Below are positions 1 through 64,000 of a stretch of 64,000 bases of DNA, one piece after another (positions within the stretch are counted from its first letter, which is position 1; each line of letters begins with the position of its first letter). The DNA is from Dehalococcoidia bacterium (GTDB lineage Bacteria; Chloroflexota; Dehalococcoidia; Bin125). The stretch is taken from the NCBI GenBank assembly GCA_022825855.1, contig JAJDWB010000010.1:62001-126000 (forward strand). Direction: 5' to 3'. The notes under the pieces are model-generated. The model made no database searches. It saw nothing but the letters and a program-made list of their open reading frames with translations, and was not told where the DNA came from. The position numbers and the translations under genes are program-made.

Positions 1-2
1 AC

Positions 3-899
3 AACAAGGCCATGCCCAGCGAGATGATCGAGGGCCGCGCCGGCATGTGGGACGCCGATCTCCGCGTCGCCGAGATCGCGCGCGAAGGCGTCGAGCAGGA
101 AATCCTCTTCCCCCAGCGCATGCTCGGCGTGATCCGCCACAAGGACTTCGACTACATCCAGGCCTGCATGGACGCCTACAACGAGATGCTCGCCGAGTTC
201 TGCGCCCAACACCCGGACAAGCTGCACGGCCTCGCCCTGCTCAACTACTGGGACCCGGAGCGTACCGAGGACGAGTTGCAGAAGATCAAGGCGCTCGGCT
301 TCAAGGGCGTGCTCATGCCCTCGCTGCCGCCGCCCCACGCCAAGGTCTACTACAACGCCCGCGCCCTCGAGCCGATGTGGCGCGCCATCGGCGAGTCCGG
401 CCTGCCGCTCAGCTTCCACGTCGGCGAAACCTTCGACGCCCGCGGTCAGGGCGGCCTCGCGACCACCATCGTGGTCGCCTTCCAGCCCTTCCGCCGGATC
501 TTCGCGCTGCTCACTTTCGCCGGCATCTTCGAGCGCAACCCGGGACTCAAGGTCGTCTTCACCGAGGGCGGCATCGCCTGGGTGCCCAGCGCGCTCTTCG
601 ACTGCGACAAGGTCTACGCCTCCTTCGAGAGCGAGATGACGCCCAAGCTGGCCAAGCCGCCCAGTCACTACTGGTTCGAGAACTGTTACGCCACCTTTAT
701 CGAGGACCCCTCCGGCCTGCGCCAGCTCGACCTGATCGGCGTCGACAACGTCATGTGGGGCAGCGACTACCCGCACCCCGAGAGCGCCGTCGGCTACGGC
801 CAGCAATCCCTCTGGGACGTGTTCGACGCCGCCGACTCCATCGAAGACGCCCAGAAGATCGTCGGCGGCAACGCCCAGAAACTCTGGGGCCTCGCCTGA
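3..899 (+). CDS. Amidohydrolase-2 family metal-dependent hydrolase (5' partial)
   Basis: The frame is open to the window edge, so the true start lies upstream and the first methionine (position 12) is probably internal. The product looks like an amidohydrolase-2 (PF04909) TIM-barrel hydrolase or decarboxylase of the aminocarboxymuconate-semialdehyde decarboxylase type. Visible family signatures are a mid-protein FHVGE segment (metal-ligand His region), FTEGG, and a C-terminal WGSDYPHPES, whose Asp is the usual catalytic or metal-binding residue. The N-terminal HxH-type metal motif is not in the window, which fits truncation by the edge. Substrate unknown. A strong hairpin follows the stop. 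Confidence 0.85.
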   Translation, partial: NKAMPSEMIEGRAGMWDADLRVAEIAREGVEQEILFPQRMLGVIRHKDFDYIQACMDAYNEMLAEFCAQHPDKLHGLALLNYWDPERTEDELQKIKALGFKGVLMPSLPPPHAKVYYNARALEPMWRAIGESGLPLSFHVGETFDARGQGGLATTIVVAFQPFRRIFALLTFAGIFERNPGLKVVFTEGGIAWVPSALFDCDKVYASFESEMTPKLAKPPSHYWFENCYATFIEDPSGLRQLDLIGVDNVMWGSDYPHPESAVGYGQQSLWDVFDAADSIEDAQKIVGGNAQKLWGLA

Positions 900-905
900 T
901 CCGAT

Positions 906-940
906 CCCCTCTCCCTCAGGGAGAGGGTGAGGGTGAGGGT
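906..940. repeat. REP-like hairpin, family 1 (possible terminator)
   Basis: An inverted repeat CCCTCTCCCT-CA-GGGAGAGGG is followed by GTGAGGG repeats. The same palindrome recurs at about 16621, 19502 and, shortened, 41254, always just after a stop codon. There is no U-tract, so intrinsic termination is only possible; a dispersed REP-like element is more certain. Confidence 0.6.
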
Positions 941-985
941 TCCCCCTTCCCACTAGACACCTGCACGCGAAACCCAATAGAAGTC

Positions 986-1005
986 GCCCCCGCGTAGGCG
1001 GGGGC
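986..1005. repeat. REP-like palindrome, family 2
   Basis: GCCCCCGC-GTAG-GCGGGGGC is a near-perfect palindrome. The same sequence occurs at 16651-16669 next to a family 1 hairpin, so it is a second dispersed repeat family. Confidence 0.6.
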
Positions 1006-1104
1006 CCGCGCACCTTGCCCCTGGCTCGAACAGGGGACAGGGGCCGGCGACCCGGCACCCGTCTCTGCTCCAGAACCAACGACAACTTGAGCCGCGCGTC
1101 TCTG

Positions 1105-1133
1105 TTGACGCGTCTATTGCCCTGTCTTATCGT
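1105..1133 (+). promoter_or_regulatory. Candidate sigma70-type promoter for the binding-like protein gene
   Basis: TTGACG (1105-1110), a 17-bp spacer and TATCGT (1128-1133) resemble -35 and -10 boxes, about 120 bp upstream of the ATG at 1254. The rest of the 354-bp gap (900-1253) holds the two hairpins above and nothing else I recognise. Confidence 0.35.
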
Positions 1134-1253
1134 GCACAATCTGCACATGCTCGACATGCGCCGTGCTCACTCATATCCCACATGAACGTGCGGATAGTCC
1201 CTCTTGAGCACACAGCATGCGCCTCTCGTGCACGGTCGGCGGAAGGGGCTCCC

Positions 1254-2564
1254 ATGTTCAAGACGCTCATCACGTTCGGGGCGGGCATTGCGGTCGCTGT
1301 TGTTGCGCTGACTGCGCTGGGCATGATCGGCGCCGACCATGCCACGCATCCGGGAGACGTCGAAGTTCGGGTCCTGGCCCGCAACCTGGAGGATGGACGC
1401 GTCGAAGTTGCGGTGCAACATCGGCATGACGACAACTCCGAGTGGAGTCGGCAGGCCTTGCCCAGGGCGCGCTACCTGGCGCCCGATTCCGAAGCTGGAC
1501 ACTGGAGAGCCAGCAACCCGGTCGCCATCCAGACCATGCCGGCCCAGGCGGAGGCCGAGGCCGCGCAAGTCGACCCTGACGCCAACCCTGCCACGGTCGC
1601 CGCGACCACCCAGGCCGGCGACCTGCCCGATCTCTACTGCCTCGTCACGCACGAGAATCCCGGCGACCAGGAATTCTGGAATCAGGTGCGCCAGAACGCC
1701 CAGCGATGGTCCGAAAACGTGCCTGTTCGACAGCGCGTCGTCGGCTCCGGCGACCCCGCTGAGCAGTCGGCGCTGATCCGCGAGTGCCTTGAGGACGGCG
1801 CCGTCGGCATCGGCGTCACCCTCGCCAATCCGGACGGCGTCGCCGCAGCGATCAGCGAAGCAATCGCCGCAGGTGTGGTCGTCAACAGCTTCAATTCCGG
1901 TCACGGCGACTTCCGTCGGCTGGGCATCAAGCGGCACGTCAGCATCAATGAGGTCGAGGGTGGACGAGAAGCCGCTCGCCGCCTGGCCGAAGCCGGAGTC
2001 AGCGGGACCGTTCTCTGCGTGATCCACGAAGCCGCCAACGTCGGCCTCGAAGAGCGCTGCGATGGTCTGGAGCAGACCTACAGCGGCAGCGTCGAGCGAT
2101 TCTCCGTGGCCGAGACCGGACTCAGCGACGAGGCGGCCACCGAGGCGAGGATCGCCGAGCGGCTGCGCAGCGCAAACGGGGGCGAGCCGGTCGCTGCCCT
2201 GCTGACCCTGAACGCGCGCGTCGGCATCATCGCCCGCGACGCGATTCAGGCCGTCGACGCCGATATCGTGCTCGCCACCTTCGACCAGACTCAGGATGTG
2301 CTCCGCGCCATCACGGACGGCGAGATCCTCTTCGCCATCGACACCCTGCCCTACCACCAGACCTGGTTCACGATGAGTTCCTTGCTCGTGCAGGTCTATG
2401 TGCAGCGAATCCTGCAGGAACTCTACGGCGTCCAGGATGTCGATCCCCTGCACAGCACGTTCGCCTTGACGATCTCGCCCGATGTCTTCACCGCCGAGAC
2501 CGCCGCCGTCTGGTTCGAGGTCTTCCGGCTCGTCGAACAGGCCCACGGTCACGGCGGTGAGTGA
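1254..2564 (+). CDS. Membrane-anchored periplasmic-binding-like protein (Peripla_BP_4/LacI fold)
   Basis: 436 residues. A hydrophobic N-terminal segment (about residues 4-22) without a clear cleavage site suggests a signal anchor. A short module follows (about 28-75) with an LxDGRVEVAVQH motif that recurs in the protein at 25584. The rest resembles a sugar-type type I periplasmic-binding fold: LYCLVTHENPGD near the start, GIGVTLANPDGVAAAISEAI, a VVNSFNSG strand, and CVIHEAANVGLEERCDG in the second lobe. ATG 1254 was chosen because the hydrophobic segment begins there; an upstream in-frame ATG at 1182 would add a non-hydrophobic extension. No ABC permease or ATPase is adjacent, so it may be a sensor or orphan binding protein. 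Ligand unknown. Confidence 0.75.
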   Translation: MFKTLITFGAGIAVAVVALTALGMIGADHATHPGDVEVRVLARNLEDGRVEVAVQHRHDDNSEWSRQALPRARYLAPDSEAGHWRASNPVAIQTMPAQAEAEAAQVDPDANPATVAATTQAGDLPDLYCLVTHENPGDQEFWNQVRQNAQRWSENVPVRQRVVGSGDPAEQSALIRECLEDGAVGIGVTLANPDGVAAAISEAIAAGVVVNSFNSGHGDFRRLGIKRHVSINEVEGGREAARRLAEAGVSGTVLCVIHEAANVGLEERCDGLEQTYSGSVERFSVAETGLSDEAATEARIAERLRSANGGEPVAALLTLNARVGIIARDAIQAVDADIVLATFDQTQDVLRAITDGEILFAIDTLPYHQTWFTMSSLLVQVYVQRILQELYGVQDVDPLHSTFALTISPDVFTAETAAVWFEVFRLVEQAHGHGGE

Positions 2565-3048
2565 GTCACGGCCGCTGGCCCCTGACCCCATGCGCGCTCT
2601 GTTTGCGAACTGACACAGTCTCCCGCAACAGAACTCACGTCCGCATATGATAGATCCGATCGCGATCAATCACGCAGGGGCGAGACATGGCCAACCAGAC
2701 AACCTTCCGCGGCGCCTTCAGTCCGCTCGCCATCGACCGGCGAACGCAGCCCATGCCGATTTGCCGGCTTCGACTCCCGCCCGCGCTCGCCGTGAACCGC
2801 CTGCATGAGGCGACCAAGACTGACCGCCGCCTACCAAACCTAACCACCTCCAACCAGCCCTCGAACGCCAATTCCCAGTGTTTTCCGCGGCCTCATGCCC
2901 GTTTTTCCGCAGCGAACCTCGGAAGAAAAATTCTTGACCAACCACCTCTCAACCAACAACCCGCCGCGCCGACGCTCAGCCGCCGCGCCGCCTACCCTTC
3001 GGAGGGCGGCGCAGCCGACGCCGCCCACGCGATCTAGCGAGGTCACCA
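2565..3048. other. 484-bp intergenic region containing phased-repeat element A
   Basis: A TATGAT hexamer (2646-2651) resembles a -10 box but has no convincing -35. Element A occupies about 2811-2960. A 116-codon frame (2687-3037) runs through the region but has proline/arginine-rich composition and no recognisable domain, so I do not call it a gene. Confidence 0.6.
2811..2960 (+). repeat. Phased 10-bp repeat element A with conserved core
   Basis: ACCA or ACCG words start at 2813, 2823, 2833, 2843 and 2853, an exact 10-bp spacing. A 65-bp core (2871-2935) begins ATTCCCAGT and ends GAAAAATTCTT, and matches the core of element B in sequence and length. ACCA words recur after the core at 2937, 2941 and 2952. 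The next co-oriented gene starts at 3049. Function unknown. Confidence 0.75.
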
Positions 3049-4938
3049 ATGTCCGTCGAACGAATCGACATCACCCTCCAGGGTCCCTACGCCGAAGGCC
3101 AGGCCTTCGGCGACGCCGGACCCTTCGAACTGATCCGCGCCCGAGTGCGCTACGCCGTCAATCCGACGCTCGAGGATCACCAGCGCATCACCGACCTCGA
3201 ACTCGCCAACCGGGGCACCGACGGCTGCGTCCGCTTCAACGGCGACCTCGTCCTCATCCGCCCGCAGGACCATTCCGCCGGCAACGGCGCGCTCGTGATC
3301 GACGTGCCCAATCGCGGCCGCAGTCTCCTCCCCGGCGCCCTCAACCGCACTCCGCCCGAGTTCTCGCTCACCGACCCCTTGCACCCCGGCGACGGCTTCC
3401 TCTTCAGCCAGGGATTCAGCGTCGCCTCGGTCGCCTGGCAGTGGAACACCCCCGACGCGCCGACGCTGCTGGACTTCTCTGCCCCCGAAGCGCTCGGCCT
3501 CGACGGCAAGTCGATCTCCGGCGAAGCGATCACCGATCTGCGCCCCAGCGAACCGCTCGCCTCGATGCCGATTGAGCACCTGAACCAGCCCGGCTACCCC
3601 GTCTCCGATCAGGAAGACGGCCGCGCCCGGCTCTTCGTCCTCGATTACGAGGACGACGAGCCCCGCGAGATCCCCCGCGACCGCTGGCGCTTCGCCCGTC
3701 AGACCGAGACCGGCGTGGTCCCCAGCAGCACCGACCTCTGGCTCGAGGGCGGCTTCGTCCCCGGCAAGATCTACCTCGCCGTCTACCCCACCGACCGCTC
3801 GCCCGTCGTCGGCAGCGGCCTGCTCGCCTTCCGCGACGCCGCCATCTTCCTGCGCAACTGGCAGCGCTCGTACGAGCGCGTGCACGGTTTCGGCATTTCG
3901 CAGAGCGGTCGCTTCCTCCGCCACCTGCTCTATCTCGGACTCAACCGCAACCCCGACGATCTCTCGCAGAAGGTCTTCGACGGCGTCCACATCCACGTCG
4001 CCGGCGGCATCCGCGGCGAGTTCAACCGCCGCTACGGACAGCCCTCGCAACTCTTCCTCGCCGGACCAATCCACGAGTTCCCGCATGCCGACGTGATCCG
4101 CGACGACGCCCTGACCGGCGCCCGCGACGGTTTGCTCCAGCGCTCCGACGATCAGGGCGTCACCCCGAAGGTCGTCAAGACCAACACGAGCTGGGAGTAC
4201 TGGCGCGGCGACGCGTCGCTGATCGACATCGATCCCGCCAGCGGCGAGGACGTTCCCCAGCATTCGCAATCGCGACACTATCTGCTCGCCTGCACGCAAC
4301 ACGGCGCCGGACAGGCCGAGCCGATCGACAGCTTCTACCTGACCGCAGATCGCAGCATGTACCGACACAACGCCGTCGACCAGACCCCGCTGATGCGGGC
4401 CGCGCTGGTCAACCTCGATCGCTGGGCCGCCGGCGAACGTGATGCGCCGCCGAGCAGTGTGCCCAGCTTGGCCGACGGCACCGCTGCCACTCGCGACGAC
4501 GTGCTGGCCCAACTCGGCGATCGCCTGACCACGCCCGACGCCGACCGCCTGTCGCGCGTGCGCACGGTCGACTGGTCCACCCTGCCGCCAGCGGAAGGCG
4601 ACGAGTACCAGGGCTACGTCTCGGCCCTCGACGAAGCCGGCAACGAAGTCGCCGGTCTGCGCCTGCCCGACCTCACCCAGCCCCTGGGCATCCACACCGG
4701 CTGGAACCCGCGCCATCCCGACACCGGCGGCGAGGACCTCACCAGCCATTTCGTCGGCCTCACCCAGTGGTTCGACCGCGCCGAGATTCTCGACCGCTAC
4801 GGCGACAAGCAGTCCTACCTGGTCAGGGTCAGAGCCGACGCCGAGGCGCTCGCCGCCGACAACATCATCCTCCCCGAGGACATCGACCTGGTCGTCGCCA
4901 ACTGCGCCGCCCGCTGGGACGTCGCGGTGAGCTCGTAG
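3049..4938 (+). CDS. Alpha/beta hydrolase domain protein (Abhydrolase_10 type)
   Basis: 629 residues, no signal peptide. The N-terminal half is the beta-rich region seen in large hydrolases of the Abhydrolase_10 (PF20091) kind (YAEGQAFGDAGPFE, then VPNRGR). The nucleophile elbow is GISQSGRF around residue 285, giving Gly-x-Ser-x-x-Gly with Ser as probable nucleophile, followed by HIHVAGGIRGEFNRR, a conserved block of this family. Family members are poorly characterised; ester or amide hydrolysis is expected but the substrate is unknown. The gene is monocistronic, preceded by element A and convergent with the CoA-transferase gene 14 bp downstream. Confidence 0.8.
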   Translation: MSVERIDITLQGPYAEGQAFGDAGPFELIRARVRYAVNPTLEDHQRITDLELANRGTDGCVRFNGDLVLIRPQDHSAGNGALVIDVPNRGRSLLPGALNRTPPEFSLTDPLHPGDGFLFSQGFSVASVAWQWNTPDAPTLLDFSAPEALGLDGKSISGEAITDLRPSEPLASMPIEHLNQPGYPVSDQEDGRARLFVLDYEDDEPREIPRDRWRFARQTETGVVPSSTDLWLEGGFVPGKIYLAVYPTDRSPVVGSGLLAFRDAAIFLRNWQRSYERVHGFGISQSGRFLRHLLYLGLNRNPDDLSQKVFDGVHIHVAGGIRGEFNRRYGQPSQLFLAGPIHEFPHADVIRDDALTGARDGLLQRSDDQGVTPKVVKTNTSWEYWRGDASLIDIDPASGEDVPQHSQSRHYLLACTQHGAGQAEPIDSFYLTADRSMYRHNAVDQTPLMRAALVNLDRWAAGERDAPPSSVPSLADGTAATRDDVLAQLGDRLTTPDADRLSRVRTVDWSTLPPAEGDEYQGYVSALDEAGNEVAGLRLPDLTQPLGIHTGWNPRHPDTGGEDLTSHFVGLTQWFDRAEILDRYGDKQSYLVRVRADAEALAADNIILPEDIDLVVANCAARWDVAVSS

Positions 4939-4952
4939 TCGAAGCAGCTCCG

Positions 4953-6137
4953 CTACACGACTCCCGACTCGGTCAGGGCCGCAAGCTGCTCCGAGTCGAG
5001 CCCTAACTCCTCGGCCAGCACCTCGGCCGTGTGCTCGCCAAGCAGCGGCGCTCGGCGATTGACGGCCGGACTTTCGCTGAGCCGGATGGGGCAGCCGAGT
5101 AGCGTCATTGGGCCTCGCGTGGGATGCTCGATGTCGATCAGCATGCCCCGTTCCTTCAGGTGTTCGTTGCTGAAGATCTCGCCCGAGTCGAGCACCGGAC
5201 CGGAGGGCACGCCGGCCTTGCGCATCGTCTCCATGACCTCGAATTTGGTCCGCTCCCGCGTCCACGATTCGATCGCCTGGCGGACATCGTCGCCGTCGGT
5301 GCGAGTGATCCCGCCCGCACCGTTCGAAGGGATCAGGTCCGGCCGGCCGATCGTGTTCATCAACGCCTCCCGCATCCGACCGCTCGCCACCACGATCCAG
5401 ACCCAGTCCGAGCGCCCGCCCGGCTTGCAGGGAAACAGCCCCGTCGGAGCCGTCTGACCGTCGCCGTACGGCGGCGCCGGGTCGCCCGAGGCCTCGCGCC
5501 GCGTCATCGGCACCCGCGTGTAGTTGGTCACCGCCTCCTGCATCGACAACTCAACCTTCTGCCCCACGCCGTCTCGCTGGCGCTGCCAGAGCGCCGCCAG
5601 CATCCCGATCGCGGCCTGCACCCCCGTGCCGGTGTCGCCCACGGTCGGCCCCGGCTTCAGCGGCAGCGTGTCCATGGTCCCGGTGATCGCCATCGCGCCG
5701 CCCGCCGCCTGCGCGACCATGTCGAACGACTTCGTCGGCGCCCACGGCCCGGTCGTCCCGAACCCCTTCACTGTGCAGTAGATCAACGTCGGATGGATCT
5801 CCTTGAGCGTCTCGTAGCCCAGGCCCAGCCGCTCCATCGTGCCCAGCGTGAAGTTCTCGACCACGATGTCGAACTTCGGCACCAGCTCCAGGAAGATCTC
5901 GCGGCCCTCGTCCGACTTCAGATCGAGCGTCAACGACCGCTTGTTGTTGTTCAGCGTGATGAAGTAGGTCGAATCGTCGCCGCTCGCCGCGCCCAACCGC
6001 CGCCCCGGCTCGCCGCGTCCGGGCGGTTCGACCTTGACAATCTGCGCGCCCAACCAGCCCAGCGCCTGCGTCGAGGACGTCCCCGCCTCGTACTGCGTCA
6101 AGTCCAGAATCCGAACATCGGAAAGCGCCAAAGACAT
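4953..6137 (-). CDS. CaiB/BaiF family CoA-transferase
   Basis: 394 residues, the usual length for a family III (formyl-CoA transferase type) enzyme, which moves CoA between carboxylic acids. The N-terminus shows VRILDLTQYEAG and GAQIVKVEPPG, then the family DLKSDEGRE and VVENFTLGTMERLGLGY blocks. The catalytic Asp is present in VGDTGTG (near residue 166), where it forms the aspartyl-CoA anhydride. AGGGGA lies just upstream of the ATG. The substrate cannot be deduced. A second, tandem-fused CoA-transferase lies upstream on the same strand. Confidence 0.9.
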   Translation of the reverse strand: MSLALSDVRILDLTQYEAGTSSTQALGWLGAQIVKVEPPGRGEPGRRLGAASGDDSTYFITLNNNKRSLTLDLKSDEGREIFLELVPKFDIVVENFTLGTMERLGLGYETLKEIHPTLIYCTVKGFGTTGPWAPTKSFDMVAQAAGGAMAITGTMDTLPLKPGPTVGDTGTGVQAAIGMLAALWQRQRDGVGQKVELSMQEAVTNYTRVPMTRREASGDPAPPYGDGQTAPTGLFPCKPGGRSDWVWIVVASGRMREALMNTIGRPDLIPSNGAGGITRTDGDDVRQAIESWTRERTKFEVMETMRKAGVPSGPVLDSGEIFSNEHLKERGMLIDIEHPTRGPMTLLGCPIRLSESPAVNRRAPLLGEHTAEVLAEELGLDSEQLAALTESGVV

Positions 6138-6199
6138 GCAGGTCCCCTCTCAGGTCATGGAGAGAGGATAACGACGGAGCAGTCGGATTTCGAAGCAGG

Positions 6200-6574
6200 T
6201 CAGGGACGAATGCCCTTAAGCCGCACAGCAGGAAGGCGCTTGAGTCGTTGGTTCACCGGATCAACCTCGATGCCGACGGACTCAAGCGCCGTGACACCCA
6301 ACAGGGGCTCAACATCGTCGTCCCCGAACATGACAGTCCCGCCGACCGTGTCGCCCATGAACTCAATCTCTGCGACGCCGATGTCCAACCTCAAGTCACT
6401 GCCGTCGGCAAGCTCATAGGTCCTGCCGCCGATCGGCTCCAGCCCAATCTCTTCAAGATGCTTGCGCGGGACCAAACTGTCGGTCGCGCCGGTATCAACG
6501 AGAAACAACCCGCTCCACTCTCGCTCGCGGGCGGCCGGATTGCGGATCGTCACGGTCACCTGCACCACGCCCAT
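6200..6574 (-). CDS. Small retropepsin-like aspartic protease (clan AA)
   Basis: 124 residues. The N-terminal half has FLVDTGATDSLVP, the Asp-Thr-Gly active-site signature of clan AA proteases, followed by a flap-like region and the hydrophobic PLLGVTALE block near the C-terminus. A single-domain protein like this would have to dimerise to form a retropepsin active site. ATG 6574 is preferred because AGGAGA lies six bases upstream and the domain starts there; an alternative ATG at 6628 overlaps the upstream stop as ATGA and would add 18 residues. It follows the tandem CoA-transferase gene on the same strand. Targets unknown. Confidence 0.75.
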   Translation of the reverse strand: MGVVQVTVTIRNPAAREREWSGLFLVDTGATDSLVPRKHLEEIGLEPIGGRTYELADGSDLRLDIGVAEIEFMGDTVGGTVMFGDDDVEPLLGVTALESVGIEVDPVNQRLKRLPAVRLKGIRP

Positions 6575-6624
6575 CGGGGGTCTCCTATCAATGGCTGTCT
6601 CCTTCGATGGTACGCGTTTGATGG

Positions 6625-8799
6625 TCATGTCACGAGCACTCCGGCCTCAGTCAGCTCCTGCGAGCGATCGCCCAGCACCTCCGATGCCGCGGAGCCGGGC
6701 AGCATCGCGGGACGACCCACGCTGACCGGCGTCCGGCTCATCCGGATCGACGGGCCGTTGGTCCGCACAGGGCCTCGGCCCTCGTGCTCGCGGGTGATCG
6801 AGTAGCCCAGCCGTACGGCACGCTCGTTGGTCATCGCCTCTTCAATCGTCCCGACCGCCGCGGCGCCGAGACCAAGCGACGTGAGCCGCTCGACCCACTC
6901 GGCGACGGTCCGAGCCTTGAACTCCGCTTCCGAAGGAACCTCGTCGGCCTGATCGGGGCGCGCGCCGACGAAGAGCCAGCCGTCGGCAGCTTCATACAGC
7001 CGGTGCGTCCGACCCTCGCCGAGCGCCGACTGGCCGGCCGGTTCGTCCCAGCGCTTGCCTTCGTAGCCGTGCAGCATGTTCGATTGCAGCGTGCTCGCGG
7101 TCCGGGCGAGCGCGGTGAAGACCTGCTGGCCCTCGCCGGTCCGCAGCCGGTGATAGAGCGCCATGCCGACCGCGAACGCGCCGTTGATTCCCGTGCCGTA
7201 GTCGTTGATCGCGAACGGCTGCAAGGTCGGTTCGGCGTCGCCGTAGCGGGTCAGCATGCCGCTGGCCGACTGTGCGAGCTGCTCCCATCCGGCTCGCTGC
7301 GCCCAGGGACCAATCTCGCCGAACGCATTCAGCGAGGCGTAAATCACATCGGGATTGACCTGGCGGACCGATTCGTACTCCACACCGAGACCGCCGACCT
7401 TGCCGAGCCGGTAGTTCTGGACGACAACGTCGACCTCGGCGGCCAGCTCCATGAACAGCTCGCGACCCTCTTCCCGCTTGAGATCGAGCATGACCGAGCG
7501 CTTGCCGCGGTTGATGTCCTCGTGCAGCAGGATGCCGTTCTCGCGGAACGGATTGTCGATCTTGACCACGTCGGCGCCGAACTCGGCCAGCGTCCGTCCG
7601 CAGGTCGGGCCGGCGAGGATGATGCAGAGATCCAGCGCGGTCATGCCCTCGAGCGCCTGCGACAACCGGTTGCCCGGCGCCCGTATCGCCGCCGGCGCGC
7701 TGACCTGCAACTCCGCCAGGATGTCCTCCCGGTCGGCGTCCAGCGCCTGGCGCGGACCGCGAATCTCACCGGGCGTCTTCGACATCCGCACCTGGATGCC
7801 GGGCTGCAGCATTGGACCGATCTCCGGATCGTCCAGTTCGACGATGATCTCCGCCTCACGCGCGTGGGGCTCGTGCAGCCACTCAGCCGAGTCGAGCGCG
7901 CGTACCGTCGGCGGACCGGCCTCGTTGATCAGGTCTTCCCACTCTCGCGCCGTACGGGTCAGGAAGATGTTGGTGAGCTGGGCGCGGGCGACATCGGCGA
8001 GCGAGAAGTCTTGCCGGATCTCGGACGCCTTCGACCACGGCTCGTCCAGCCACTGGGGCACGCCGGCGGCGACGCAGAACTGGCGGATGAAGTGGGAGTA
8101 GGCGGCGTGGAAGAACACCCAGCGTCCGTCCCGGCATTCATACGGTCCAACCCAGGGCACGGGACCGCCGGGCGCGTCGCGGTCGAGGAACTTGAGACCG
8201 CGAATCCCGATCGCCTGGTACATGCTGTCGTGCAGCGAAGCCTCGATCTGCTGGCCGAAGCCGTCGCGCTCGCGGGCGACCAGCGCCATGGCAACGCCCG
8301 CGCAGCCGACGAAGGCTGCGTACGACGATGCAATCGGCACCGCCGTGTAGACCGGCTTGGGGTACTGCCGCTCAAGTGAACCGCTATACGTGCCGACGCC
8401 GGCCGAGACAACGCCCTCCCAGCCCGGCATGGCGGCGCGCTCGTCGTCCGAGGCAAAACCGGGCATCGAGAGATAGATCAACCGGTCGTTGTTGGCCGTC
8501 GCTTCCTCGGCGCCGAGCCCAAGTCGGTCCATCACGCCCGGCCGGAAGTTCTCGATCACGACATCGGCCGAGGCGATCAGCTCCTGCGCCATGCGCCGGC
8601 CGTCGGCTGTCTTGAGGTCGAGCGAGATGCGCCGCTTGCCGCGATTCCAGACGGCGTTGGCCGGCGTGTCCCATATGGGACCCGTCGGAGGATCGACGCG
8701 AATCACGTCGGCGCCGTTGTCCGCCAGCATCATGCCGGCCAGTGGGCCGGCCATGTACTGGCCGAAGTCGATTACGCGAAGTCCGTCAAGCGCGCCCAT
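6625..8799 (-). CDS. Tandem CaiB/BaiF CoA-transferase fusion protein
   Basis: 724 residues, about twice the family length. Domain 1 (about 1-365) begins LDGLRVIDFGQYMAGP; domain 2 (about 385-720) begins LEGMTALDLCIILAGP. Each has the DLKxxxGR and VxxNxRxG blocks of family III CoA-transferases. The catalytic Asp is visible only in domain 2 (INDYGTG); the aligned site in domain 1 reads PIASSYA, with no Asp. Family III enzymes normally form interlinked dimers, so the fusion may act as an internal pseudo-heterodimer with one active site. ATG 8799 is chosen because GGAGG lies six bases upstream; an in-frame ATG at 8811 would add four residues. Substrate unknown. Confidence 0.88.
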   Translation of the reverse strand: MGALDGLRVIDFGQYMAGPLAGMMLADNGADVIRVDPPTGPIWDTPANAVWNRGKRRISLDLKTADGRRMAQELIASADVVIENFRPGVMDRLGLGAEEATANNDRLIYLSMPGFASDDERAAMPGWEGVVSAGVGTYSGSLERQYPKPVYTAVPIASSYAAFVGCAGVAMALVARERDGFGQQIEASLHDSMYQAIGIRGLKFLDRDAPGGPVPWVGPYECRDGRWVFFHAAYSHFIRQFCVAAGVPQWLDEPWSKASEIRQDFSLADVARAQLTNIFLTRTAREWEDLINEAGPPTVRALDSAEWLHEPHAREAEIIVELDDPEIGPMLQPGIQVRMSKTPGEIRGPRQALDADREDILAELQVSAPAAIRAPGNRLSQALEGMTALDLCIILAGPTCGRTLAEFGADVVKIDNPFRENGILLHEDINRGKRSVMLDLKREEGRELFMELAAEVDVVVQNYRLGKVGGLGVEYESVRQVNPDVIYASLNAFGEIGPWAQRAGWEQLAQSASGMLTRYGDAEPTLQPFAINDYGTGINGAFAVGMALYHRLRTGEGQQVFTALARTASTLQSNMLHGYEGKRWDEPAGQSALGEGRTHRLYEAADGWLFVGARPDQADEVPSEAEFKARTVAEWVERLTSLGLGAAAVGTIEEAMTNERAVRLGYSITREHEGRGPVRTNGPSIRMSRTPVSVGRPAMLPGSAASEVLGDRSQELTEAGVLVT

Positions 8800-8838
8800 G
8801 TCCGCCTCCATCGCTGCTGAATCCAGTGCGAGTAGAGG

Positions 8839-9450
8839 CTAGCGGCTGGCGTGCTCGTTCAGAGCATTGGCGACGGCTGCATCAATCGCCGCCTGGAAGT
8901 CCGCAATCGATCCGTCGTTGTGCAGGACGAGATCGGCCTTGGCCGCGCGTTCCGTCCACGGCGTCGCCGAGGCCATCCGCTGCTCGGCCTCCTCGCGCGT
9001 CAACCCGTTGCGAGCCATCAACCGTTCGATTGCGCGTTCGTCCTCGGCGGCGATCAACCAACCTGCGTCGCAGATCTCCATGTAGGAACCTTCGAACAGC
9101 CTCACCGCCTCGAACACCGCGATGGGAGCCGGATCGTCCTTCAACTCGCGCAGCACGCGCATGAACTCGCCCTCGATGTCGCCGATCGCGGTTCGCAGCT
9201 CGGCCAGCAGGTCCGGCTTGCCGAATACGATGTCGCCCAGCGCCTTGCGGTCGATGTAGCCGTCGGCGCCGACGACCTGTTCACCGAACCGAGCCACGAT
9301 CCGGTCGAAGGCCGGCTTGCCCGGCTCATACATCGTGTGGACGTGCCGGTCGGCGTCGATGTGCCTGGCGCCGTGAAAGTTGACCAGGTGCCGGCAGAGC
9401 ACCGACTTGCCCGAGGCGATCGATCCCGTGACGCCGAGTACATAGGCCAT
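8839..9450 (-). CDS. coaE: Dephospho-CoA kinase
   Basis: 203 residues, the normal CoaE length. It phosphorylates the 3'-hydroxyl of dephospho-CoA in the last step of CoA biosynthesis. The P-loop is GVTGSIASGKS at residues 6-16, followed by the family IDADR motif (substrate-binding Asp) and a lid region rich in Arg. The start is placed at the Met opening MAYVLGVTG; an in-frame ATG 45 bp upstream would only add an unconserved leader. It sits between CoA-transferase and tag genes, and is divergent from tag with about 90 bp between start codons. Confidence 0.92.
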   Translation of the reverse strand: MAYVLGVTGSIASGKSVLCRHLVNFHGARHIDADRHVHTMYEPGKPAFDRIVARFGEQVVGADGYIDRKALGDIVFGKPDLLAELRTAIGDIEGEFMRVLRELKDDPAPIAVFEAVRLFEGSYMEICDAGWLIAAEDERAIERLMARNGLTREEAEQRMASATPWTERAAKADLVLHNDGSIADFQAAIDAAVANALNEHASR

Positions 9451-9542
9451 TGCCACAGCGTACCCGCGACCGGAGAATCGCCACTCGCGACCCATCTACC
9501 CTGTTGGTCGGACGGACGTGCCCAGCAGTTGCAGAGAACGTC

Positions 9543-10130
9543 ATGCCTGAACGCTGTACCTGGCCCGGCGACGATCCCGACGAAATCGCCTACCACGATC
9601 TTGAGTGGGGCGTGCCTACGCGCGACGAGTCCGCGCTGTTTGAGGCCTTGACGCTCGAAGGCGCCCAGGCAGGACTCTCCTGGCACACGATCCTGATGCG
9701 CCGCGATGGCTATCGACGGGCGTTCATCGATTGGGATGTCGATGCCGTTGCCGAGATTGACGAGTCCGGTGTCGACCTGTTGGTCCAGGACACGGGCATC
9801 ATCCGTCATCGCGGCAAGATCGAGGCGACGATCGCCAATGCTCAGGCGACATTGTTGCTGCGCGAGCAGGGCCTGTCGCTGGCCGACATCGTCTGGGCCT
9901 ACGCCGATCCATCCAACGAGCCCCGAACCGACCTCCTATCGCAGACGGCAGAGTCGCGCGCCATGTCGCGGGAACTGAAGCGGCGCAAGTTCCGCTTCGT
10001 CGGGCCGACGACTTGCTACGCCTTCATGCAGGCGGTCGGCATCGTCAACGACCATGCCGCGAACTGTTTCCGGTTCTCCGAGATTGCCGCGATGCGCGAT
10101 ACCCTGCTCAGCGAACGGAGCAACCCATGA
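9543..10130 (+). CDS. tag: DNA-3-methyladenine glycosylase I
   Basis: 195 residues, typical of Tag, which excises 3-methyladenine from alkylated DNA as the first step of base-excision repair. The zinc-binding set seen in E. coli Tag is present: Cys near the N-terminus (ERCTWPG), His in YHDLEWG, and His and Cys in NDHAANC near the C-terminus. LFEALTLEGAQAGLSW carries the conserved glutamate of the 3-methyladenine pocket. The stop overlaps the crotonase start as ATGA, so the two are translationally coupled although functionally unrelated. Confidence 0.93.
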   Translation: MPERCTWPGDDPDEIAYHDLEWGVPTRDESALFEALTLEGAQAGLSWHTILMRRDGYRRAFIDWDVDAVAEIDESGVDLLVQDTGIIRHRGKIEATIANAQATLLLREQGLSLADIVWAYADPSNEPRTDLLSQTAESRAMSRELKRRKFRFVGPTTCYAFMQAVGIVNDHAANCFRFSEIAAMRDTLLSERSNP

Positions 10131-10921
10131 CCTTCGAACATCTGCAACTCGATATCTCCGACCGGATCGGCACGATCACTCTCGACCGGCCCGAGAAACT
10201 CAACGCGCTCTCTCGGGATCTGCACAATGAAATGGTGGCCGCCGCCAACCAGCTCCAGGCCGACGACGACGTGCGGGTCGTAATCGTGACCGGCGCAGGC
10301 CGCGGCTTCTGTTCGGGCGCAGACCTCACCGCGCGGCCAAGGGATTCCGCTCCCGACACACAGAACGATCGCATGGACGAGTTCGGCTGGGTCGGACACC
10401 AGGCCCTCGCCTTCGGACAGCTCGACAAGCCGACCATTGCCGCCGTCAACGGCGTCGCTGCCGGCGCCGGGATGAGCCTCGCCCTCTCCTGCGATCTCAG
10501 GGTCGGATCGGAGCAGGCGCGATTCAAGGTCGTCTTCCTCGAGCGCTCGCTCAGCCCCGACGCAGGAATGACCTGGTTCCTGCCGCGCGTCGTCGGCTAT
10601 CCCAAGGCCGTCGAACTCGTCCAGACCAGCCGTTTCGTCGAGTCGGACGAGGCGCTGCAAATCGGACTGATCAACCGGCGCGTCGCCCACGAGGAACTGA
10701 TCTCCAGCGCCCGGGCGCTGGCCAAGGAGATCGCCTTCTGGCCGCCGCTCGCCTCCCGCGCGGCCAAGCGGGTGATGCAACGCAATCTCAATGCGACGCT
10801 CGAAGAGGCGCTGCGCAACGAAATCACCGCGATCTCACACGCAACCCGATCGGAGCACGACGTCCACGAGGCGCAGGCGTCGTTCGTTGAGAAGCGGCCG
10901 CCCGTGTTCACCGGGGAATAG
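10127..10921 (+). CDS. Enoyl-CoA hydratase/isomerase family protein (PaaG-like)
   Basis: 264 residues with a crotonase fold. Oxyanion-hole segments are GRGFCSGADL (about 60-70) and GVAAGAGMSLAL (about 107-118). The second catalytic position reads LSPDAGMTWFLPR, with Asp where classical hydratases have Glu (E164). This Asp is characteristic of PaaG-type epoxyphenylacetyl-CoA isomerases and related isomerases, so an isomerase is more likely than a hydratase. It is coupled to tag by ATGA and followed 11 bp later by a GNAT gene. Physiological substrate unknown; acyl-CoA ligase and CoA-transferase genes are nearby. Confidence 0.88.
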   Translation: MTFEHLQLDISDRIGTITLDRPEKLNALSRDLHNEMVAAANQLQADDDVRVVIVTGAGRGFCSGADLTARPRDSAPDTQNDRMDEFGWVGHQALAFGQLDKPTIAAVNGVAAGAGMSLALSCDLRVGSEQARFKVVFLERSLSPDAGMTWFLPRVVGYPKAVELVQTSRFVESDEALQIGLINRRVAHEELISSARALAKEIAFWPPLASRAAKRVMQRNLNATLEEALRNEITAISHATRSEHDVHEAQASFVEKRPPVFTGE

Positions 10922-10932
10922 GCGGAGTCGAC

Positions 10933-11427
10933 GTGCCGCAGATCACGGTTCGCGAGGCGGTCCCCGACGACGCGCAAACCATCCTCAACTTCATCGTCGG
11001 CCTGGCCGAGTTCGAGCACGAGCCGCGCTCCACGGTCAAGGCAACGGTCGAGAGCATCCGCCGCGACGGATTCGGAGCCGATCGTCACTTCGAGACGTTG
11101 ATCGCCGAGCGCGAGGGTCGGCCCGTCGGCATGGCACTGTTCTTCCCGCACTACTCGACCTGGCTGGGGACGCCCTCGCTCTACCTGGAAGACCTGTTCG
11201 TCGTGCCCGAGGCTCGGGGCACGGGCGCGGGATTCGCGCTGATGCAGGCGCTGGCGCAAGTTGCCGAATCACGCGGCTGGAATCGCCTCGACCTCTCGGT
11301 GCTGGACTGGAATCCGGCCCGCCAGTTCTATCACCGGCTGGGCATGACCGACGAGTCGGAGTGGCTGCTCTATCGGCTGGACGAGGACGGCGTCTCGGCC
11401 CTGGCCCGGATGCAAGCCGATGGCTGA
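10933..11427 (+). CDS. GNAT family N-acetyltransferase (SSAT-like)
   Basis: 164 residues, GTG start. A single GNAT domain fills the protein. The acetyl-CoA pyrophosphate-binding motif A is VVPEARGTGAGFALM (about residues 96-110), and motif B contains LDWNPARQFYHRLG. The LYLEDLFV strand before motif A and the ending resemble diamine N-acetyltransferases of the SAT2/SSAT group, so an amine or thiol small-molecule acceptor is possible. The 3' end overlaps the glutaredoxin-thioredoxin reductase gene by 8 bp, pointing to one transcript from tag onward. Confidence 0.85.
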   Translation: MPQITVREAVPDDAQTILNFIVGLAEFEHEPRSTVKATVESIRRDGFGADRHFETLIAEREGRPVGMALFFPHYSTWLGTPSLYLEDLFVVPEARGTGAGFALMQALAQVAESRGWNRLDLSVLDWNPARQFYHRLGMTDESEWLLYRLDEDGVSALARMQADG

Positions 11428-12622
11428 GCTCAAGGTCTACGGCGCGCCCTGGTGCCCCGACTGCCGGCGCTCCAAGGCATTCCTCAGCGAGCACCGGATC
11501 GACTATGACTGGATCGACATCGACCAGGACGCCGACGCGCTCGCCTACGTCGAGGAGCTGCAGAACGGCGGACGCTCGATACCCACGATTATCCTGCCCG
11601 CCGGCGGGATGCTGATCGAGCCGAGCGACGAAGCGCTGGCCCAGGCGCTCGGCATCCAGGTCCGGCCGCGGCGCGAGTTCTACGACCTCGCGATCATCGG
11701 CGGTGGACCGGCCGGACTCGCCGCATCCATCTACGCCGCTCGCGAGGGCATCGACACGGTCGTGATCGAACGCTCCGCGCTCGGCGGTCAGGCCGGTCTG
11801 ACCAACCGGATCGACAACTACCCCGGCTTTCCCGACGGCGTCGAGGGCGACGAGTTGATGAACCGCTTTGTCGCTCAGGCGCGGCGCTTCGGTGTCGAGC
11901 TGCTCTCGGCCGTCGGCGCGATCGAGCTCGCCGCCCCGTCCGATGTCGAGGTCACGCTCTCCAGCGGCGACCGTGTCGCCGCTCACGCCGCGATCCTGAC
12001 GCCCGGCAGCACCTACCGCCGGCTCGACGTGCCCGGCGAACAGGAACTGATCGGCAGCTCGGTCCACTTCTGCTCGACCTGCGACGGCCCCTTCTACGCA
12101 GGAGCCAGGCAGCTCGCCGTGATCGGCGGCGGCAACTCGGCCCTGGAGGAAGGTCTCTACCTGACCCAGTTCGCCGACGAGGTCCGGATCATCCACCGCG
12201 GCGACCAACTCTCGGGATCGTCCGTGCTGCAGGACAAGGTCCGCTCGCATCCGCGAATCCAGGTCTCGCTCAACACCAGCGTCCAGTCGATGGAGGGCGA
12301 GACGAAACTCTCCAGCCTCGTCCTCCAGTCCAACGGCGACACCGTCCGTACCTCCCCCGACGGCGTCTTCGTCTTCATCGGTCTGCAACCGAACACCGAC
12401 TTCCTCCAGGGAGTCGTCGACCTCGACGAGCGAGGCTTCATCCGCACCGACGAACGCTTCCAGACCAGCATCCCCGCGATCTACGCCGCCGGAGACGCCC
12501 GCGCCGGCTCAACCAAGCAACTCGGCGCCGCCGTCGGAGAGGGCATCACCGCCCTGATGATGGCTCGCGAATACCTCCGCGCCCACCAACACGTCCGCAC
12601 CCCATCGGTGGAGACGGCATAG
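11420..12622 (+). CDS. Glutaredoxin-like domain fused to thioredoxin reductase
   Basis: 400 residues. Residues 1-85 form a glutaredoxin-like domain with APWCPDCRRS (CxxC active site) and a cis-Pro in RSIPTI. Residues 92-395 are a low-molecular-weight thioredoxin reductase: FAD-binding GGGPAGLAASIYA, redox site CSTCDG, NADP-binding GGGNSALEEG, and the FAD-binding AAGDAR near the end. The fusion should let the reductase pass electrons directly to its own CPDC domain or to partners such as the CGDC glutaredoxin encoded at 47501. Start ATG overlaps the GNAT gene. Cytoplasmic. Confidence 0.92.
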   Translation: MAELKVYGAPWCPDCRRSKAFLSEHRIDYDWIDIDQDADALAYVEELQNGGRSIPTIILPAGGMLIEPSDEALAQALGIQVRPRREFYDLAIIGGGPAGLAASIYAAREGIDTVVIERSALGGQAGLTNRIDNYPGFPDGVEGDELMNRFVAQARRFGVELLSAVGAIELAAPSDVEVTLSSGDRVAAHAAILTPGSTYRRLDVPGEQELIGSSVHFCSTCDGPFYAGARQLAVIGGGNSALEEGLYLTQFADEVRIIHRGDQLSGSSVLQDKVRSHPRIQVSLNTSVQSMEGETKLSSLVLQSNGDTVRTSPDGVFVFIGLQPNTDFLQGVVDLDERGFIRTDERFQTSIPAIYAAGDARAGSTKQLGAAVGEGITALMMAREYLRAHQHVRTPSVETA

Positions 12623-12652
12623 GTCCGGGAACAGCTCCCCCTTCGCACGAGG

Positions 12653-14242
12653 TCAGTTGACCCGCTTGTCGACGCCTTCCCAGTAGGCCTCTCGGAGCTC
12701 GAACTTCTTCAGCTTGCCGGTGGCGGTTCGGGGCAGGGTCTCGACGAACTCCACGTTGCGGGGAATCTTGAAGCCGGCCATGTTCGAGCGGCAGTGGGCG
12801 ACGATGTCGTCGCGGGTGACGGCGTGGCCCTCGCGCGGCACGATCAGCGCGAGCGGGGTCTCGCCCCACTGCTCCGAGGGGATCCCGATCACGGCCGCCT
12901 CAAGCACCGCCGGGTGGTCGTAGAGCACATCCTCGACCTCGATGCTGGAGATGTTCTCGCCGCCCGAGATGATCACGTCCTTGGCCCGGTCGACAATGTT
13001 GATGTAGCCCTCGGCGTTGACCGTCGCCATGTCGCCGGTGTGGAACCAGCCGTCGACGATGACCTTGTCCGTCTCCTCCTGCTGTTCCCAGTACCCGCGC
13101 AGCACGACGTTGGAGCGTGCCACGACTTCGCCGACCTCCTCGTCGTCCCAGGCAACTTCGCGGCCCGAATCGCGCACCACCTTGACCTCCACACCGATCA
13201 CGTCGTGCCCGGCCCGCACCTTGGTCCCGAAGTAGCCGTCTTCGTCGGCGTTCAGGAAGGGCGCGACCTCGGACACGGTCAGGATCGGCGAGGTCTCGGT
13301 CAGGCCGTAGATCTGGATGAACTCCCAGCCCAGTTCCTTCTCCAACCGCTCAATGAACGACTGCGGCGGCGGCGCGCCGGCGACCGTGAAGCGCGGCGTG
13401 ACCGTGATCTCGTACTCGTCCTTGCGCTCGAACTCGAGGATGCGGGCCAGCACCGCCGGCGCCATGCAGGCGAAGGTGCAGTTCTCGTCCTGGATGACCT
13501 GGTAGATGTCAGCCGCCTCGGGCGCGCGCAGGACCACGTGCTTGCCGCCCATTGCGGTGATCGCGTACGGGCCGCCCCAGCCGTTGGCGTGGAACATCGG
13601 CAGGGTCCACATCTCGGTGTCGTCCTGCGAAATGCGCAGGTGGGCGATGAAGTTGTAGGCGTTGATGTAGGCGTTGCGATGCGTGATCATCACGCCCTTG
13701 GGCCGCGCCGTCGTGCCCGAGGTGTAATTGATCGACAGCAGGTCGGTCTCCTCCAGACCCGGGTCGGGCGGCCGCGCGGTCGACTGACCGGCAATCCACT
13801 CCTCGTAGTTGGTCCAGCCGGTCACGATCTCGGCGTCGCCGTAGGGAATCGCGATGAAGTGCTCGACCGTCCCGATCCCGCTGCGCACTTCGTCGACCAG
13901 GTGCAGGAACTCCGCGTCGACTAGTGCGACCTTGGATCCCGAGTGCTCCAGCATGTACTCGAAGTCCGACGGCACCAGCCGGTAGTTCATCGGCACGATC
14001 ACCGCGCCGATCGCCGCCGTCGCGTAGAACGTCTCAAGAAACTGGTGCGAGTTCGGAGCGATGATCGCGACCCGGTCGCCCTTGCCAATCCCGGCATCGA
14101 GCAGGGCGTGCGCCTGTTGGTTGACACGGGCGTTGAACTCGGACCAGGTGAAGCGCTCGTCGCCGTCGACGACGGCTTCGGCGGGCCCGTACAGCTTCGA
14201 CGCGCGGCGCAGAAAATCGTTGACCAGTAGCGGGACTTCCAT
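12653..14242 (-). CDS. Long/medium-chain acyl-CoA synthetase (AMP-binding)
   Basis: 529 residues. ANL-superfamily adenylate-forming enzyme that activates a carboxylic acid to acyl-AMP and then acyl-CoA. The AMP-binding P-loop is YTSGTTARPKG; the A4/A5 region has YGLTETSP; the hinge is GWFHTGDMA with DRAKDVIISGGENIS; the catalytic Lys is in PRTATGKLKK near the end. The sequence type resembles FadD3/medium-chain ligases. ATG 14242 is preceded by GGGAG at good spacing; an in-frame upstream codon would add seven residues. The chain length preferred is not deducible. CoA-transferases and a crotonase nearby fit an acyl-CoA catabolic neighbourhood. Confidence 0.92.
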   Translation of the reverse strand: MEVPLLVNDFLRRASKLYGPAEAVVDGDERFTWSEFNARVNQQAHALLDAGIGKGDRVAIIAPNSHQFLETFYATAAIGAVIVPMNYRLVPSDFEYMLEHSGSKVALVDAEFLHLVDEVRSGIGTVEHFIAIPYGDAEIVTGWTNYEEWIAGQSTARPPDPGLEETDLLSINYTSGTTARPKGVMITHRNAYINAYNFIAHLRISQDDTEMWTLPMFHANGWGGPYAITAMGGKHVVLRAPEAADIYQVIQDENCTFACMAPAVLARILEFERKDEYEITVTPRFTVAGAPPPQSFIERLEKELGWEFIQIYGLTETSPILTVSEVAPFLNADEDGYFGTKVRAGHDVIGVEVKVVRDSGREVAWDDEEVGEVVARSNVVLRGYWEQQEETDKVIVDGWFHTGDMATVNAEGYINIVDRAKDVIISGGENISSIEVEDVLYDHPAVLEAAVIGIPSEQWGETPLALIVPREGHAVTRDDIVAHCRSNMAGFKIPRNVEFVETLPRTATGKLKKFELREAYWEGVDKRVN

Positions 14243-14311
14243 CTTCGTCTCCCTTAATCGCATCGCGGAGTCGGGAACATTATTGCACTCGGCAGAGGCG
14301 CAGCCGCGCCG

Positions 14312-15085
14312 CTACTCCGCCGGGAATTCCGAGACCGGCGCCACATCGTTGACGATCTTCAGATCGTCGTTCGGACAGTGGGGCAGCACGGTGCGGCCCC
14401 ACTCCGCGTTGGGGATGTGCATCTGCAACTCGCCGCCGAACCAGACCTCGGCCTCAAGCTCGTAGCGGTGGTGCCGATTGATCTCAACGCCCTCGTACGG
14501 CAGCTCAAACTGAATCGGAAACGAGCCCGGATTCTCGAGCATCCCTGCCGCGACCAGCACCCGCTCCTCCGGCTCGGTCACGTCCCAGAGCCTGACCTCC
14601 AGCACTGCGTCCTCCGGCAGATCGCCGTCCCAGAAGCCCGAGTGAATCTGACCCGGCAGCGGCTCGACGCATTGGTCGAACGGATTCGTCGAGATCACCA
14701 CCACGTCGCGGCTGTCAGGCGCGCCGCGCGTGAGCACCGGATGCACCGTGTCGTTGACGTAGAGCAGCTCGCCCCCAGCCTCCACTCGAGCGCTGAGCGT
14801 GTACTCGTTGCGCCGCTCGATCGCGCCGCCGTCGTACTCAACGCGAAATCGGATCGGCAGCCGTTCGGCGTCCGCAATCACGTCCCGGCCCATCTCGATC
14901 GCCGAGGCGTCGGCCAGCGACGTGTCCTGCAGGGTCACTGTGACCGTCGCGCCCTCGGGCAGTTCGACGTCGCGGTGAAATCGAACCTCGCCGCTGATCG
15001 AGTCTCCCGAGCCGCAGCCTGCCAGCGCGGCCGCCGTCGCAACCAGAGCCAGCGTCGCAATCGCGTACACCGCAACCCCGCGCAT
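14312..15085 (-). CDS. Lipoprotein with two YbaY/YscW-type domains
   Basis: 257 residues. The N-terminus is a lipoprotein signal with lipobox ALAGC around residue 23. Two similar beta-sandwich domains follow: the first (about 30-130) with GATVTVTLQDTSLADA, the second (about 140-250) with AVLEVRLWDVTEPEERV, both in the style of the YbaY/YscW (type III secretion pilotin-like, PF09619) family. Members outside secretion systems have no assigned role. GGAG precedes ATG 15085. The gene is divergent from rmuC, with 93 bp between starts. Predicted to be anchored outside the cytoplasmic membrane. Confidence 0.72.
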   Translation of the reverse strand: MRGVAVYAIATLALVATAAALAGCGSGDSISGEVRFHRDVELPEGATVTVTLQDTSLADASAIEMGRDVIADAERLPIRFRVEYDGGAIERRNEYTLSARVEAGGELLYVNDTVHPVLTRGAPDSRDVVVISTNPFDQCVEPLPGQIHSGFWDGDLPEDAVLEVRLWDVTEPEERVLVAAGMLENPGSFPIQFELPYEGVEINRHHRYELEAEVWFGGELQMHIPNAEWGRTVLPHCPNDDLKIVNDVAPVSEFPAE

Positions 15086-15178
15086 AGCCGCTCCGTTCCC
15101 TGTCCCCGCCGTTACGTCCATTAGATAGCATCGAGACGGTCGCATGGGCGCACAGGATGGTCGCAGAGGGAGGACAGG

Positions 15179-16606
15179 ATGGAAGTAGTCATCGGCTTGA
15201 TCATCGGCCTGGCCGTCGGCGCAGCCGTGGCCTGGCTTGTCCGGCGCGAAGCCTCGGGCTTGCGAACCGACGCCGCCGGCCTGCGCGCGGAGCTGAACGA
15301 CATCCGCAGCGTGCTCCAGGAGGCCGAACGCGAACGCACCGAAGCCAACGCCCGCCTCGACGAACGCTCGTCCCTGCTGCAACAAACCGCCGCCGACCTG
15401 GAGCAGGAGCGCCAGCGCGTCTCGACTCTGCGCGACAGCCTCGCCGACGCCCGCGAGGAACTGAAAGAGGTCGCCTCCGATCGCGAGGCGCGGATCGAGG
15501 AACTGCACAAGAAGCAGGCCGAGATCGACACCCTGTTCAAGGGCGTCGCCGCCGACGTCGCCCGGGCCAGCAACGAAGAGTTTCGCAAGCAGGCGTCCGA
15601 GGACTTCAAGCGCCAGCGCGAGCTGGCCGAGCAGGAGCTCAAGCAACGGGTCGAACCGGTGGGCAAGGAGCTGGAGCAGCTTCGCCAGTACATCTCCGAG
15701 ATGGAGAAGGCCCGCACCGGCGCCTACGAGGGCGTCAGCAAGCTGATCGAGGAAACCCAGAAGCAGGTCGGCCGGCTGAACTCGGAAACCGGCGATCTGC
15801 GCGAAATCCTGCGCTCGTCCCGGCATCGCGGTCAATGGGGCGAGGCCACGTTGGAGAACATCCTCGAACTCGCCGGCATGAGGCGCGGCCACGACTTCGC
15901 AACCCAGACCTCAGGCGAACACGGCAGCAGCATCGCCGACTTCGTCGTCCGCATGCCCGGCGGCAAGCGGATCATCATCGACTCCAAGACCCCATTCGAC
16001 GCCTACCGCGAGGCGCTCGACGCGCCGTCCGAACAGGAGCAACGCGCGCTCTTGCAAAAGCACGCCGACACCGTATTGAGCACAGCCGCCGCCTTGCGCA
16101 AGACCGGCTACGACCAGCAGTTTGAAGACTCGATGGACTTCATCGTCATGTGGATCCCCACCGACAGCATCCTCGAGGGCGCCACCCGCGTCATGCCCGA
16201 CCTGATCGAGCGCGCCTTCTCCGATCATCGCGTGCTGCTGGCCACGCCGGTCACGATGATCGCCCTGGTCAGTGGCGTCGCCGCGGCTCTCCACCAGGAG
16301 GAACAGCAGGAAAAACTGCACCGCAACGCCGTCGCCATCCAGCAGTCGGGCGAGCGTCTCTACAGCGGCGTCCGCCGCCACGCGACCGTCTACGCCCAGC
16401 TCGGCACGCGCCTGTCCCGAGTCGTCCAGGCCTACGACGACGGAATCAGCTCAATCCAGGGCAATCTTTTGCAAGGCGCAAAGCAGATGCGCGAACTCGG
16501 CGGCGGCGAAGGCGAAGAAGCCCCCGAGCCGGAAGCACTGCGCCTCACAAGCCGGCAGTTCAGCTCCAAAGAACTCGTCGAAGCCTTGGACTCAATCGAC
16601 GACTGA
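15179..16606 (+). CDS. rmuC: DNA recombination protein RmuC
   Basis: 475 residues. One N-terminal transmembrane helix (about 3-21), a long charged coiled coil (about 28-190), then the RmuC nuclease-like domain (PF02646). Domain signatures are SSRHRGQWGEATLENIL, DFVVRMPGGKRIIIDSKTP (a PD-(D/E)xK-like core ending in DSK) and MDFIVMWIP. RmuC limits recombination at inverted repeats and has been proposed to restrict foreign DNA. No operon partner; a double REP-like hairpin follows the stop. Confidence 0.92.
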   Translation: MEVVIGLIIGLAVGAAVAWLVRREASGLRTDAAGLRAELNDIRSVLQEAERERTEANARLDERSSLLQQTAADLEQERQRVSTLRDSLADAREELKEVASDREARIEELHKKQAEIDTLFKGVAADVARASNEEFRKQASEDFKRQRELAEQELKQRVEPVGKELEQLRQYISEMEKARTGAYEGVSKLIEETQKQVGRLNSETGDLREILRSSRHRGQWGEATLENILELAGMRRGHDFATQTSGEHGSSIADFVVRMPGGKRIIIDSKTPFDAYREALDAPSEQEQRALLQKHADTVLSTAAALRKTGYDQQFEDSMDFIVMWIPTDSILEGATRVMPDLIERAFSDHRVLLATPVTMIALVSGVAAALHQEEQQEKLHRNAVAIQQSGERLYSGVRRHATVYAQLGTRLSRVVQAYDDGISSIQGNLLQGAKQMRELGGGEGEEAPEPEALRLTSRQFSSKELVEALDSIDD

Positions 16607-16620
16607 GCGCGCACATAATC

Positions 16621-16669
16621 CCCTCTCCCTGAGGGAGAGGGTTGGAGCCTGCCCCCGCGTAGGCGGGGG
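16621..16669. repeat. Double REP-like hairpin, families 1 and 2
   Basis: A family 1 palindrome (16621-16641, CCCTCTCCCT-GAGGGAGAGGG) is followed ten bases later by a family 2 palindrome (16652-16669, CCCCCGC-GTA-GGCGGGGG). They lie between convergent rmuC and hydrolase genes and may terminate both. Confidence 0.6.
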
Positions 16670-16694
16670 TGAGGGCCTCCCGCACTCGCGATCC

Positions 16695-17624
16695 CTACCC
16701 CAGACACCCGCTCAGGAAGTTGTTGATCCGATTCGTCGCGTCCATCCCCGCCGGCGTGGGAAACCCGTCGAAGCCGTGCGGAGCCTCCGGGAACACGTGC
16801 AGCTCCGTCTCGTGACCCGCCGCTTGCCAGCGCGCCGACATGAATAGCGAGTCGTCGAGCAGGGGATCGAGTGTCCCCACCGTGAAGATCGCCGGCGGCA
16901 TACCCGACAGATCGGCCAGCAGCGGCGTCACGTCCGGCAGATCCCGCAACTCCGGCTCCTCCGGCGTCACGTAGTGGTCAATGAACCACTCCATGATCGG
17001 CGAAGAGAGGATCAGGTTGCGCTCGCCCCACAGCCGCGCCGAGGGCGAGTGCCGCAGATCGAACACGCCGTAGGTCAGCGCCGCGCCCTTGAAATCGGTG
17101 TAGCCGTGGTGATCGCGCATCCGCAGCAGCGTCGTCGCCGTCAGGTGACCCCCGGCCGACTCGCCGCCGATCGTGAACGCGTCCGTGCCGAACTCCGACT
17201 GACCGTGCTCGACCAGCCAGGCCGCCGCCGCCTCGCAGTCCTCGTTCGGACCCGGATACGGATGCTCGGGCGACAATCGGTAGCCGACCGACACGACCGC
17301 TTGCTGCGTCGTCTGGGCGCGATCCCACAGCCGTTCGTCCTGGCCGTCGTGCGAGCCGATCACCCAGCCCCCGCCGTGAATGTGCAGGTACACGCCGCGC
17401 ACCACCGGCGGAATGAACACGCGGATCGGTATCTCGCCCGCCGGACCGGGAATCGTGCGCGCCTCCGCAACGTCGTCCAGCCGCGCCGGCGGCGGCCCCA
17501 GCGGTCCGCCCGCGGCCAGCGTGTCGCGCAGCTCCTGCGGCTCCATCTCGTGCCAGGGCTTGCCCTGCGCCGAGGCCTCCTCGATCATCACGTTCAACGC
17601 CTGCGTTTGTGGATCGGGCTTCAT
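16695..17624 (-). CDS. HSL-family alpha/beta hydrolase (esterase)
   Basis: 309 residues. Hormone-sensitive-lipase-type esterase: the oxyanion motif HGGGWVIG (about residues 82-89), the nucleophile elbow GGESAGG (about 154-160; Ser nucleophile), and a C-terminal catalytic His in APHGFDGFP. GES replaces the usual GDS. No signal peptide, so cytoplasmic. A good AGGGA site precedes the ATG. Two further HSL-type hydrolases are encoded at 18558 and 19591, suggesting a paralogous set with different short-chain ester substrates. Confidence 0.88.
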   Translation of the reverse strand: MKPDPQTQALNVMIEEASAQGKPWHEMEPQELRDTLAAGGPLGPPPARLDDVAEARTIPGPAGEIPIRVFIPPVVRGVYLHIHGGGWVIGSHDGQDERLWDRAQTTQQAVVSVGYRLSPEHPYPGPNEDCEAAAAWLVEHGQSEFGTDAFTIGGESAGGHLTATTLLRMRDHHGYTDFKGAALTYGVFDLRHSPSARLWGERNLILSSPIMEWFIDHYVTPEEPELRDLPDVTPLLADLSGMPPAIFTVGTLDPLLDDSLFMSARWQAAGHETELHVFPEAPHGFDGFPTPAGMDATNRINNFLSGCLG

Positions 17625-17730
17625 TTCGCGTCCCTCGCTGGAATGGATGTGCTATGTTGACACGACGCGGGATACACTGCGAGTCGCCCGCGCAACCAGT
17701 CGGAGTATACGAACTCGTTGGAGGATGACG

Positions 17731-18201
17731 ATGGCGCTTTCCGGACCTGCACAACCCGCATTCGAGACCGCCTGCGAACTGATCGAACGCATCCTCGCCG
17801 CCGCCGACGGACTCTCGGCCGAACAGCTCGATTCCGCGCCCTGGGGCGAGTCGTCCTCGATGTTCATTCTCGCCACCCACGCGATCTCGGCCACCGAGTG
17901 GAACTTCGTGCACGTCCTCGCCGGTCTCGAAGTCGACCGCAGCCGCCAGGCCGAGTTCGATTCCCGCGCCGCAGCGGTTGACAATCCCCAGCGCTTGCTC
18001 GCCGACCGCTGGTCGGGCGCGCGGGCGGCGATCGAGTCGGCGCTCGCCGGACTCGCGGAGGACGCCTGGGATGGTCCGCACTACCACATGTTCATGGACA
18101 AGAATCTCAGCGGCCACGAGCTCGTCTGCCGCGCCCTCGCCCATACCGCCGAACACGTCGGCCACGCCGAGATGACCCGCCAATGGCTGGACCAATCGTG
18201 A
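17731..18201 (+). CDS. DinB-like four-helix protein
   Basis: 156 residues. A four-helix-bundle protein of the DinB/YfiT type: ATHAISATEWNFVHVLAG in the second helix region and a final helix with CRALAHTAEHVGHAEMTRQWL. DinB-like proteins bind a metal through three His; candidate ligands are the His in ATHAISATEW and the two in AHTAEHVGHAE. Many members use bacillithiol, mycothiol or similar thiols; which applies here is unknown. ATG 17731 is chosen because GGAGG is six bases upstream. Followed directly by phased-repeat element C. Confidence 0.78.
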   Translation: MALSGPAQPAFETACELIERILAAADGLSAEQLDSAPWGESSSMFILATHAISATEWNFVHVLAGLEVDRSRQAEFDSRAAAVDNPQRLLADRWSGARAAIESALAGLAEDAWDGPHYHMFMDKNLSGHELVCRALAHTAEHVGHAEMTRQWLDQS

Positions 18202-18557
18202 ACGATCAACACCGAACGCTTCCGAACGGATCCGAACAAACCCGAACGCCCTCCGACCTGAAACGAGCTGAAGAAACCTGAAAAAACCTGAAAAAACCTG
18301 AAAGGATTTGAGCGACTGAATCGCGCGATCCCCCGTAAAACATTGGAGATCGCGTCCGTTTTCTGAGCTGCGGGCCCTGAAAAAAAAGTTGGCCGAAAAC
18401 CTGAAACTCCGCGACGGCCGAACGCTCAGGGGAATTCCTCCCCGTCCCCGACTGGTTCGGGGACCCGCTCGGATCTCGGCCCAACGTAGGATTGCCGGTG
18501 AGCGTTCTATCCTGCCCTCACCACGCTGACGACTTCGCCCCACGAAAGGTCTGAACC
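18202..18557. other. 356-bp intergenic region dominated by repeat element C
   Basis: Apart from element C (18212-18409), the last 150 bp holds a GGGGAATTCC-CCCC segment and AAAGG before the next ATG. No credible reading frame. Confidence 0.6.
18212..18409 (+). repeat. Phased 10-bp repeat element C with conserved core
   Basis: CCGAAC occurs at 18212, 18222, 18232 and 18242, exactly ten apart. CCTGAA or GCTGAA then occurs at 18257, 18267, 18277, 18287 and 18297, again exactly ten apart. A core of about 64 bp (18328-18391) follows, matching element B in CGCGAT-CCC-GTAAAACA-TGGAGATCG and the poly-A end. After the core, CCGAAA and CCTGAA appear once more (18393, 18400). The next co-oriented gene starts at 18558. 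Confidence 0.8.
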
Positions 18558-19484
18558 ATGCCTCCAACTCCCGAGACCCAGGGACTGCTCGCCATGCTCG
18601 AGGAGGCCGGCGGCCCCGATATCTCCGAACAGACGCCGGAGGAAGCTCGAGCCGCGATCGCCAACTTCGCGGCGATGCAGGCCGGCGCGCCCGAGCCCGC
18701 CCATGTTGAGAACCGCACCGTCCCCGGTCCGGCCGGCGACATCCCCGTGCGCGTCTACGCCTCCGAGGGCGACAACCTGCCCGTCGTGATGTACTTCCAC
18801 GGCGGCGGCTGGGTGCTCGGCGACATCGACTCCCACGACGGCACCTGCAAGCAGCTCCTGGCCGAACTCGGCGACGCCGTCGTCGTCTCCGTCCATTACC
18901 GGCTCGCGCCCGAGGACAAGTATCCGGCCGCGGCAGACGACTGCTACGCGGCAGCGGCATGGGTCGCCGAGAACGGCTCCGAGATCGGCGCCGACGGCTC
19001 GCGCATGGCCGTCTGCGGCGACTCCGCCGGCGGCAACCTCTCCGCCGTCGTTTCGCAGATGGCCCGCGACCGCGGCGCTCCCGCCATCGCCGCGCAGGTC
19101 CTCCATGTCCCCGTCACCGACCACAACTACAGCTACCCCTCCTACACCGAGAACGCTGAGGGCATGCTGCTCACCCGCGCCTCGATGGTCTGGTTCTGGG
19201 ACCACTACCTGCCCAACGCCGACGCCGGTCAGGAGGCCTACGCCTCGCCGATCAAGGCCGACAACCTCTCCGGCCTGCCCCCGGCGCTGGTCCAGACCGC
19301 CGAATACGACCCCCTGCGCGACGAGGGCGAAGCCTACGCAGCCGCGCTCGAAGCCGCCGGCACCGAGGTCAGCCTGCACCGCTACGACGGCGTCGTCCAC
19401 GACCCCTTCATGATGTTCGCCGTCATCCCCACCGGCGTCGAATGCCTCAAGGAAGCCGCCGCCTTCATCAACGCCCGCATCTAA
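18558..19484 (+). CDS. HSL-family alpha/beta hydrolase (esterase)
   Basis: 308 residues. Oxyanion motif HGGGWVLG (about 79-86), nucleophile elbow CGDSAGGN (about 154-161), acid residue in AEYDPLRDEGE and catalytic His in YDGVVHDPF near the C-terminus. Its N-terminus, MPPTPETQGLLAMLEEAGG, resembles those of the neighbouring hydrolases, and with the next gene it forms a tandem paralogous pair separated by a REP-like hairpin. Cytoplasmic carboxylesterase; substrate unknown. Confidence 0.9.
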   Translation: MPPTPETQGLLAMLEEAGGPDISEQTPEEARAAIANFAAMQAGAPEPAHVENRTVPGPAGDIPVRVYASEGDNLPVVMYFHGGGWVLGDIDSHDGTCKQLLAELGDAVVVSVHYRLAPEDKYPAAADDCYAAAAWVAENGSEIGADGSRMAVCGDSAGGNLSAVVSQMARDRGAPAIAAQVLHVPVTDHNYSYPSYTENAEGMLLTRASMVWFWDHYLPNADAGQEAYASPIKADNLSGLPPALVQTAEYDPLRDEGEAYAAALEAAGTEVSLHRYDGVVHDPFMMFAVIPTGVECLKEAAAFINARI

Positions 19485-19501
19485 CCGCTCCTCCTCCGGT
19501 C

Positions 19502-19536
19502 CCCTCTCCCCGAGGGAGAGGGTTAGGGTGAGGGCC
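19502..19536. repeat. REP-like hairpin, family 1
   Basis: CCCTCTCCCC-GAGGGAGAGGG followed by TTAGGGTGAGGG, nearly identical to the repeats at 906 and 16621, in the gap between the two tandem esterase genes. Confidence 0.6.
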
Positions 19537-19590
19537 AGCCCTCAGCAGAGCGCGTCCCCCGGCGTCTGAATCCGGCCGAAAGGACTGAAC

Positions 19591-20526
19591 ATGCCCGTCA
19601 CCGCAGAAACCCAGGCCATCCTCGACATGCGCGCCGGCGCGCCTGCCCTGAACGAGCTCTCGCCGCAGGACGCGCGCAAGGCCATGGCCGCCATGCGCCC
19701 CCAGACCGACAGTCCTGAGCCCGTCGCCCAGGTCCACGAGATGACCGTCCCCGGCCCGGCCGGCGACATCCCCGCTCGCGGCTACCTGCCCACCGACGAC
19801 CCCAGCGGACTGCCCACGATCGTCTACTACCACGGCGGCGGCTGGGTGATCGGCGACCTCGACTCGCACGACGCCGTAGCGCGCGCCCTCTGCAATCGCG
19901 CCGGAATGAGCGTGCTGTCGGTCGACTACCGTCTTGCGCCCGAGGCCAAGTACCCCGCCGCAGCCGAGGACGCCTACGCCGCGGTCGCCTGGATCAACAG
20001 CATGTACGACCAGCAGGGCGGCCGCTCCGACCGAATCGCCGTCGCCGGCGACTCGGCCGGCGGCAATCTCGCCGCCGTCGTCGCCCAGATGGCCCGCGAT
20101 CGCGGCGGCCCGCGCATCGACGCGCAGGTCTTGATCTATCCGGTCACCGACTTCAACTTCGAGACCGAGTCCTACAAGGTCAACGGCGGCGGCGAGTACG
20201 GACTCTCGGAAGAGGGCATGCGCTGGTTCTGGGACCTCTACCTCAACGACCACGCTGAGGGATCGCAGCCCTACGCCTCCCCGCTGCAGGCGAATGACCT
20301 GGCCAACCTGCCCAGGTCGCTGACAATCACCGCCGAGTACGACTCGTTGCGCGACGAAGGCGAGGCCTACGCGCAGGCCCTCGCCGCCGCCGGCGTCCAG
20401 TCAAGCTGCACTCGCTACGACGGCGTGATCCACGGCTTCGTCAGCGCCTTCGAGGCCGTCCCGGAGGGCAACCAGGCCCTCGACCAGATCGCCGCAGAGT
20501 TGCGGTCGGCCTTCGGCATGGACTAG
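19591..20526 (+). CDS. HSL-family alpha/beta hydrolase (esterase)
   Basis: 311 residues. Paralogue of the preceding esterase: HGGGWVIG (about 77-84), AGDSAGGN (about 149-156), AEYDSLRDEGE and a terminal YDGVIHGFV with the catalytic His. AAAGGA precedes the ATG. Most likely a cytoplasmic carboxylesterase of the Est/LipN group. The 3' end is convergent with the SnoaL-like gene, with 7 bp between stops. Confidence 0.9.
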   Translation: MPVTAETQAILDMRAGAPALNELSPQDARKAMAAMRPQTDSPEPVAQVHEMTVPGPAGDIPARGYLPTDDPSGLPTIVYYHGGGWVIGDLDSHDAVARALCNRAGMSVLSVDYRLAPEAKYPAAAEDAYAAVAWINSMYDQQGGRSDRIAVAGDSAGGNLAAVVAQMARDRGGPRIDAQVLIYPVTDFNFETESYKVNGGGEYGLSEEGMRWFWDLYLNDHAEGSQPYASPLQANDLANLPRSLTITAEYDSLRDEGEAYAQALAAAGVQSSCTRYDGVIHGFVSAFEAVPEGNQALDQIAAELRSAFGMD

Positions 20527-20533
20527 GCGCGGT

Positions 20534-20908
20534 CTAGCCGGGCATCTGCTTCTGGAACGAGGCCATGTCGAAGTAGTCTCGCCAGCGCGCGATCTTGCCG
20601 GCCCGGATTTCGAAGACGCCGCAGACCTGCACCGCGACCTCGGTGCCGCCCATGTCGAAGCGGTCGACCCGCTCGTTCAGCACCACGTCGCCGCTTGAGG
20701 CCGAGTGCAGAACCTCCCAGCCTCGCGATGTCATCTGCGACACGCCGGCCAGAGCCGCCTTCACCGCCTCGATGCCCTCTGCAGGAGCCATCGGCATATT
20801 GTGATAGACCGCGTCGTCCGTGAAGTACGACGCCAGGTGGTCCGCGTCGGGATGTTCCGCATCGAACTCCGCCATGAAGGCGTTGACCAGCGCTTCCGCA
20901 TCGGACAT
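20534..20908 (-). CDS. NTF2-like/SnoaL-like polyketide cyclase family protein
   Basis: 124 residues. Compact alpha+beta barrel of the NTF2 superfamily: an N-terminal helix with NAFMAEFDAEHPDAD, YFTDDAVYHNMPM, and a C-terminal strand pair with VAVQVCGVFEIRAGKIARWRDYFDM, typical of SnoaL/limonene-epoxide-hydrolase-like proteins. Catalysis cannot be assigned from the fold. First stop-proximal gene of a minus-strand series with an LLM oxidoreductase and two VOC proteins upstream, all plausible small-molecule catabolic enzymes. Confidence 0.8.
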   Translation of the reverse strand: MSDAEALVNAFMAEFDAEHPDADHLASYFTDDAVYHNMPMAPAEGIEAVKAALAGVSQMTSRGWEVLHSASSGDVVLNERVDRFDMGGTEVAVQVCGVFEIRAGKIARWRDYFDMASFQKQMPG

Positions 20909-20959
20909 GTGGGGTCCCTTTCTCTACGGGGGTCGAACTGTCGAGAATTCTAGGCGTCG

Positions 20960-22018
20960 TCAGGCGCCCGACGATTCCTTCGCCAGGTCGGCCATCAGCT
21001 CGATCGCTTCGGGTTGGTCGGTGCGGACGGTCAGGCCGGTGATGTAGCTGTCGGCCCAGACCTGGTAGCGCTCGCGAATCCGCTCCGGCGGACCGAGCAG
21101 CGCCTGCTCGTCGAGGAACTCCTCCGGGACTTCCTCGATCGCCTCGGCCTTGCGCCCCTCCAGGTACAGCTCCTGGATCCGCTCGGCGGCGTCGCCGTAA
21201 CCGCGCCGGACCATGCTCATCTTGTGGAAGTTGAGCGTCTTGTGTCCCATGCCGCCCACGTAGAGGGCCACCCGCGGCTTCATCTTGCGGAAGGCGTCGC
21301 GCAAATCGTCGGTGATCTCCACCTCGGCCGACGACTGCACCTCGAAGTCGGGCCACCACTTGGTCGCGCCGGTCTTGGCCTCCGAGCGCTTGAAACCCTC
21401 CTCGACCCATGGCGTGAACAGGTCGGCGTTGTACGGCGTCAGACCCAGCGGCAACCAACCGTCGGCAACCTCGCCGGTCATCCGCACATTCATCTCGGTA
21501 CCGGTCCCCAGCCAGATCGGAATGTTCGGATTCATGTGCAGGATCGACCTGAGCGGCTTGGCCAATCCGGCGCTGCCCGGACCGACGTAGGGCAACGCGA
21601 TCTCCTTGCCGTCGTGCGTGACCGGCTCCTCGCGAGCCAGGATCTTGCGAATGATCGCCACATAGTCGCGGATCCGCGTGTTGGGCTTTCCCCACGGCTC
21701 TCCGTACCAGCCCTCGACGATCTGCGGACCCGACACGCCAATGCCGAGGATCACCCGGTCGCCGCCGGCCAGCGCGTCGATCGTGGCAGCGGTCATGGCC
21801 GCGTTGGCGGCGGTCCGCCCGGCGAGCTGGATCACGCCCGTGCCCAGGCGGATCTTCTCGGTCACCGCCGCCAGGTAGGCCAGCGGCGAGAAGGCATCCG
21901 AACCGTAGGCCTCAGCCGTCCAGACCGAGTCATAGCCAAGCTCCTCCGCCCGCCGCACAAGGTCGACCGGCAGCATCATGTTCGCGCCCGAGTATCCGAG
22001 CGAGAGTCCCAGTTTCAT
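20960..22018 (-). CDS. LLM class (F420-dependent type) oxidoreductase
   Basis: 352 residues. Bacterial luciferase-like TIM barrel: MKLGLSLGYSG at the N-terminus, AEELGYDSVWTAEAYGSDAFSPL, IRLGTGVIQLAGR, and RVILGIGVSGPQIVEGWYG, a block common in F420-dependent members. Whether the cofactor is F420 or FMN cannot be fixed by reading; no F420 biosynthesis gene is in the window. Substrate unknown. It lies just upstream of the SnoaL-like gene on the same strand. Confidence 0.88.
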   Translation of the reverse strand: MKLGLSLGYSGANMMLPVDLVRRAEELGYDSVWTAEAYGSDAFSPLAYLAAVTEKIRLGTGVIQLAGRTAANAAMTAATIDALAGGDRVILGIGVSGPQIVEGWYGEPWGKPNTRIRDYVAIIRKILAREEPVTHDGKEIALPYVGPGSAGLAKPLRSILHMNPNIPIWLGTGTEMNVRMTGEVADGWLPLGLTPYNADLFTPWVEEGFKRSEAKTGATKWWPDFEVQSSAEVEITDDLRDAFRKMKPRVALYVGGMGHKTLNFHKMSMVRRGYGDAAERIQELYLEGRKAEAIEEVPEEFLDEQALLGPPERIRERYQVWADSYITGLTVRTDQPEAIELMADLAKESSGA

Positions 22019-22042
22019 CGTCTTGTTCCTCTCTGCTGCGTC

Positions 22043-22672
22043 CTAGCGCAGCGTGATCGTTCCGCTCGGCCCCTCGATGACGGCGATCAGCGCCGGCTCG
22101 GGACCTTCCCGCAGTTCCAGTGCAACTCCCATCGCCGCATGCGCCCGGCGCACCGCGGCGACATCGGAGTGTTCGCCATGCCACGAGGCGAGGCGCGCAC
22201 CCTGGACGGCCGTGGTCGACGGATGCCGCGCGTCGCCCCAGTCGATCAGGAATGGCACCAGTCCTCCGAGCAGCGGCGGCCAGACAGTACGAGTCAGGCG
22301 CCAGTCGAGGCGCGTACCGTCGGCGAGCACTCGGCCCAACGGCCGCACCTCGCCGATGTCGTAGCCGGCGTCGCGCGCGGCGGCCGCGCGTTCGACAATC
22401 TCCGCGCCCGCCTTCCAACACCAGTGCGGGACATGCGCGCCCCGCGCACCGAAGTCGTCCATGCCGAACGGCAGCGGCCCTTCCGGATTCGGCTGCGCCG
22501 GGTCGGGCCCGATGATCTCCAGGTAGGCGTCGTCCTGCAACGCGAGCAAGTGGTTGTACACCCCACGCCCGGGAAAGTGTCCGCCGAGTTCGGGGCGCAG
22601 ACCGATCGCCGCTTCGATCTCGGCGACCGATGCCTGCACGTCGGGCGTTGCAAGCACGATGTGGTCAAGCAT
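22043..22672 (-). CDS. VOC/glyoxalase-like domain protein (tandem copy 2)
   Basis: 209 residues. Starts MLDHIVLATPDVQASV, the first betaalphabetabetabeta motif of a glyoxalase_3-type (PF13468) VOC protein; NHLLALQDDAYLEIIGPDP contains the Glu usually used as metal ligand. It shares its whole layout with the gene immediately upstream (MLDHIVLATPDVQATV, NHLLALQDGAYLEIIGPDP), so the two arose by tandem duplication. Enzyme activity in this subgroup is unassigned. Confidence 0.85.
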   Translation of the reverse strand: MLDHIVLATPDVQASVAEIEAAIGLRPELGGHFPGRGVYNHLLALQDDAYLEIIGPDPAQPNPEGPLPFGMDDFGARGAHVPHWCWKAGAEIVERAAAARDAGYDIGEVRPLGRVLADGTRLDWRLTRTVWPPLLGGLVPFLIDWGDARHPSTTAVQGARLASWHGEHSDVAAVRRAHAAMGVALELREGPEPALIAVIEGPSGTITLR

Positions 22673-22692
22673 GACAGTGCGCTCCGCGTCCG

Positions 22693-23319
22693 TTAGCGAT
22701 AACTGATCGACCCCTCGGGACCCTGAAACGTGGCGACCAGGGCCGGCTCGCCGGCTTCTCGCAGTTCGATGTCGATTCCCATCACCCGATGCGCCGCGCG
22801 TACGGCGTCGAGGTCGGGGTGCTCACCATGCCAGGAGGCGAGACTCACGCCCTGGACTGCGGTGGTGGAGGGATGCGTCGCGTCGCCCCAGTCGATCAGG
22901 AACGGGATCAGCCCGCCGAGATGCGGCGGCCATTCGCCGATCGTCAACCGCCAGTCGAGCCGGCCGCCGTCGGGCAGGTCGCGTCCCAGGGGGACGACCG
23001 GGCCCAGGTCGTAGCCGGCGTCCTTGATCGCCGCGGCAAGCTCGTCGATCCGTTCGTTGCCCTTCCAGCACCAATGGGCGATATGCGCGCCGCGATCGGA
23101 GTCCCGCTCCAGGCCGAAGGGCATGGATCCGCCGCCCTCGTGCTCGGGATCGGGTCCGATGATCTCCAGGTAGGCGCCGTCCTGCAAGGCGAGCAAGTGG
23201 TTGTACGCCCCCATCTGCGTGAAGCGCCCGCCGACTTCGGCACGCACGCCGGTCGCCGCCGCGATCTCCTCAACGGTGGCCTGCACGTCGGGCGTAGCCA
23301 GCACGATGTGATCAAGCAT
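22693..23319 (-). CDS. VOC/glyoxalase-like domain protein (tandem copy 1)
   Basis: 208 residues. Paralogue of the downstream gene, separated by 20 bp. The metal-binding region is AYLEIIGPDPE, and HIAHWCWKG and LIPFLIDWGDATHPS are shared blocks. ATG 23319 is preferred over an ATG 15 bp upstream because GAGGAG lies seven bases before it and the conserved domain begins there. The pair may act as a heterodimer or on related substrates; this is inference. Confidence 0.85.
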   Translation of the reverse strand: MLDHIVLATPDVQATVEEIAAATGVRAEVGGRFTQMGAYNHLLALQDGAYLEIIGPDPEHEGGGSMPFGLERDSDRGAHIAHWCWKGNERIDELAAAIKDAGYDLGPVVPLGRDLPDGGRLDWRLTIGEWPPHLGGLIPFLIDWGDATHPSTTAVQGVSLASWHGEHPDLDAVRAAHRVMGIDIELREAGEPALVATFQGPEGSISYR

Positions 23320-23337
23320 GACGAGACTCCTCAATTC

Positions 23338-24519
23338 TCAATCGCTGTGTGTCGCCTCAAAGTCGGCCTGGGCTCGATCGCGCAGGTCGGGATCGGTCAG
23401 CCAGTCGAGCGCGGCGTGGGCCATCGCCTTGGTCGCCGTCAGCGTGAGCTGGTGCCCTTCGTCACTGGACGCCGCCGCCGTGAACTGCGGGGTGTGATTG
23501 CCGCTCTCGTGCGGGATGAAGTACATCGGATGGATGGCGGGCACGACGTGGGAGACGTTGCCCATGTCGGTCGAGCCGAAACTGCCCTGCACGCTGCCGT
23601 CGATGTCGGCCGCCGTGACGCCGAGGTCGTGCCAACGCCGTCCGTATGCCTCGGCCAACGGTCCGTTGCTGGCCATGTTGCTGTAGCGTTCGCCGGCCTG
23701 CCAGTCGACCGACCATTCGCAGCCGGTCGCCCGTGCTGCGCCCGCGAAGCAGTCTTCAACTCTTGAGATCATCTCGTCGAGCAGCCGCTCGTACGGCGCG
23801 CGCACGTAGAATTCGGCCTGGGCGAAGTCGGGAATGATGTTGGGCTTCTCGCCGCCATGATGAATCTTGCCGTGAATGCGCACGGTCGGGTGCGCCTGCT
23901 GGCGCAGCAGACCAATGGCCTGGTAGGCGAGCACCAGGGCGTCGAGCGCGTTGCGGCCCTCCCAGGGCGCGCCGGCGGCGTGCGCGTTCTGGCCGCGGAA
24001 CTCGACGAAGCAGGTGTCGATGGCGAGCACGAACGGGTAGATGATGTCGCCCGTGCCGGGATGGATCATCATCGCTGCGCCGACATCATCGAACGCGCCT
24101 TCGTCGATCAGTCGGATCTTGCCGCCGCCGCCCTCTTCGGCCGGCGATCCCAGCACGCGGACGGTGCCTTCGACGCCTTCGCGCTCCAGCGCTTCGGCGA
24201 CGGCGAGACCGGCCGCGACGCCGGAGATGGCAATCAGGTTGTGCCCGCAGGCATGGCCGATGCCGGGCAGGGCGTCGTACTCGCTGAGCACTGCGATCGT
24301 GGAACCACCCGAACCGCGCGTGGCTTCAAACGCGGTGTCGATGCCGTACGCCGACGGCGTGACTTCGAACCCGGCATCCCTAAGCCACGAGGTCAATGCC
24401 GCGTGCGCGTGCACCTCCTCGTAGTTCTCCTCGGGATGGGAGTGGATGTCGAGGCTGAGCGCCCTCAGCGACTCGGAGGTCGCGTCGATCGTCTGTGAAG
24501 CGATATCCCAGAGCGACAT
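23338..24519 (-). CDS. M20 family amidohydrolase/metallopeptidase
   Basis: 393 residues. M20D-type amidohydrolase of the AbgB/HipO kind that cleaves N-acyl or aminobenzoyl amino acids. Metal-site blocks: DIHSHPEENYEE at the N-terminus, IGHACGHNLIA (Cys and His ligands of the binuclear site), SPAEEGGGGK (catalytic and ligand Glu), and a C-terminal PAIHPMYFIPHESGNHT His region. The dimerisation domain lies between. ATG 24519 is chosen because AGGAGG is six bases upstream; an upstream frame extension adds 13 residues. Cytoplasmic. Confidence 0.88.
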   Translation of the reverse strand: MSLWDIASQTIDATSESLRALSLDIHSHPEENYEEVHAHAALTSWLRDAGFEVTPSAYGIDTAFEATRGSGGSTIAVLSEYDALPGIGHACGHNLIAISGVAAGLAVAEALEREGVEGTVRVLGSPAEEGGGGKIRLIDEGAFDDVGAAMMIHPGTGDIIYPFVLAIDTCFVEFRGQNAHAAGAPWEGRNALDALVLAYQAIGLLRQQAHPTVRIHGKIHHGGEKPNIIPDFAQAEFYVRAPYERLLDEMISRVEDCFAGAARATGCEWSVDWQAGERYSNMASNGPLAEAYGRRWHDLGVTAADIDGSVQGSFGSTDMGNVSHVVPAIHPMYFIPHESGNHTPQFTAAASSDEGHQLTLTATKAMAHAALDWLTDPDLRDRAQADFEATHSD

Positions 24520-24558
24520 GCAATCCTCCTGTGACAACTCCAGGGCGGCTAAGACCAC

Positions 24559-25365
24559 CTACTCCGTGAACCAGCCGCCGTCGGGGTGAATGATCTCTCC
24601 GGTTACGTAGGATGCCTCATCGGAGGCGAGGAAACAGGCCACCTTGGCGATCTCCTCGGGCTGGCCGAAGCGGCGCATCGGGGTCAGGCTGAGCACCCAC
24701 TGGTTCAGCTCTTCGTTGCCCGAGATAGCGGAGGTCATCGGCGTCTCGATGAAGCCGGGGCCGATCGCGTTGACGCGGATGCCGTCCTGGACCAGCTCCT
24801 GGGCCAGCACCTTGGTCAGCATCCAGACACCTGCCTTGGAGACGCAGTAGTTCGCCGCTCCCGGCTGGGGAAACTTGGCCATGATCGAGGCAATGTTGAT
24901 GATCGAGCCGCCGTTGCCCAGCTCAATCATCTTGCGCGCGCAGGAGCGGTCGGTCATCATCACGCCGGTCAGATTGACCGCCAGGACTTTCTCCCAGTGC
25001 TCGACGTTCTGATTGGTGATGAACGACGCCGTTCGGTCGTCGCCAATGTCCGTCGTCTGGCCGGACACGTACTCGGCATTCGAGATCCCGGCGGCGGCGA
25101 CAACGATGTCAAGCCGGCCAAACTCGTCGGCGCAGCGCTGGGCCGCGGCGTCGTTGGCGGCTTCGGTCGAGGTGTCGCACTGAACCACCACGGCGCGGCG
25201 TCCCGACGCCTCGACGACAGCAACAGTGTCGGCGGCGCGATCGGGCATCAGGTCGGCCAGCAGGACATCCGCGCCTTCCTGTGCGAAGCGGATCGCGCAA
25301 GCCGCGCCGATCCCGCTGGCCCCTCCGGTAATCAGTGCCGCCTGACCCTCGAGCGCTCCAGCCAT
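24559..25365 (-). CDS. Short-chain dehydrogenase/reductase
   Basis: 268 residues, classical SDR. NAD(P)-binding GGASGIGAA (about 14-22), a diagnostic AAAGISN block in place of NNAG, active-site Ser in IINIASIMAKF, and YCVSKAG (catalytic Tyr-x-x-x-Lys). An Asp at the end of beta2 (LLADLMPD) suggests a preference for NAD. C-terminal YVTGEIIHPDGGW is typical. It is the first gene of the minus-strand catabolic run and divergent from the binding-like gene at 25584. Confidence 0.9.
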   Translation of the reverse strand: MAGALEGQAALITGGASGIGAACAIRFAQEGADVLLADLMPDRAADTVAVVEASGRRAVVVQCDTSTEAANDAAAQRCADEFGRLDIVVAAAGISNAEYVSGQTTDIGDDRTASFITNQNVEHWEKVLAVNLTGVMMTDRSCARKMIELGNGGSIINIASIMAKFPQPGAANYCVSKAGVWMLTKVLAQELVQDGIRVNAIGPGFIETPMTSAISGNEELNQWVLSLTPMRRFGQPEEIAKVACFLASDEASYVTGEIIHPDGGWFTE

Positions 25366-25583
25366 ATCGTCCGCCTCTCACTCCAGCAGCGTCGCCTCCC
25401 GGCGACCGAATGTCTTCGTTCCGCCGACGGCAGGATAGGCGCTCCCGCCGGTGCCGGTATCGGCCGCAACCGGGCCTCGCGTTCGGCGACAACGCGCGAG
25501 TTGACGCCGACGACCCCGCCATCCCGCACTGTCTGTACGATACGCGTGCGGCCATCTACTAGACGTAACGAACGGATCGATCG

Positions 25584-27107
25584 ATGCGAACCCTGTTGCT
25601 GATCCTGTTTGGTGTCGTGATCGGCGTCGCGACCCTGGGCGCAGTCTGGGCGACCGTAAGCAACACGCCCGACGACCCCGACGGCGCGGTGGACGTGCGC
25701 ATCGTCCTCGAGCGTCTCCCGGACGGCCGCGTGGAGGCCGGACTGCAACAGCGCGAGGTCGAGGGCGAGTGGGGTGAGACGCTGATGCCAGAACACCGAT
25801 TCCTGCCGCCCGACGCGGAGCTCAATCTGGCGCTGCACAGCTCGGTGATGGTCGTCGACACGGACAGCCGCTACGAGATCGTGGAGCAGGACTACGCCGA
25901 CTACCTCTTCCAGTCGGGCCAGGAGATCGCGGAAGGGTTCCACGAGCGATTTGGAGGCAGCGAAGACGCGCCCAAGATGATCTGCATTGACGACCTCAAC
26001 GATCGCGGCATCGAGCGTCTCTGCGACGGATTCGCCTCGGCCTACGCAGGTCCGCTGCAGCGCCTGGCGGTCACCGATTACGACGCGTTCCGGGAAGAAC
26101 TGGAGACCATCCTGCTTGAGGATCGGGAGCTTCGCGCGCTGTTCACGACCAGCGTGGCGACCGCGCAAATCGTCGACGATGCCAGGGAGGCGACGCGCCG
26201 ATACGTGCGCTGGACGTATTGGATCGAACTGGTCGACCCGCATCTGCCGGATCCGGATCAGCTCTACTGCGTGATCAGCCACGGTTCGGACGAAGACCTG
26301 TTCTGGGGCCTGTCGGCCGAGACCTCGGTGGCCGCGGCCGGCGCGCTCGGCATCAACATGCGCAACGAGGTGTACGCCAGCGGCGTGGAACAGGCGGCAG
26401 CCATCCGCCGCTGCACGGCCGATGGCGCGGTCGCGATTGCCACGACGTTGGCCGAGCCCGAGGCGCTGCAGTCCGCCGTGCAGGAGGCGCTGGCCGCCGG
26501 CGTGCCGGTGATCTCGTTCAACTCCGGGGCCGAAGAGGCCGCCGAGGTGGGCGCCGCGCTGCACATCTCGCTTGACGACTATGAGGCCGGTCGCATCGCC
26601 GGCGATGAGTTCAATGCGCGGGGCGTTGAGGGGCGAATCCTCTGCGTGATCCACGAGCCGGCCAACCAGGGCCTGCACGATCGCTGCGACGGCCTGGAAG
26701 CCAGCTTCAGCGGGACGGTCGAGCGCTGGAGCATGAACGACCGCGAGACCACCGTCTCCGAACTGCACGAACGGCTCTCGGTGGGCGACGTGGACGGGGT
26801 GATTGGCCTCTCGTCGTCGATCGGCGTCGAGGTCCGCAGCGCGATCTTCCAGTACGACCGCCGCCTGCCTGCTGCCACGTTCGGCTTCAGCCGCACGATC
26901 GCCGAGTATGTCTCCGACGGCCGGCTGATGTTCGCCATCTTCGACCATCCGGAGATTCAGTCCTACCTGGCCGCGGTTGGCGCCTTGTTCACCGAACGGC
27001 TGCGGATCGATCCGGCGTCCTATTTCAACGGCGCGCAGATGCTGATCACGCCAACCATTGTCAACGCCGAGCAGATGGAGAGACTACTGGAGACGCTCTA
27101 CGACTGA
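25584..27107 (+). CDS. Membrane-anchored periplasmic-binding-like protein with internal lobe duplication
   Basis: 507 residues, paralogue of the protein at 1254. N-terminal hydrophobic anchor (about 3-22), then the shared LPDGRVEAGLQQ module (about 36-80). Residues 226-500 form a type I periplasmic-binding fold (LYCVISHGSDED, VPVISFNSG, ILCVIHEPANQG). Residues 131-200 look like an extra copy of the second-lobe unit found at 351-420, both with ICxxx and CDG cysteines 13-14 apart. No transporter partners adjacent. Function unknown; sensing or scavenging outside the membrane is plausible. Confidence 0.72.
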   Translation: MRTLLLILFGVVIGVATLGAVWATVSNTPDDPDGAVDVRIVLERLPDGRVEAGLQQREVEGEWGETLMPEHRFLPPDAELNLALHSSVMVVDTDSRYEIVEQDYADYLFQSGQEIAEGFHERFGGSEDAPKMICIDDLNDRGIERLCDGFASAYAGPLQRLAVTDYDAFREELETILLEDRELRALFTTSVATAQIVDDAREATRRYVRWTYWIELVDPHLPDPDQLYCVISHGSDEDLFWGLSAETSVAAAGALGINMRNEVYASGVEQAAAIRRCTADGAVAIATTLAEPEALQSAVQEALAAGVPVISFNSGAEEAAEVGAALHISLDDYEAGRIAGDEFNARGVEGRILCVIHEPANQGLHDRCDGLEASFSGTVERWSMNDRETTVSELHERLSVGDVDGVIGLSSSIGVEVRSAIFQYDRRLPAATFGFSRTIAEYVSDGRLMFAIFDHPEIQSYLAAVGALFTERLRIDPASYFNGAQMLITPTIVNAEQMERLLETLYD

Positions 27108-27419
27108 GGGGAATCCGGCGGGAGCCGAACAAGAGACACCCCGTTTTCATTCAGTTTCTCGAAATGACTTGCGGATAACGCGACTAAGGGCGTAGCGTCC
27201 TGATCGACGGGGATGTCCCGGGGGGTTACTGAATGATCGGCCCGTGCGGCGCCATTTCCCCTGCAATCACGGATGCGTGCTCTGGTATTGCGTACCCTGC
27301 TCCACAGCGCATGAATGCGCGTGGAGGCGCAGTCGACAGCGCCAGCATGCGGAGGTTGCTTCCCCAGTAATCAGGGCGTCGCACCGCATTCCCGCGTCGC
27401 CCGCGGAGGCCGTTGAGAG
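27108..27419. other. 312-bp leader region upstream of korA
   Basis: No reading frame worth calling and no riboswitch class I recognise. It contains the long hairpin at 27300-27326. Other sequence is unremarkable GC-rich DNA. Confidence 0.5.
27300..27326 (+). promoter_or_regulatory. 12-bp-stem inverted repeat in the korA leader
   Basis: CTCCAC-A-GCGCAT-GA-ATGCGC-GTGGAG forms a 12-pair stem with one bulged A and a two-base loop. It lies about 95 bp before the korA ATG and has no U-tract. It could be an operator for a dimeric repressor or an RNA hairpin. Confidence 0.4.
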
Positions 27420-29303
27420 ATGACCACCACTTCACCGCAGGCGAACGGATCGGGGGGCGGCAGCGCGCCGATCCAGGAACGCGACCGGGTCACCGTCCGA
27501 TTCGCCGGCGACTCCGGCGACGGCATGCAGTTGGCCGGCAATCGCTTTGCCGACGCCACGGCGGTCTTCGGCAACGACTTCTCCACCCTGCCCGACTTCC
27601 CCGCCGAGATTCGCGCGCCAGCCGGATCGCTGGCCGGCGTCTCGAGCTTCCAGATCTCCTTCTCCAAGCACCAGATTTTCACCCCGGGCGACGAACCGGA
27701 CACACTGGTCGCGATGAACCCGGCGGCGCTCAAGTCGCATCTCTCGGCCCTGACCAAGGGTGGTCTGCTCGTAATCAACGAGGACGCTTTCACCTCGGGC
27801 AACCTGAAGAAAGCGAACTACCCGAGCAATCCGCTCGCCGATGGTTCGCTCGAGGAATACCGGGTCATCAAGGCGCCGATCACCACGGCGGCCATTGCGG
27901 CGGTCGACGATCTCGGTTTGACCACGCAGAATGCCGAACGGACCAAGAACTTCTTCGCACTGGGCCTGGTCTACTGGCTGTACGACCGCGATTTGCAGCC
28001 GACTCTGGACTGGATTGAGGACCGCTTCGGCCGCCTGCCAAACATCGCCGAAGCCAACCGCCGAGCGCTGCACGCCGGCCACGCCTACGGCGAGACGACG
28101 GAGATCGCCGACGCTCACGTGCGCGTCCCACCGGCCGTCCTGACGCCCGGCGAGTACCGCACGATCACTGGCAACCAGGCGTTGGTGCTGGGGCTGATCA
28201 CGGCCTCGCACCTGACCGACCTGGAGCTGTTTTACGGTTCCTACCCGATCACGCCGGCCTCGGATGTGCTGGTCGAGTTGGCCGCGCTGCGCGAGTTCGG
28301 CGTGCGCACCTTCCAGGCCGAGGACGAGATCTCGGCGATTGGCACCGCAATCGGTGCGGCTTACGGCGGCGGCCTGGGCGTGACCGGCACGTCGGGTCCC
28401 GGAATCGCGCTGAAGAGCGAGGCGCTCAACCTGGCTGTGATGACCGAACTGCCGCTCCTGGTGCTCGACGTTCAGCGCTCCGGTCCCTCGACCGGCATGC
28501 CGACCAAGACTGAGCAGACCGACTTGCTACAGGTGATGTTTGGCCGCAACGGCGAATCGCCGCTCTGCGTGCTGGCCGCCAAGTCGCCGGGCGACTGCTT
28601 CTACATGGTGTTGGAGGCCGTGCGGCTTGCGTTCCAGTTCGTGACGCCGGTCGTGCTGCTTTCGGACACCTACCTGGCCAACACGGCCGAGCCCTGGCCC
28701 GTGCCGGACGTCAACCAGCTCAACAAGATCGATGTCCCCTACCGCAAGCTGGAGCACATCGACCCCGAGGACTTCCAGCCCTACGCTCGCGACCCGGAAA
28801 CCCTGGCGCGGACGTTCGTCCCGCCGGGCATCAAGGGTCTTGAGCACCGGATTGGCGGACTCGAGAAGTCGGACATCAGCGGTGATGTCGCCTACTCACC
28901 GGAGAATCACCAGCGGATGACCGATCTGCGCGGCGAGAAGATCCGGCGGATCGCCAACTTCATCCCCGAGCTTGAGGTCGACGGCCCCGAGTCGGGCGAC
29001 ATGCTGGTGCTGAGTTGGGGATCGACCTACGGCGCCGTCTTCACCGCCGTGAACGACGCGCGCGAGGCGGGTCACGAGATCGCGCACGCGCACCTGCAAT
29101 ACCTCAACCCCTTCCCACGCAACCTCGGCGATGTCGTGTCGCGCTACAACAAGGTCCTGATTCCCGAGGCCAACACGGGTCAACTGCGCATGTTGATCCG
29201 AGCCAACTTCCTGGTCGACGCCCAGGGCTACAACGAGGTCACGGGTCAACCGTTGTCCGCTCGTCTGTTGACCGAGGCAATCATCAAGCTGGCCAGCGAG
29301 TAG
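27420..29303 (+). CDS. korA: 2-oxoacid:ferredoxin oxidoreductase alpha subunit with fused gamma domain
   Basis: 627 residues. Residues about 22-205 are the gamma domain (VRFAGDSGDGMQLAG); about 230-620 are the alpha/pyrimidine-binding part (YPITPASDVLVEL, TSGPGIALKSEAL). The alpha-gamma fusion and two-subunit arrangement are those of aerobic-type 2-oxoglutarate:ferredoxin oxidoreductases (KorAB) of Actinobacteria and related bacteria, which form succinyl-CoA in the TCA cycle. Other 2-oxoacids are possible. It is followed after 49 bp by the beta subunit and forms an operon with it. Confidence 0.9.
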   Translation: MTTTSPQANGSGGGSAPIQERDRVTVRFAGDSGDGMQLAGNRFADATAVFGNDFSTLPDFPAEIRAPAGSLAGVSSFQISFSKHQIFTPGDEPDTLVAMNPAALKSHLSALTKGGLLVINEDAFTSGNLKKANYPSNPLADGSLEEYRVIKAPITTAAIAAVDDLGLTTQNAERTKNFFALGLVYWLYDRDLQPTLDWIEDRFGRLPNIAEANRRALHAGHAYGETTEIADAHVRVPPAVLTPGEYRTITGNQALVLGLITASHLTDLELFYGSYPITPASDVLVELAALREFGVRTFQAEDEISAIGTAIGAAYGGGLGVTGTSGPGIALKSEALNLAVMTELPLLVLDVQRSGPSTGMPTKTEQTDLLQVMFGRNGESPLCVLAAKSPGDCFYMVLEAVRLAFQFVTPVVLLSDTYLANTAEPWPVPDVNQLNKIDVPYRKLEHIDPEDFQPYARDPETLARTFVPPGIKGLEHRIGGLEKSDISGDVAYSPENHQRMTDLRGEKIRRIANFIPELEVDGPESGDMLVLSWGSTYGAVFTAVNDAREAGHEIAHAHLQYLNPFPRNLGDVVSRYNKVLIPEANTGQLRMLIRANFLVDAQGYNEVTGQPLSARLLTEAIIKLASE

Positions 29304-29352
29304 CGACGAGATTCACGTAGGATCGAACACAGAGAGCCACAGGAGGCACGAG

Positions 29353-30408
29353 ATGGTACTCCACACGCCGGCAGCCCCAGACCTGGTCGAGAACATCATT
29401 CCGATCGCCGAGGAGAACCTCTCGCGCAAGGATTATGCATCCGACGTCGACACGCGTTGGTGCCCGGGCTGCGGTGATTACTCGATCCTCGCCCAGATGC
29501 AGCGCTCGCTGTCCAACATCAACGTCGCGCCCGAGAAGATGGTCTTCGTCTCCGGCATCGGCTGCTCGTCGCGCTTCCCCTACTACATGAACACCTACGG
29601 GATTCACTCGATCCACGGCCGCGCGCCGACGATCGCGTCCGGGCTCAAGCTCTCGCGGCCGGACCTGCAGGTCTTCGTGATCACCGGCGACGGCGACGCG
29701 CTCTCGATCGGCGGCAACCACTTGCTGCACGTGCTGCGGCGCAACGTGGATGTCAAGATCTTCCTCTTCAACAACCGCATCTACGGCCTGACCAAGGGCC
29801 AGTATTCGCCGACCTCGGAGCTGGGCAAGGTGACGAAATCGTCGCCGATCGGCACGACCGAGCGTCCGCTCAACCCGCTCTCCGTGGCGCTGGCCTCGGA
29901 GGCGACGTTCGTCGCGCGCAGCTTCGACACCGACCCGCAGCACTTGCAGACGACGATCGAGCAGGCGGCGCGCCACCACGGGGCGGCGTTTGTCGAGATC
30001 CTGCAGAACTGCAACATCTTCAACGACCGCGCCTTCGCCGACTACACGGACCGCGAAGTCCGCGACGAGCGGCTGCTCTACCTCAAGCACGGTCAGCCGA
30101 TGCTGTTCGGCGAGGACCAGAACAAGGGTCTGGCGGTCTCGGCGACCGGCCTGCGGGTCGTGGACGCGCATGGCCCCGACGTGGGGCTGATCCTGACCCA
30201 CGACGCGACGCGGCCCGCGCCCGACGTGCATCAGCTCCTGGCGCGCTGCCAGTACCCCGAGATGCCGGTGCCGATGGGCGTCATCCGCCAGGTCACCGCG
30301 CCGACCTACGGCGACTACCTCGACAGCCAGATCGAGGTCGCCAAGTTCAAGAACCGCCAGGACGTCGCGCAGTTGCTCAAAGGCCGCTCGACCTGGCAGG
30401 TGGAGTAG
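29353..30408 (+). CDS. korB: 2-oxoacid:ferredoxin oxidoreductase beta subunit
   Basis: 351 residues. Thiamine-diphosphate-binding subunit: RWCPGCGDYSIL near the N-terminus (Cys pair for the FeS cluster), VSGIGCSSRFPYY, and the TPP/Mg motif GDGDALSIGGNHLLH followed by LFNNRIYGLTKGQ. AGGAGG six bases before the ATG gives strong initiation. Completes the KorAB enzyme that transfers electrons to ferredoxin. The ferredoxin partner is not in the window. Confidence 0.92.
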   Translation: MVLHTPAAPDLVENIIPIAEENLSRKDYASDVDTRWCPGCGDYSILAQMQRSLSNINVAPEKMVFVSGIGCSSRFPYYMNTYGIHSIHGRAPTIASGLKLSRPDLQVFVITGDGDALSIGGNHLLHVLRRNVDVKIFLFNNRIYGLTKGQYSPTSELGKVTKSSPIGTTERPLNPLSVALASEATFVARSFDTDPQHLQTTIEQAARHHGAAFVEILQNCNIFNDRAFADYTDREVRDERLLYLKHGQPMLFGEDQNKGLAVSATGLRVVDAHGPDVGLILTHDATRPAPDVHQLLARCQYPEMPVPMGVIRQVTAPTYGDYLDSQIEVAKFKNRQDVAQLLKGRSTWQVE

Positions 30409-30465
30409 GGCGTCTCAGGCGGTTGCATGCGTTCCGACCGGAGTGACTAAGCGCTGGTGTGAGCC

Positions 30466-31701
30466 TTGGCAGTTGTTGACTGGTCACTTGGGCACGTTGA
30501 TGTATCTGGTCAATTCGATCGTGCTGAGGACTTACGGCGCCTCTGCGTTGGCTTGTATCAGACGATTCACGACAAGGAGTTTGCAGAGGTCCATTTGGAC
30601 TTTGGGCAGTGTCAGGGGATCGTTGCCGGCGCGATCCTTCCAGCAATCCCCCTGATAGTTCGGTATCGCGAGCAAGAGAACGTTGCCTTCAAGCTAGATC
30701 CGCCGTCCAAGCCCGACCTGTACAGGCTCTTCGATAACACAGGCTGGGCTCATCTGATTGAGCCACAGAGATTCGATCCGCCTGCGGACCCCAGAGACCA
30801 CGTTCCGGTTCGTCGGTACGCAACATCCGACGAGCAATATGACAGTGTCGATCAACTTCTCGAGTTTCTCACGCGTCACATATCGATCGAGCGAGAAACG
30901 CTGATCGCACTTGAGTGGGCATTGCACGAAATCATGGACAACGTTCTCTCGCACGCAAAGTCGAGTGTCGGCGGCTTCGTACAGGCAACTCACTACGATC
31001 ACGCACTAGAGTTCATAGTTGCCGACGCCGGAATCGGAATTCCCCAGAGCCTGAACATGCGTGACCACGCTGCAGCCCTAGAACGAGCGGTCTCCGAAGG
31101 AGGGACGAGGGATGCGAGGTCGAACCAGGGAAACGGACTCTATGGAACTCTCCAACTCGCCCTCGTTTCGGGCGGCCAGTTTGAGATTCACTCGGCCAAC
31201 GGAATGCTCTATCTGGACGGAAACTCCGGCGCCCAAAGGTCGCGAGAGGTTCGATCTCCCTTGAACGGGACCTCTGTGAGATGCCGAATCGACATTCGCG
31301 AGCCAAATCTTCTTCAAGCCGCGCTCCGGTTTCGAGGACGACGACACGATCCTCAACATGACTACACTGAGAGGACGTTCGGGACGGATGGTGGCGAAAT
31401 GGTCTACGCGATACGCGAGCGAGCGATCCGTGACCTGGGCTCGCGCACCGGCGGGGCCAGAGTGCGCCGACAAATCGAGAATCTACTATCTGATCAAGAC
31501 CACGTGGTCATCGACTTCCAGGATGTCGATGTCGTCTCAAGCAGCTTCGCTGATGAAGTCTTCGGGCGTCTGTTCGTTGACCTTGGGCCTCGGTCCTTTA
31601 TGTCACGGATCGTCCTTCACAACGTCAACGCGACCATCGACGGGCTGATCGATCGGGCAATCGTCCAGCGAACAAGAACTGGCAATGACCCCAAAGCCTA
31701 G
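30466..31701 (+). CDS. GHKL ATPase protein with STAS-like ends (DUF4325)
   Basis: 411 residues, TTG start (first possible after an in-frame stop at 30460). The N-terminal about 100 residues look STAS-like (HLDFGQCQGIVAGAILP). The middle (about 135-280) is a GHKL/HATPase domain: N-box HEIMDNVLSHA, G1 VADAGIGIP, G2 NQGNGLYG. The C-terminus (about 305-400) is a DUF4325/STAS-like domain (HVVIDFQDVDVVSSSFADEVFGRLF). Anti-sigma/anti-anti-sigma chemistry in one chain is possible. AT content and codon use are higher in A/T than neighbours, suggesting transfer. Its stop overlaps the convergent SDR gene by 4 bp. Confidence 0.72.
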   Translation: MAVVDWSLGHVDVSGQFDRAEDLRRLCVGLYQTIHDKEFAEVHLDFGQCQGIVAGAILPAIPLIVRYREQENVAFKLDPPSKPDLYRLFDNTGWAHLIEPQRFDPPADPRDHVPVRRYATSDEQYDSVDQLLEFLTRHISIERETLIALEWALHEIMDNVLSHAKSSVGGFVQATHYDHALEFIVADAGIGIPQSLNMRDHAAALERAVSEGGTRDARSNQGNGLYGTLQLALVSGGQFEIHSANGMLYLDGNSGAQRSREVRSPLNGTSVRCRIDIREPNLLQAALRFRGRRHDPQHDYTERTFGTDGGEMVYAIRERAIRDLGSRTGGARVRRQIENLLSDQDHVVIDFQDVDVVSSSFADEVFGRLFVDLGPRSFMSRIVLHNVNATIDGLIDRAIVQRTRTGNDPKA

Positions 31702-32474
31702 CGCCCCCGATTGCCGCCTCCGTCGATGGTGTGCATCGAGCCGTTGATGTAGATACTGTCGTCGGAGCAGAGCCAGGTGACCAGGCTGGCGACTTCCTCG
31801 GGTTCGCCGTAGCGGCCCATGGGGTTGGCGGCGGCGAAGGCGTCGTGGACGGCCTCGGGATTGTCGGGGTCAAACTGGCGCTCGAGGCTGCGCATCATGC
31901 GGGTCTCGATCGGGCCGGGGCAGACGGCGTTGACGCGGATGTTGGGAGCGAGTTCCTGGGCGGCGGACTTGGTCATGCCGACGACGGCGTGCTTGGAGGC
32001 GCCGTAGGCGATGATGCCCGGCGTCGGCGAAAGGCCGGCGATTGAAGCGGTGTTGACGATGGCGCCGCCGCCCGACTGCTGCATGGCGGGGGCGACGTGC
32101 TTCATGCCCAGCCAGACGCCCTTGAGGTTGACGGCGATCACGCGGTCGAAGTCGGACTCGTCGAGGTCGGTCAGGGCCGAGCGGACGCCCTCGATGCCGG
32201 CGTTGTTGAAAAAGGCGTCGATGCGGCCGTAGTGAAACATTGCTCGTTCGACATAGTTGGCGACGTCGGATTCCTGGGTGACGTCCGCCTCGACGGCGAT
32301 GCATTCGCCGCCGGCGTTGGAAACGGCGGCGACCGTTTCGTCGAGATCGGAGCCGGCGAGGTCGACGGCGACGACTTTTGCGCCGTCGGCGGCGAAGCGG
32401 GCGCAGGCGGCGCGGCCGATGCCTCCGGCTGCGCCGGTCACGACTGCCACCTTGCCTTCGAATCGTTCACTCAT
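31698..32474 (-). CDS. Short-chain dehydrogenase/reductase
   Basis: 258 residues, classical SDR. VTGAAGGIGRAAC (cofactor loop), VAVDLAGSDLDE (Asp ending beta2, favouring NAD), NNAGIEG, IVNTASIAGLSPTPG with the active-site Ser, YGASKHAVVGM (catalytic Tyr and Lys), and INGSMHTIDGG at the end. It has the GC-rich composition of the core genome, unlike the flanking ATPase gene. Substrate unknown. Confidence 0.9.
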   Translation of the reverse strand: MSERFEGKVAVVTGAAGGIGRAACARFAADGAKVVAVDLAGSDLDETVAAVSNAGGECIAVEADVTQESDVANYVERAMFHYGRIDAFFNNAGIEGVRSALTDLDESDFDRVIAVNLKGVWLGMKHVAPAMQQSGGGAIVNTASIAGLSPTPGIIAYGASKHAVVGMTKSAAQELAPNIRVNAVCPGPIETRMMRSLERQFDPDNPEAVHDAFAAANPMGRYGEPEEVASLVTWLCSDDSIYINGSMHTIDGGGNRGR

Positions 32475-32530
32475 TGGTCGGCGTCCTCTCTCGAATCTCG
32501 TTGTGTTCAGGATACTTGTGGGGTCAGGGA

Positions 32531-32577
32531 GCCCCCCTCTGCCTTCGGCATCTCCCCCCGCTTCGCGGGGGGAGAGT
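32531..32577. repeat. REP-like hairpin, family 3 (copy 1)
   Basis: CCCCTCTGCCTTCGGCATCT is followed by CTCCCCCCGC-TTC-GCGGGGGGAG. A nearly identical 47-bp copy lies at 39850-39896, with the loop inverted. Sits between SDR and rhomboid genes. Confidence 0.65.
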
Positions 32578-32586
32578 AGAAACGGT

Positions 32587-33462
32587 TCAAAAGATCGGGT
32601 CGTACCAGCGAGGCGCGGCCCATTCGAGGGCGAGGTAGACGCAGAGGGCTCCGAGGGCGAAGACGGTGAGTTCGGGCAGGGGGCGGAGGACCTTGATCCG
32701 GGCGGCGGTGCTGATGAAGCCGGTCCAGTTGGGGTAGGTCCAGAGGATGAGGGCGGCGATGGCGCCGACGATCATGCCGCCGAGGTGGCCGCCGATGCTG
32801 ACCCGGGGGATGAGCAGCGAGAAGACGATGTTGATGATCAGGAAGGCGAGGATGCCGGACTCCTGCCAGCGGCGGCCGGAGGCGCGCTCGGCGATGACGA
32901 CGGCGCCTGCGAGTCCGAAGACGGCTCCGGAGGCGCCGGCGGTGAAGGCGTTGGGCTCGACGATCAGCGCGCCGAGCGCTCCGCCGGTGAGCGACACGCC
33001 GTAGAGCAGCAGCATCCGCCACCAGCCGATGGCGGGTTCGAGCATGCGTCCGAGCAGGACGAGGATGAGCACGTTCATGCCCATGTGCAGCAGGCCGTAG
33101 TGGAGGAAGGCGGAGGTGACGATGCGCCACCACTCGCCGTCGTAGACGAACGCGCCGTGGAGGGCGAAGTCGCGGTGGACGCTGGAGATGCCGCCGCCCC
33201 AGAGGGAAAACGAGCCGGTGTAGAGCGCAACGACGACCCAGACGACGGCGTTGGCGATGGCGAGCGCGTTGGTGACGCGGTAGGGCGAGGCGGTGGACCA
33301 CTGGCGGGTGCGCTTGCGAGCCTCGGCGACGCACTCGGGGCACTGGAACCCGACGGGGGCGGTGATCATGCACTGGGTGCAGATCGGCCGGTTGCAGCGC
33401 TGGCAGAGGACGCCGGCCCAGGTGTCCTGGTGGCGGTAGCAGGAGGCGTCGCGGGAGCTCAT
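32587..33462 (-). CDS. Rhomboid family intramembrane serine protease with N-terminal zinc-finger
   Basis: 291 residues. Residues 1-50 contain CYRHQ, CQRCNRPICTQCM and CPEC, a B-box-like zinc-binding module facing the cytoplasm. Six or more transmembrane helices follow. Rhomboid signatures are the HYGLLHMGMN block, the catalytic Ser in GASGAVFGL and the catalytic His in IGGHLGGM. Rhomboids cleave transmembrane segments of membrane proteins; substrates here are unknown. Element B lies just upstream of the start codon in the same orientation. Confidence 0.92.
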   Translation of the reverse strand: MSSRDASCYRHQDTWAGVLCQRCNRPICTQCMITAPVGFQCPECVAEARKRTRQWSTASPYRVTNALAIANAVVWVVVALYTGSFSLWGGGISSVHRDFALHGAFVYDGEWWRIVTSAFLHYGLLHMGMNVLILVLLGRMLEPAIGWWRMLLLYGVSLTGGALGALIVEPNAFTAGASGAVFGLAGAVVIAERASGRRWQESGILAFLIINIVFSLLIPRVSIGGHLGGMIVGAIAALILWTYPNWTGFISTAARIKVLRPLPELTVFALGALCVYLALEWAAPRWYDPIF

Positions 33463-33483
33463 GGGCTCCAGTGTATGAGGCAG

Positions 33484-33601
33484 TGGTCAGTGGTTAGGAA
33501 AGAATTTTTCTCCGAGCGGCCTCCAGGAAAAACAGCGTCGATCTCCAGTGTTTTACTGGGAATCGCGAAGTTCGGGATGGTTGGAAGTGGTTAGCTTTGG
33601 T
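33484..33601 (-). repeat. Phased 10-bp repeat element B with conserved core (minus orientation)
   Basis: Read on the minus strand, ACCA words (plus-strand TGGT at 33598, 33588, 33578) are exactly ten apart, followed by the 64-bp core (33563 to 33500, ATTCCCAGT to GAAAAATTCTT) and two more ACCA words (33491, 33484). The core contains CCAGT-AAAAC-ACTGG, a perfect inverted repeat. The rhomboid gene starts 38 bp beyond the core. Confidence 0.75.
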
Positions 33602-33727
33602 CAGTCCTGTCAGGTCGTCGGCCATACTCGTTCGCCTCTCCGGTGCGTAGAACTCATGTGCTCTATGATAGCCGGGCGGGGAATCCCCCGACGTTGCGTA
33701 GGATGCAGACCACGCGAGCTTGCATGC

Positions 33728-33743
33728 GGACGTCTGGACGTCT
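33728..33743. promoter_or_regulatory. Candidate operator: GACGTC-TG-GACGTC
   Basis: Two tandem GGACGTCT octamers give two palindromic GACGTC hexamers two bases apart, 31 bp before the methyltransferase GTG. Position and symmetry fit an autoregulatory site for the restriction-modification genes. Confidence 0.35.
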
Positions 33744-33774
33744 AGCATCAGTCCTCACAGACGGAGGCTCGTTC

Positions 33775-34995
33775 GTGACCCGGTCTAAGCACTCGCCCGG
33801 AACCGTGAGAGACGCGATCGTCAGCTATCTGGATTCCCGGTACGGCGACGCGACCGTCGCGGAGATCAGGAATGCCGTGGAGTCTGAGCTTGGCGATGTG
33901 CCCTCGTCTTCGGTGCGTTCCTATCTGCGCCTGAGACCGGACACGTTCGAGCGAACAGGACACGGCCGATACCAGATCAGGAGAGAGCAACAGGACGAGT
34001 CGACAGCAGCAGCCGAAGAAGCCGCCTACTACGCCGCTCCTGCCGTTGTGCATGGAAGTGCGCGGCTCTATCAGTCCGACTGTTTCGACTGGTTCGAGAC
34101 GTGCGCTGCCAACAGTTTTCACGCCATTGTCACCGATCCTCCCTATGGCCTGGTCGAATATACAGAGTCCGAACAGCGCAAACTTCGCAACGGCCGAGGG
34201 GGCGTGTGGCGAATCCCACCTTCGTTCGACGGGCATCAGCGGTCCCCGGTTCCGCGCTTCACGACACTGAGTACCGCCGATTTGCAATACATGAGCGACT
34301 TCTTCGAACGCTTCGGAAACGAGGTCATTCGAATCCTAGTTCCGGGGGCTCACCTGTTTGTAGCTTCAAACCCTTTGGTGTCGCACATCGTGGCAACCGC
34401 ACTTGCGGCGTCCGGTCTCGAGAATCGTGGAACAATCACCCGCCTTGTGATGACAATGCGGGGCGGCGACCGACCGAAGAACGCTCACGACGAGTTTCCC
34501 GACGTCACTGTGATGCCAAGGTCCATGGCGGAACCCTGGCTTCTGTTCCGCAAGCCAATCGAGGGTCGAGTACAAGACAACCTACGCAAGTGGGGAACGG
34601 GCGGATTGCGGCGCATCTCTAATCGACGTCCCTTTGGCGACGTGATCAAGTCTTCGCCGACGCAGCCAACCGAGAAAAGGCTAGCTCCGCATCCATCACT
34701 AAAACCGCAAGCATTTCTTCGTCAGTTAGTGCGTGCATCTCTCCCTCTAGCAGAGGGAGTTATTCTGGATCCCTTTGCCGGCTCAGGCTCGACTCTAGCG
34801 GCAGCCAATCACTTCGGCTTGCGAAGTGTAGGCGTCGAGCACGATCCCGCATTTGTCAAGTTGGTGGCAACTGCGATTCCTGCGCTTGAGGCAGTTACTT
34901 GTCCAAGTACACCCAGTTCTGCCGAAGTTTCTGGATGCCGTACCTGTCAAGGGTCGCAGTCCGCGTTCCTAACTCGCTCCGGGGATTTCGTCTGA
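33775..34995 (+). CDS. Type II DNA methyltransferase with N-terminal winged-helix domain
   Basis: 406 residues. Residues 6-65 resemble a HARE-HTH-type winged helix (TVRDAIVSYLDSRYGDATVAEIRNAV). The methyltransferase has motif IV TDPPYGL near residue 120 and motif I DPFAGSGST near residue 330, the beta-class order of N6-adenine or N4-cytosine enzymes. GTG 33775 is chosen because GGAGG lies seven bases upstream; an upstream in-frame extension lacks homology. The last about 33 codons overlap the convergent nuclease gene. Base use is less GC-rich than core genes, consistent with transfer. Recognition sequence unknown. Confidence 0.88.
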   Translation: MTRSKHSPGTVRDAIVSYLDSRYGDATVAEIRNAVESELGDVPSSSVRSYLRLRPDTFERTGHGRYQIRREQQDESTAAAEEAAYYAAPAVVHGSARLYQSDCFDWFETCAANSFHAIVTDPPYGLVEYTESEQRKLRNGRGGVWRIPPSFDGHQRSPVPRFTTLSTADLQYMSDFFERFGNEVIRILVPGAHLFVASNPLVSHIVATALAASGLENRGTITRLVMTMRGGDRPKNAHDEFPDVTVMPRSMAEPWLLFRKPIEGRVQDNLRKWGTGGLRRISNRRPFGDVIKSSPTQPTEKRLAPHPSLKPQAFLRQLVRASLPLAEGVILDPFAGSGSTLAAANHFGLRSVGVEHDPAFVKLVATAIPALEAVTCPSTPSSAEVSGCRTCQGSQSAFLTRSGDFV

Positions 34996-35500
34996 AGTCG
35001 TCGACCGTCACGTGGCCGAGATAGACCTCGGTGAAGCGCATCGGCGCTCTGTCGACGGCCGGCTCAGACTCGTTGTCCACCTGATAGACGAACACGCACA
35101 TCCATTGCTCGCGAGCGCCGTGGGTGTCCACCGCCCCTCCCTGCTTTCTGGTCGTCTTGATCTCAACCCCCTCTGTTCCTGCCTTGACGGCGTCGTTTGG
35201 ATAGATTCCGTTGACGATGAGATCCGGGTGCCCGTTGTGGTAGTGGTTCTCGACCAGGACGCGAGAATGCTGGGCCATGCTCGCGGTGACCATGTCGGAA
35301 ATCAGTCCGGACATCGCAGCAGGGCGCAGCATTTCGTCCAGGCGTCTGATGCCCTTGTTGTGCAGATGGGTGTTGACATCGAAGAAGAAGTCATACACGT
35401 CCTGCATGACCAGGGAGAAGTCCTGCGTTCTAAGCTGGTAGGGCAGGTTCAGTTCCTCGTTGAACTTGGCAGGGTCCGGTTGCTGACGAACGATCGGCAT
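34895..35500 (-). CDS. Probable type II restriction endonuclease (PD-(D/E)xK)
   Basis: 201 residues. No named family recognised, but GHPDLIVNG followed 20 residues later by GVEIKTTRK gives the PD-Xn-ExK pattern of restriction-type nucleases. Convergent overlap with the methyltransferase gene strongly suggests the cognate nuclease. ATG 35500 is preferred; a TTG at 35524 would add eight residues. Cleavage site unknown. Its 3' end is antisense to the last 101 bp of the methyltransferase gene. Confidence 0.72.
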   Translation of the reverse strand: MPIVRQQPDPAKFNEELNLPYQLRTQDFSLVMQDVYDFFFDVNTHLHNKGIRRLDEMLRPAAMSGLISDMVTASMAQHSRVLVENHYHNGHPDLIVNGIYPNDAVKAGTEGVEIKTTRKQGGAVDTHGAREQWMCVFVYQVDNESEPAVDRAPMRFTEVYLGHVTVDDFRRNPRSELGTRTATLDRYGIQKLRQNWVYLDK

Positions 35501-35723
35501 GAGATTAGACCCCGGGTCTTGCAAAGCCTGGCGCGGTTGGGCGTTGATGCGAGAGAAGTCCCCGAATCTTCAGCGAGCACTCGCCAGAGGGCGATCCGTG
35601 CTTGGTACCGGCTTGCCCCTCGGGCATGGATCCCACGGCGATGCTCCTCTTCCTCGGACAGTCTATGGGGCAGGTGCCAGATCGACGGCCGCTCCCAGTC
35701 TTGTGGGAGTCATCCCGCTGAAG

Positions 35724-35855
35724 ATGCGGGTTGAGCGGGAGGGGAAGGGTCAGTCGACGTCGGTGACGGTGGCGCGTCGGGAGATACGGCAGTGGCTGTC
35801 GGAGTCGGCGGAGGGTCGGCGTGTGGAGGAGTTGGTGGGTCGGTTGTTGGGGTAG
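35724..35855 (+). pseudogene. Possible short gene or gene remnant (43 codons)
   Basis: The frame encodes a charged peptide with a helical REIRQWLSESAEGRRVEELVG ending, cut down here to REIRQWLSES and EELVGRLLG. Third-position GC is high, unlike the surrounding sequence, so it may be the tail of a lost gene. No start signal or family is convincing. The rest of the 425-bp gap between the nuclease and the membrane protein holds nothing I recognise. Confidence 0.25.
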
Positions 35856-35925
35856 CGTAGAGCCTGGGACAGCGACTTCAACTGAGGACAACCCGGGAGC
35901 AAGAGGCGAGAGGCAAACCAGCGTC

Positions 35926-36822
35926 ATGGCAAACAAATCGATCTACGAGAAAACCGACGAGGTCCTTGAGTTGCTTGAGGCGACCACCCACTATCTGCGA
36001 GACGAGATACAGCGAGATGAGTGGGAGTGGAAGGTCCGGAAGCTCAAGCACTCGCTGATCGAGAACACCGGCCGTGAAGGAAAAATGTCAGGAAACACCG
36101 GTGAGGACAAAGGCGGCTATCTCAGTAAGAGCATGATCCCGGTCTATTTTGCCCACGCCGCTCTCCTCGCGTGGGCGGGCTGTGTTGCCCTCATCGCTTG
36201 GGTTGCTTGGGATCTACTCAGTGGCCAGGTCTCTCCGAGCGATACGGAGATTCGTGCTGCGATCTTAACGGGAGTCGTGGCCGGTGGATTCTTCATGGCC
36301 AAGCGTAGCATCGAGGCGATCCGAGGCCTTGCGACACAGATCGTTGTAAGCGCGATCATTCGCCCGATCATGAAGAGACTCCCTGGAATCGGCTTCACTG
36401 CGTGGGTCCAGATGACCAACGCGCTAGGTGTGTCTTCCTACACGTTCGATGTGAAAAAGTCCGGCGAAGAAGAGCAATTGAAGCGGCTAGCGGACACCAT
36501 CGACAAGATAGAGCGTCAATCCCACAGCCAACAGATGAATCACAACCTCCTCTACGACGATCCGTCCTACTGGACAAAGGTTAGCCACAATGGTGAGGAG
36601 TTCTGGGTGCATGTTCCCGGAACTCCGGCCGGTGTCCACATCCCATACGTGCGGTACTTCCCGGCGGGTCGTAGCACTGGCTCCTCGTGGCGGTGCTCTT
36701 GTGGATTCCTGGGGGAGTATCCCTCCCGATTTGAAGACCTACGCGAGCACCTAGAGGATCACGGCAAACAATATGCCATCAACCTAGAGCAAGGGCTGAA
36801 CTGGCAACGAAGTGATGATTGA
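35926..36822 (+). CDS. Two-TM membrane protein with C-terminal zinc-finger-like segment
   Basis: 298 residues, not recognised. The N-terminus is charged and helical (about 1-50). Two hydrophobic segments follow (about 73-98 and 109-125), separated by a short acidic loop. A soluble C-terminal part contains EEFWVHVPGTPAGVHIPYVRYF and, near 260-285, WRCSCGF followed by LREHLEDHG, a Cys-x-Cys...His-x4-His arrangement that could bind zinc. Position next to a restriction-modification pair and a toxin module, and lower GC, suggest an accessory or defence role, but there is no direct evidence. Confidence 0.7.
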   Translation: MANKSIYEKTDEVLELLEATTHYLRDEIQRDEWEWKVRKLKHSLIENTGREGKMSGNTGEDKGGYLSKSMIPVYFAHAALLAWAGCVALIAWVAWDLLSGQVSPSDTEIRAAILTGVVAGGFFMAKRSIEAIRGLATQIVVSAIIRPIMKRLPGIGFTAWVQMTNALGVSSYTFDVKKSGEEEQLKRLADTIDKIERQSHSQQMNHNLLYDDPSYWTKVSHNGEEFWVHVPGTPAGVHIPYVRYFPAGRSTGSSWRCSCGFLGEYPSRFEDLREHLEDHGKQYAINLEQGLNWQRSDD

Positions 36823-36861
36823 CGACACAGGAGATATCAATGTCAGCCGAGCGCTTCACGA

Positions 36862-37140
36862 TCAGAGGTCGCGGTAGGTGGCCTCGTTGCGGCGGAGGAC
36901 ATCGGTGATGACGATGACTTCTTCGACGTTGTCAATCAGATAGAAGATCCGCCGGTTGCCCCAGCGGATTCGTAAGGAGCCGTCTCTCATCTGCAGTGAG
37001 CGTGGGGGTCGCGGGTTGGTAGTCAGTGCGTTGATCCTGTCGAGAATCTGGTCGTAGTCCCGCCGGTTGATGCGATCCAACTGGCGCTTTGCGCGAGTGT
37101 CGTAGTCCAGGCGGTAGCGCCTGCGCTCGCCGTTGCTCAT
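36862..37140 (-). CDS. RelE/ParE-type toxin
   Basis: 92 residues. RelE-superfamily fold: YDTRAKRQLDRINRRDYDQILDRINAL helix pair, then the beta-sheet with GSLRIRWGNRRIFYLIDN and IVITDVLRRNEATY. Basic residues in the sheet and the C-terminal Tyr fit a ribosome-dependent mRNA interferase, although ParE-like gyrase poisons share the fold. Start overlaps the upstream gene's stop (ATGA), the usual antitoxin-toxin coupling. Confidence 0.85.
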   Translation of the reverse strand: MSNGERRRYRLDYDTRAKRQLDRINRRDYDQILDRINALTTNPRPPRSLQMRDGSLRIRWGNRRIFYLIDNVEEVIVITDVLRRNEATYRDL

Positions 37141-37673
37141 GTCTCGGCATCTCGCGCCGCGCGTTCCCTGTCATAGTCCTCGAGTGGGCGCGTCTTCATC
37201 TGTCCGCTCTGGTATTCGTTCCAGCGCTGTTCCGCCAGCGCACGGTCTTCTGCTTCTTCCTCGGGGGTGAGTTCGTCGTGGAGTTCGAAGTAGCCCAGGT
37301 CGAACAGTTTCACGACCCACTCGGCGGTTGTCACGGCGATCCGGGCTTCTTCCAGGAAGACGGGGAAGCTCTTGTCGGCTTCAGGGCGTCCCTTCCAGAG
37401 ATCCGCGAGCACGGGCATGATCGTGTCGATGTCGGCGACTCGGGGGTAGCCTTCGCACCAGAGGTCGGGGCGGTCTCGCCAGTGGGCGATGATCACGCCG
37501 AGGTCGTCGGTGGGATTGTCGGGCGTGGCGATGTCGCGGAAGGCCTGTTCGACGGCGTGGATGGCGCAGTCGTAGGCATCGGGGGCGAGGAATTCGTCGT
37601 CGGACCAAGCGAGGTCGCGGGCCGTGCGGATCAGGTCGGCGGTGGTGGCTTGGACGGGTTGCTCGATGGTCAT
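37137..37673 (-). CDS. Putative antitoxin with extra N-terminal domain
   Basis: 178 residues, much longer than typical RelB/Phd antitoxins. Only the C-terminus (about 145-178), with ALAEQRWNEYQSGQMKTRPLEDY, resembles the toxin-neutralising tail of Phd/RelB-type antitoxins. The first about 140 residues are acidic and helical and match no family I recognise. ATG 37673 fits the conserved coding density; the frame extends 33 bp further upstream. ATGA overlap with the toxin gene implies a co-translated pair. Confidence 0.6.
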   Translation of the reverse strand: MTIEQPVQATTADLIRTARDLAWSDDEFLAPDAYDCAIHAVEQAFRDIATPDNPTDDLGVIIAHWRDRPDLWCEGYPRVADIDTIMPVLADLWKGRPEADKSFPVFLEEARIAVTTAEWVVKLFDLGYFELHDELTPEEEAEDRALAEQRWNEYQSGQMKTRPLEDYDRERAARDAET

Positions 37674-37710
37674 CGCGGTGGTCCCTTCGTCGGGGTAGCC
37701 GCACAAGGTA

Positions 37711-38193
37711 TCACGCAGGCGCGGCTTCGGTCAGGGTGACTGCGGGTGGGTTGTAGGAGAGGGCGAGGTCGAAGCGTTCGAGGATGTCTCGGCCCAGGAG
37801 GGAGGGGATGAGCCAGTTGCCGTGACGACCGGGTGTCGGCGGGGCCGGTTGCGCGATCACGATGGGAATGGCGAGCCGGATGTCGCTGTCACCGTCAGCG
37901 CGGAAGGCGAGATCGGCGTGGGTCCTGATCCCGTGCGCCGGAGTGTCGCCTATGCCGTGCATTTCGATGCTGGCCGGTCCTGGCGAGAAGTCCATGTCCA
38001 GGTATGCATCGCCGAACAGTCGGTGGGCGTCCTTGGGGTTCAGGGTCGAGTAGTCGGCGCCGGTGTCGAGCAGGAAGGCGACCTGGTTGTTTGGAAGACG
38101 CTCGCCAACGAAGACATCGAAGTAGGGAGCCGGCAGCGCTCCCGCTCCGGTTGCGTGGCCTTCCCAGCGGAAGTAGCCGTGGATGGATGCCAT
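37711..38193 (-). CDS. Retropepsin-like aspartic protease (clan AA)
   Basis: 160 residues. FLLDTGADYSTLNP holds the Asp-Thr-Gly active site at about residue 43; SLLGRDILERFDLAL near the C-terminus is the matching hydrophobic-hydrophobic-Gly block of the family. No signal peptide. Its ATG shares a base with the stop of the upstream DUF5678 gene (TGATG overlap), so the two are translationally coupled. A second clan AA protease is encoded at 6200. Substrate unknown. Confidence 0.78.
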   Translation of the reverse strand: MASIHGYFRWEGHATGAGALPAPYFDVFVGERLPNNQVAFLLDTGADYSTLNPKDAHRLFGDAYLDMDFSPGPASIEMHGIGDTPAHGIRTHADLAFRADGDSDIRLAIPIVIAQPAPPTPGRHGNWLIPSLLGRDILERFDLALSYNPPAVTLTEAAPA

Positions 38194-38489
38194 CAGAGGA
38201 TGAAGGCCACGCCCGGCGGCCGTGCGACCCAGTCTGTGGAGGCGGCATTGGAGATCGGCGGGAGTTCACGACGGCGTTGTTCCAGCACACGGAGGTCGTC
38301 GAACGCCTCGACCGTTCCGCCGCTGTGGATCAGCACCCATTTCTCCGGATAGAGTTCGTAGAACTCCTGCTCGTGCTCGACCAGGTACCTGGTGTTGCGG
38401 TCGCCTTCTTCCCAGATGGCGCGCATCTGCTCGGGGTCCGGTTCCGGATCGCCGGGATGTCGAGTCATGCGGGGGACGAAGTGAGCCAT
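38193..38489 (-). CDS. DUF5678-like small protein
   Basis: 98 residues. The central NTRYLVEHEQEFYELYPEK and WVLIHSGGTVEAFDD segments follow the DUF5678 pattern (a helix ending in a YPxKWVLI strand, then a short acidic turn). No catalytic residues evident. It is the first gene of a coupled pair with the retropepsin-like protease and could be its substrate, inhibitor or adaptor; this is inference from coupling only. Confidence 0.65.
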   Translation of the reverse strand: MAHFVPRMTRHPGDPEPDPEQMRAIWEEGDRNTRYLVEHEQEFYELYPEKWVLIHSGGTVEAFDDLRVLEQRRRELPPISNAASTDWVARPPGVAFIL

Positions 38490-38587
38490 TCGGGTTCTCT
38501 CTCGTTCTGATTCGAGTCTATCGGAAGGCAGCAGCGTCTACACTGGCGGCATCGAGTTGACGCGCGTCTCCGATGGAGGAGTTTCCG

Positions 38588-39826
38588 ATGAAGTTTCACT
38601 GGTTCAACCTGATGCCCTGGCCGCATTTGCCGGATGATTTCCGGGAGACGAATCGGTCCGTCTGGGTCGATGTCGACTCGCGGTTGTACGACCCGGTGGA
38701 GGGTCACCGGGTCTACAACGAGTACCTCGATCAGCTCGAGTACGCGGCGTCGCTGGGGTTCGACGGGATCGGCGTCAACGAGCATCACCAGAACGCCTAC
38801 GGGATGATGCCCTCGCCGCAGATCATGGCGGCCTCGCTGGCTCGGCGGACGCAGGACGTGACGTTGCTGCTGCTGGGCCAGTCGATTGCGCTGTACAACC
38901 CGCCGACCCGCGTGGCGGAGGAGATGGCGATGCTCGACGTGATGTCGGGCGGTCGGCTGGTGGCCGGCTTCCCGGTGGGCACGTCGATGGACGACAACTT
39001 CTGCCTGGGCTCGAACCCGGCCACGCTGCGCGACAAGTACCGGGAGAACCACGACTTGATCCTGCGCGCCTGGCAGGACCCGGACGTGTTTTCGTGGAAC
39101 GGCGAGTACAACAAGATTCGCTACGTGAACCTGTGGCCGCGTCCGATCCAGAAGCCGCACCCGCCGATCTGGATTCCCGGCGGCGGCTCGGTCGAGACCT
39201 GGGACTTCTGCGGCGAGATGGGCTACAACTACAGCTACCTCTCGTTCAACGGCTACGTGCGCGGCGAAGCGCTGATGCAGGGCTTCTGGAACCGTCTGGG
39301 CGAGATGGGCGTCGAGTTCAACCCGTTCCAGGGCGCGTTCGCGCAGCAGGTCGTGGTCGCCGAGACCGACGATCAGGCCGAGCAGATGTACACGGAGCAT
39401 CTGCAGTACTTCTTCGACAAGTGTCTGCACGTCTACCCGGGCTTCGCCGACGCGCCGGGCTACCGCACCGAGAACACGATCCGCGCCGGTCTGCGCGCCG
39501 GCGGGGCGCAGGGTCTGGGCATCGCGCACACGCTCGAGTGGAAGGACTGGGTGCGCGAGGGCTACATCGTGGCCGGCTCGCCCGACTCGGTCACCGAGCA
39601 GATCGAGGCGCTGGCGACCAAGCTGCAGGTCGGACACCTGGTCACGTTGCTGCACTGCGGCGACATGCCCGACGACAAGGCGCGGGCGTCGACGAAGCTG
39701 TTCGCGGAGCAGGTGATGCCTCGGGTCAAGCACATCTGGGAGGACTACGAGGATCACTGGTCGCCGAAGCCGATTGGCTCGGAACAGGTGGCGGCGCCGG
39801 CTCCGGTGTTGGCCGGGACGAACTAG
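38588..39826 (+). CDS. LLM class flavin-dependent oxidoreductase
   Basis: 412 residues. Luciferase-like TIM barrel: MKFHWFNLMPWPHLPDDF, YAASLGFDGIGVNEHHQNAYG (the EHH motif of flavin monooxygenases of this class), LLLGQSIALYNPPTRVAEEMAMLDVMSGGRL cut here to SGGRLVAGFPVGT. ATG 38588 is chosen because GGAGGAG lies six bases upstream; an ATG at 38573 is part of that site. Likely a two-component FMN-dependent monooxygenase; the reductase is not adjacent. Followed by a second LLM gene after a REP-like hairpin. Confidence 0.9.
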   Translation: MKFHWFNLMPWPHLPDDFRETNRSVWVDVDSRLYDPVEGHRVYNEYLDQLEYAASLGFDGIGVNEHHQNAYGMMPSPQIMAASLARRTQDVTLLLLGQSIALYNPPTRVAEEMAMLDVMSGGRLVAGFPVGTSMDDNFCLGSNPATLRDKYRENHDLILRAWQDPDVFSWNGEYNKIRYVNLWPRPIQKPHPPIWIPGGGSVETWDFCGEMGYNYSYLSFNGYVRGEALMQGFWNRLGEMGVEFNPFQGAFAQQVVVAETDDQAEQMYTEHLQYFFDKCLHVYPGFADAPGYRTENTIRAGLRAGGAQGLGIAHTLEWKDWVREGYIVAGSPDSVTEQIEALATKLQVGHLVTLLHCGDMPDDKARASTKLFAEQVMPRVKHIWEDYEDHWSPKPIGSEQVAAPAPVLAGTN

Positions 39827-39849
39827 TCGGCTTACCCGGCCTCCTTCGG

Positions 39850-39896
39850 AGCCCCCTCTGCCTTCGGCATCTCCCCCCGCGAAGCGGGGGGAGAGA
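39850..39896. repeat. REP-like hairpin, family 3 (copy 2)
   Basis: GCCCCCTCTGCCTTCGGCAT followed by CTCCCCCCGC-GAA-GCGGGGGGAG. Matches 32531-32577 over its whole length apart from the loop and one base. Confidence 0.65.
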
Positions 39897-39965
39897 GCAG
39901 CGCGTGTGGCGGCGCTATCCTCGTTGGGTAGGACCCTTCGGACTCAATGAACGGATGGCGCGACC

Positions 39966-41222
39966 ATGTCCTGGCGACCCAAGCGCATGAAATTCGGGCT
40001 CTTTCTGGCCCCCTTCCACCACGTCGGCGAGCATCCGACGCTGGCGCTCCAGCGCGATGTGGAGCTGATCGAGCACCTCGACGACCTCGGTTATGACGAG
40101 GCGTGGATTGGCGAGCACCACTCGTTCGCGCGTGAGATCATCTCGAATCCGATGATCTTCATCGCCGCGCTGGCGGAGCGGACCAAGCACATCAAGCTGG
40201 GCACGGGCGTGGTCTCGCTGCCGTATCACAACCCGCTGATGATCGCGGACGATCTGCTGCAGCTCGACCACATGACTCGCGGCCGGGTAATGCTGGGCGT
40301 GGGTCCGGGCGCGTTGACGTCGGACGCGGTGCAGATGGGCATCGAGCCGACGACGCAGCGTTCGCGCATGGCGGAGGCGTTTGAGGCGATTGTCCAGCTC
40401 GCGCGCAGCGACGAGCCGGTGACGATGGAGACGGACTGGTTCTCGCTGACCGAGGCGCGGCTGCAGATGGCCTGGTACTCGGATCCGCATCCCGAGCTAG
40501 CCGTGGCAGTGATCGTGACGCCGTCGGGACCGCAGCTCGCGGGCGCGCACGGGGCGAGCCTGCTCTCGGTCGCGGGCGCGGACTCCGACCGGATGCAGAA
40601 CGTCTGGGAGTGGTACGAGGACGCCGCGGCCGAGAACGGGCACGAGGTCTCGCGCAAGACCTGGCGCGTGGTGACGGCGATCCACATCGCCGAGTCGCGG
40701 GCGCAGGCGATCGAAGACGTGCGAGCCGGATTCCTCAAGCGCGCCTATGTCGGCGATGTCCGCGATCCGGGCCGTCGCGGCGGCATTGCGCTGCAAATGG
40801 CGGACACGATCGAGGAAGCGATCGACAAGAACATGGTGATCGTGGGATCGCCTGAGGATGCGATCGATCAGATCGAGGCGCTGCACGAGCGCTCGGGCGG
40901 GATCGGCGGGCTGCTGGGCATGCACCACGAGTGGGCGTCGACCGAGGCGACCAAGCGCAGCTTCGAGCTGTTGATGCGCTACGTGGCGCCGAGGTACCAG
41001 GGTCAGCTCGACCGGTTGGTGGCGTCGCGCGACTTCGTGGAGGATCGCCAGCTCGACATCTTTGGCGCGGGCGCCAAGGCAATGGCCAAGGCCTTCCAGG
41101 ACGCAGGCAAGGAGTTGCCGCCCGAGTTCCAGCAGGCCGCCGCGGCCGGCAACGGCGCGTCGAGCAATGGCGCCGAGGCAGCCAGCGAGGCCGAAGCGGA
41201 AGCGGAACCAGTCGCGGACTAG
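39966..41222 (+). CDS. LLM class flavin-dependent oxidoreductase
   Basis: 418 residues. LLM fold: MKFGLFLAPFHHVGEHPTLAL at the N-terminus cut to FGLFLAPFHHVG, LDDLGYDEAWIGEHHSFA, IKLGTGVVSLPYHNPLMIAD and VMLGVGPGALTSDA, resembling limonene/alkane-type flavin monooxygenases. The C-terminus is an Ala/Glu-rich tail (last about 35 residues) without fold. A start at the internal ATG 39987 is equally possible. No reductase gene adjacent. Confidence 0.9.
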   Translation: MSWRPKRMKFGLFLAPFHHVGEHPTLALQRDVELIEHLDDLGYDEAWIGEHHSFAREIISNPMIFIAALAERTKHIKLGTGVVSLPYHNPLMIADDLLQLDHMTRGRVMLGVGPGALTSDAVQMGIEPTTQRSRMAEAFEAIVQLARSDEPVTMETDWFSLTEARLQMAWYSDPHPELAVAVIVTPSGPQLAGAHGASLLSVAGADSDRMQNVWEWYEDAAAENGHEVSRKTWRVVTAIHIAESRAQAIEDVRAGFLKRAYVGDVRDPGRRGGIALQMADTIEEAIDKNMVIVGSPEDAIDQIEALHERSGGIGGLLGMHHEWASTEATKRSFELLMRYVAPRYQGQLDRLVASRDFVEDRQLDIFGAGAKAMAKAFQDAGKELPPEFQQAAAAGNGASSNGAEAASEAEAEAEPVAD

Positions 41223-41253
41223 TCGGCGCTTCGCCTGAGCCCTGCCGCTCCCG

Positions 41254-41279
41254 TCTCCCTTCGGGAGAGGGTTAAGGTG
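41254..41279. repeat. REP-like hairpin, family 1 (short copy)
   Basis: TCTCCC-TTC-GGGAGA followed by GGGTTAAGGTGAG, a shortened relative of the repeats at 906, 16621 and 19502. It overlaps the Shine-Dalgarno region of thiN. Confidence 0.45.
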
Positions 41280-41284
41280 AGCGC

Positions 41285-41956
41285 ATGCAAGTCGTCGTCG
41301 CCCTCGCCGGCGAGATCCACGACTCTCCTCTGGTGCGCAGCGCGCTTGGCGGCGCCGGGCTGATCGTCGCGGCGGACAGCGGGGCGAACCGTTTGCGCGG
41401 GTTGGGCGTGCTGCCGCACGTCGTGATCGGCGACTTGGATTCGCTCGAGGGTGACGACCTGTTTCACCTCAAATCGGTCGGCGTTGATTTCGCGCCGCAT
41501 CCCGATCCGGAACAGCGGACCGACGGCGACGTCGCTATCGAGTACGCGCTGCAGCGGGGCGCGACGAGCATCATCGTGCTCGGACTGTTCGGCGGCCCGC
41601 GCACCGACCACGCCGTCGCGAATCTGTACCTGTTGACGCATCCCGGATTGCGCCAGATTCCGACCTGGACCGTCGACGGTTGGACCGCGCTCACCGTGCT
41701 CAACGGCGACGGAGTGTCCGAGACGCACTTCCACGGCCAGATCGGCGACTACGTCAGCATCACCGCGGTCAGCGAGACCGTTGAAGGAATCACCACCGTC
41801 GGCCTCAAATGGCCGCTCGTCAACGCCACCTTCACCCGAGGCCTCAACCAGGGAACCTCAAACGAGCTGATCAACGATCGGGCAATGATCCGGATCGAAC
41901 AGGGAACCGCCTTCGCTTCCCACCATTTCCGCTCGCAACAGCTGCCTACGGATTGA
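41285..41956 (+). CDS. thiN: Thiamine pyrophosphokinase
   Basis: 223 residues. Converts thiamine to thiamine pyrophosphate, the cofactor of KorAB encoded in this window. TPK signatures: AADSGANRL, VIGDLDSLEGDD (Mg/ATP-binding acidic cluster), RTDGDVAIEYAL and GLFGGPRTDHAVANLYLL; the C-terminal thiamine-binding domain contains GDYVSITAVSE. Length is normal. The last 11 bp overlap the convergent sulfatase-like gene. Confidence 0.9.
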   Translation: MQVVVALAGEIHDSPLVRSALGGAGLIVAADSGANRLRGLGVLPHVVIGDLDSLEGDDLFHLKSVGVDFAPHPDPEQRTDGDVAIEYALQRGATSIIVLGLFGGPRTDHAVANLYLLTHPGLRQIPTWTVDGWTALTVLNGDGVSETHFHGQIGDYVSITAVSETVEGITTVGLKWPLVNATFTRGLNQGTSNELINDRAMIRIEQGTAFASHHFRSQQLPTD

Positions 41957-43253
41957 ACACGTCGCGCTTGCCGTGACGGCTGGAGGAAGCGGCGAAGGAG
42001 AAGATGCCCCGCGCCATCGAGGAGTCCTGCTCGTTGGCTCGCGCGTCGTAGATCTCCGAGCGCAGCTCGTGCACTTCGGGACTATTGGGTGCGGCCAGCG
42101 CAGCTCCCTCGATCAGGTGACAGGCCATCTGCAGGTTGCCATTGGCCATGTGCGCGCGGGCTCGATCCATCACCGGTTCCAGTCCCCCGGCGAGCGTGAC
42201 CCACTCGGCCGCCTCGGCCGACCGCGGCGCGGGCAGCAAGCGGTCGGGCTCGCCCTCATACCATCCGGCGAAGTAGCGCCAGACGGTGTGCACGATGAAC
42301 TCGGGATGGTCGTAGGCCGAGCTCAGCCAGGGCTTGTCGAGCAGATCCCGCGGCATCTCGATCTCGTGCAGGATGCGGTCCAGCGTGTAGCCGAGGTTTA
42401 TCATCGCCAGGGTCTGATTCTCGATCGACTCGAGCAGATCAGCGGTGTCGTTGAGCGCCTCGGCGATCCGATCCGCCCCGAAGATCGGCAGGCCGTGTCC
42501 GGGCGACATCAGCTCCGCGCCCTTGCCGGCCATCTGACGCAGTCCGGCCGCCCACTCGCCGGCCCAGCGCTGGGCCTTCTGCGGATTGCCGGCGTTGGGC
42601 ACGGCCCAGGTGAACAGGTCGCCGGGAAACAGCCACTTCTTCTCGGGAATCCAGGTCCAGGCAGCGTCCTCGGTCTCCCCGCGCGTGTGCGTGACCTCGA
42701 AGCTGAGTTCGCCGACCGAAAAGCGGATCTGGTCCTCGAACGTCACGTCGGGATAGCGGAACTCGTCCGGCCAGGGCAGACGGACCTGCATCGCGTCCAT
42801 GCCCGGCCGGATGAACTGGCGCGAGTTGATCGCCGTGTTGTAGCCGACGGTGCGCTTGTAGCGGTCGAAGTGCGCGGGAATGTGCCGCTGTCCGTAGACG
42901 GTCGGCCGAGCCTGCCCCTTCGACTCGGCCTCCTCGTCGAAGCGCCCGACGCCGAAAATGTGATCGACGTGGTGATGCGAGAACACGGCCGAGCGCAGCG
43001 CCGTGTCCGGCCGCCAGGCGCGGACCGAGTGGTACAGACCCTCGGCGTCGCGGGCCGTGCCGGTGTCGAGCATGACCAGGCCGTCGCCGGTGTCGATTGT
43101 GTTCATCGAGGCGGCGGACTTGATGTAGAGGAAGCCGTCTTCGATCTCCTCCGCCTCGCGGTTGTTCCAGGTCGATGTGACCGGGTGCGCCTCGCGGACC
43201 ACATCGATCTCGCCCCGCCAGAGTCGTTCGCAATAGTCTCGAAGATCGGGCAT
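41946..43253 (-). CDS. Metallo-beta-lactamase-fold hydrolase, alkylsulfatase-like
   Basis: 435 residues. The MBL metal motif is SHHHVDHIFG near residue 93, with further ligands in VTHTRGETEDA, the FPGDLF Asp and the C-terminal PGHG His. The region after about 290 (LESIENQTLAMINLGYT, then HTVWRYFAGWYEGEP and an alpha-helical dimerisation domain) is the arrangement of SdsA1-like linear alkylsulfatases. A C-terminal SCP2-like domain is absent or very short. ATG 43253 has GAGGAG seven bases upstream; the frame extends far upstream without homology. Cleaves alkyl sulfates by analogy only. Confidence 0.82.
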   Translation of the reverse strand: MPDLRDYCERLWRGEIDVVREAHPVTSTWNNREAEEIEDGFLYIKSAASMNTIDTGDGLVMLDTGTARDAEGLYHSVRAWRPDTALRSAVFSHHHVDHIFGVGRFDEEAESKGQARPTVYGQRHIPAHFDRYKRTVGYNTAINSRQFIRPGMDAMQVRLPWPDEFRYPDVTFEDQIRFSVGELSFEVTHTRGETEDAAWTWIPEKKWLFPGDLFTWAVPNAGNPQKAQRWAGEWAAGLRQMAGKGAELMSPGHGLPIFGADRIAEALNDTADLLESIENQTLAMINLGYTLDRILHEIEMPRDLLDKPWLSSAYDHPEFIVHTVWRYFAGWYEGEPDRLLPAPRSAEAAEWVTLAGGLEPVMDRARAHMANGNLQMACHLIEGAALAAPNSPEVHELRSEIYDARANEQDSSMARGIFSFAASSSRHGKRDVFNP

Positions 43254-43379
43254 CGAACTGCTCCTCTGTCTGCTGCTCCGCTCCAGCGAGCATATGGTCG
43301 CGGCGTTCGCCAGCAGTAGTCGTAAGATATGACCGACAACGCCAACCACCACCAGCATCCTCGCGGGAGGAACGATCTT

Positions 43380-43670
43380 ATGCCCATGTACGAGTACAAG
43401 TGCCCGACCTGCGTCCACGTCTTCGACGTGTTGGCCAAGATGGGACAGGCGCCCGAATCGCCGGAGTGCCCGGCCTGCGACGACGGCGTCGGCGAGCGCG
43501 TCTTCGGCGCCGGCGTCGCGATCCACACCGGCTCGTCCTCGTCCTCGTTCGACGACTTCGACATGGGCGGCATGGACATGCCCGGTATGGGCATGGGCGG
43601 TCACGACCATGGCCACGGCCACAGCCACGACGACTTCGGCATGGACGATTTCGGGATGGACGACTTCTAG
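43380..43670 (+). CDS. FmdB family zinc-ribbon protein with His/Met-rich tail
   Basis: 96 residues. Residues 1-45 are the FmdB regulatory zinc ribbon: MPMYEYKCPTC then CPACDDG (two CxxC knuckles). The remainder is low-complexity, rich in Met, Gly, His and Asp (GMGMGGHDHGHGHSHDD, then repeated FGMDDF), which could bind metal. FmdB proteins are small and of uncertain, possibly regulatory, role. GGAGG precedes ATG 43380. The next gene starts 27 bp downstream. Confidence 0.85.
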   Translation: MPMYEYKCPTCVHVFDVLAKMGQAPESPECPACDDGVGERVFGAGVAIHTGSSSSSFDDFDMGGMDMPGMGMGGHDHGHGHSHDDFGMDDFGMDDF

Positions 43671-43697
43671 GGGTTCCCGTCTCTTCCCCTTGCCGAC

Positions 43698-43991
43698 ATG
43701 CTCTACTTCCTCCGCGTCCAGGGCGACTCGATGTCGCCCTCGTTGCGCGACGGAGATCGCCTGTTCGCCCTCACGCCCCGGCTGAACCCGATCCGCCCGG
43801 GCAAGATCATCGCCTTTCGGCGAGGCGGCGAGCTCTACCTGAAGCGAGTCCTGGCCCGGGAGGGCGAGGGCTGGTTCGCCGTCGGCGACAACCCCTCGCG
43901 CAGCACGGACAGCCGCCGCTTCGGTCCGGTGCCCGAGTCGGCGGTCGAGGCGGTCGCAGTCTGCCGGCTGGCCCCGTTCCGCCGGCTGTAG
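43698..43991 (+). CDS. S24/S26-type signal-peptidase-like protein
   Basis: 97 residues. Short peptidase fold with the Ser nucleophile in GDSMSPSLRDGD (about 9-20) and the general-base Lys in YLKRVLA (about 48-53), then VGDNPSRSTDSRRFGPV, the conserved box of type I signal peptidases. No N-terminal transmembrane helix. The size and lack of a TM helix resemble nickel superoxide dismutase maturation proteases (SodX), but no sodN gene is in the window. Confidence 0.8.
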   Translation: MLYFLRVQGDSMSPSLRDGDRLFALTPRLNPIRPGKIIAFRRGGELYLKRVLAREGEGWFAVGDNPSRSTDSRRFGPVPESAVEAVAVCRLAPFRRL

Positions 43992-44050
43992 CCGACTTAA
44001 CAGGCTCGGCAGAGGGATCGGGCGGCGCCAAACGATAACGCGGGCGGTAC

Positions 44051-44079
44051 TTGCGCTGGGCAGAGAATTTCGACACAAT
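44051..44079 (+). promoter_or_regulatory. Candidate groEL promoter
   Basis: TTGCGC (44051-44056), a 17-bp spacer, and CACAAT (44074-44079), placed so that transcription would begin just at or before the CIRCE element. Fits a housekeeping sigma promoter. Confidence 0.5.
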
Positions 44080-44086
44080 ACACGCG

Positions 44087-44113
44087 TTGGCACTCTCGAC
44101 CTGCGAGTGCTAA
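44087..44113. promoter_or_regulatory. CIRCE operator (HrcA binding site)
   Basis: TTGGCACTC, nine bases, GAGTGCTAA. This matches the CIRCE consensus (TTAGCACTC-N9-GAGTGCTAA) at all but one position. It lies 68 bp before the groEL start, so groEL is expected to be repressed by HrcA and induced by heat. The hrcA gene is not in the window. Confidence 0.95.
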
Positions 44114-44127
44114 GCAGACAACCCTGA

Positions 44128-45792
<1,665 letters not shown>

Positions 45793-45814
45793 CCCGGGCC
45801 AACGGACAATCACT

Positions 45815-45849
45815 GAGGGCCGCCCTTCGGGGCGGCCCTCGGTCGTTTC
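45815..45849 (+). terminator. Rho-independent-type terminator after groEL
   Basis: GAGGGCCGCCC-TTCG-GGGCGGCCCTC forms an 11-bp GC stem with a stable tetraloop, starting 22 bp after the stop and followed by a short T-containing tract. Confidence 0.8.
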
Positions 45850-45862
45850 TGCGCCCCCATCT

Positions 45863-45928
45863 CCGTCATTCCTGCGCCTCTCTCCGTCATTCCTGCGCCC
45901 CCTTCCGTCATTCCTGCGCAGGCAGGAA
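45863..45928. repeat. Triple CCGTCATTCCTGCGC repeat (REP-like, family 4)
   Basis: The 15-mer occurs at 45863, 45884 and 45905, exactly 21 bp apart. The last copy continues into the palindrome TTCCTGC-GCAG-GCAGGAA (45911-45928). It resembles widespread CGTCATTCC-type intergenic REPs. Confidence 0.65.
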
Positions 45929-46033
45929 CCACGAACCTCCCAACCTCATTCGAGGCAACAGCCCTCGACGTACCACAGACCTCCGCCAACCGACGCTTAA
46001 CTCCTCGCTTCGCCGTGCCAATACGCTTGAGAC

Positions 46034-47476
46034 ATGACAACACGACGCCGGGCCAAGATTGTCGCCACGCTGGGGCCGGCCTCTGGCGATCCCGAGACGG
46101 TCCTGGCGCTGGTCAACGCCGGGCTGGATGTGGCCAGGATCAACTTCTCGCACGGCGACGAGCGCTCGTGGTCGCAGGCTGTCGATTCCGTCCGCCGCGC
46201 GCAGGCCGAGACCGGCAAACCGATTGCGATCATGGGAGACCTGCAAGGTCCCAAGATTCGCATCGGCTCGCTGCCGGAGCCGACCGAGATCGCGCGCGGC
46301 GACCGGGTCGACGTGATCACCGGATCGGATGCCGCAGGGTCCCGTGACGACGACGGCGGACTGACGGTCGGTTGCTCCTATGCGGCGCTGGTCGACGAGG
46401 TCGAGATCGGCGATCGGATCTACCTGCGCGACGGCGAACTCGATCTGCGGGTCGAGGCGATTGACGGTCCGCGCATCGAGACCACCGTGCGCGGCGGGGG
46501 CCTCTTGACCTCTCGCGCCGGGCTGCACGCGCGCGGCGGCGGCCAACAACTGCCGGCCCTGACCGAGCAGAACCGCGCCCACGTCCGCCTGGCGGTCGAG
46601 CACGGCTTCGATTTCCTCGCGCTGTCCTTCGTGCGCAGCGCCTACGACCTCGCCGAGGCCGAGAGCGCCGTCCACCAGGCGGGCGGCGAGCTCCCGCTGA
46701 TCGCCAAGATCGAGACCGTCTCCGCAGTGCAGGACCTGGCCGCGGTCATCGCGGCCTCGGACGGCGCGATGGTCGCCCGCGGCGATCTCGGCGTCGAGGT
46801 CGGACCCGCCGACGTGCCGATCGCGCAACGGCAGATCATCACCGCCGCTGGACGGGCGATGATCCCGGTGATCATTGCCACCCAGATGCTGGAGTCGATG
46901 ACGACCCGCCAACGGCCGACGCGGGCGGAGGCCTCGGACGTCGCCAACGCGGTCTGGGACGGGGCCGACGCCTTGATGCTGTCCGGCGAGACGGCGGTGG
47001 GACGGCATCCGGTCGAGGTCGTGGCGATGATGGACAGCATCATCCGCACGGCCGAGCAGAGCGACCCGCAGCGGGCGGCGCGCTCGGTCGAGTTGAGCAG
47101 CGACACGGCGCGGACGATTAGCCAGGCGGTGGCGACGGCGGTCGAGCAGCACCCGCAGGTCAAGGCGGTGATCGTCTTCACCGTGTCCGGGCGCTCGGGA
47201 CGCTTGCTGTCGCAGGTGCGCCTGCCGGTGCCGACGGTCGTGCTGGCGCCGTCGGAGGCGGTGTTGCAGCGGATGGCCCTGAGCTGGGGTGTGGATCCTC
47301 GTCATTGCGATCCGCCGTCCACGATCGAGCGCATGCTCGAAGATGTCGAGCTGGCCGCGATTGGCGAGCTTGGTCTGTCGGAGGGCGACTCGGTGGTCGT
47401 CACCGGCGGTCTCCCGCTCGGTCAGGGCGAACCAACCAACTTTCTCAAGCTGCACAAGGTGCCGCCGGTATCCTGA
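46034..47476 (+). CDS. pyk: Pyruvate kinase
   Basis: 480 residues. Converts phosphoenolpyruvate and ADP to pyruvate and ATP, the last step of glycolysis. Signatures: RAKIVATLGPAS, VARINFSHG, GDLQGPKIRIG, LSFVRSAYD, LIAKIETVSAV (catalytic Lys), MVARGDLGVEV, ATQMLESM and DGADALMLSGETAVGRHP. The C-terminal domain has the usual TVSGRSGRLLSQVR. Length is normal. A glutaredoxin gene follows after 24 bp, probably in one transcript. Confidence 0.95.
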   Translation: MTTRRRAKIVATLGPASGDPETVLALVNAGLDVARINFSHGDERSWSQAVDSVRRAQAETGKPIAIMGDLQGPKIRIGSLPEPTEIARGDRVDVITGSDAAGSRDDDGGLTVGCSYAALVDEVEIGDRIYLRDGELDLRVEAIDGPRIETTVRGGGLLTSRAGLHARGGGQQLPALTEQNRAHVRLAVEHGFDFLALSFVRSAYDLAEAESAVHQAGGELPLIAKIETVSAVQDLAAVIAASDGAMVARGDLGVEVGPADVPIAQRQIITAAGRAMIPVIIATQMLESMTTRQRPTRAEASDVANAVWDGADALMLSGETAVGRHPVEVVAMMDSIIRTAEQSDPQRAARSVELSSDTARTISQAVATAVEQHPQVKAVIVFTVSGRSGRLLSQVRLPVPTVVLAPSEAVLQRMALSWGVDPRHCDPPSTIERMLEDVELAAIGELGLSEGDSVVVTGGLPLGQGEPTNFLKLHKVPPVS

Positions 47477-47500
47477 CTGCACAGCCCACTGGGGGACCAC

Positions 47501-47890
47501 ATGACCGAACAGACACCGGAACTCGACGTACAGATAGGCGACGCCTGCGAGATCGATCCGGCCGCCGGGCCGATTGCGGCCACCGACAACATCGGCGAGG
47601 GCGACCGCGACGTGCTGCTCTACGTCAATTCCTGGTGCGGCGATTGCCGGCGCGCGATCAACTTCCTCGACGAGTTCGAGATTCCCTATCGGACGATCGA
47701 TCTCGACGATCAGCCGGAGGCCGCCGAGATCGTGATGGCGCTCAATCGCGGCAGCCGCTCGGTGCCGACAATCGTGGTCGACGGGGAGCACGTGGCGACC
47801 GAACCGAGCCGGGCCGAGCTGGCCGGCATCTTCGGGGTCGAGGACGCGCCGTCCGCCGGAGGCGTCCTGGGCCGGTTCCGGCGCGGCTAG
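47501..47890 (+). CDS. Glutaredoxin-like protein (CGDC)
   Basis: 129 residues. A short leader (about 1-38, acidic, no signal peptide) precedes a glutaredoxin fold with VNSWCGDCRRAINFL (CxxC near residue 46) and cis-Pro in SRSVPTIVVDG. Its active-site surroundings resemble the CPDCRRS domain fused to thioredoxin reductase at 11420, which may be its reductase. Cytoplasmic thiol-disulfide exchange is expected. Confidence 0.85.
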   Translation: MTEQTPELDVQIGDACEIDPAAGPIAATDNIGEGDRDVLLYVNSWCGDCRRAINFLDEFEIPYRTIDLDDQPEAAEIVMALNRGSRSVPTIVVDGEHVATEPSRAELAGIFGVEDAPSAGGVLGRFRRG

Positions 47891-48224
47891 CAACTCTCCA
47901 CCTGCGCCTGCCCGACCCAACTGACTGCACAGCTCCTGTTGCCTGCGACACGCGGCGGTCGCCCCGACGAACGTGCGTGCGCATACAATCGTCGATCACC
48001 AGTCACAGCGAGCGATCCAGGAGCGCCCCATGAACCCCTCCAACATCACCCGACATGAGCCAACGTCGGCCGACATGGCTCACCCGGATCTGACCTCAAT
48101 CACCCAAAATCCGACAGGATCTGACCAAATCTGACATCCCCCAGCCAGAATTCCCAGCCCACAGCGCCATCTGCCCGCAACTCAGCCGCAGGCAGCGCGA
48201 AATCGAACGGCTGGTGAACAGGTT
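47891..48224. other. 334-bp convergent intergenic region with degenerate element D
   Basis: Contains a TACAAT hexamer (47984-47989) and, from 48030, a 34-codon frame preceded by AGGAG, but the frame is overlaid by the 10-bp repeats and has no homology, so I do not call it. Element D covers 48052-48157. Confidence 0.5.
48052..48157 (+). repeat. Degenerate phased 10-bp repeat element D
   Basis: GACAT or GACCT words fall at 48052, 48072 and 48092 (20 apart) and at 48113, 48123 and 48133 (10 apart), with degenerate words at the intermediate 10-bp positions. AATTCCCAG, the start of the element A/B core, follows at 48149, but the rest of the core is not recognisable. Confidence 0.5.
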
Positions 48225-49301
48225 CTAGTCCGAATCCTCGATCACGTGCACGTCGGCCGGCGCGATCCGCGCGGTCACCTCGTCGCCGACCGCGAGTCCG
48301 AGTTCGTCCCAGGCGGCCAGCGGGACGTCCGCGACCAATCCCAGCCGCGCGCTGGTCAGATCGCAGCGGACCACGGGTCCGCGCGGCCGCACGGTCCGCA
48401 CCACCGCGCGGACCTGGTTGCCCGATCCGTCCTCATCGCGGGTCAGCACGACCCGTTCTGGACGCACGCAGAGCAGCGCCGGCGCGCCCAGCGCGACCGT
48501 TTTGGCCGTCGAGGCAAGGCGCACCCCGCCCGCCTGGTAGACGCCCGACTCCGAGCGCCGGCCGGCCCACACGTTTTCCATGCCCACGAACTGCGCGACC
48601 GCCCGGTCCGCCGGTCGGTCGAAGACCTCCGAGGGCTTGCCGGTCTGCCGCAGCCCGCCTTCGATCAGCAGCGCGGCATGGTCGCCCAGGCGCAGGGCTT
48701 CGTCGCGGTCGTGCGTGACGAGCATGGTGGTCGGCCGGGTCTGCGAGACGATCTCGGCGAAGTCCTCGATCAGCCCCTCGCGCGTCGGCGCGTCGACGCC
48801 GGAGAACGGCTCGTCCAGCAGCAGCACCTCGGGTTGCGAAGCGAAGGCTCGGGCGAGGCTGACCCGCTGGGCCTCGCCGCCCGAGAGTTGCCGCGCGTGA
48901 CGACGGGCCAGCGCAGCGATACCGAAGCGCTCCAGCCAGTGCTCGGCCAGTTCCCGCCGCCGTCTGCGATCGACGCCGCGCAAACGCAAGGGCAGCTCGA
49001 CATTGGCCCGCACCGACATGCTCAGCAGCAGCGGCTCCTGGAAGGCGGCCGACATCCGCCGCCGGGTCTTGACCGGGTCGGCATGCATCGACTCGCCGTC
49101 GAGCGTCAGCGTGCCGCGGGCCGGATGCAGCACCAGTTGCAGCGCGCCCAGCAACGTCGACTTGCCCGATCCGTTGGGTCCAATCACGACCGTAACCAGC
49201 CCGCGCGGAATGTCGAGCGCGTCGATCTCGAGCACGCTGACCCCGCCCCGCTGGACGACCAGGCCGCGTACCTCGAGATGGGCCTCGGCAGGATCCGTCA
49301 T
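48225..49301 (-). CDS. tupC: Tungstate/molybdate-type ABC transporter ATP-binding protein
   Basis: 358 residues. Walker A GPNGSGKST, signature LSGGEAQRVSLARA, Walker B LLLDEPFSGVD, then a C-terminal TOBE-type oxyanion-sensing domain (about 250-355). The regulatory domain is the ModC/WtpC type. Its ATG overlaps the permease stop as ATGA. With tupB and tupA it forms an oxyanion importer; sequence type points to tungstate. Cytoplasmic face of the membrane. Confidence 0.85.
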   Translation of the reverse strand: MTDPAEAHLEVRGLVVQRGGVSVLEIDALDIPRGLVTVVIGPNGSGKSTLLGALQLVLHPARGTLTLDGESMHADPVKTRRRMSAAFQEPLLLSMSVRANVELPLRLRGVDRRRRRELAEHWLERFGIAALARRHARQLSGGEAQRVSLARAFASQPEVLLLDEPFSGVDAPTREGLIEDFAEIVSQTRPTTMLVTHDRDEALRLGDHAALLIEGGLRQTGKPSEVFDRPADRAVAQFVGMENVWAGRRSESGVYQAGGVRLASTAKTVALGAPALLCVRPERVVLTRDEDGSGNQVRAVVRTVRPRGPVVRCDLTSARLGLVADVPLAAWDELGLAVGDEVTARIAPADVHVIEDSD

Positions 49302-49996
49302 GTGACCGGCCGTCGCTGTTGTACCGTGGTCAGGACGAGATTGACGATGAAGGCGAGCACGACGAGGACGAGGGACAGCGCGATTGCGACCTCGAAGTTC
49401 CCGCGTCCCGTCTCCAGCACGGTGGCGGTGGTCAGGACGCGGGTCTCGCCGGCGAGATTGCCGCCGACCTGCATCGATGCGCCGACCTCGGAAATCGCCG
49501 CGCCGAATCCGGCCATGACGGCAGCGAGCAGCCCCAGCCGGGTCTCGCGGATCAGCAGCCAGAGCACCTGCCAGCGGTTGGCCCCCATCGCCCACATCTG
49601 GCCGATCAGCCGAGGGTTGACCGACTGGATCGAGGCCAGCGAGAAGCCGACCACCAGCGGCAGGCTGAGCAGCAACTGGGCGACGACCATCGCCGTAGGC
49701 GTGTAGATCAGGTTGAGATCGCCCAATGGTCCGGTGCGCCAGAGGATCAGGGCGACGAGCAGTCCAACCACGACCGGCGGCATGCCCATGCCGGTGTTCA
49801 CGGCGGCGACGATCAATCCGCGGCCGAAGAAGCGTCGCAGCGCCAGCACCGCCCCCAGCGGGATGCCGATGGTCAGCGCCAACGCCGTCGCAGCGGCGGA
49901 AATGGCGAGCGTGCGCAGCGTGATTTCGATGATCTCGCCGTCGCCCGACCACCAGAGCCGCGCGGCCTCGCGGATACCGTCCCAGATCAAATCCAT
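49298..49996 (-). CDS. tupB: Tungstate-type ABC transporter permease
   Basis: 232 residues with about five or six transmembrane helices of the MetI/BPD type. The EAA-like loop for ATPase contact is GFGAAISEVGASMQVGG. GIPLGAVLALRRFFGRG near the N-terminus is typical of TupB/ModB-like permeases. Between tupA and tupC, 30 bp after tupA and overlapping tupC by 4 bp. Confidence 0.85.
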   Translation of the reverse strand: MDLIWDGIREAARLWWSGDGEIIEITLRTLAISAAATALALTIGIPLGAVLALRRFFGRGLIVAAVNTGMGMPPVVVGLLVALILWRTGPLGDLNLIYTPTAMVVAQLLLSLPLVVGFSLASIQSVNPRLIGQMWAMGANRWQVLWLLIRETRLGLLAAVMAGFGAAISEVGASMQVGGNLAGETRVLTTATVLETGRGNFEVAIALSLVLVVLAFIVNLVLTTVQQRRPVT

Positions 49997-50026
49997 GCAG
50001 CGATCTTAACTGCGAGCGTCACGGGA

Positions 50027-50908
50027 TCAGTCGACCGCGCCGCCTCGGGCGGCGATAGCCTCTTCCGTGTCTCCGGCTGCGGGAATGAACAGCGGGCGAC
50101 CGTACTCAGACAGCAGGTACTGGCCGATTCTCGACTGAATGTCGTCGCGCACCAGGAAGTCAGCGAACTGTTGTGATGCCTCGGTATTGATCTTGCCCTT
50201 GTTTCCATTCACCGACATCACGCTGTAGAAGTTGAGCAGCAGCGGGTCGCCTTCGACCAGCGGCGTCAGGCCGGGAATGTCGGCGGATAGCGACAGGTAG
50301 GTCCCCCGGTCGGTCAACGCGTACGCAGCCCGCTGGTTGGCGACCGTGAGCGTCGCGGACATCCCCTGCCCGACTTCCAGGTACCAGTCGTCCGCCTCCA
50401 CAGACGGCGCCAGGCCGATGTCCGACCAGAGCGCCAGTTCTTTCTTGTGCGTGCCGCTGTCGTCGCCTCGCGACACGAAGGTCGCGCCTGAGGAGGCAAT
50501 CTGCGCGAGCGCCCTGGAGACGTCGGACACGCCCGCGACCCCGGCCGGATCGTCGGGCGGGCCGACGATCACGAAGTCGTTGTAGGCGACCAGGATGCGG
50601 CTCGTCACATCTCCGGCCTCGAGCAGGGCCTGTTCCGACTCGGGCGCGTGGGTGAGCAGGACGTCGGCGTTGCCGTCGGCGCCCATCCGCAGGGCGGCGC
50701 CGGTGCCGACGGCGATGATCTTGACGCTGACACCTGTTTCGTCTTCAAAGATCGGGACGAGCTGGTCCAACAGGCCAGAGTCGTCGAGCGACGTCGTGGT
50801 CGCGAGGATGAGCTCATCCCCGCCGCAGGCGAGCGTGGCAGCCGCCGCAGTCAGGACGTTGAGCCACAGGGCCAGCGTCAACCAGCCCAGCACGCGCGCC
50901 CGGCTCAT
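50027..50908 (-). CDS. tupA: Tungstate-binding-type periplasmic protein
   Basis: 293 residues. N-terminal hydrophobic signal segment ending near TLACGGDE, which could be a lipobox (T-L-A-C). The TupA-specific ATTTSLDDSGLLD motif follows, then VGTGAALRMGADGNADVLLTHAPESE cut to GTGAALRMG and VLLTHAPESE, and FVSRGDDSGTHKKE. In TupA these Thr/Ser residues bind tungstate. GGAGG precedes the ATG. Only 28 bp separate it from cysN, so it appears to be in the cysDN transcript. Confidence 0.85.
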   Translation of the reverse strand: MSRARVLGWLTLALWLNVLTAAAATLACGGDELILATTTSLDDSGLLDQLVPIFEDETGVSVKIIAVGTGAALRMGADGNADVLLTHAPESEQALLEAGDVTSRILVAYNDFVIVGPPDDPAGVAGVSDVSRALAQIASSGATFVSRGDDSGTHKKELALWSDIGLAPSVEADDWYLEVGQGMSATLTVANQRAAYALTDRGTYLSLSADIPGLTPLVEGDPLLLNFYSVMSVNGNKGKINTEASQQFADFLVRDDIQSRIGQYLLSEYGRPLFIPAAGDTEEAIAARGGAVD

Positions 50909-50936
50909 CTTTCCTCCACGAGTGGCTGGTGGTTCG

Positions 50937-52241
50937 CTACTCGCCGGAGGTGATCATCCCCGCTCCGACGGTGGCCGAGGTCGCCTCATCGATCAGGATG
51001 AAGGCGCCGGTTTCTCGCGACTCAGCGTATGGGTCGATGGACAAAGGCGCCATGAGCCGCAGCCGGACCCGGCCGATGTCGTTGAGCGAGAGCTGCGAAG
51101 CCGTCAGGTCGTAGTCCAGGCTGTTGACATCGAGCCGCGCGCCGACCTCTTCGACCAGCGCTCGCGTGGTCTGGGCGGCGTGCTTGATCACCAGCCGGTC
51201 GCGTTCCCGCAGTGGAGCGCGTTCATTCATCCAGCAGACGTGGGCGTCGATCGTCGATGCAGCGACGGGCGGATGCTCGGCCGAGACGATCATCGAACCT
51301 CGGCGCACATCGAGGTCGTCGGCAAGCCGCACGGTCACCGCCATGGGCGGCGTCGCCTCATGGAGCTGCTGTTCGTAAGTTTCAATGGCGACCACGGTCG
51401 ACTCCGTGGCGGAGGGCATGACCGCGACCCGGTCGCCGACGCGCAGTACGCCGGAAGCGATGGTGCCGGCGTAGCCGCGGTAGTCGTGGTACTCGTCGCG
51501 CAGCGGCCGGATGACGTACTGGACCGGCAGGCGGGCCGCGTGGTGCTGGGGCGGCTCGGAAGCTTCCAGCGTCTCGAGCAGCTCGAGCAGGGGCGGTCCC
51601 GCGTACCAGGACATACGCGACGAGGGTTCGACGACCCAGTCCCCGAGCTTGGCCGAGATCGGGATGGCGCGCACATCGGTGACGCCCATGCGCGAGGCGA
51701 ATCGCGTCAGCTCCTCGGCAATCCGATCGAACGTGGCGCGATCCCAGTCGACGAGGTCCATCTTGTTGACGCAGAGGACAAAGTGGCGGATGCCGAGCAG
51801 ATTGGACAGATAGGCATGGCGGCGGGTCTGCTCGACGACGCCCTTGCGCGCGTCCACCAACAGCAGGGCGGCGTCGGCGGTCGATGCGCCGGTGACCATG
51901 TTGCGGGTGTACTGCACGTGGCCGGGAGTGTCGGCGAGAATGAACTTGCGCCGCGGCGTGGCGAAGTAGCGGTAGGCGACATCGATCGTGATGCCCTGCT
52001 CGCGCTCGGATCTCAGGCCGTCGGTCAGGTAGGCGAGGTTGACGGCGTCCTCGCCGCGCGTGCGCGAGGTGCGTTCGATCGCTTCCATCTGGTCGATGAA
52101 GGTCTGCTTGGAGTCGTACAGCAGGCGGCCGATGAGCGTGGACTTGCCGTCGTCGACCGATCCGGCCGTGGCGAGCCGGAGCAGGGAACGGTGATCGGGG
52201 CCAAGGATGTCCACGGGCGCGTCGGGAGATGCGGTGGTCAT
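50937..52241 (-). CDS. cysN: Sulfate adenylyltransferase subunit 1 (GTPase)
   Basis: 434 residues. GTPase subunit that drives APS synthesis by CysD. G-domain motifs: G1 GSVDDGKSTLIGRLLYD, G3 DTPGHVQY, G4 NKMDLVDW; EF-Tu-like domains 2 and 3 follow. No C-terminal APS kinase (CysC) domain, so it makes APS only. Its ATG overlaps the cysD stop by one base (TGATG). No cysC or cysH in the window. Confidence 0.94.
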   Translation of the reverse strand: MTTASPDAPVDILGPDHRSLLRLATAGSVDDGKSTLIGRLLYDSKQTFIDQMEAIERTSRTRGEDAVNLAYLTDGLRSEREQGITIDVAYRYFATPRRKFILADTPGHVQYTRNMVTGASTADAALLLVDARKGVVEQTRRHAYLSNLLGIRHFVLCVNKMDLVDWDRATFDRIAEELTRFASRMGVTDVRAIPISAKLGDWVVEPSSRMSWYAGPPLLELLETLEASEPPQHHAARLPVQYVIRPLRDEYHDYRGYAGTIASGVLRVGDRVAVMPSATESTVVAIETYEQQLHEATPPMAVTVRLADDLDVRRGSMIVSAEHPPVAASTIDAHVCWMNERAPLRERDRLVIKHAAQTTRALVEEVGARLDVNSLDYDLTASQLSLNDIGRVRLRLMAPLSIDPYAESRETGAFILIDEATSATVGAGMITSGE

Positions 52242-53164
52242 CAGAAGTAGCCCTCCCGCTTGCGATCTTCCATGGCGGCCTCGGAGAAGCGGTCGTCGGC
52301 GCGAGTCTCGCCGCGCTCGGTAATCCGCGTGGCTGCAATCTCGGAGACAACCTGCTCCAGAGTTTCGGCCTCGGAGAGGACGCCAGCGGTGCAGGTCATG
52401 TCGCCCACGGTGCGGAAGCGGACGCGGGCCGGGAAGGGCTCTTCGCCGGGCAGCCGGGGCACGAATTCGGAGACCGGGAAGAGCATCCGGTCGCGCTCGA
52501 ACATGTCGCGCTGGTGGGCGAAGTAGATCGAGGGAATTTCGAGATCTTCACGCTTGATGTACTGCCAGACATCGAGCTCGGTCCAGTTGGACAGCGGGAA
52601 GGCGCGGATGTGTTCGCCGCGGTTGAGTCGGCCGTTGTAGAGATTCCAGAGCTCGGGCCGCTGGTTGGACGGATCCCACTGTCCGAAGGCGTCGCGGAAG
52701 GAGAAGATGCGCTCCTTGGCGCGGGCCTTTTCCTCGTCGCGTCGGGCCCCGCCGAAGAGGGCGTCGAAGTGGTGCTCGGCGATCGCGTCGAGCAGGGTGA
52801 CGGTCTGTAGCCGGTTGCGCGACGCGCGCGGGCCGACTTCCTCAACCACGCGGCCGCGATCGATCGAGTCCTGCACCGAGGCGACGATCAGATCGACGCC
52901 GAGCTCGGCAGCGCGGCGGTCGCGGAAGTCGATCGCCTCGGGGAAGTTGTGGCCGGTATCGACGTGCATCACCGGGAAGGGGATGCGCGCCGGCCAGAAG
53001 GCCTTCTCGGCCAGCCGGAGCATGACAATCGAGTCCTTGCCGCCGGAGAAGAGCAGACAGGGTCGCTCGCACTCGGCCGCGACCTCTCGGATGATGTGGA
53101 TGGCTTCGGCCTCAAGCCAGGACAGGGTGTCCAGCGAGGCAGGCCGGGTGGCGGCTGTGGTCAT
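52241..53164 (-). CDS. cysD: Sulfate adenylyltransferase subunit 2
   Basis: 307 residues. ATP sulfurylase catalytic subunit of the PP-loop family: LFSGGKDSIVMLRLAEK (PP motif), HVDTGHNFPEAIDFRD, GGARRDEEKARAKERIFSFRD and RAFPLSNWTELDVWQYI. ATG 53164 is chosen; a TTG 18 bp upstream is less likely. First gene of the cysDN-tupABC run. An AT-rich stretch with an inverted repeat precedes it. Confidence 0.94.
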   Translation of the reverse strand: MTTAATRPASLDTLSWLEAEAIHIIREVAAECERPCLLFSGGKDSIVMLRLAEKAFWPARIPFPVMHVDTGHNFPEAIDFRDRRAAELGVDLIVASVQDSIDRGRVVEEVGPRASRNRLQTVTLLDAIAEHHFDALFGGARRDEEKARAKERIFSFRDAFGQWDPSNQRPELWNLYNGRLNRGEHIRAFPLSNWTELDVWQYIKREDLEIPSIYFAHQRDMFERDRMLFPVSEFVPRLPGEEPFPARVRFRTVGDMTCTAGVLSEAETLEQVVSEIAATRITERGETRADDRFSEAAMEDRKREGYF

Positions 53165-53204
53165 CGTCTTCTCGCAGTCCAAACCACACTATTACAACTA
53201 TCTT

Positions 53205-53217
53205 GGTAAACATTACC
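53205..53217. promoter_or_regulatory. Inverted repeat upstream of cysD (possible operator)
   Basis: GGTAA-ACA-TTACC, a perfect 5-3-5 palindrome in an unusually AT-rich 60-bp stretch between divergent cysD and the MOSC gene. The size fits a repressor site controlling sulfate or tungstate uptake genes. Confidence 0.4.
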
Positions 53218-53306
53218 TGCATACTGAGCTATGGACTATTGAGTAGCCTGCATCGCAGTGCCGCGAGACACAGAGGTCACGCGCACGCATGGGGAAGAGG
53301 CGCCAG

Positions 53307-54182
53307 ATGGCAGAACAATCAGTGGGCCGGGTGAGTCAACTCTGGCGCTATCCGGTCAAGTCGATGGCCGGCGAACAACTCTCGACCGCGCAGATCGACG
53401 GCAACGGCGTGGCTGGCGACCGAGGCTGGGCCGTGCGCGAAGTCGAGGCCGACGTCACCCGCAACGCACGGGAGATGCCGGCGCTGTTGCAGTTCGCCGC
53501 GTCGTACGCCGCGGATCCGAGCTTCTCACAGCGCTCGCCGGCGGTGACAATCACGACGCCGGAGAACGCCGAGGTGCGATCGGCCGACGCCGATCGCGAC
53601 GAGCGGCTGAGCGGGATTCTGGGCCGAGCGGTGATGCTGACACCGCTGCATCCTGCCGACGATCTGGCCTGGTACGCACGTGGTCAGATGCCGGAAGGCA
53701 TCGACCCGATGGCGGCGCTGCGTCAGTTGATGGGCATGGAGGAGGGCGATCCGCTGCCGGACTTCTCCGGCATCCCGGAAGCTCTCCAGAGTTTCTCGAC
53801 GCCGCCGGGCACGTACTTCGACTGCTACCCGATTCACATCATGACCACGTCATCGCTCGACACGCTGGCCGGCGTGGGCGGCGGCGACGACGTGGATGTG
53901 CGCCGCTTCCGTCCCAACGTGCTGATCGATACCGGCGACGCGGAGGGCCTGCTCGAGGTCGACTGGACCGGCAAGCGGCTGCGCCTGGGCGAGGTCGTGA
54001 TCGAGATGAAGACCACGACCGTGCGTTGCTCGGTGCCGGCGCACTCGCAGCGGGCCTTCGGCTCCAGCCGAGCCGTGGGCCGCGCGCTGATCGAGCACAC
54101 GAAGCAGCACCTGGGCAGCTATTGCAACGTCCTCGAAGGCGGGGCGGTCAACGTCGGCGACGAGGTTGAGCTGATCGACTAG
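53307..54182 (+). CDS. MOSC domain protein
   Basis: 291 residues. N-terminal beta-barrel MOSC_N-like region (LWRYPVKSMAGEQL), then the MOSC domain with DVRRFRPNVLID and a CSVPAHSQ segment supplying a conserved Cys. MOSC proteins transfer sulfur to, or use, molybdenum cofactor; a YcbX/MARC-like role is plausible. ATG 53307 is chosen for its AAGAGG site. A molybdenum/tungsten link to the adjacent tup genes is suggestive but unproved. The stop overlaps the convergent DUF3179 gene by 4 bp. Confidence 0.88.
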   Translation: MAEQSVGRVSQLWRYPVKSMAGEQLSTAQIDGNGVAGDRGWAVREVEADVTRNAREMPALLQFAASYAADPSFSQRSPAVTITTPENAEVRSADADRDERLSGILGRAVMLTPLHPADDLAWYARGQMPEGIDPMAALRQLMGMEEGDPLPDFSGIPEALQSFSTPPGTYFDCYPIHIMTTSSLDTLAGVGGGDDVDVRRFRPNVLIDTGDAEGLLEVDWTGKRLRLGEVVIEMKTTTVRCSVPAHSQRAFGSSRAVGRALIEHTKQHLGSYCNVLEGGAVNVGDEVELID

Positions 54183-55696
54183 CCGGCGGCCGGCACGTCG
54201 ACGACCTCGGTGTCGGGATGGAACGCCTGCCAGGCGAACCAGAAGTGGTCTGAGTGGATCACGCGGGTGAGTTGCGCGCCCTCGAGCTCGCCGCTGATCG
54301 CTCGACCGAAGATGTCCCAGGTTGAGCCGGTCTGCTCGTCCGTGAAGGTCTGCCCGAACGGGTCGGCGGGATTGGGCGCGAAGGTTAAGGCCTGGCCGTC
54401 GAAGGTCGTCTCAAACACAGCCGTGGCGCCGACCTCGCGCGCTTCGCTGATCACACTGGCGTCGAGCGCCGAGCGAGCGCCCGGGGTCCAGAACACGACC
54501 AGGTCGATGCCGTCGAAGCTGTCGTGTACGACCGGTTCGCCCTGCAGCAACGACCAGGAGTAGGCAATCGCCGCGCCCGACGGTCCCTCAATCGCGACCA
54601 CTCGCTCGATAGGCGGTAATCGGGGATCGATCGAATCGCGGTCGAAGAAGAAGCCGTAGGGGCCGCCGCCGTCAGTGGGGTTGTCGTAGCCGCGGTAGGG
54701 ATTCTGTCCATAGGAGCGGGTGAAGCCGGTCTCGCGCGAGAGGATCAGCGCGTCGGGATGGGCCGAGCGGAGCTGTCCGATGCTGACCACCGAGGCCGGC
54801 AGGTACGGCAGCCGCGCCCCGACCATCCGGCCGACGATCGCGCGCCCCGACGACTGTTGCCAGAGCGACTCCGTGTTGCGGTCGTACATGACCAGGTCGG
54901 AATTGCGCAGTAAACCGGAGACGCCGAACTGGTAGACCTCTGCGCCGATCTGCGACTCGAAGGCGATCGCCGTGTTGCAGAGCGGGCAGAAGGTCACTGC
55001 CACCGGAATCCCGCCGACGACGTCGTTGACGATCTCGTGCCAGGTGAGAATCTCGAGCGGGTAGCCTCGCACGTCGCCGTTGACGTTGATCTGGACCAGG
55101 GGGATGTCGTCGGCGTAGTAGGTCGAGGCTTCGTCGAGGGTCACGTAGCGCGGTGCCGTGAGCGCGGGGATGGCGTCGCGGCCGGCGCCCTGCGAGAGCT
55201 CGTTGAAGTCGACGATGCGAATGCCCCACTCGGTCGCCCAACCGGAACCGAATCGCTGAGGCCGCTCGCGGTCGCGGATGATGGCAATGCCCTCGGCGGT
55301 CTCGACGGCGTCGCGCGGGATGAAGGTCGGCGGCCCCGGATCGGCCTCGACAGTCTGCTGTGCTTGCTGAGCCTGTTGAACCGCTTGAGCTTGCTGGCTC
55401 TGCGAACCGTCCTGCGCCGCCTGTTGCGAGTCGAACGATTCGGCGGTGGTCTGCGACCCCGACTGATCCTGCGGGGCCTGTTCGGCTGCTTCCGGCGCCT
55501 CTTGCGACTGCTCTACGGACGGTTGAGATTCCTGCTGAGCGGTCTGCGCTTGCGGCCGCGCCTGCTGGATGTCGTCGTTGCAGGCGGAGGCGGCAAGCAG
55601 CACGGCCGTGACGGCGAGCAGGGCGAGCAAGCCGCTCGCGCGGAATCGGCTCAACAGGCGCAGGGAGTTTCGTATGCTCTGCATCAGCTTGAGCAT
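54179..55696 (-). CDS. DUF3179 lipoprotein
   Basis: 505 residues. Signal peptide with probable lipobox ASAC near residue 39, then a Gln/Ala/Glu-rich low-complexity linker (about 42-130), then the DUF3179 domain (about 140-500). Domain motifs: LVQINVNGDVRGYPLEIL, VTFCPLCNTAIAF (conserved Cys pair) and TRSYGQNPYRGYD. No known activity for DUF3179. ATG 55696 is used; a second ATG four codons later is equally possible. The linker resembles that of the zinc-binding lipoprotein at 56699. Confidence 0.85.
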   Translation of the reverse strand: MLKLMQSIRNSLRLLSRFRASGLLALLAVTAVLLAASACNDDIQQARPQAQTAQQESQPSVEQSQEAPEAAEQAPQDQSGSQTTAESFDSQQAAQDGSQSQQAQAVQQAQQAQQTVEADPGPPTFIPRDAVETAEGIAIIRDRERPQRFGSGWATEWGIRIVDFNELSQGAGRDAIPALTAPRYVTLDEASTYYADDIPLVQINVNGDVRGYPLEILTWHEIVNDVVGGIPVAVTFCPLCNTAIAFESQIGAEVYQFGVSGLLRNSDLVMYDRNTESLWQQSSGRAIVGRMVGARLPYLPASVVSIGQLRSAHPDALILSRETGFTRSYGQNPYRGYDNPTDGGGPYGFFFDRDSIDPRLPPIERVVAIEGPSGAAIAYSWSLLQGEPVVHDSFDGIDLVVFWTPGARSALDASVISEAREVGATAVFETTFDGQALTFAPNPADPFGQTFTDEQTGSTWDIFGRAISGELEGAQLTRVIHSDHFWFAWQAFHPDTEVVDVPAAG

Positions 55697-55741
55697 ATGC
55701 GGAGATCGACCGGTCGGGACGATCGGTCTGCGGAGGGGCGC

Positions 55742-56173
55742 ATGGCGGACGAGCCGGACGCGGACTGGCAGGCGGATCGCCGAGCCGTGCTCGAGGCGAA
55801 CCGCGCGTTCTACGAGGCGTTCAACGATCGGGATGTCGAAGCGATGGCCGACCTCTGGCTGCGCAGCGACGAGGTGACCTGCATTCACCCGCATCGCAAC
55901 GTGACCAGGGGTCACGCCGAGGTGCAGCGCACCTGGCGAGCAATCCTGACGAATCCCGACCAGCCCAAGATCGTCTTCGCCGCCGAGGATGCCCAGGTGG
56001 TCGGCGACATCGGGATCGTCGCCGGACGCGAAGTCGTGGCCGGCGTGCCGATCGTGGCGACCAACATCTATCAACGCTGCGACCGGGCCGACCTGAGCGA
56101 CAATGCCGACACGCCCGAGCAGACCTGGCTGCTGATCCACCATCACGGCAGCCCGGTGCTGCACCGCGACTAG
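55742..56173 (+). CDS. SnoaL-like/DUF4440 family protein
   Basis: 143 residues. NTF2-like fold: ANRAFYEAFNDRDVEAMADLWLRSDEVTCIHP cut to FNDRDVEAMADLW and CIHPHRNVTRGH, typical of the SnoaL_3/DUF4440 ketosteroid-isomerase-like group. C-terminal His-rich LIHHHGSPVLHRD could bind metal. GGAGGGG precedes the ATG. Upstream of bcp by 20 bp on the same strand; divergent from DUF3179. Confidence 0.8.
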   Translation: MADEPDADWQADRRAVLEANRAFYEAFNDRDVEAMADLWLRSDEVTCIHPHRNVTRGHAEVQRTWRAILTNPDQPKIVFAAEDAQVVGDIGIVAGREVVAGVPIVATNIYQRCDRADLSDNADTPEQTWLLIHHHGSPVLHRD

Positions 56174-56193
56174 TTCAGACGAAAGCGATCAAC

Positions 56194-56667
56194 ATGCCCG
56201 TCACACTTGCCAGGGGCGACCAGGCTCCGGACTTCCAACTCGCCGACCAGGACGGCAACCTGCACCGGCTGGCGGACTACGCCGGGCGGACGCTGGTGCT
56301 GTACTTCTATCCGCGCGACGACACGCCCGGATGCACCAAGCAGGCCTGCTCATTCCGCGACGACATGGAAGAGATTGAAGCGGAAGGCGCGGTCGTGCTC
56401 GGGGTCTCAACGGACGACGCGGAGTCGCACCGGAAATTCATCGCCAAGCACGAACTGAACTTCCCGCTGTTGGTTGACACCGAGGCCGAGGTGGCGACCC
56501 GCTACGGCGCATGGGGCGAGAAGGTGTTGTACGGGCGCAAGAGCATAGGCATGACCCGTGCTACATTCGTCATTGGACCGGACGGCGTGCTGACCAAGGT
56601 CTGGAAACGCGCCAAAGCGGCCGACCACGGTCAGGCGGTCCTCAAGGCCCTGCGGACAGGCCGCTAG
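56194..56667 (+). CDS. bcp: Thioredoxin-dependent peroxiredoxin (BCP type)
   Basis: 157 residues. Reduces hydroperoxides with electrons from thioredoxin or glutaredoxin. The peroxidatic Cys is in DDTPGCTKQACSFRDD near residue 45-50, with a resolving-type Cys five residues later, as in atypical two-Cys BCPs. Thioredoxin fold with TFVIGPDGVLTKVW near the C-terminus. Followed 31 bp later by the zinc-binding lipoprotein gene. Confidence 0.93.
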   Translation: MPVTLARGDQAPDFQLADQDGNLHRLADYAGRTLVLYFYPRDDTPGCTKQACSFRDDMEEIEAEGAVVLGVSTDDAESHRKFIAKHELNFPLLVDTEAEVATRYGAWGEKVLYGRKSIGMTRATFVIGPDGVLTKVWKRAKAADHGQAVLKALRTGR

Positions 56668-56698
56668 CAGTACACGGTCCGCCTAGATCGATTGTCCC

Positions 56699-59134
56699 AT
56701 GTCCCGGTTCTTCAGATTGGCGTTCGGCGCCATGATTGCGCTGTCCCTGGCGGCGGCGCTGATTGTCGGCTGTTCCGACGATGAACAGGAGCAGCCGCAA
56801 CAGCAGGTTGCACAGGAACAGGATCAGTCTCAACAGGACGGGCGCACCGTCGCCCAGGCTCAGGCCGCGCAACAGGACCAACAGGTCCAACAGGCTCAGC
56901 AGACCGATACCGGCGAGCCGCTGGAAGTGGTTGTTTCCACGCAGGTGATCGCGGACTGGGTCCGCCAGATCGGCGGCGAGCACGTCAGTGTCCGCGCGCT
57001 GGTGCCTGCGGGGGCAGACGCGCACACGATCGAGTTGAGCGTGACGGACATCCGCGCCATCGCGAATGCCGACCTCGTGGTCATCAACGGGGCTGGACTT
57101 GAGTCGGCATACGAAGACGCAATCCACGAGAACTCGGAGCACGTGCTCGAATTGACCGAAGCGATCGAGGACGCCGGCTTCGAGTTGGCCCCGTTCGGGG
57201 CGATGGAGCACGATCACGGGCAGCAAGACGAGGACGAGCATGCCCACGAGGATGAGGATGACCACGAACACGAGGACGAAGATCATCAGCAGCACGAACA
57301 AGACGAAGAAGACGAGCACGACGACGCACACGCTGCGACGCCAACCGGCCGGCTGCTGATCGCAGACTCGGCCGAGGCCGTCATTTCAGTCGTCGACCTG
57401 ATGAGCGAAGAGGTCGACCACGGCGCATTCGCCGTCGCCACGGTCAACGCCACCGTGAAGAACAGTCCTACCCACCGCTACGGGATCGTGCTGGCTCGCG
57501 GGCCGGAGGACGACGACGATCGCATCCACATCTTTGACGGCGGCGTCTTCCTGGTCGAGCACGACGATCACTACGACCTGTTCACCGAGCCGGTCTCCCG
57601 GCACTCGCTGGAGATCGTTGAAGAAGCGCCGATTCACTACGTCAACAGCTACGGCTGGACCACGATCTTCGCCGACGCCAGCGGTCACGTAATCCTGATC
57701 AATGAAGAGGAACTGACGCACGCTCAGGGCGACTACGAACCAATCGTGCTTGAGGCCGGGCCGCAGCACGGAGCCGGGCTGGTCATTTCAGAGGACCACG
57801 TCGTGGTCACGACCAAGAATCCCGACGACCCGAACGACCCGCTGCCGGTCGGCGTCGAGGTCTGGACGTTCGACGGGGACGTCGTCTACGACGCCAGCAA
57901 CGCCTCATGCCCCGGTATGCACGGCGAGGCGCACAGCGAGCATGGCGCGGTCTTTGGCTGCGTCGGCGGTGTGCTCTTCCTGCACGCCCACGACGGCGAG
58001 TACGAGCACGAGTTCATCGCCAACCCGCCCGAGATGCACGAAGCAGCGCGGATCGGCTCTGTCTACGGCCATCACCATCTGGAGCACTTCTTCGGCAGCG
58101 CTTCCTATCGCGGCGAGGCCGGCTGGAACTCCGACGGTATCTGGCTGATCGACGTGGTCTATGGCACGATGACCCGTGTCTTTGACGCGGGAACTCTGGC
58201 GGCCGTGATTGGCAATCACGGCGAGACGCTCTACTTGCTCGGCGCCGACGCAGTGCTCTACGCGCTCGACACACACGATGGTGAGATGATCGCCAGCGTC
58301 GAGATGGTCGGCGCCGGCGAGGCCGGCAGGCCCGGCATGATCGCCGTCGGCGAGTTTCTCTTCATCACCGATCCCAGCGACGGACACGTGCTGATGGTCG
58401 ACGGCCACTCGCTAGAGGTCGTCGAGGAATGGCACGTGGGCGGCGCGCCGAGTTCGCTCGCCTTTGTCGGTGTGGTCGACGCGGACGACGCGCCGCACGC
58501 CGGACACGACGACGACGAGATGCACGAAGACGACCACGACGAAGACGAGGACCACGAGCACGAACAAGACGAGGAGGACGACGATCACGGCGATGAAGAG
58601 GACGGCCACGGTCACGCCCACGACCATGGCGATGAGGACCCGCACTTCTGGTTCGACGCCGATCTGGTCGCGGTCGCGCTCGTTGCCATCGCCGATGAGC
58701 TCAGTCACCTGAATCCGGCCGCCGAGAGCGCCATCGCTGCGGGACTGGACCGCTACCTCGGCGAGGTCGAGGCAGCCGACGCCGAAGTGCGAGCGTTGCT
58801 GGCGGACATTCCCGACAGCCACCGGCTGCTGGTCACCTTCCACGACGCCTTCGGCTACTTCGCTCGACGCTACGGCCTGGAGATCGCCGGATTCGTGGTC
58901 GAGGGACCGGAGCAGGGCGTCAGCGCTGCCGCGTTGACCGAACTGATTGAGATCATCGAACACGAAGGCGTGCAGACGGTCTTCCACGAGCCGCAGTTCG
59001 ACTCGTCGATCCTCGACACGATCGCCGATGAAACCGGCGCCGCGCGCGGCATCATCTGGTCGCAGCCGACCGAGGACAATCCGACCTTCCTCGGCATCCT
59101 GCTCGGCAACGCGAGGGCCATTGCCGAACAGTAA
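56699..59134 (+). CDS. AztC/ZnuA-type zinc-binding lipoprotein with inserted AztD-like beta-propeller
   Basis: 811 residues, more than twice the normal ZnuA length. Signal peptide with lipobox IVGC (Cys25), a Gln-rich linker (27-70), then the first lobe of a zinc solute-binding protein (75-165) with a ligand-type His109. A His/Asp/Glu-rich stretch (170-212), a beta-propeller-like domain (about 214-590) and a second His/Asp-rich stretch (599-645) follow. The second lobe resumes at 647 with DPHFW (His649) and TFHDAF (His715). The propeller carries CPGMHGEA and a Cys pair (404, 421) that recall AztD, the periplasmic zinc chaperone. The usual fourth ligand region reads IIWSQPTED, without the expected LDP Asp. 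I infer a fused binding protein and chaperone for zinc uptake. Confidence 0.85.
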   Translation: MSRFFRLAFGAMIALSLAAALIVGCSDDEQEQPQQQVAQEQDQSQQDGRTVAQAQAAQQDQQVQQAQQTDTGEPLEVVVSTQVIADWVRQIGGEHVSVRALVPAGADAHTIELSVTDIRAIANADLVVINGAGLESAYEDAIHENSEHVLELTEAIEDAGFELAPFGAMEHDHGQQDEDEHAHEDEDDHEHEDEDHQQHEQDEEDEHDDAHAATPTGRLLIADSAEAVISVVDLMSEEVDHGAFAVATVNATVKNSPTHRYGIVLARGPEDDDDRIHIFDGGVFLVEHDDHYDLFTEPVSRHSLEIVEEAPIHYVNSYGWTTIFADASGHVILINEEELTHAQGDYEPIVLEAGPQHGAGLVISEDHVVVTTKNPDDPNDPLPVGVEVWTFDGDVVYDASNASCPGMHGEAHSEHGAVFGCVGGVLFLHAHDGEYEHEFIANPPEMHEAARIGSVYGHHHLEHFFGSASYRGEAGWNSDGIWLIDVVYGTMTRVFDAGTLAAVIGNHGETLYLLGADAVLYALDTHDGEMIASVEMVGAGEAGRPGMIAVGEFLFITDPSDGHVLMVDGHSLEVVEEWHVGGAPSSLAFVGVVDADDAPHAGHDDDEMHEDDHDEDEDHEHEQDEEDDDHGDEEDGHGHAHDHGDEDPHFWFDADLVAVALVAIADELSHLNPAAESAIAAGLDRYLGEVEAADAEVRALLADIPDSHRLLVTFHDAFGYFARRYGLEIAGFVVEGPEQGVSAAALTELIEIIEHEGVQTVFHEPQFDSSILDTIADETGAARGIIWSQPTEDNPTFLGILLGNARAIAEQ

Positions 59135-59156
59135 GCGGCGGCTAGGCTGAGGTGCG

Positions 59157-59732
59157 ATGACCGACCCACCGATCGCGCCTCAGCCCCGGCCGGCGAAGGA
59201 CCATCTGGTCTGGATTGACCTTGAAATGACGGGGCTCGATCCAGACAGGGACGTAATCATCGAGGCCGCCGTCCTGATCACGGACGGCAGCCTCAACGTC
59301 ATCGCCGACGGACCAGAGTTCGCCATTCACCGCACGGCCGAAGAACTCAGTGTGATGAACGAGTGGAACCGCCGTACCCACCACGGTTCGGGCCTGATCA
59401 AGCGAGTGCGCGCCTCGGACGTGACGATCGAACAGGCCGAGGAGGAAATCCTCGAGTTCGTGAGGCAGTGGACGGTCGAGGGCAAGTCTCCGCTCTGCGG
59501 CAACTCGGTGCATCAGGACAAGCGCTTCCTCTACGCCGAGATGCCGCGGCTGGTCGAATGGCTCAACTACCGGATCATCGACGTCTCGACGGTCAAGGAG
59601 CTGGCCCGCCGCTGGTACCCCGAGCTTGAAGAGTTCGTCAAGCAGGAGCGGCACCGGGCGATGGACGACATCCGCGAGTCGATCGACGAGCTGCGCTGGT
59701 ATCGGCAGCAGGTGTTCAAGCCAACGACGTAG
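59157..59732 (+). CDS. orn: Oligoribonuclease
   Basis: 191 residues. DEDDh 3'-5' exonuclease that degrades 2-5-nt RNAs and pGpG. Exo I is WIDLEMTGLD (Asp, Glu), Exo II has NSVHQDKRFL (Asp) and Exo III ERHRAMDDI (His, Asp). Length is typical. GAGG precedes the ATG. It separates the zinc-binding protein from the permease gene, which is on the opposite strand. Confidence 0.95.
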   Translation: MTDPPIAPQPRPAKDHLVWIDLEMTGLDPDRDVIIEAAVLITDGSLNVIADGPEFAIHRTAEELSVMNEWNRRTHHGSGLIKRVRASDVTIEQAEEEILEFVRQWTVEGKSPLCGNSVHQDKRFLYAEMPRLVEWLNYRIIDVSTVKELARRWYPELEEFVKQERHRAMDDIRESIDELRWYRQQVFKPTT

Positions 59733-59742
59733 CGCGGGCCGT

Positions 59743-60738
59743 TCAGCCGCGAGACACTATCCGCGCACCCACTCGGCAGCACGCACCCCAGCAGATCCCC
59801 CCGACGGAACAACAGGCCCCCCAGCACGTCCCGCCGATCCGTCGCCATCCACTCAAGGCCGGGGCGGCCCCCTCGCCATCGACAGACGCGGCCGCGGGCA
59901 GGCTGTCGCGCAAGCCTCGCGGGCTGAGGACAAACGACACGCCCATCAGGATCACGGCCGTCAGAATGATCGACGGACCGGCCGCCAGATCGAGGTAGAA
60001 GGACGCGTACAAGCCGATCACGGTCGACACGATCCCGACAAGCGTCGCCGTCAGCATCATCGTCGACAGCCGGCGGGTCAGCAGCGCCGCCGCCGCCGCA
60101 GGCGTGACCAGCATGGCGACGGCGAGGATCACGCCGACCAGGCGGAAGGCGACGACGGTAGCCAACGCGATCAGGACCAACAGCCCAATCTGCATGACGT
60201 TGACCGGCACACCGGAGACCGACGCCACCTCAGGGTCGTAGGCGGCAAAGCGAAGCTCTGGCAGGAAGGACAACACCAGCAGAGCCACCACCAGGGTCAA
60301 TGCCGCCATCACGATCAGGTCGGTCCAGGACGCCCCCAAGATGTGACCGACCAGCAGGCTGCCCAGGTCGATGGCGAACGTCCGCTGTCGGGAGATCAAG
60401 AGGACGCCAAGCGCGAAGAAGCCGGCGAACATGATCCCGATCGCCGTGTCCTCGCGCAGGCGGCCGCGCAGCGTCAGCACGGCCACGCCCAGCGCGGTCA
60501 GCACCGCCGCGACCCCGGCTCCGAGCGTGATCAGGACCGCCCCGCCGCCCAGGACCAGGGCGACTGCCGCGCCGGCGAGCTGCGTGTGCGCGACCGCGTC
60601 ACCGAGAAATGCCAGCCCCCGCAAGACCACGAACGCGCCAACCATGCCGGCCGCTACCGACACGATGATGCCGGCCAGCAGCGCGCGCCGCATGAACTCG
60701 AAGTCCCAGGGCTCCGTCAGCCACTCCACGGACGTCAC
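59743..60738 (-). CDS. Zinc/manganese-type ABC transporter permease with Cys-rich tail
   Basis: 331 residues, GTG start. Family ABC-3 permease (ZnuB/MntB/AztB type) with about eight transmembrane helices (about 20-275). RGLAFLGDAVAHTQLAG is the family's characteristic loop with conserved His, and FRLVGVILAVAMLVTPAAAAALL a later TM block, cut to LVGVILAVAMLVTPAAAA. The C-terminal about 50 residues are unusual: two 12-residue repeats with CWGACC. No ATPase gene of this transporter is present in the window. Likely partner of the AztC-AztD-like lipoprotein. Confidence 0.85.
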   Translation of the reverse strand: MTSVEWLTEPWDFEFMRRALLAGIIVSVAAGMVGAFVVLRGLAFLGDAVAHTQLAGAAVALVLGGGAVLITLGAGVAAVLTALGVAVLTLRGRLREDTAIGIMFAGFFALGVLLISRQRTFAIDLGSLLVGHILGASWTDLIVMAALTLVVALLVLSFLPELRFAAYDPEVASVSGVPVNVMQIGLLVLIALATVVAFRLVGVILAVAMLVTPAAAAALLTRRLSTMMLTATLVGIVSTVIGLYASFYLDLAAGPSIILTAVILMGVSFVLSPRGLRDSLPAAASVDGEGAAPALSGWRRIGGTCWGACCSVGGICWGACCRVGARIVSRG

Positions 60739-60802
60739 TTGCTAGCCGTCCCGCTGGGTACCATCTGCACAACCCCGCGGGACAGAGTGGTGAGGTGCTC
60801 CC

Positions 60803-61699
60803 ATGGTACTTGAGCAACAGGTCACGCTGATTACCGGCGCGTCGCGCGGCTTCGGCCTGGCCGCCGCCGAGGAATTGACCCTACGGGGACATCCGGTCGT
60901 CGCGACGATGCGCAATCCCGGACGTGACGCGCCGAACCTGAGCGGGATCGATCCCGAGCTGGTCGAGATCGCCCAGTGCGACGTGACGGATCGCGCCTCG
61001 ATCGATGCCTCGATCGAGGCGGGACTGCGGCGCTTCGGGCGGATCGACGCGTTGTTCAACAACGCCGGCTACGGACTCTACGGTCCGGTCGAGGACCTGT
61101 CCGACGAGGAAGTCTCGCGTCAGATCGACACGAACTTCATCGGCCAGATCCGCATGGCGCAAGCCGTGTTACCGCAGATGCGCGAACGCAACCATGGCAA
61201 GATCATCAACGTCTCCTCGCTCGCCGGTCGGATCGTCGCCCCAATGATGGGTCTCTACGCCGCCTCAAAGTGGGCCGTCGAAGCCATGTCCGAAGCGTTG
61301 CGCTATGAAGTCTCTCGCTGGAACGTCGACGTCACGATCCTCGAACCAGGCATGTACGCCTCCGACTGGCAGACCACCAACCTCGATGTCGCCGCCGCCG
61401 TCCGCGAGGGCCGCTCCCCGTACCAGGACTCGGCCGAGCTCGCGTTGAAGACGTTCCGCACCCGCGCCGCCACGCGTCCCGGTTCCCGCTCCGTCGCGAC
61501 CGCCGTCGCCGATATCGTCGAACTCGAACAGCGCCTCCCCATGCGTTGGCCGGTCGGTGAAGACACGATCCAGACCATCCGCCTGCGCGAGGCGATGACG
61601 GACCAGGAGTGGGAGGAGCGCGTCCGCGGCGACACGAAGATCTATCGCGGCGCCTTCTTCCGGGGGATCGACAACCCGCTCGAGGACAAGCCTCGCTAG
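60803..61699 (+). CDS. Short-chain dehydrogenase/reductase
   Basis: 298 residues, classical SDR with extended C-terminus. TGASRGFGLAAA, NNAGYGLYGPVEDL, IINVSSLAGR with active-site Ser, YAASKWAVEAM (Tyr-x-x-x-Lys). The pattern of the YGLYGPVE block is that of SDRs acting on ketones or steroids (17-beta-HSD-like). The start is at ATG 60803. It is convergent with the AhpD-like gene, with 11 bp between stops. Confidence 0.9.
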   Translation: MVLEQQVTLITGASRGFGLAAAEELTLRGHPVVATMRNPGRDAPNLSGIDPELVEIAQCDVTDRASIDASIEAGLRRFGRIDALFNNAGYGLYGPVEDLSDEEVSRQIDTNFIGQIRMAQAVLPQMRERNHGKIINVSSLAGRIVAPMMGLYAASKWAVEAMSEALRYEVSRWNVDVTILEPGMYASDWQTTNLDVAAAVREGRSPYQDSAELALKTFRTRAATRPGSRSVATAVADIVELEQRLPMRWPVGEDTIQTIRLREAMTDQEWEERVRGDTKIYRGAFFRGIDNPLEDKPR

Positions 61700-61710
61700 C
61701 GGACGTCGAC

Positions 61711-62301
61711 TCAGCCGTGCTTGCCCACCGTCCAGCCCGACTGGGCCAGGTGCGCGTCGGAGAACTGGACCGCGTCCGGCTCCAGCTCATTGGCGAGCGT
61801 GTCATTGAACCGGTTGAGGAATCCGAACATCGAGATCACGCTGACGATCTCGACGATCTCGGACTCGGACCAGTACCGCTTCAGTTCGTCGAAGTGCTCA
61901 TCCGTGGCCGAGTTGGGCTGGATCCCGGAGTCGCGCGCGAGACGCAGGGCGGCCCGCTCGGCCTCGTTGAACAGCTCTGAGGTCTCGAACGCCCAGACCG
62001 CCTCGACGCGCTCAAACGACTCCCCGGCCAGGGTGTGGGCGAAGTGCCCGGTGTGCGCCTGGCAGTAGAGGCAGCCGGCCGATCGCGAGACCACGTGGGC
62101 GATGAGCTGCTTCAGCCCGTTGGGCACGCCGCCCTCGGTCATGATCGAATTGAAGAACGGTCCAAAGGCGTTCAGTACCGCCGGTCGCCGGGCGAGCACG
62201 TGCAGCGACGTAGGAATCGTGCCGCCGCGGTCGACGAGCGCCTGCAGATGCGGGGCGACCTCCAGCACGTCCTGTGTGTCCAACGGTGTGACCCTGTTCA
62301 T
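61711..62301 (-). CDS. Carboxymuconolactone decarboxylase/AhpD-like protein
   Basis: 196 residues. AhpD-like alpha-helical fold with the CxxC redox pair and His in SAGCLYCQAHTGHFA, as in alkylhydroperoxidase AhpD. A second region (SESEIVEIVSVISMFGFLNRFND) matches the family's C-terminal helix. The CxxC favours a peroxidase-type activity over lactone decarboxylation. GGAGG precedes ATG 62301, which overlaps the upstream methyltransferase stop (ATGA). Confidence 0.87.
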   Translation of the reverse strand: MNRVTPLDTQDVLEVAPHLQALVDRGGTIPTSLHVLARRPAVLNAFGPFFNSIMTEGGVPNGLKQLIAHVVSRSAGCLYCQAHTGHFAHTLAGESFERVEAVWAFETSELFNEAERAALRLARDSGIQPNSATDEHFDELKRYWSESEIVEIVSVISMFGFLNRFNDTLANELEPDAVQFSDAHLAQSGWTVGKHG

Positions 62302-63164
62302 GATGTCCTCCAGCGAATCATCATCTGGTTCGGTTGATCGGGCAGCGTCCAGCCGCCGTCCTGCTCGATCAGGAGCGCCGTCACGGCATCCCGCAACGCC
62401 GGCAATCTGACCGAGTTCTCCGCTAACCATAGTCGTCTGCGCGCCCACTCGACGGCGTCCTCAACAGTGTCGAAGACAAAGCGCCGGCGGTCGCCGGGCG
62501 GCGGGATGGCGGAGGCGTCAACGCTCGCCCCGCGCGCTTCGAGCAGCGCGACGAACTCGTTGCCGCCCGGCAACTGCACCAGGTCTTCGCCGTGAACTGC
62601 GGGCCAGGCCTGCCAGAACATGGTGCTGGGCGCGTGGTCGAAGAGGATGGCGACGCACTCGCGCCGCGCCGAGCGTTCCAGCGTGTCGAGGAAGCCGCCG
62701 ATCGGCTCGATGTCGTAGGCCACGTGCGAGATCAGCGCCACGTCTCCGATGTCGGTGACGGCGGGATCGTCCGACGGCCAGCGATCGTCGCGCAGGTCGA
62801 CATTGGTGATGCCATGCTCGATCTGCAGGTTGGCGAACTCTGCCCGCATCGCGCCCGACGGCTCGATCGCGACCACCGACTCCACCTGCAGCGCCAGCGG
62901 CAAGGAGAAACGTCCCGCGCCGGCGCCCACGTCGATCCAGGTGTCCGACGGCTTGGCGATGGCCAGCAGCGCATCCAGCACCTCATCGCCGCTGCGCCGT
63001 GGATCGGCGCGGAACATCGAGGCCAACGGCCGGTAGTGGTCGCCGTCGCCTTGTTCTTCGCGCAGGCGCTCGGCCTGTTCGCGATTGGCGATCACACGGT
63101 CCGCCCAGGCCTGAGACAATCCGGCAGCCGACGCGCGGCCGCCGCTGGAGTAAACTTCGGTCAT
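62298..63164 (-). CDS. Class I SAM-dependent methyltransferase
   Basis: 288 residues. Rossmann-like methyltransferase with motif I DVGAGAGRFSLPLAL around residue 80, motif II VVAIEPSGAM and the post-II acidic site ALISHVAYDIEPIGGFL. Substrate unknown. The proposed ATG lies in a CATG shared with the divergent PAC2 gene. An internal GTG about 22 codons later (VIANREQ) is an equally plausible start. ATGA overlap with the AhpD-like gene suggests coupled translation. Confidence 0.75.
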   Translation of the reverse strand: MTEVYSSGGRASAAGLSQAWADRVIANREQAERLREEQGDGDHYRPLASMFRADPRRSGDEVLDALLAIAKPSDTWIDVGAGAGRFSLPLALQVESVVAIEPSGAMRAEFANLQIEHGITNVDLRDDRWPSDDPAVTDIGDVALISHVAYDIEPIGGFLDTLERSARRECVAILFDHAPSTMFWQAWPAVHGEDLVQLPGGNEFVALLEARGASVDASAIPPPGDRRRFVFDTVEDAVEWARRRLWLAENSVRLPALRDAVTALLIEQDGGWTLPDQPNQMMIRWRTS

Positions 63165-64000
63165 GACCACCTCACCTGATCTCAATATCGAGGGCCTGCC
63201 CAACCTGACCGACCCGATCCTGATCCTGGCCTGGGAAGGCTGGAACGACGCCGGCGAGTCCGCGTCGACCGCCGCCCAGTACCTGATTCAGCAGTTCGGT
63301 GAGATGCCCTTCGCAACCATCAATCCGGAGGAATTCTACGACTTCACGGAAGTCAGACCAATGGCGCGGTATCGCGACGGCGAGCGCTTCATCGACTGGC
63401 CGGAGACGGAGTTCATCCATCTCCAACCCTCCGGCGGCCGGCGAGACATCGTGGTCGGCATTGGGATCGAGCCGCAGTATCGCTGGAAGCGCTACATGGC
63501 GGCGGTCTCCGAGCTGGTCGAGACGATCGGCGCCAAGCTGATCCTCTCGCTCGGCGCCGTCGCCACCGGCGCCCCGCACACCCTGCCGGTGCACGTGCGC
63601 GGCTCGGCCAACAACTCGGCGCTGGCCCAGCGCTACAACATGCATCCCTCGCGGTTCGAAGGTCCCTCGGGCATCGTCGGCGTGTTCCACGACCACTGCC
63701 GCCGTCTGGGCGTCGGCGGCGTGTCGCTGTGGGCCTCGGTGCCGCACTATCTGCCGGGCATCACCAACCCTGTCGGCGCGCAGGCGCTGCTGCGCGTGGT
63801 CAGCGACATGACCGGACTGCACATGGACTACGAACCGCTGGAGCGCGGGATCGAGCGATTCCACACGCAACTGGAAGAGGCGCTGCGCGAGAACAGCGAC
63901 CTGCGCGACTATGTCGCCAGGCTTGAGGCGGCCGCCGGAACGCCCGAGCCGCAAGCCCAGCAGGAGAGCGAGCTGCCCAGCGCCGACGCGCTGATCGCCG
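63163..64000 (+). CDS. PAC2 family protein (3' partial)
   Basis: At least 279 residues; the gene runs off the window. PAC2 (proteasome assembly chaperone-like, PF09754) domain: PILILAWEGWNDAGESAST, HLQPSGGRRDIVVGIGIEPQYRW cut to RRDIVVGIGIEPQYRW, ILSLGAVATGAPHT and SLWASVPHYLPGITNPVGA. The C-terminal region (DYVARLEAAAGT) is likely coiled or disordered. Bacterial PAC2 proteins have no settled role. It starts at ATG 63163, sharing a CATG with the divergent methyltransferase; an upstream GGAG is rather far at 12 bases. Confidence 0.85.
   Translation, partial: MTTSPDLNIEGLPNLTDPILILAWEGWNDAGESASTAAQYLIQQFGEMPFATINPEEFYDFTEVRPMARYRDGERFIDWPETEFIHLQPSGGRRDIVVGIGIEPQYRWKRYMAAVSELVETIGAKLILSLGAVATGAPHTLPVHVRGSANNSALAQRYNMHPSRFEGPSGIVGVFHDHCRRLGVGGVSLWASVPHYLPGITNPVGAQALLRVVSDMTGLHMDYEPLERGIERFHTQLEEALRENSDLRDYVARLEAAAGTPEPQAQQESELPSADALIA

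Follow-up and report, generated by a model that had tools for sequence, protein, structure and literature searches.

A 10-bp-phased word array in a Dehalococcoidia genome is probably a solo copy of a mobile-looking helix-turn-helix gene family

Introduction

The 64,000-nucleotide stretch of Dehalococcoidia DNA analyzed here (herein referred to as the window) contains, between a gene of the mycothiol-S-transferase/DinB superfamily and an alpha/beta hydrolase gene, nine short words laid out at 10-bp spacing ahead of a conserved core. A preliminary description, made from the sequence of the window, had proposed that the array is bound cooperatively by an unknown protein. This raises the questions of what kind of element occupies the locus, whether it recurs elsewhere, and which protein might read it.

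Results and Discussion

A Phased Array in Two Blocks

All nine words were confirmed at the positions first described, with exact 10-bp steps inside each of two blocks (table 1). The lag-10 self-match of 18212–18303 is 0.72, against a mean of 0.295 (sd 0.058) in 5,000 dinucleotide shuffles, none of which reaches 0.72 at lag 10 or at any lag from 5 to 30; the periodicity therefore stands above that of shuffled sequence, a comparison that the preliminary description had proposed. This is the strongest lag-10 stretch within the window, and TRF independently reports a period of 10 at 18256–18303. The claim that all words face one side of the DNA does not hold across the array: the step from the outer to the inner block is 15 bp (18242 to 18257), or about 1.5 helical turns, so that a DNA face is shared only within each block (in other copies read by eye, the corresponding gap is 13–15 bp). 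One further copy of each word had been described after the core, which is correct for CCGAAC (18418) but not for CCTGAA, of which there are two (18376 and 18400). The stop codon of the upstream gene, whose orthologs were found in 11 further genomes of the genus, abuts the element.

Table 1. Features of the window discussed in the text.
Feature	Position	Strand	Remarks
Upstream neighbor gene (mycothiol-S-transferase/DinB superfamily)	17731..18201	+	Pfam PF04978 2e-10, PF12867
Outer block, four CCGAAC words at exact 10-bp steps	18212..18247	+	Starts 18212, 18222, 18232, 18242; family unit YCGAACAnan
Inner block, five C/GCTGAA words at exact 10-bp steps, word type 1	18257..18302	+	Starts 18257, 18267, 18277, 18287, 18297
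Imperfect palindrome GATCCCCCGT-AAAAC-ATTGGAGATC	18327..18351	+	Family consensus GATCYCCMGT-AAAAC-ACTGGAGATC
CCTGAA word running into A8 tract	18376..18387	+	
Post-core words CCTGAA (18400) and CCGAAC (18418)	18400..18423	+	
Downstream co-directional alpha/beta hydrolase gene	18558..19484	+	Pfam PF07859 1.7e-76
Second solo copy, word type 2 (TGACCA/CTAACCA/CCAACCA)	33470..33640	-	Core 33545–33559; outer limits approximate
Third solo copy, word type 2, palindrome spacer inverted	2790..2965	+	Core 2875–2889; outer limits approximate

The Array Belongs to a Dispersed Composite Site

Searched at the DNA level, the genome to which the window belongs (G000; 2.8 Mb in 22 contigs) returned 44 matches, about 30 of which were accepted by reading as real copies; the core is thus found at other loci of the genome, a recurrence on which the preliminary description had made its case depend. 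A typical copy, read 5′ to 3′, starts with outer words followed by inner words; the imperfect palindrome and an A-tract (GAAAAAAAATTC) come next, and one or two more inner words end the copy. The outer-word unit (table 1) was derived from conservation over 243 adjacent unit pairs, in which the bases beside GAAC are constrained while the spacers vary. Inner words fall into several types (CCTGAA, AACCA/TGACCA, TTGATC and others), the type is the same before and after the core across copies, and the number of units varies between orthologs. Across 30 solo copies the mean lag-10 self-match is 0.513, versus 0.265 in flanking control DNA, with echoes at 20 and 30. The second solo copy in the window has an ortholog kept in place in G011. 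Comparison of 97 palindrome cores revealed no base-pair covariation; C:T and C:A mismatches are frequent and tolerated, and the two half-sites are conserved separately. Because pair covariation is absent, we read the palindrome as a putative double-stranded DNA site, as for dimer binding, rather than as a hairpin.

Several other repeats were seen alongside these copies. Solo copies often occur in tandem pairs about 170–310 bp apart (L004, L022 and several places in G014 and G006). Core look-alikes of the form CCGGTAAAACACTGG occur without word arrays at L036 (1501), L059 (1501), L091, L093, L094, L106 and L109; these loci are partly orthologous, are present also in genomes without the element, and perhaps represent an unrelated operator, and they were left out of the copy family. 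A second dispersed repeat, CCCTCTCCC..GGGAGAGGG with GGGTTAGGGTGAGGG, lies at 890–939, 19485–19534 and 41234–41283 of the window and often adjoins elements and HTH genes, both there and in related loci. The window also holds a tandem CTCCGTCATTCCTGCGCC repeat (45838–45919), and similar CCGTCATTCCCGCG repeats cluster next to HTH genes in G017. Coding-type repeats rich in histidine, aspartate and glutamate occur in the window at two places close to each other (57207–57336 and 58485–58626), as do two adjacent segments 650 bp apart that are 75–81% identical (22054–23322), likely a tandem gene duplication.

The Site Also Lies Within the Coding Linker of an HTH Gene Family

One copy of the site (L012) lies in frame within a 275-aa gene that encodes a helix-turn-helix (HTH) and a SEC-C motif. 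Relatives of this gene form a multicopy family, with up to 17 per genome, and its paralogs hold the composite site at the same linker-coding place. In G017, a genome of another genus, seven to eight CGAACA-like words follow one another within the reading frame, each exactly 10 bp from the next; the lag-10 self-match of these coding linkers is 0.72–0.75, and none of 300 codon shuffles is as good. Because a 10-bp unit rotates the reading frame, a protein-level cause of the phasing is unlikely, and the earlier view that the spacing is a signal at the level of DNA is upheld by its exact retention even inside open reading frames.

The AlphaFold model of the HTH protein has a confident HTH (residues 5–45), a long helix to residue 77 and a second long helix at 90–123; its low-confidence linker (130–179) coincides exactly with the stretch encoded by the DNA site. 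For the HTH, the structural match is to the DeoR DNA-binding domain (43 residues, rmsd 0.6–0.8); the two long helices resemble many helical hairpins, none in particular, and fold matches beyond the HTH are weak. Pfam identified HTH and SEC-C in 25 members and no Y1 transposase domain among them, and scans with Pfam, PHROGs and NCBIfam found no transposase or recombinase catalytic domain in the family, the similarities being to the HTH part only.

The linker word tracks two recognition-helix residues in the 48 HTH genes compared: V/I + H goes with CCTGAA, K/R + H with CTGAAC, P + H with CGAACA, H + L/V with AACCA/TGACCA and x + R mostly with ATTGAnC, a pairing that is confounded by HTH subfamily and not phylogenetically independent. 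The x + R genes carry a degenerate core. A partly independent check on the pairing comes from G006, where two divergent HTH genes both carry CTGAACA and the solo copies have CTGAACA before and after the core; indeed, of the CTGAACA pairs at 10-bp spacing in 20 genomes, 13 are in G006 and 1 is elsewhere. CCTGAA triplets (type 1 arrays) occur in 8 genomes, and no CTGAACA array pair is present in G014 despite its K/H-type HTH gene (L131). Word arrays could also be partly homogenized by slippage or gene conversion without any binding.

Lineage-Specific Distribution

The search of related genomes, a step suggested in the preliminary description, covered sixty relatives and 20 family members. True solo copies (core with words) were found in one genus, in 11 of its 15 genomes, and in no other genus of this search set; G017 has CGAACA arrays without the core. 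Long CGAACA arrays also occur in G017 away from the listed HTH genes (C1:916355–916430 and C1:972455–972520), and solo arrays may exist in its genus too. HTH genes are found in 10 of the 15 genomes (none in G003, G004, G007, G008 and G013), and four of the five genomes without an HTH gene have no true solo copy either, the exception being G007, a metagenome-assembled genome (91% complete) with solo copies in which no HTH gene was detected. HTH-gene and core counts correlate across the genus (Spearman rho 0.92). CGAACA arrays and HTH genes occur together in 11 genomes, arrays only in 1, HTH genes only in 0 and neither in 8. Within the class, the HTH family has matches in just 12 of 294 genomes, all of one taxonomic family.

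Individual loci are occupied in some species and empty in others. At the window locus the element is present in G006 and G014, whereas in G003 (neighbor protein 88% identical) and G009 the same two genes flank a short element-free spacer. An element upstream of uvrB is kept in place in eight genomes, with inner words that differ by species (CCTGAA in G000, TTGATC in G010), and the site is empty in G004, G005, G008, G009, G011 and G013. The contigs with matches belong to Dehalococcoidia/Chloroflexota metagenome-assembled genomes, and several isolate names point to sponge hosts, which suggests that the Dehalococcoidia carrying the element live in sponges.

A Mobile-Looking HTH Gene and Its Solo Copies

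In G000, alignments of related HTH genes begin sharply at a shared left end (CTCCGCAAACCACGACACA...) and run as far as the stop codon, with unrelated flanks; a few solo copies still have this left end. In L133 (G012) the HTH part of an HTH gene is deleted with promoter and site kept, and this copy appears to be a natural intermediate to the solo copies. No inverted counterpart to the conserved left end was seen, the right end being the stop codon, and no target-site duplication was found in flanks too diverged for duplications to be read. Since no recombinase domain was found and target duplications are unreadable, we infer movement from presence and absence, a pattern with which loss is also compatible.

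Membership of the window feature in the HTH gene family is strongly supported. We hypothesize, at a probability of roughly 0.6, that 18212–18423 is a solo copy, truncated at its 5′ end and lacking the HTH, of a mobile-looking HTH gene family confined to one genus, and that the protein of this family binds the phased words. The array is most likely a binding array for HTH-family proteins, and the multicopy family supplies a specific candidate for the cooperative array-binding protein. Full members are single-gene units of about 0.8 kb. Each has a LexA-like box in its promoter and encodes an HTH protein that includes a long helical hairpin and a disordered linker, and the DNA coding for this linker is the composite site (10-bp-phased words, GATC-ended palindrome, A-tract and more words). 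Solo members keep the site, and often the promoter and start codon too, and lack the HTH-coding part. The protein would oligomerize through its helices and bind words along one face of the DNA, using the palindrome as its dimer site; such binding would mark its own gene and all solo copies as targets, both for autoregulation and for copying by host recombination.

Alternative Explanations

The composite site could instead be an operator or leader through which HTH proteins (and LexA) control some 30 host genes, its copies having spread as regulatory DNA of use to the host and not as selfish elements. Consistent with such a host regulatory module, in about 24 of 29 copies a co-directional start codon follows the core at a distance of about 66–240 bp (p 3e-4; neighbor direction from open-frame reading plus Pfam, several downstream genes being Pfam-confirmed), and the uvrB copy is kept in place in eight genomes. 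The promoters are also suggestive: lexA promoters in most genomes of the genus carry GAACn4GTTC boxes, and a resembling box (at least 7 of 8 positions) lies upstream of 24 of 33 HTH genes and 21 of 28 solo copies, with a mean score of 6.7–6.8 versus 5.3–5.7 expected. However, the genes downstream of solo copies have no common theme (gltX, nuoB, ilvC, uvrB and hydrolases), several of them seem to have their own -10 beside the ATG, the same genes in sister species are without the element, and the window copy lacks the promoter part; we therefore consider this explanation unlikely, if worth keeping in view. The logic of a replication origin or of packaging, with the HTH gene as an initiator that contains its ori, as for lambda O, or as a small terminase with pac within or close to its gene, and with the solo copies as extra origins or pac sites, would fit repeats within the gene's own linker region, an HTH with two long helices in a hairpin, an SOS-type promoter and matches to the small-terminase family PF10668. 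These matches are weak (best 3e-4, three members) and below the gathering score in the member shown, the small-terminase fold match is at chance level (6v1i, prob 0.25), and the HTH genes examined stand alone among host genes with no terminase or virion neighbors. No viral relative of the HTH family was found in viral contigs, on which ground a phage origin was rejected, and the origin or packaging logic as a whole appears improbable. (The bare word patterns match 85 and 19 viral contigs in two pattern searches.)

A transcribed RNA element, in which a hairpin and an A-rich unstructured leader act as attenuator, Rho site or stop-codon array, is very improbable. The plus strand is indeed C-rich and unstructured, CCTGAA every 10 nt places TGA in all three frames, and several solo copies have short SD-ATG leader ORFs; yet CCCGAA and CCAACCA words contain no stops, and the same arrays run without stops inside translated linkers, which argues against both the stop-codon array and the Rho site. 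A hairpin or riboswitch was rejected on the lack of an Rfam match and of covariation in the 97 cores with their frequent mismatches, and the element accordingly differs from Rfam structured RNAs in having neither a described family nor a covarying stem. A pseudoknot between the AAAAC loop and a downstream GTTTT fails because GTTTT is absent from about half of the copies, and a conserved leader peptide appears unlikely because the leader ORFs run into stop words and share composition, not sequence. Finally, the array might be a decaying minisatellite or intrinsically curved DNA with phased A-tracts and no specific partner, since type 1 words bear A-tracts at 10-bp steps and unit number differs between orthologs. 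This we find scarcely credible: CGAACA and CTGAACA arrays have no long A-tracts, which argues against curvature, conservation is concentrated beside GAAC and not in the spacers, and word types covary with the type of HTH and also between the two sides of the core.

Comparison with Known Systems

A solo copy of a mobile-looking HTH gene family, our preferred reading, resembles several known systems in part. In lambda O/ori and in plasmid iterons, repeats lie within the coding sequence for the very protein that binds them, beside A-rich DNA. The repeats in the linker-coding DNA here are likewise next to A-rich DNA, but they are 10-bp units, no replication functions were identified, and solo copies are dispersed. 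Transposons and MITEs differ in that the full copies here have no transposase catalytic domain by Pfam, PHROGs and NCBIfam. The system shares with REPIN/RAYT (PMC3116915) many short nonautonomous extragenic copies associated with the gene of a cognate protein, sequence types that are specific to a genome, and a proposed spread within genomes; unlike it, no Y1/HUH transposase was found in the HTH protein (25 members, Pfam), the core is not a maintained hairpin (97 cores), and the copies contain a 10-bp-phased word array, with the site inside the gene's coding linker. The SPP1/SF6 small terminase is an oligomerizing HTH protein with direct repeats that extend over the promoter and the beginning of its gene, and little repeat specificity is reported for the SF6 DNA-binding domain (PMC4737164). 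An HTH protein, here a proposed oligomer, with direct repeats at its own gene is common to both, whereas the present family has no phage neighbors or viral relatives that we could find, many dispersed copies, and a strong pairing of word and subfamily. BldC of Streptomyces binds variable numbers of direct repeats head-to-tail on roughly one face, and is one conserved, nonmobile MerR-like regulator with no known sites in its own coding sequence (PMC5859096). The repeat geometry is met again here, where head-to-tail binding is putative, but the HTH family is multicopy, mobile-looking and carries the site inside its own coding sequence.

Implications

A dispersed site that is found also inside fast-evolving, copy-number-variable HTH genes, together with a word for each subfamily, looks like a new small mobile element, and our literature searches found no description of such an element. 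We tentatively suggest, at somewhat less than even odds, a new class: a transposase-less HTH gene with its own recognition array in a coding linker, spreading as full and solo copies and rewriting the 10-bp word in many copies of a genome in step with the recognition helix, so that a legible code between protein and DNA would evolve through concerted turnover. If so, bacterial mobile genes would move without a recognizable recombinase, keep their cis-site inside protein-coding DNA, and alter a DNA recognition code at dozens of loci in concert. The five types of natural pairing between word and recognition helix already form a set on which HTH specificity can be tested, and SOS-type promoters beside housekeeping genes suggest a way in which these elements could rewire symbiont gene control.
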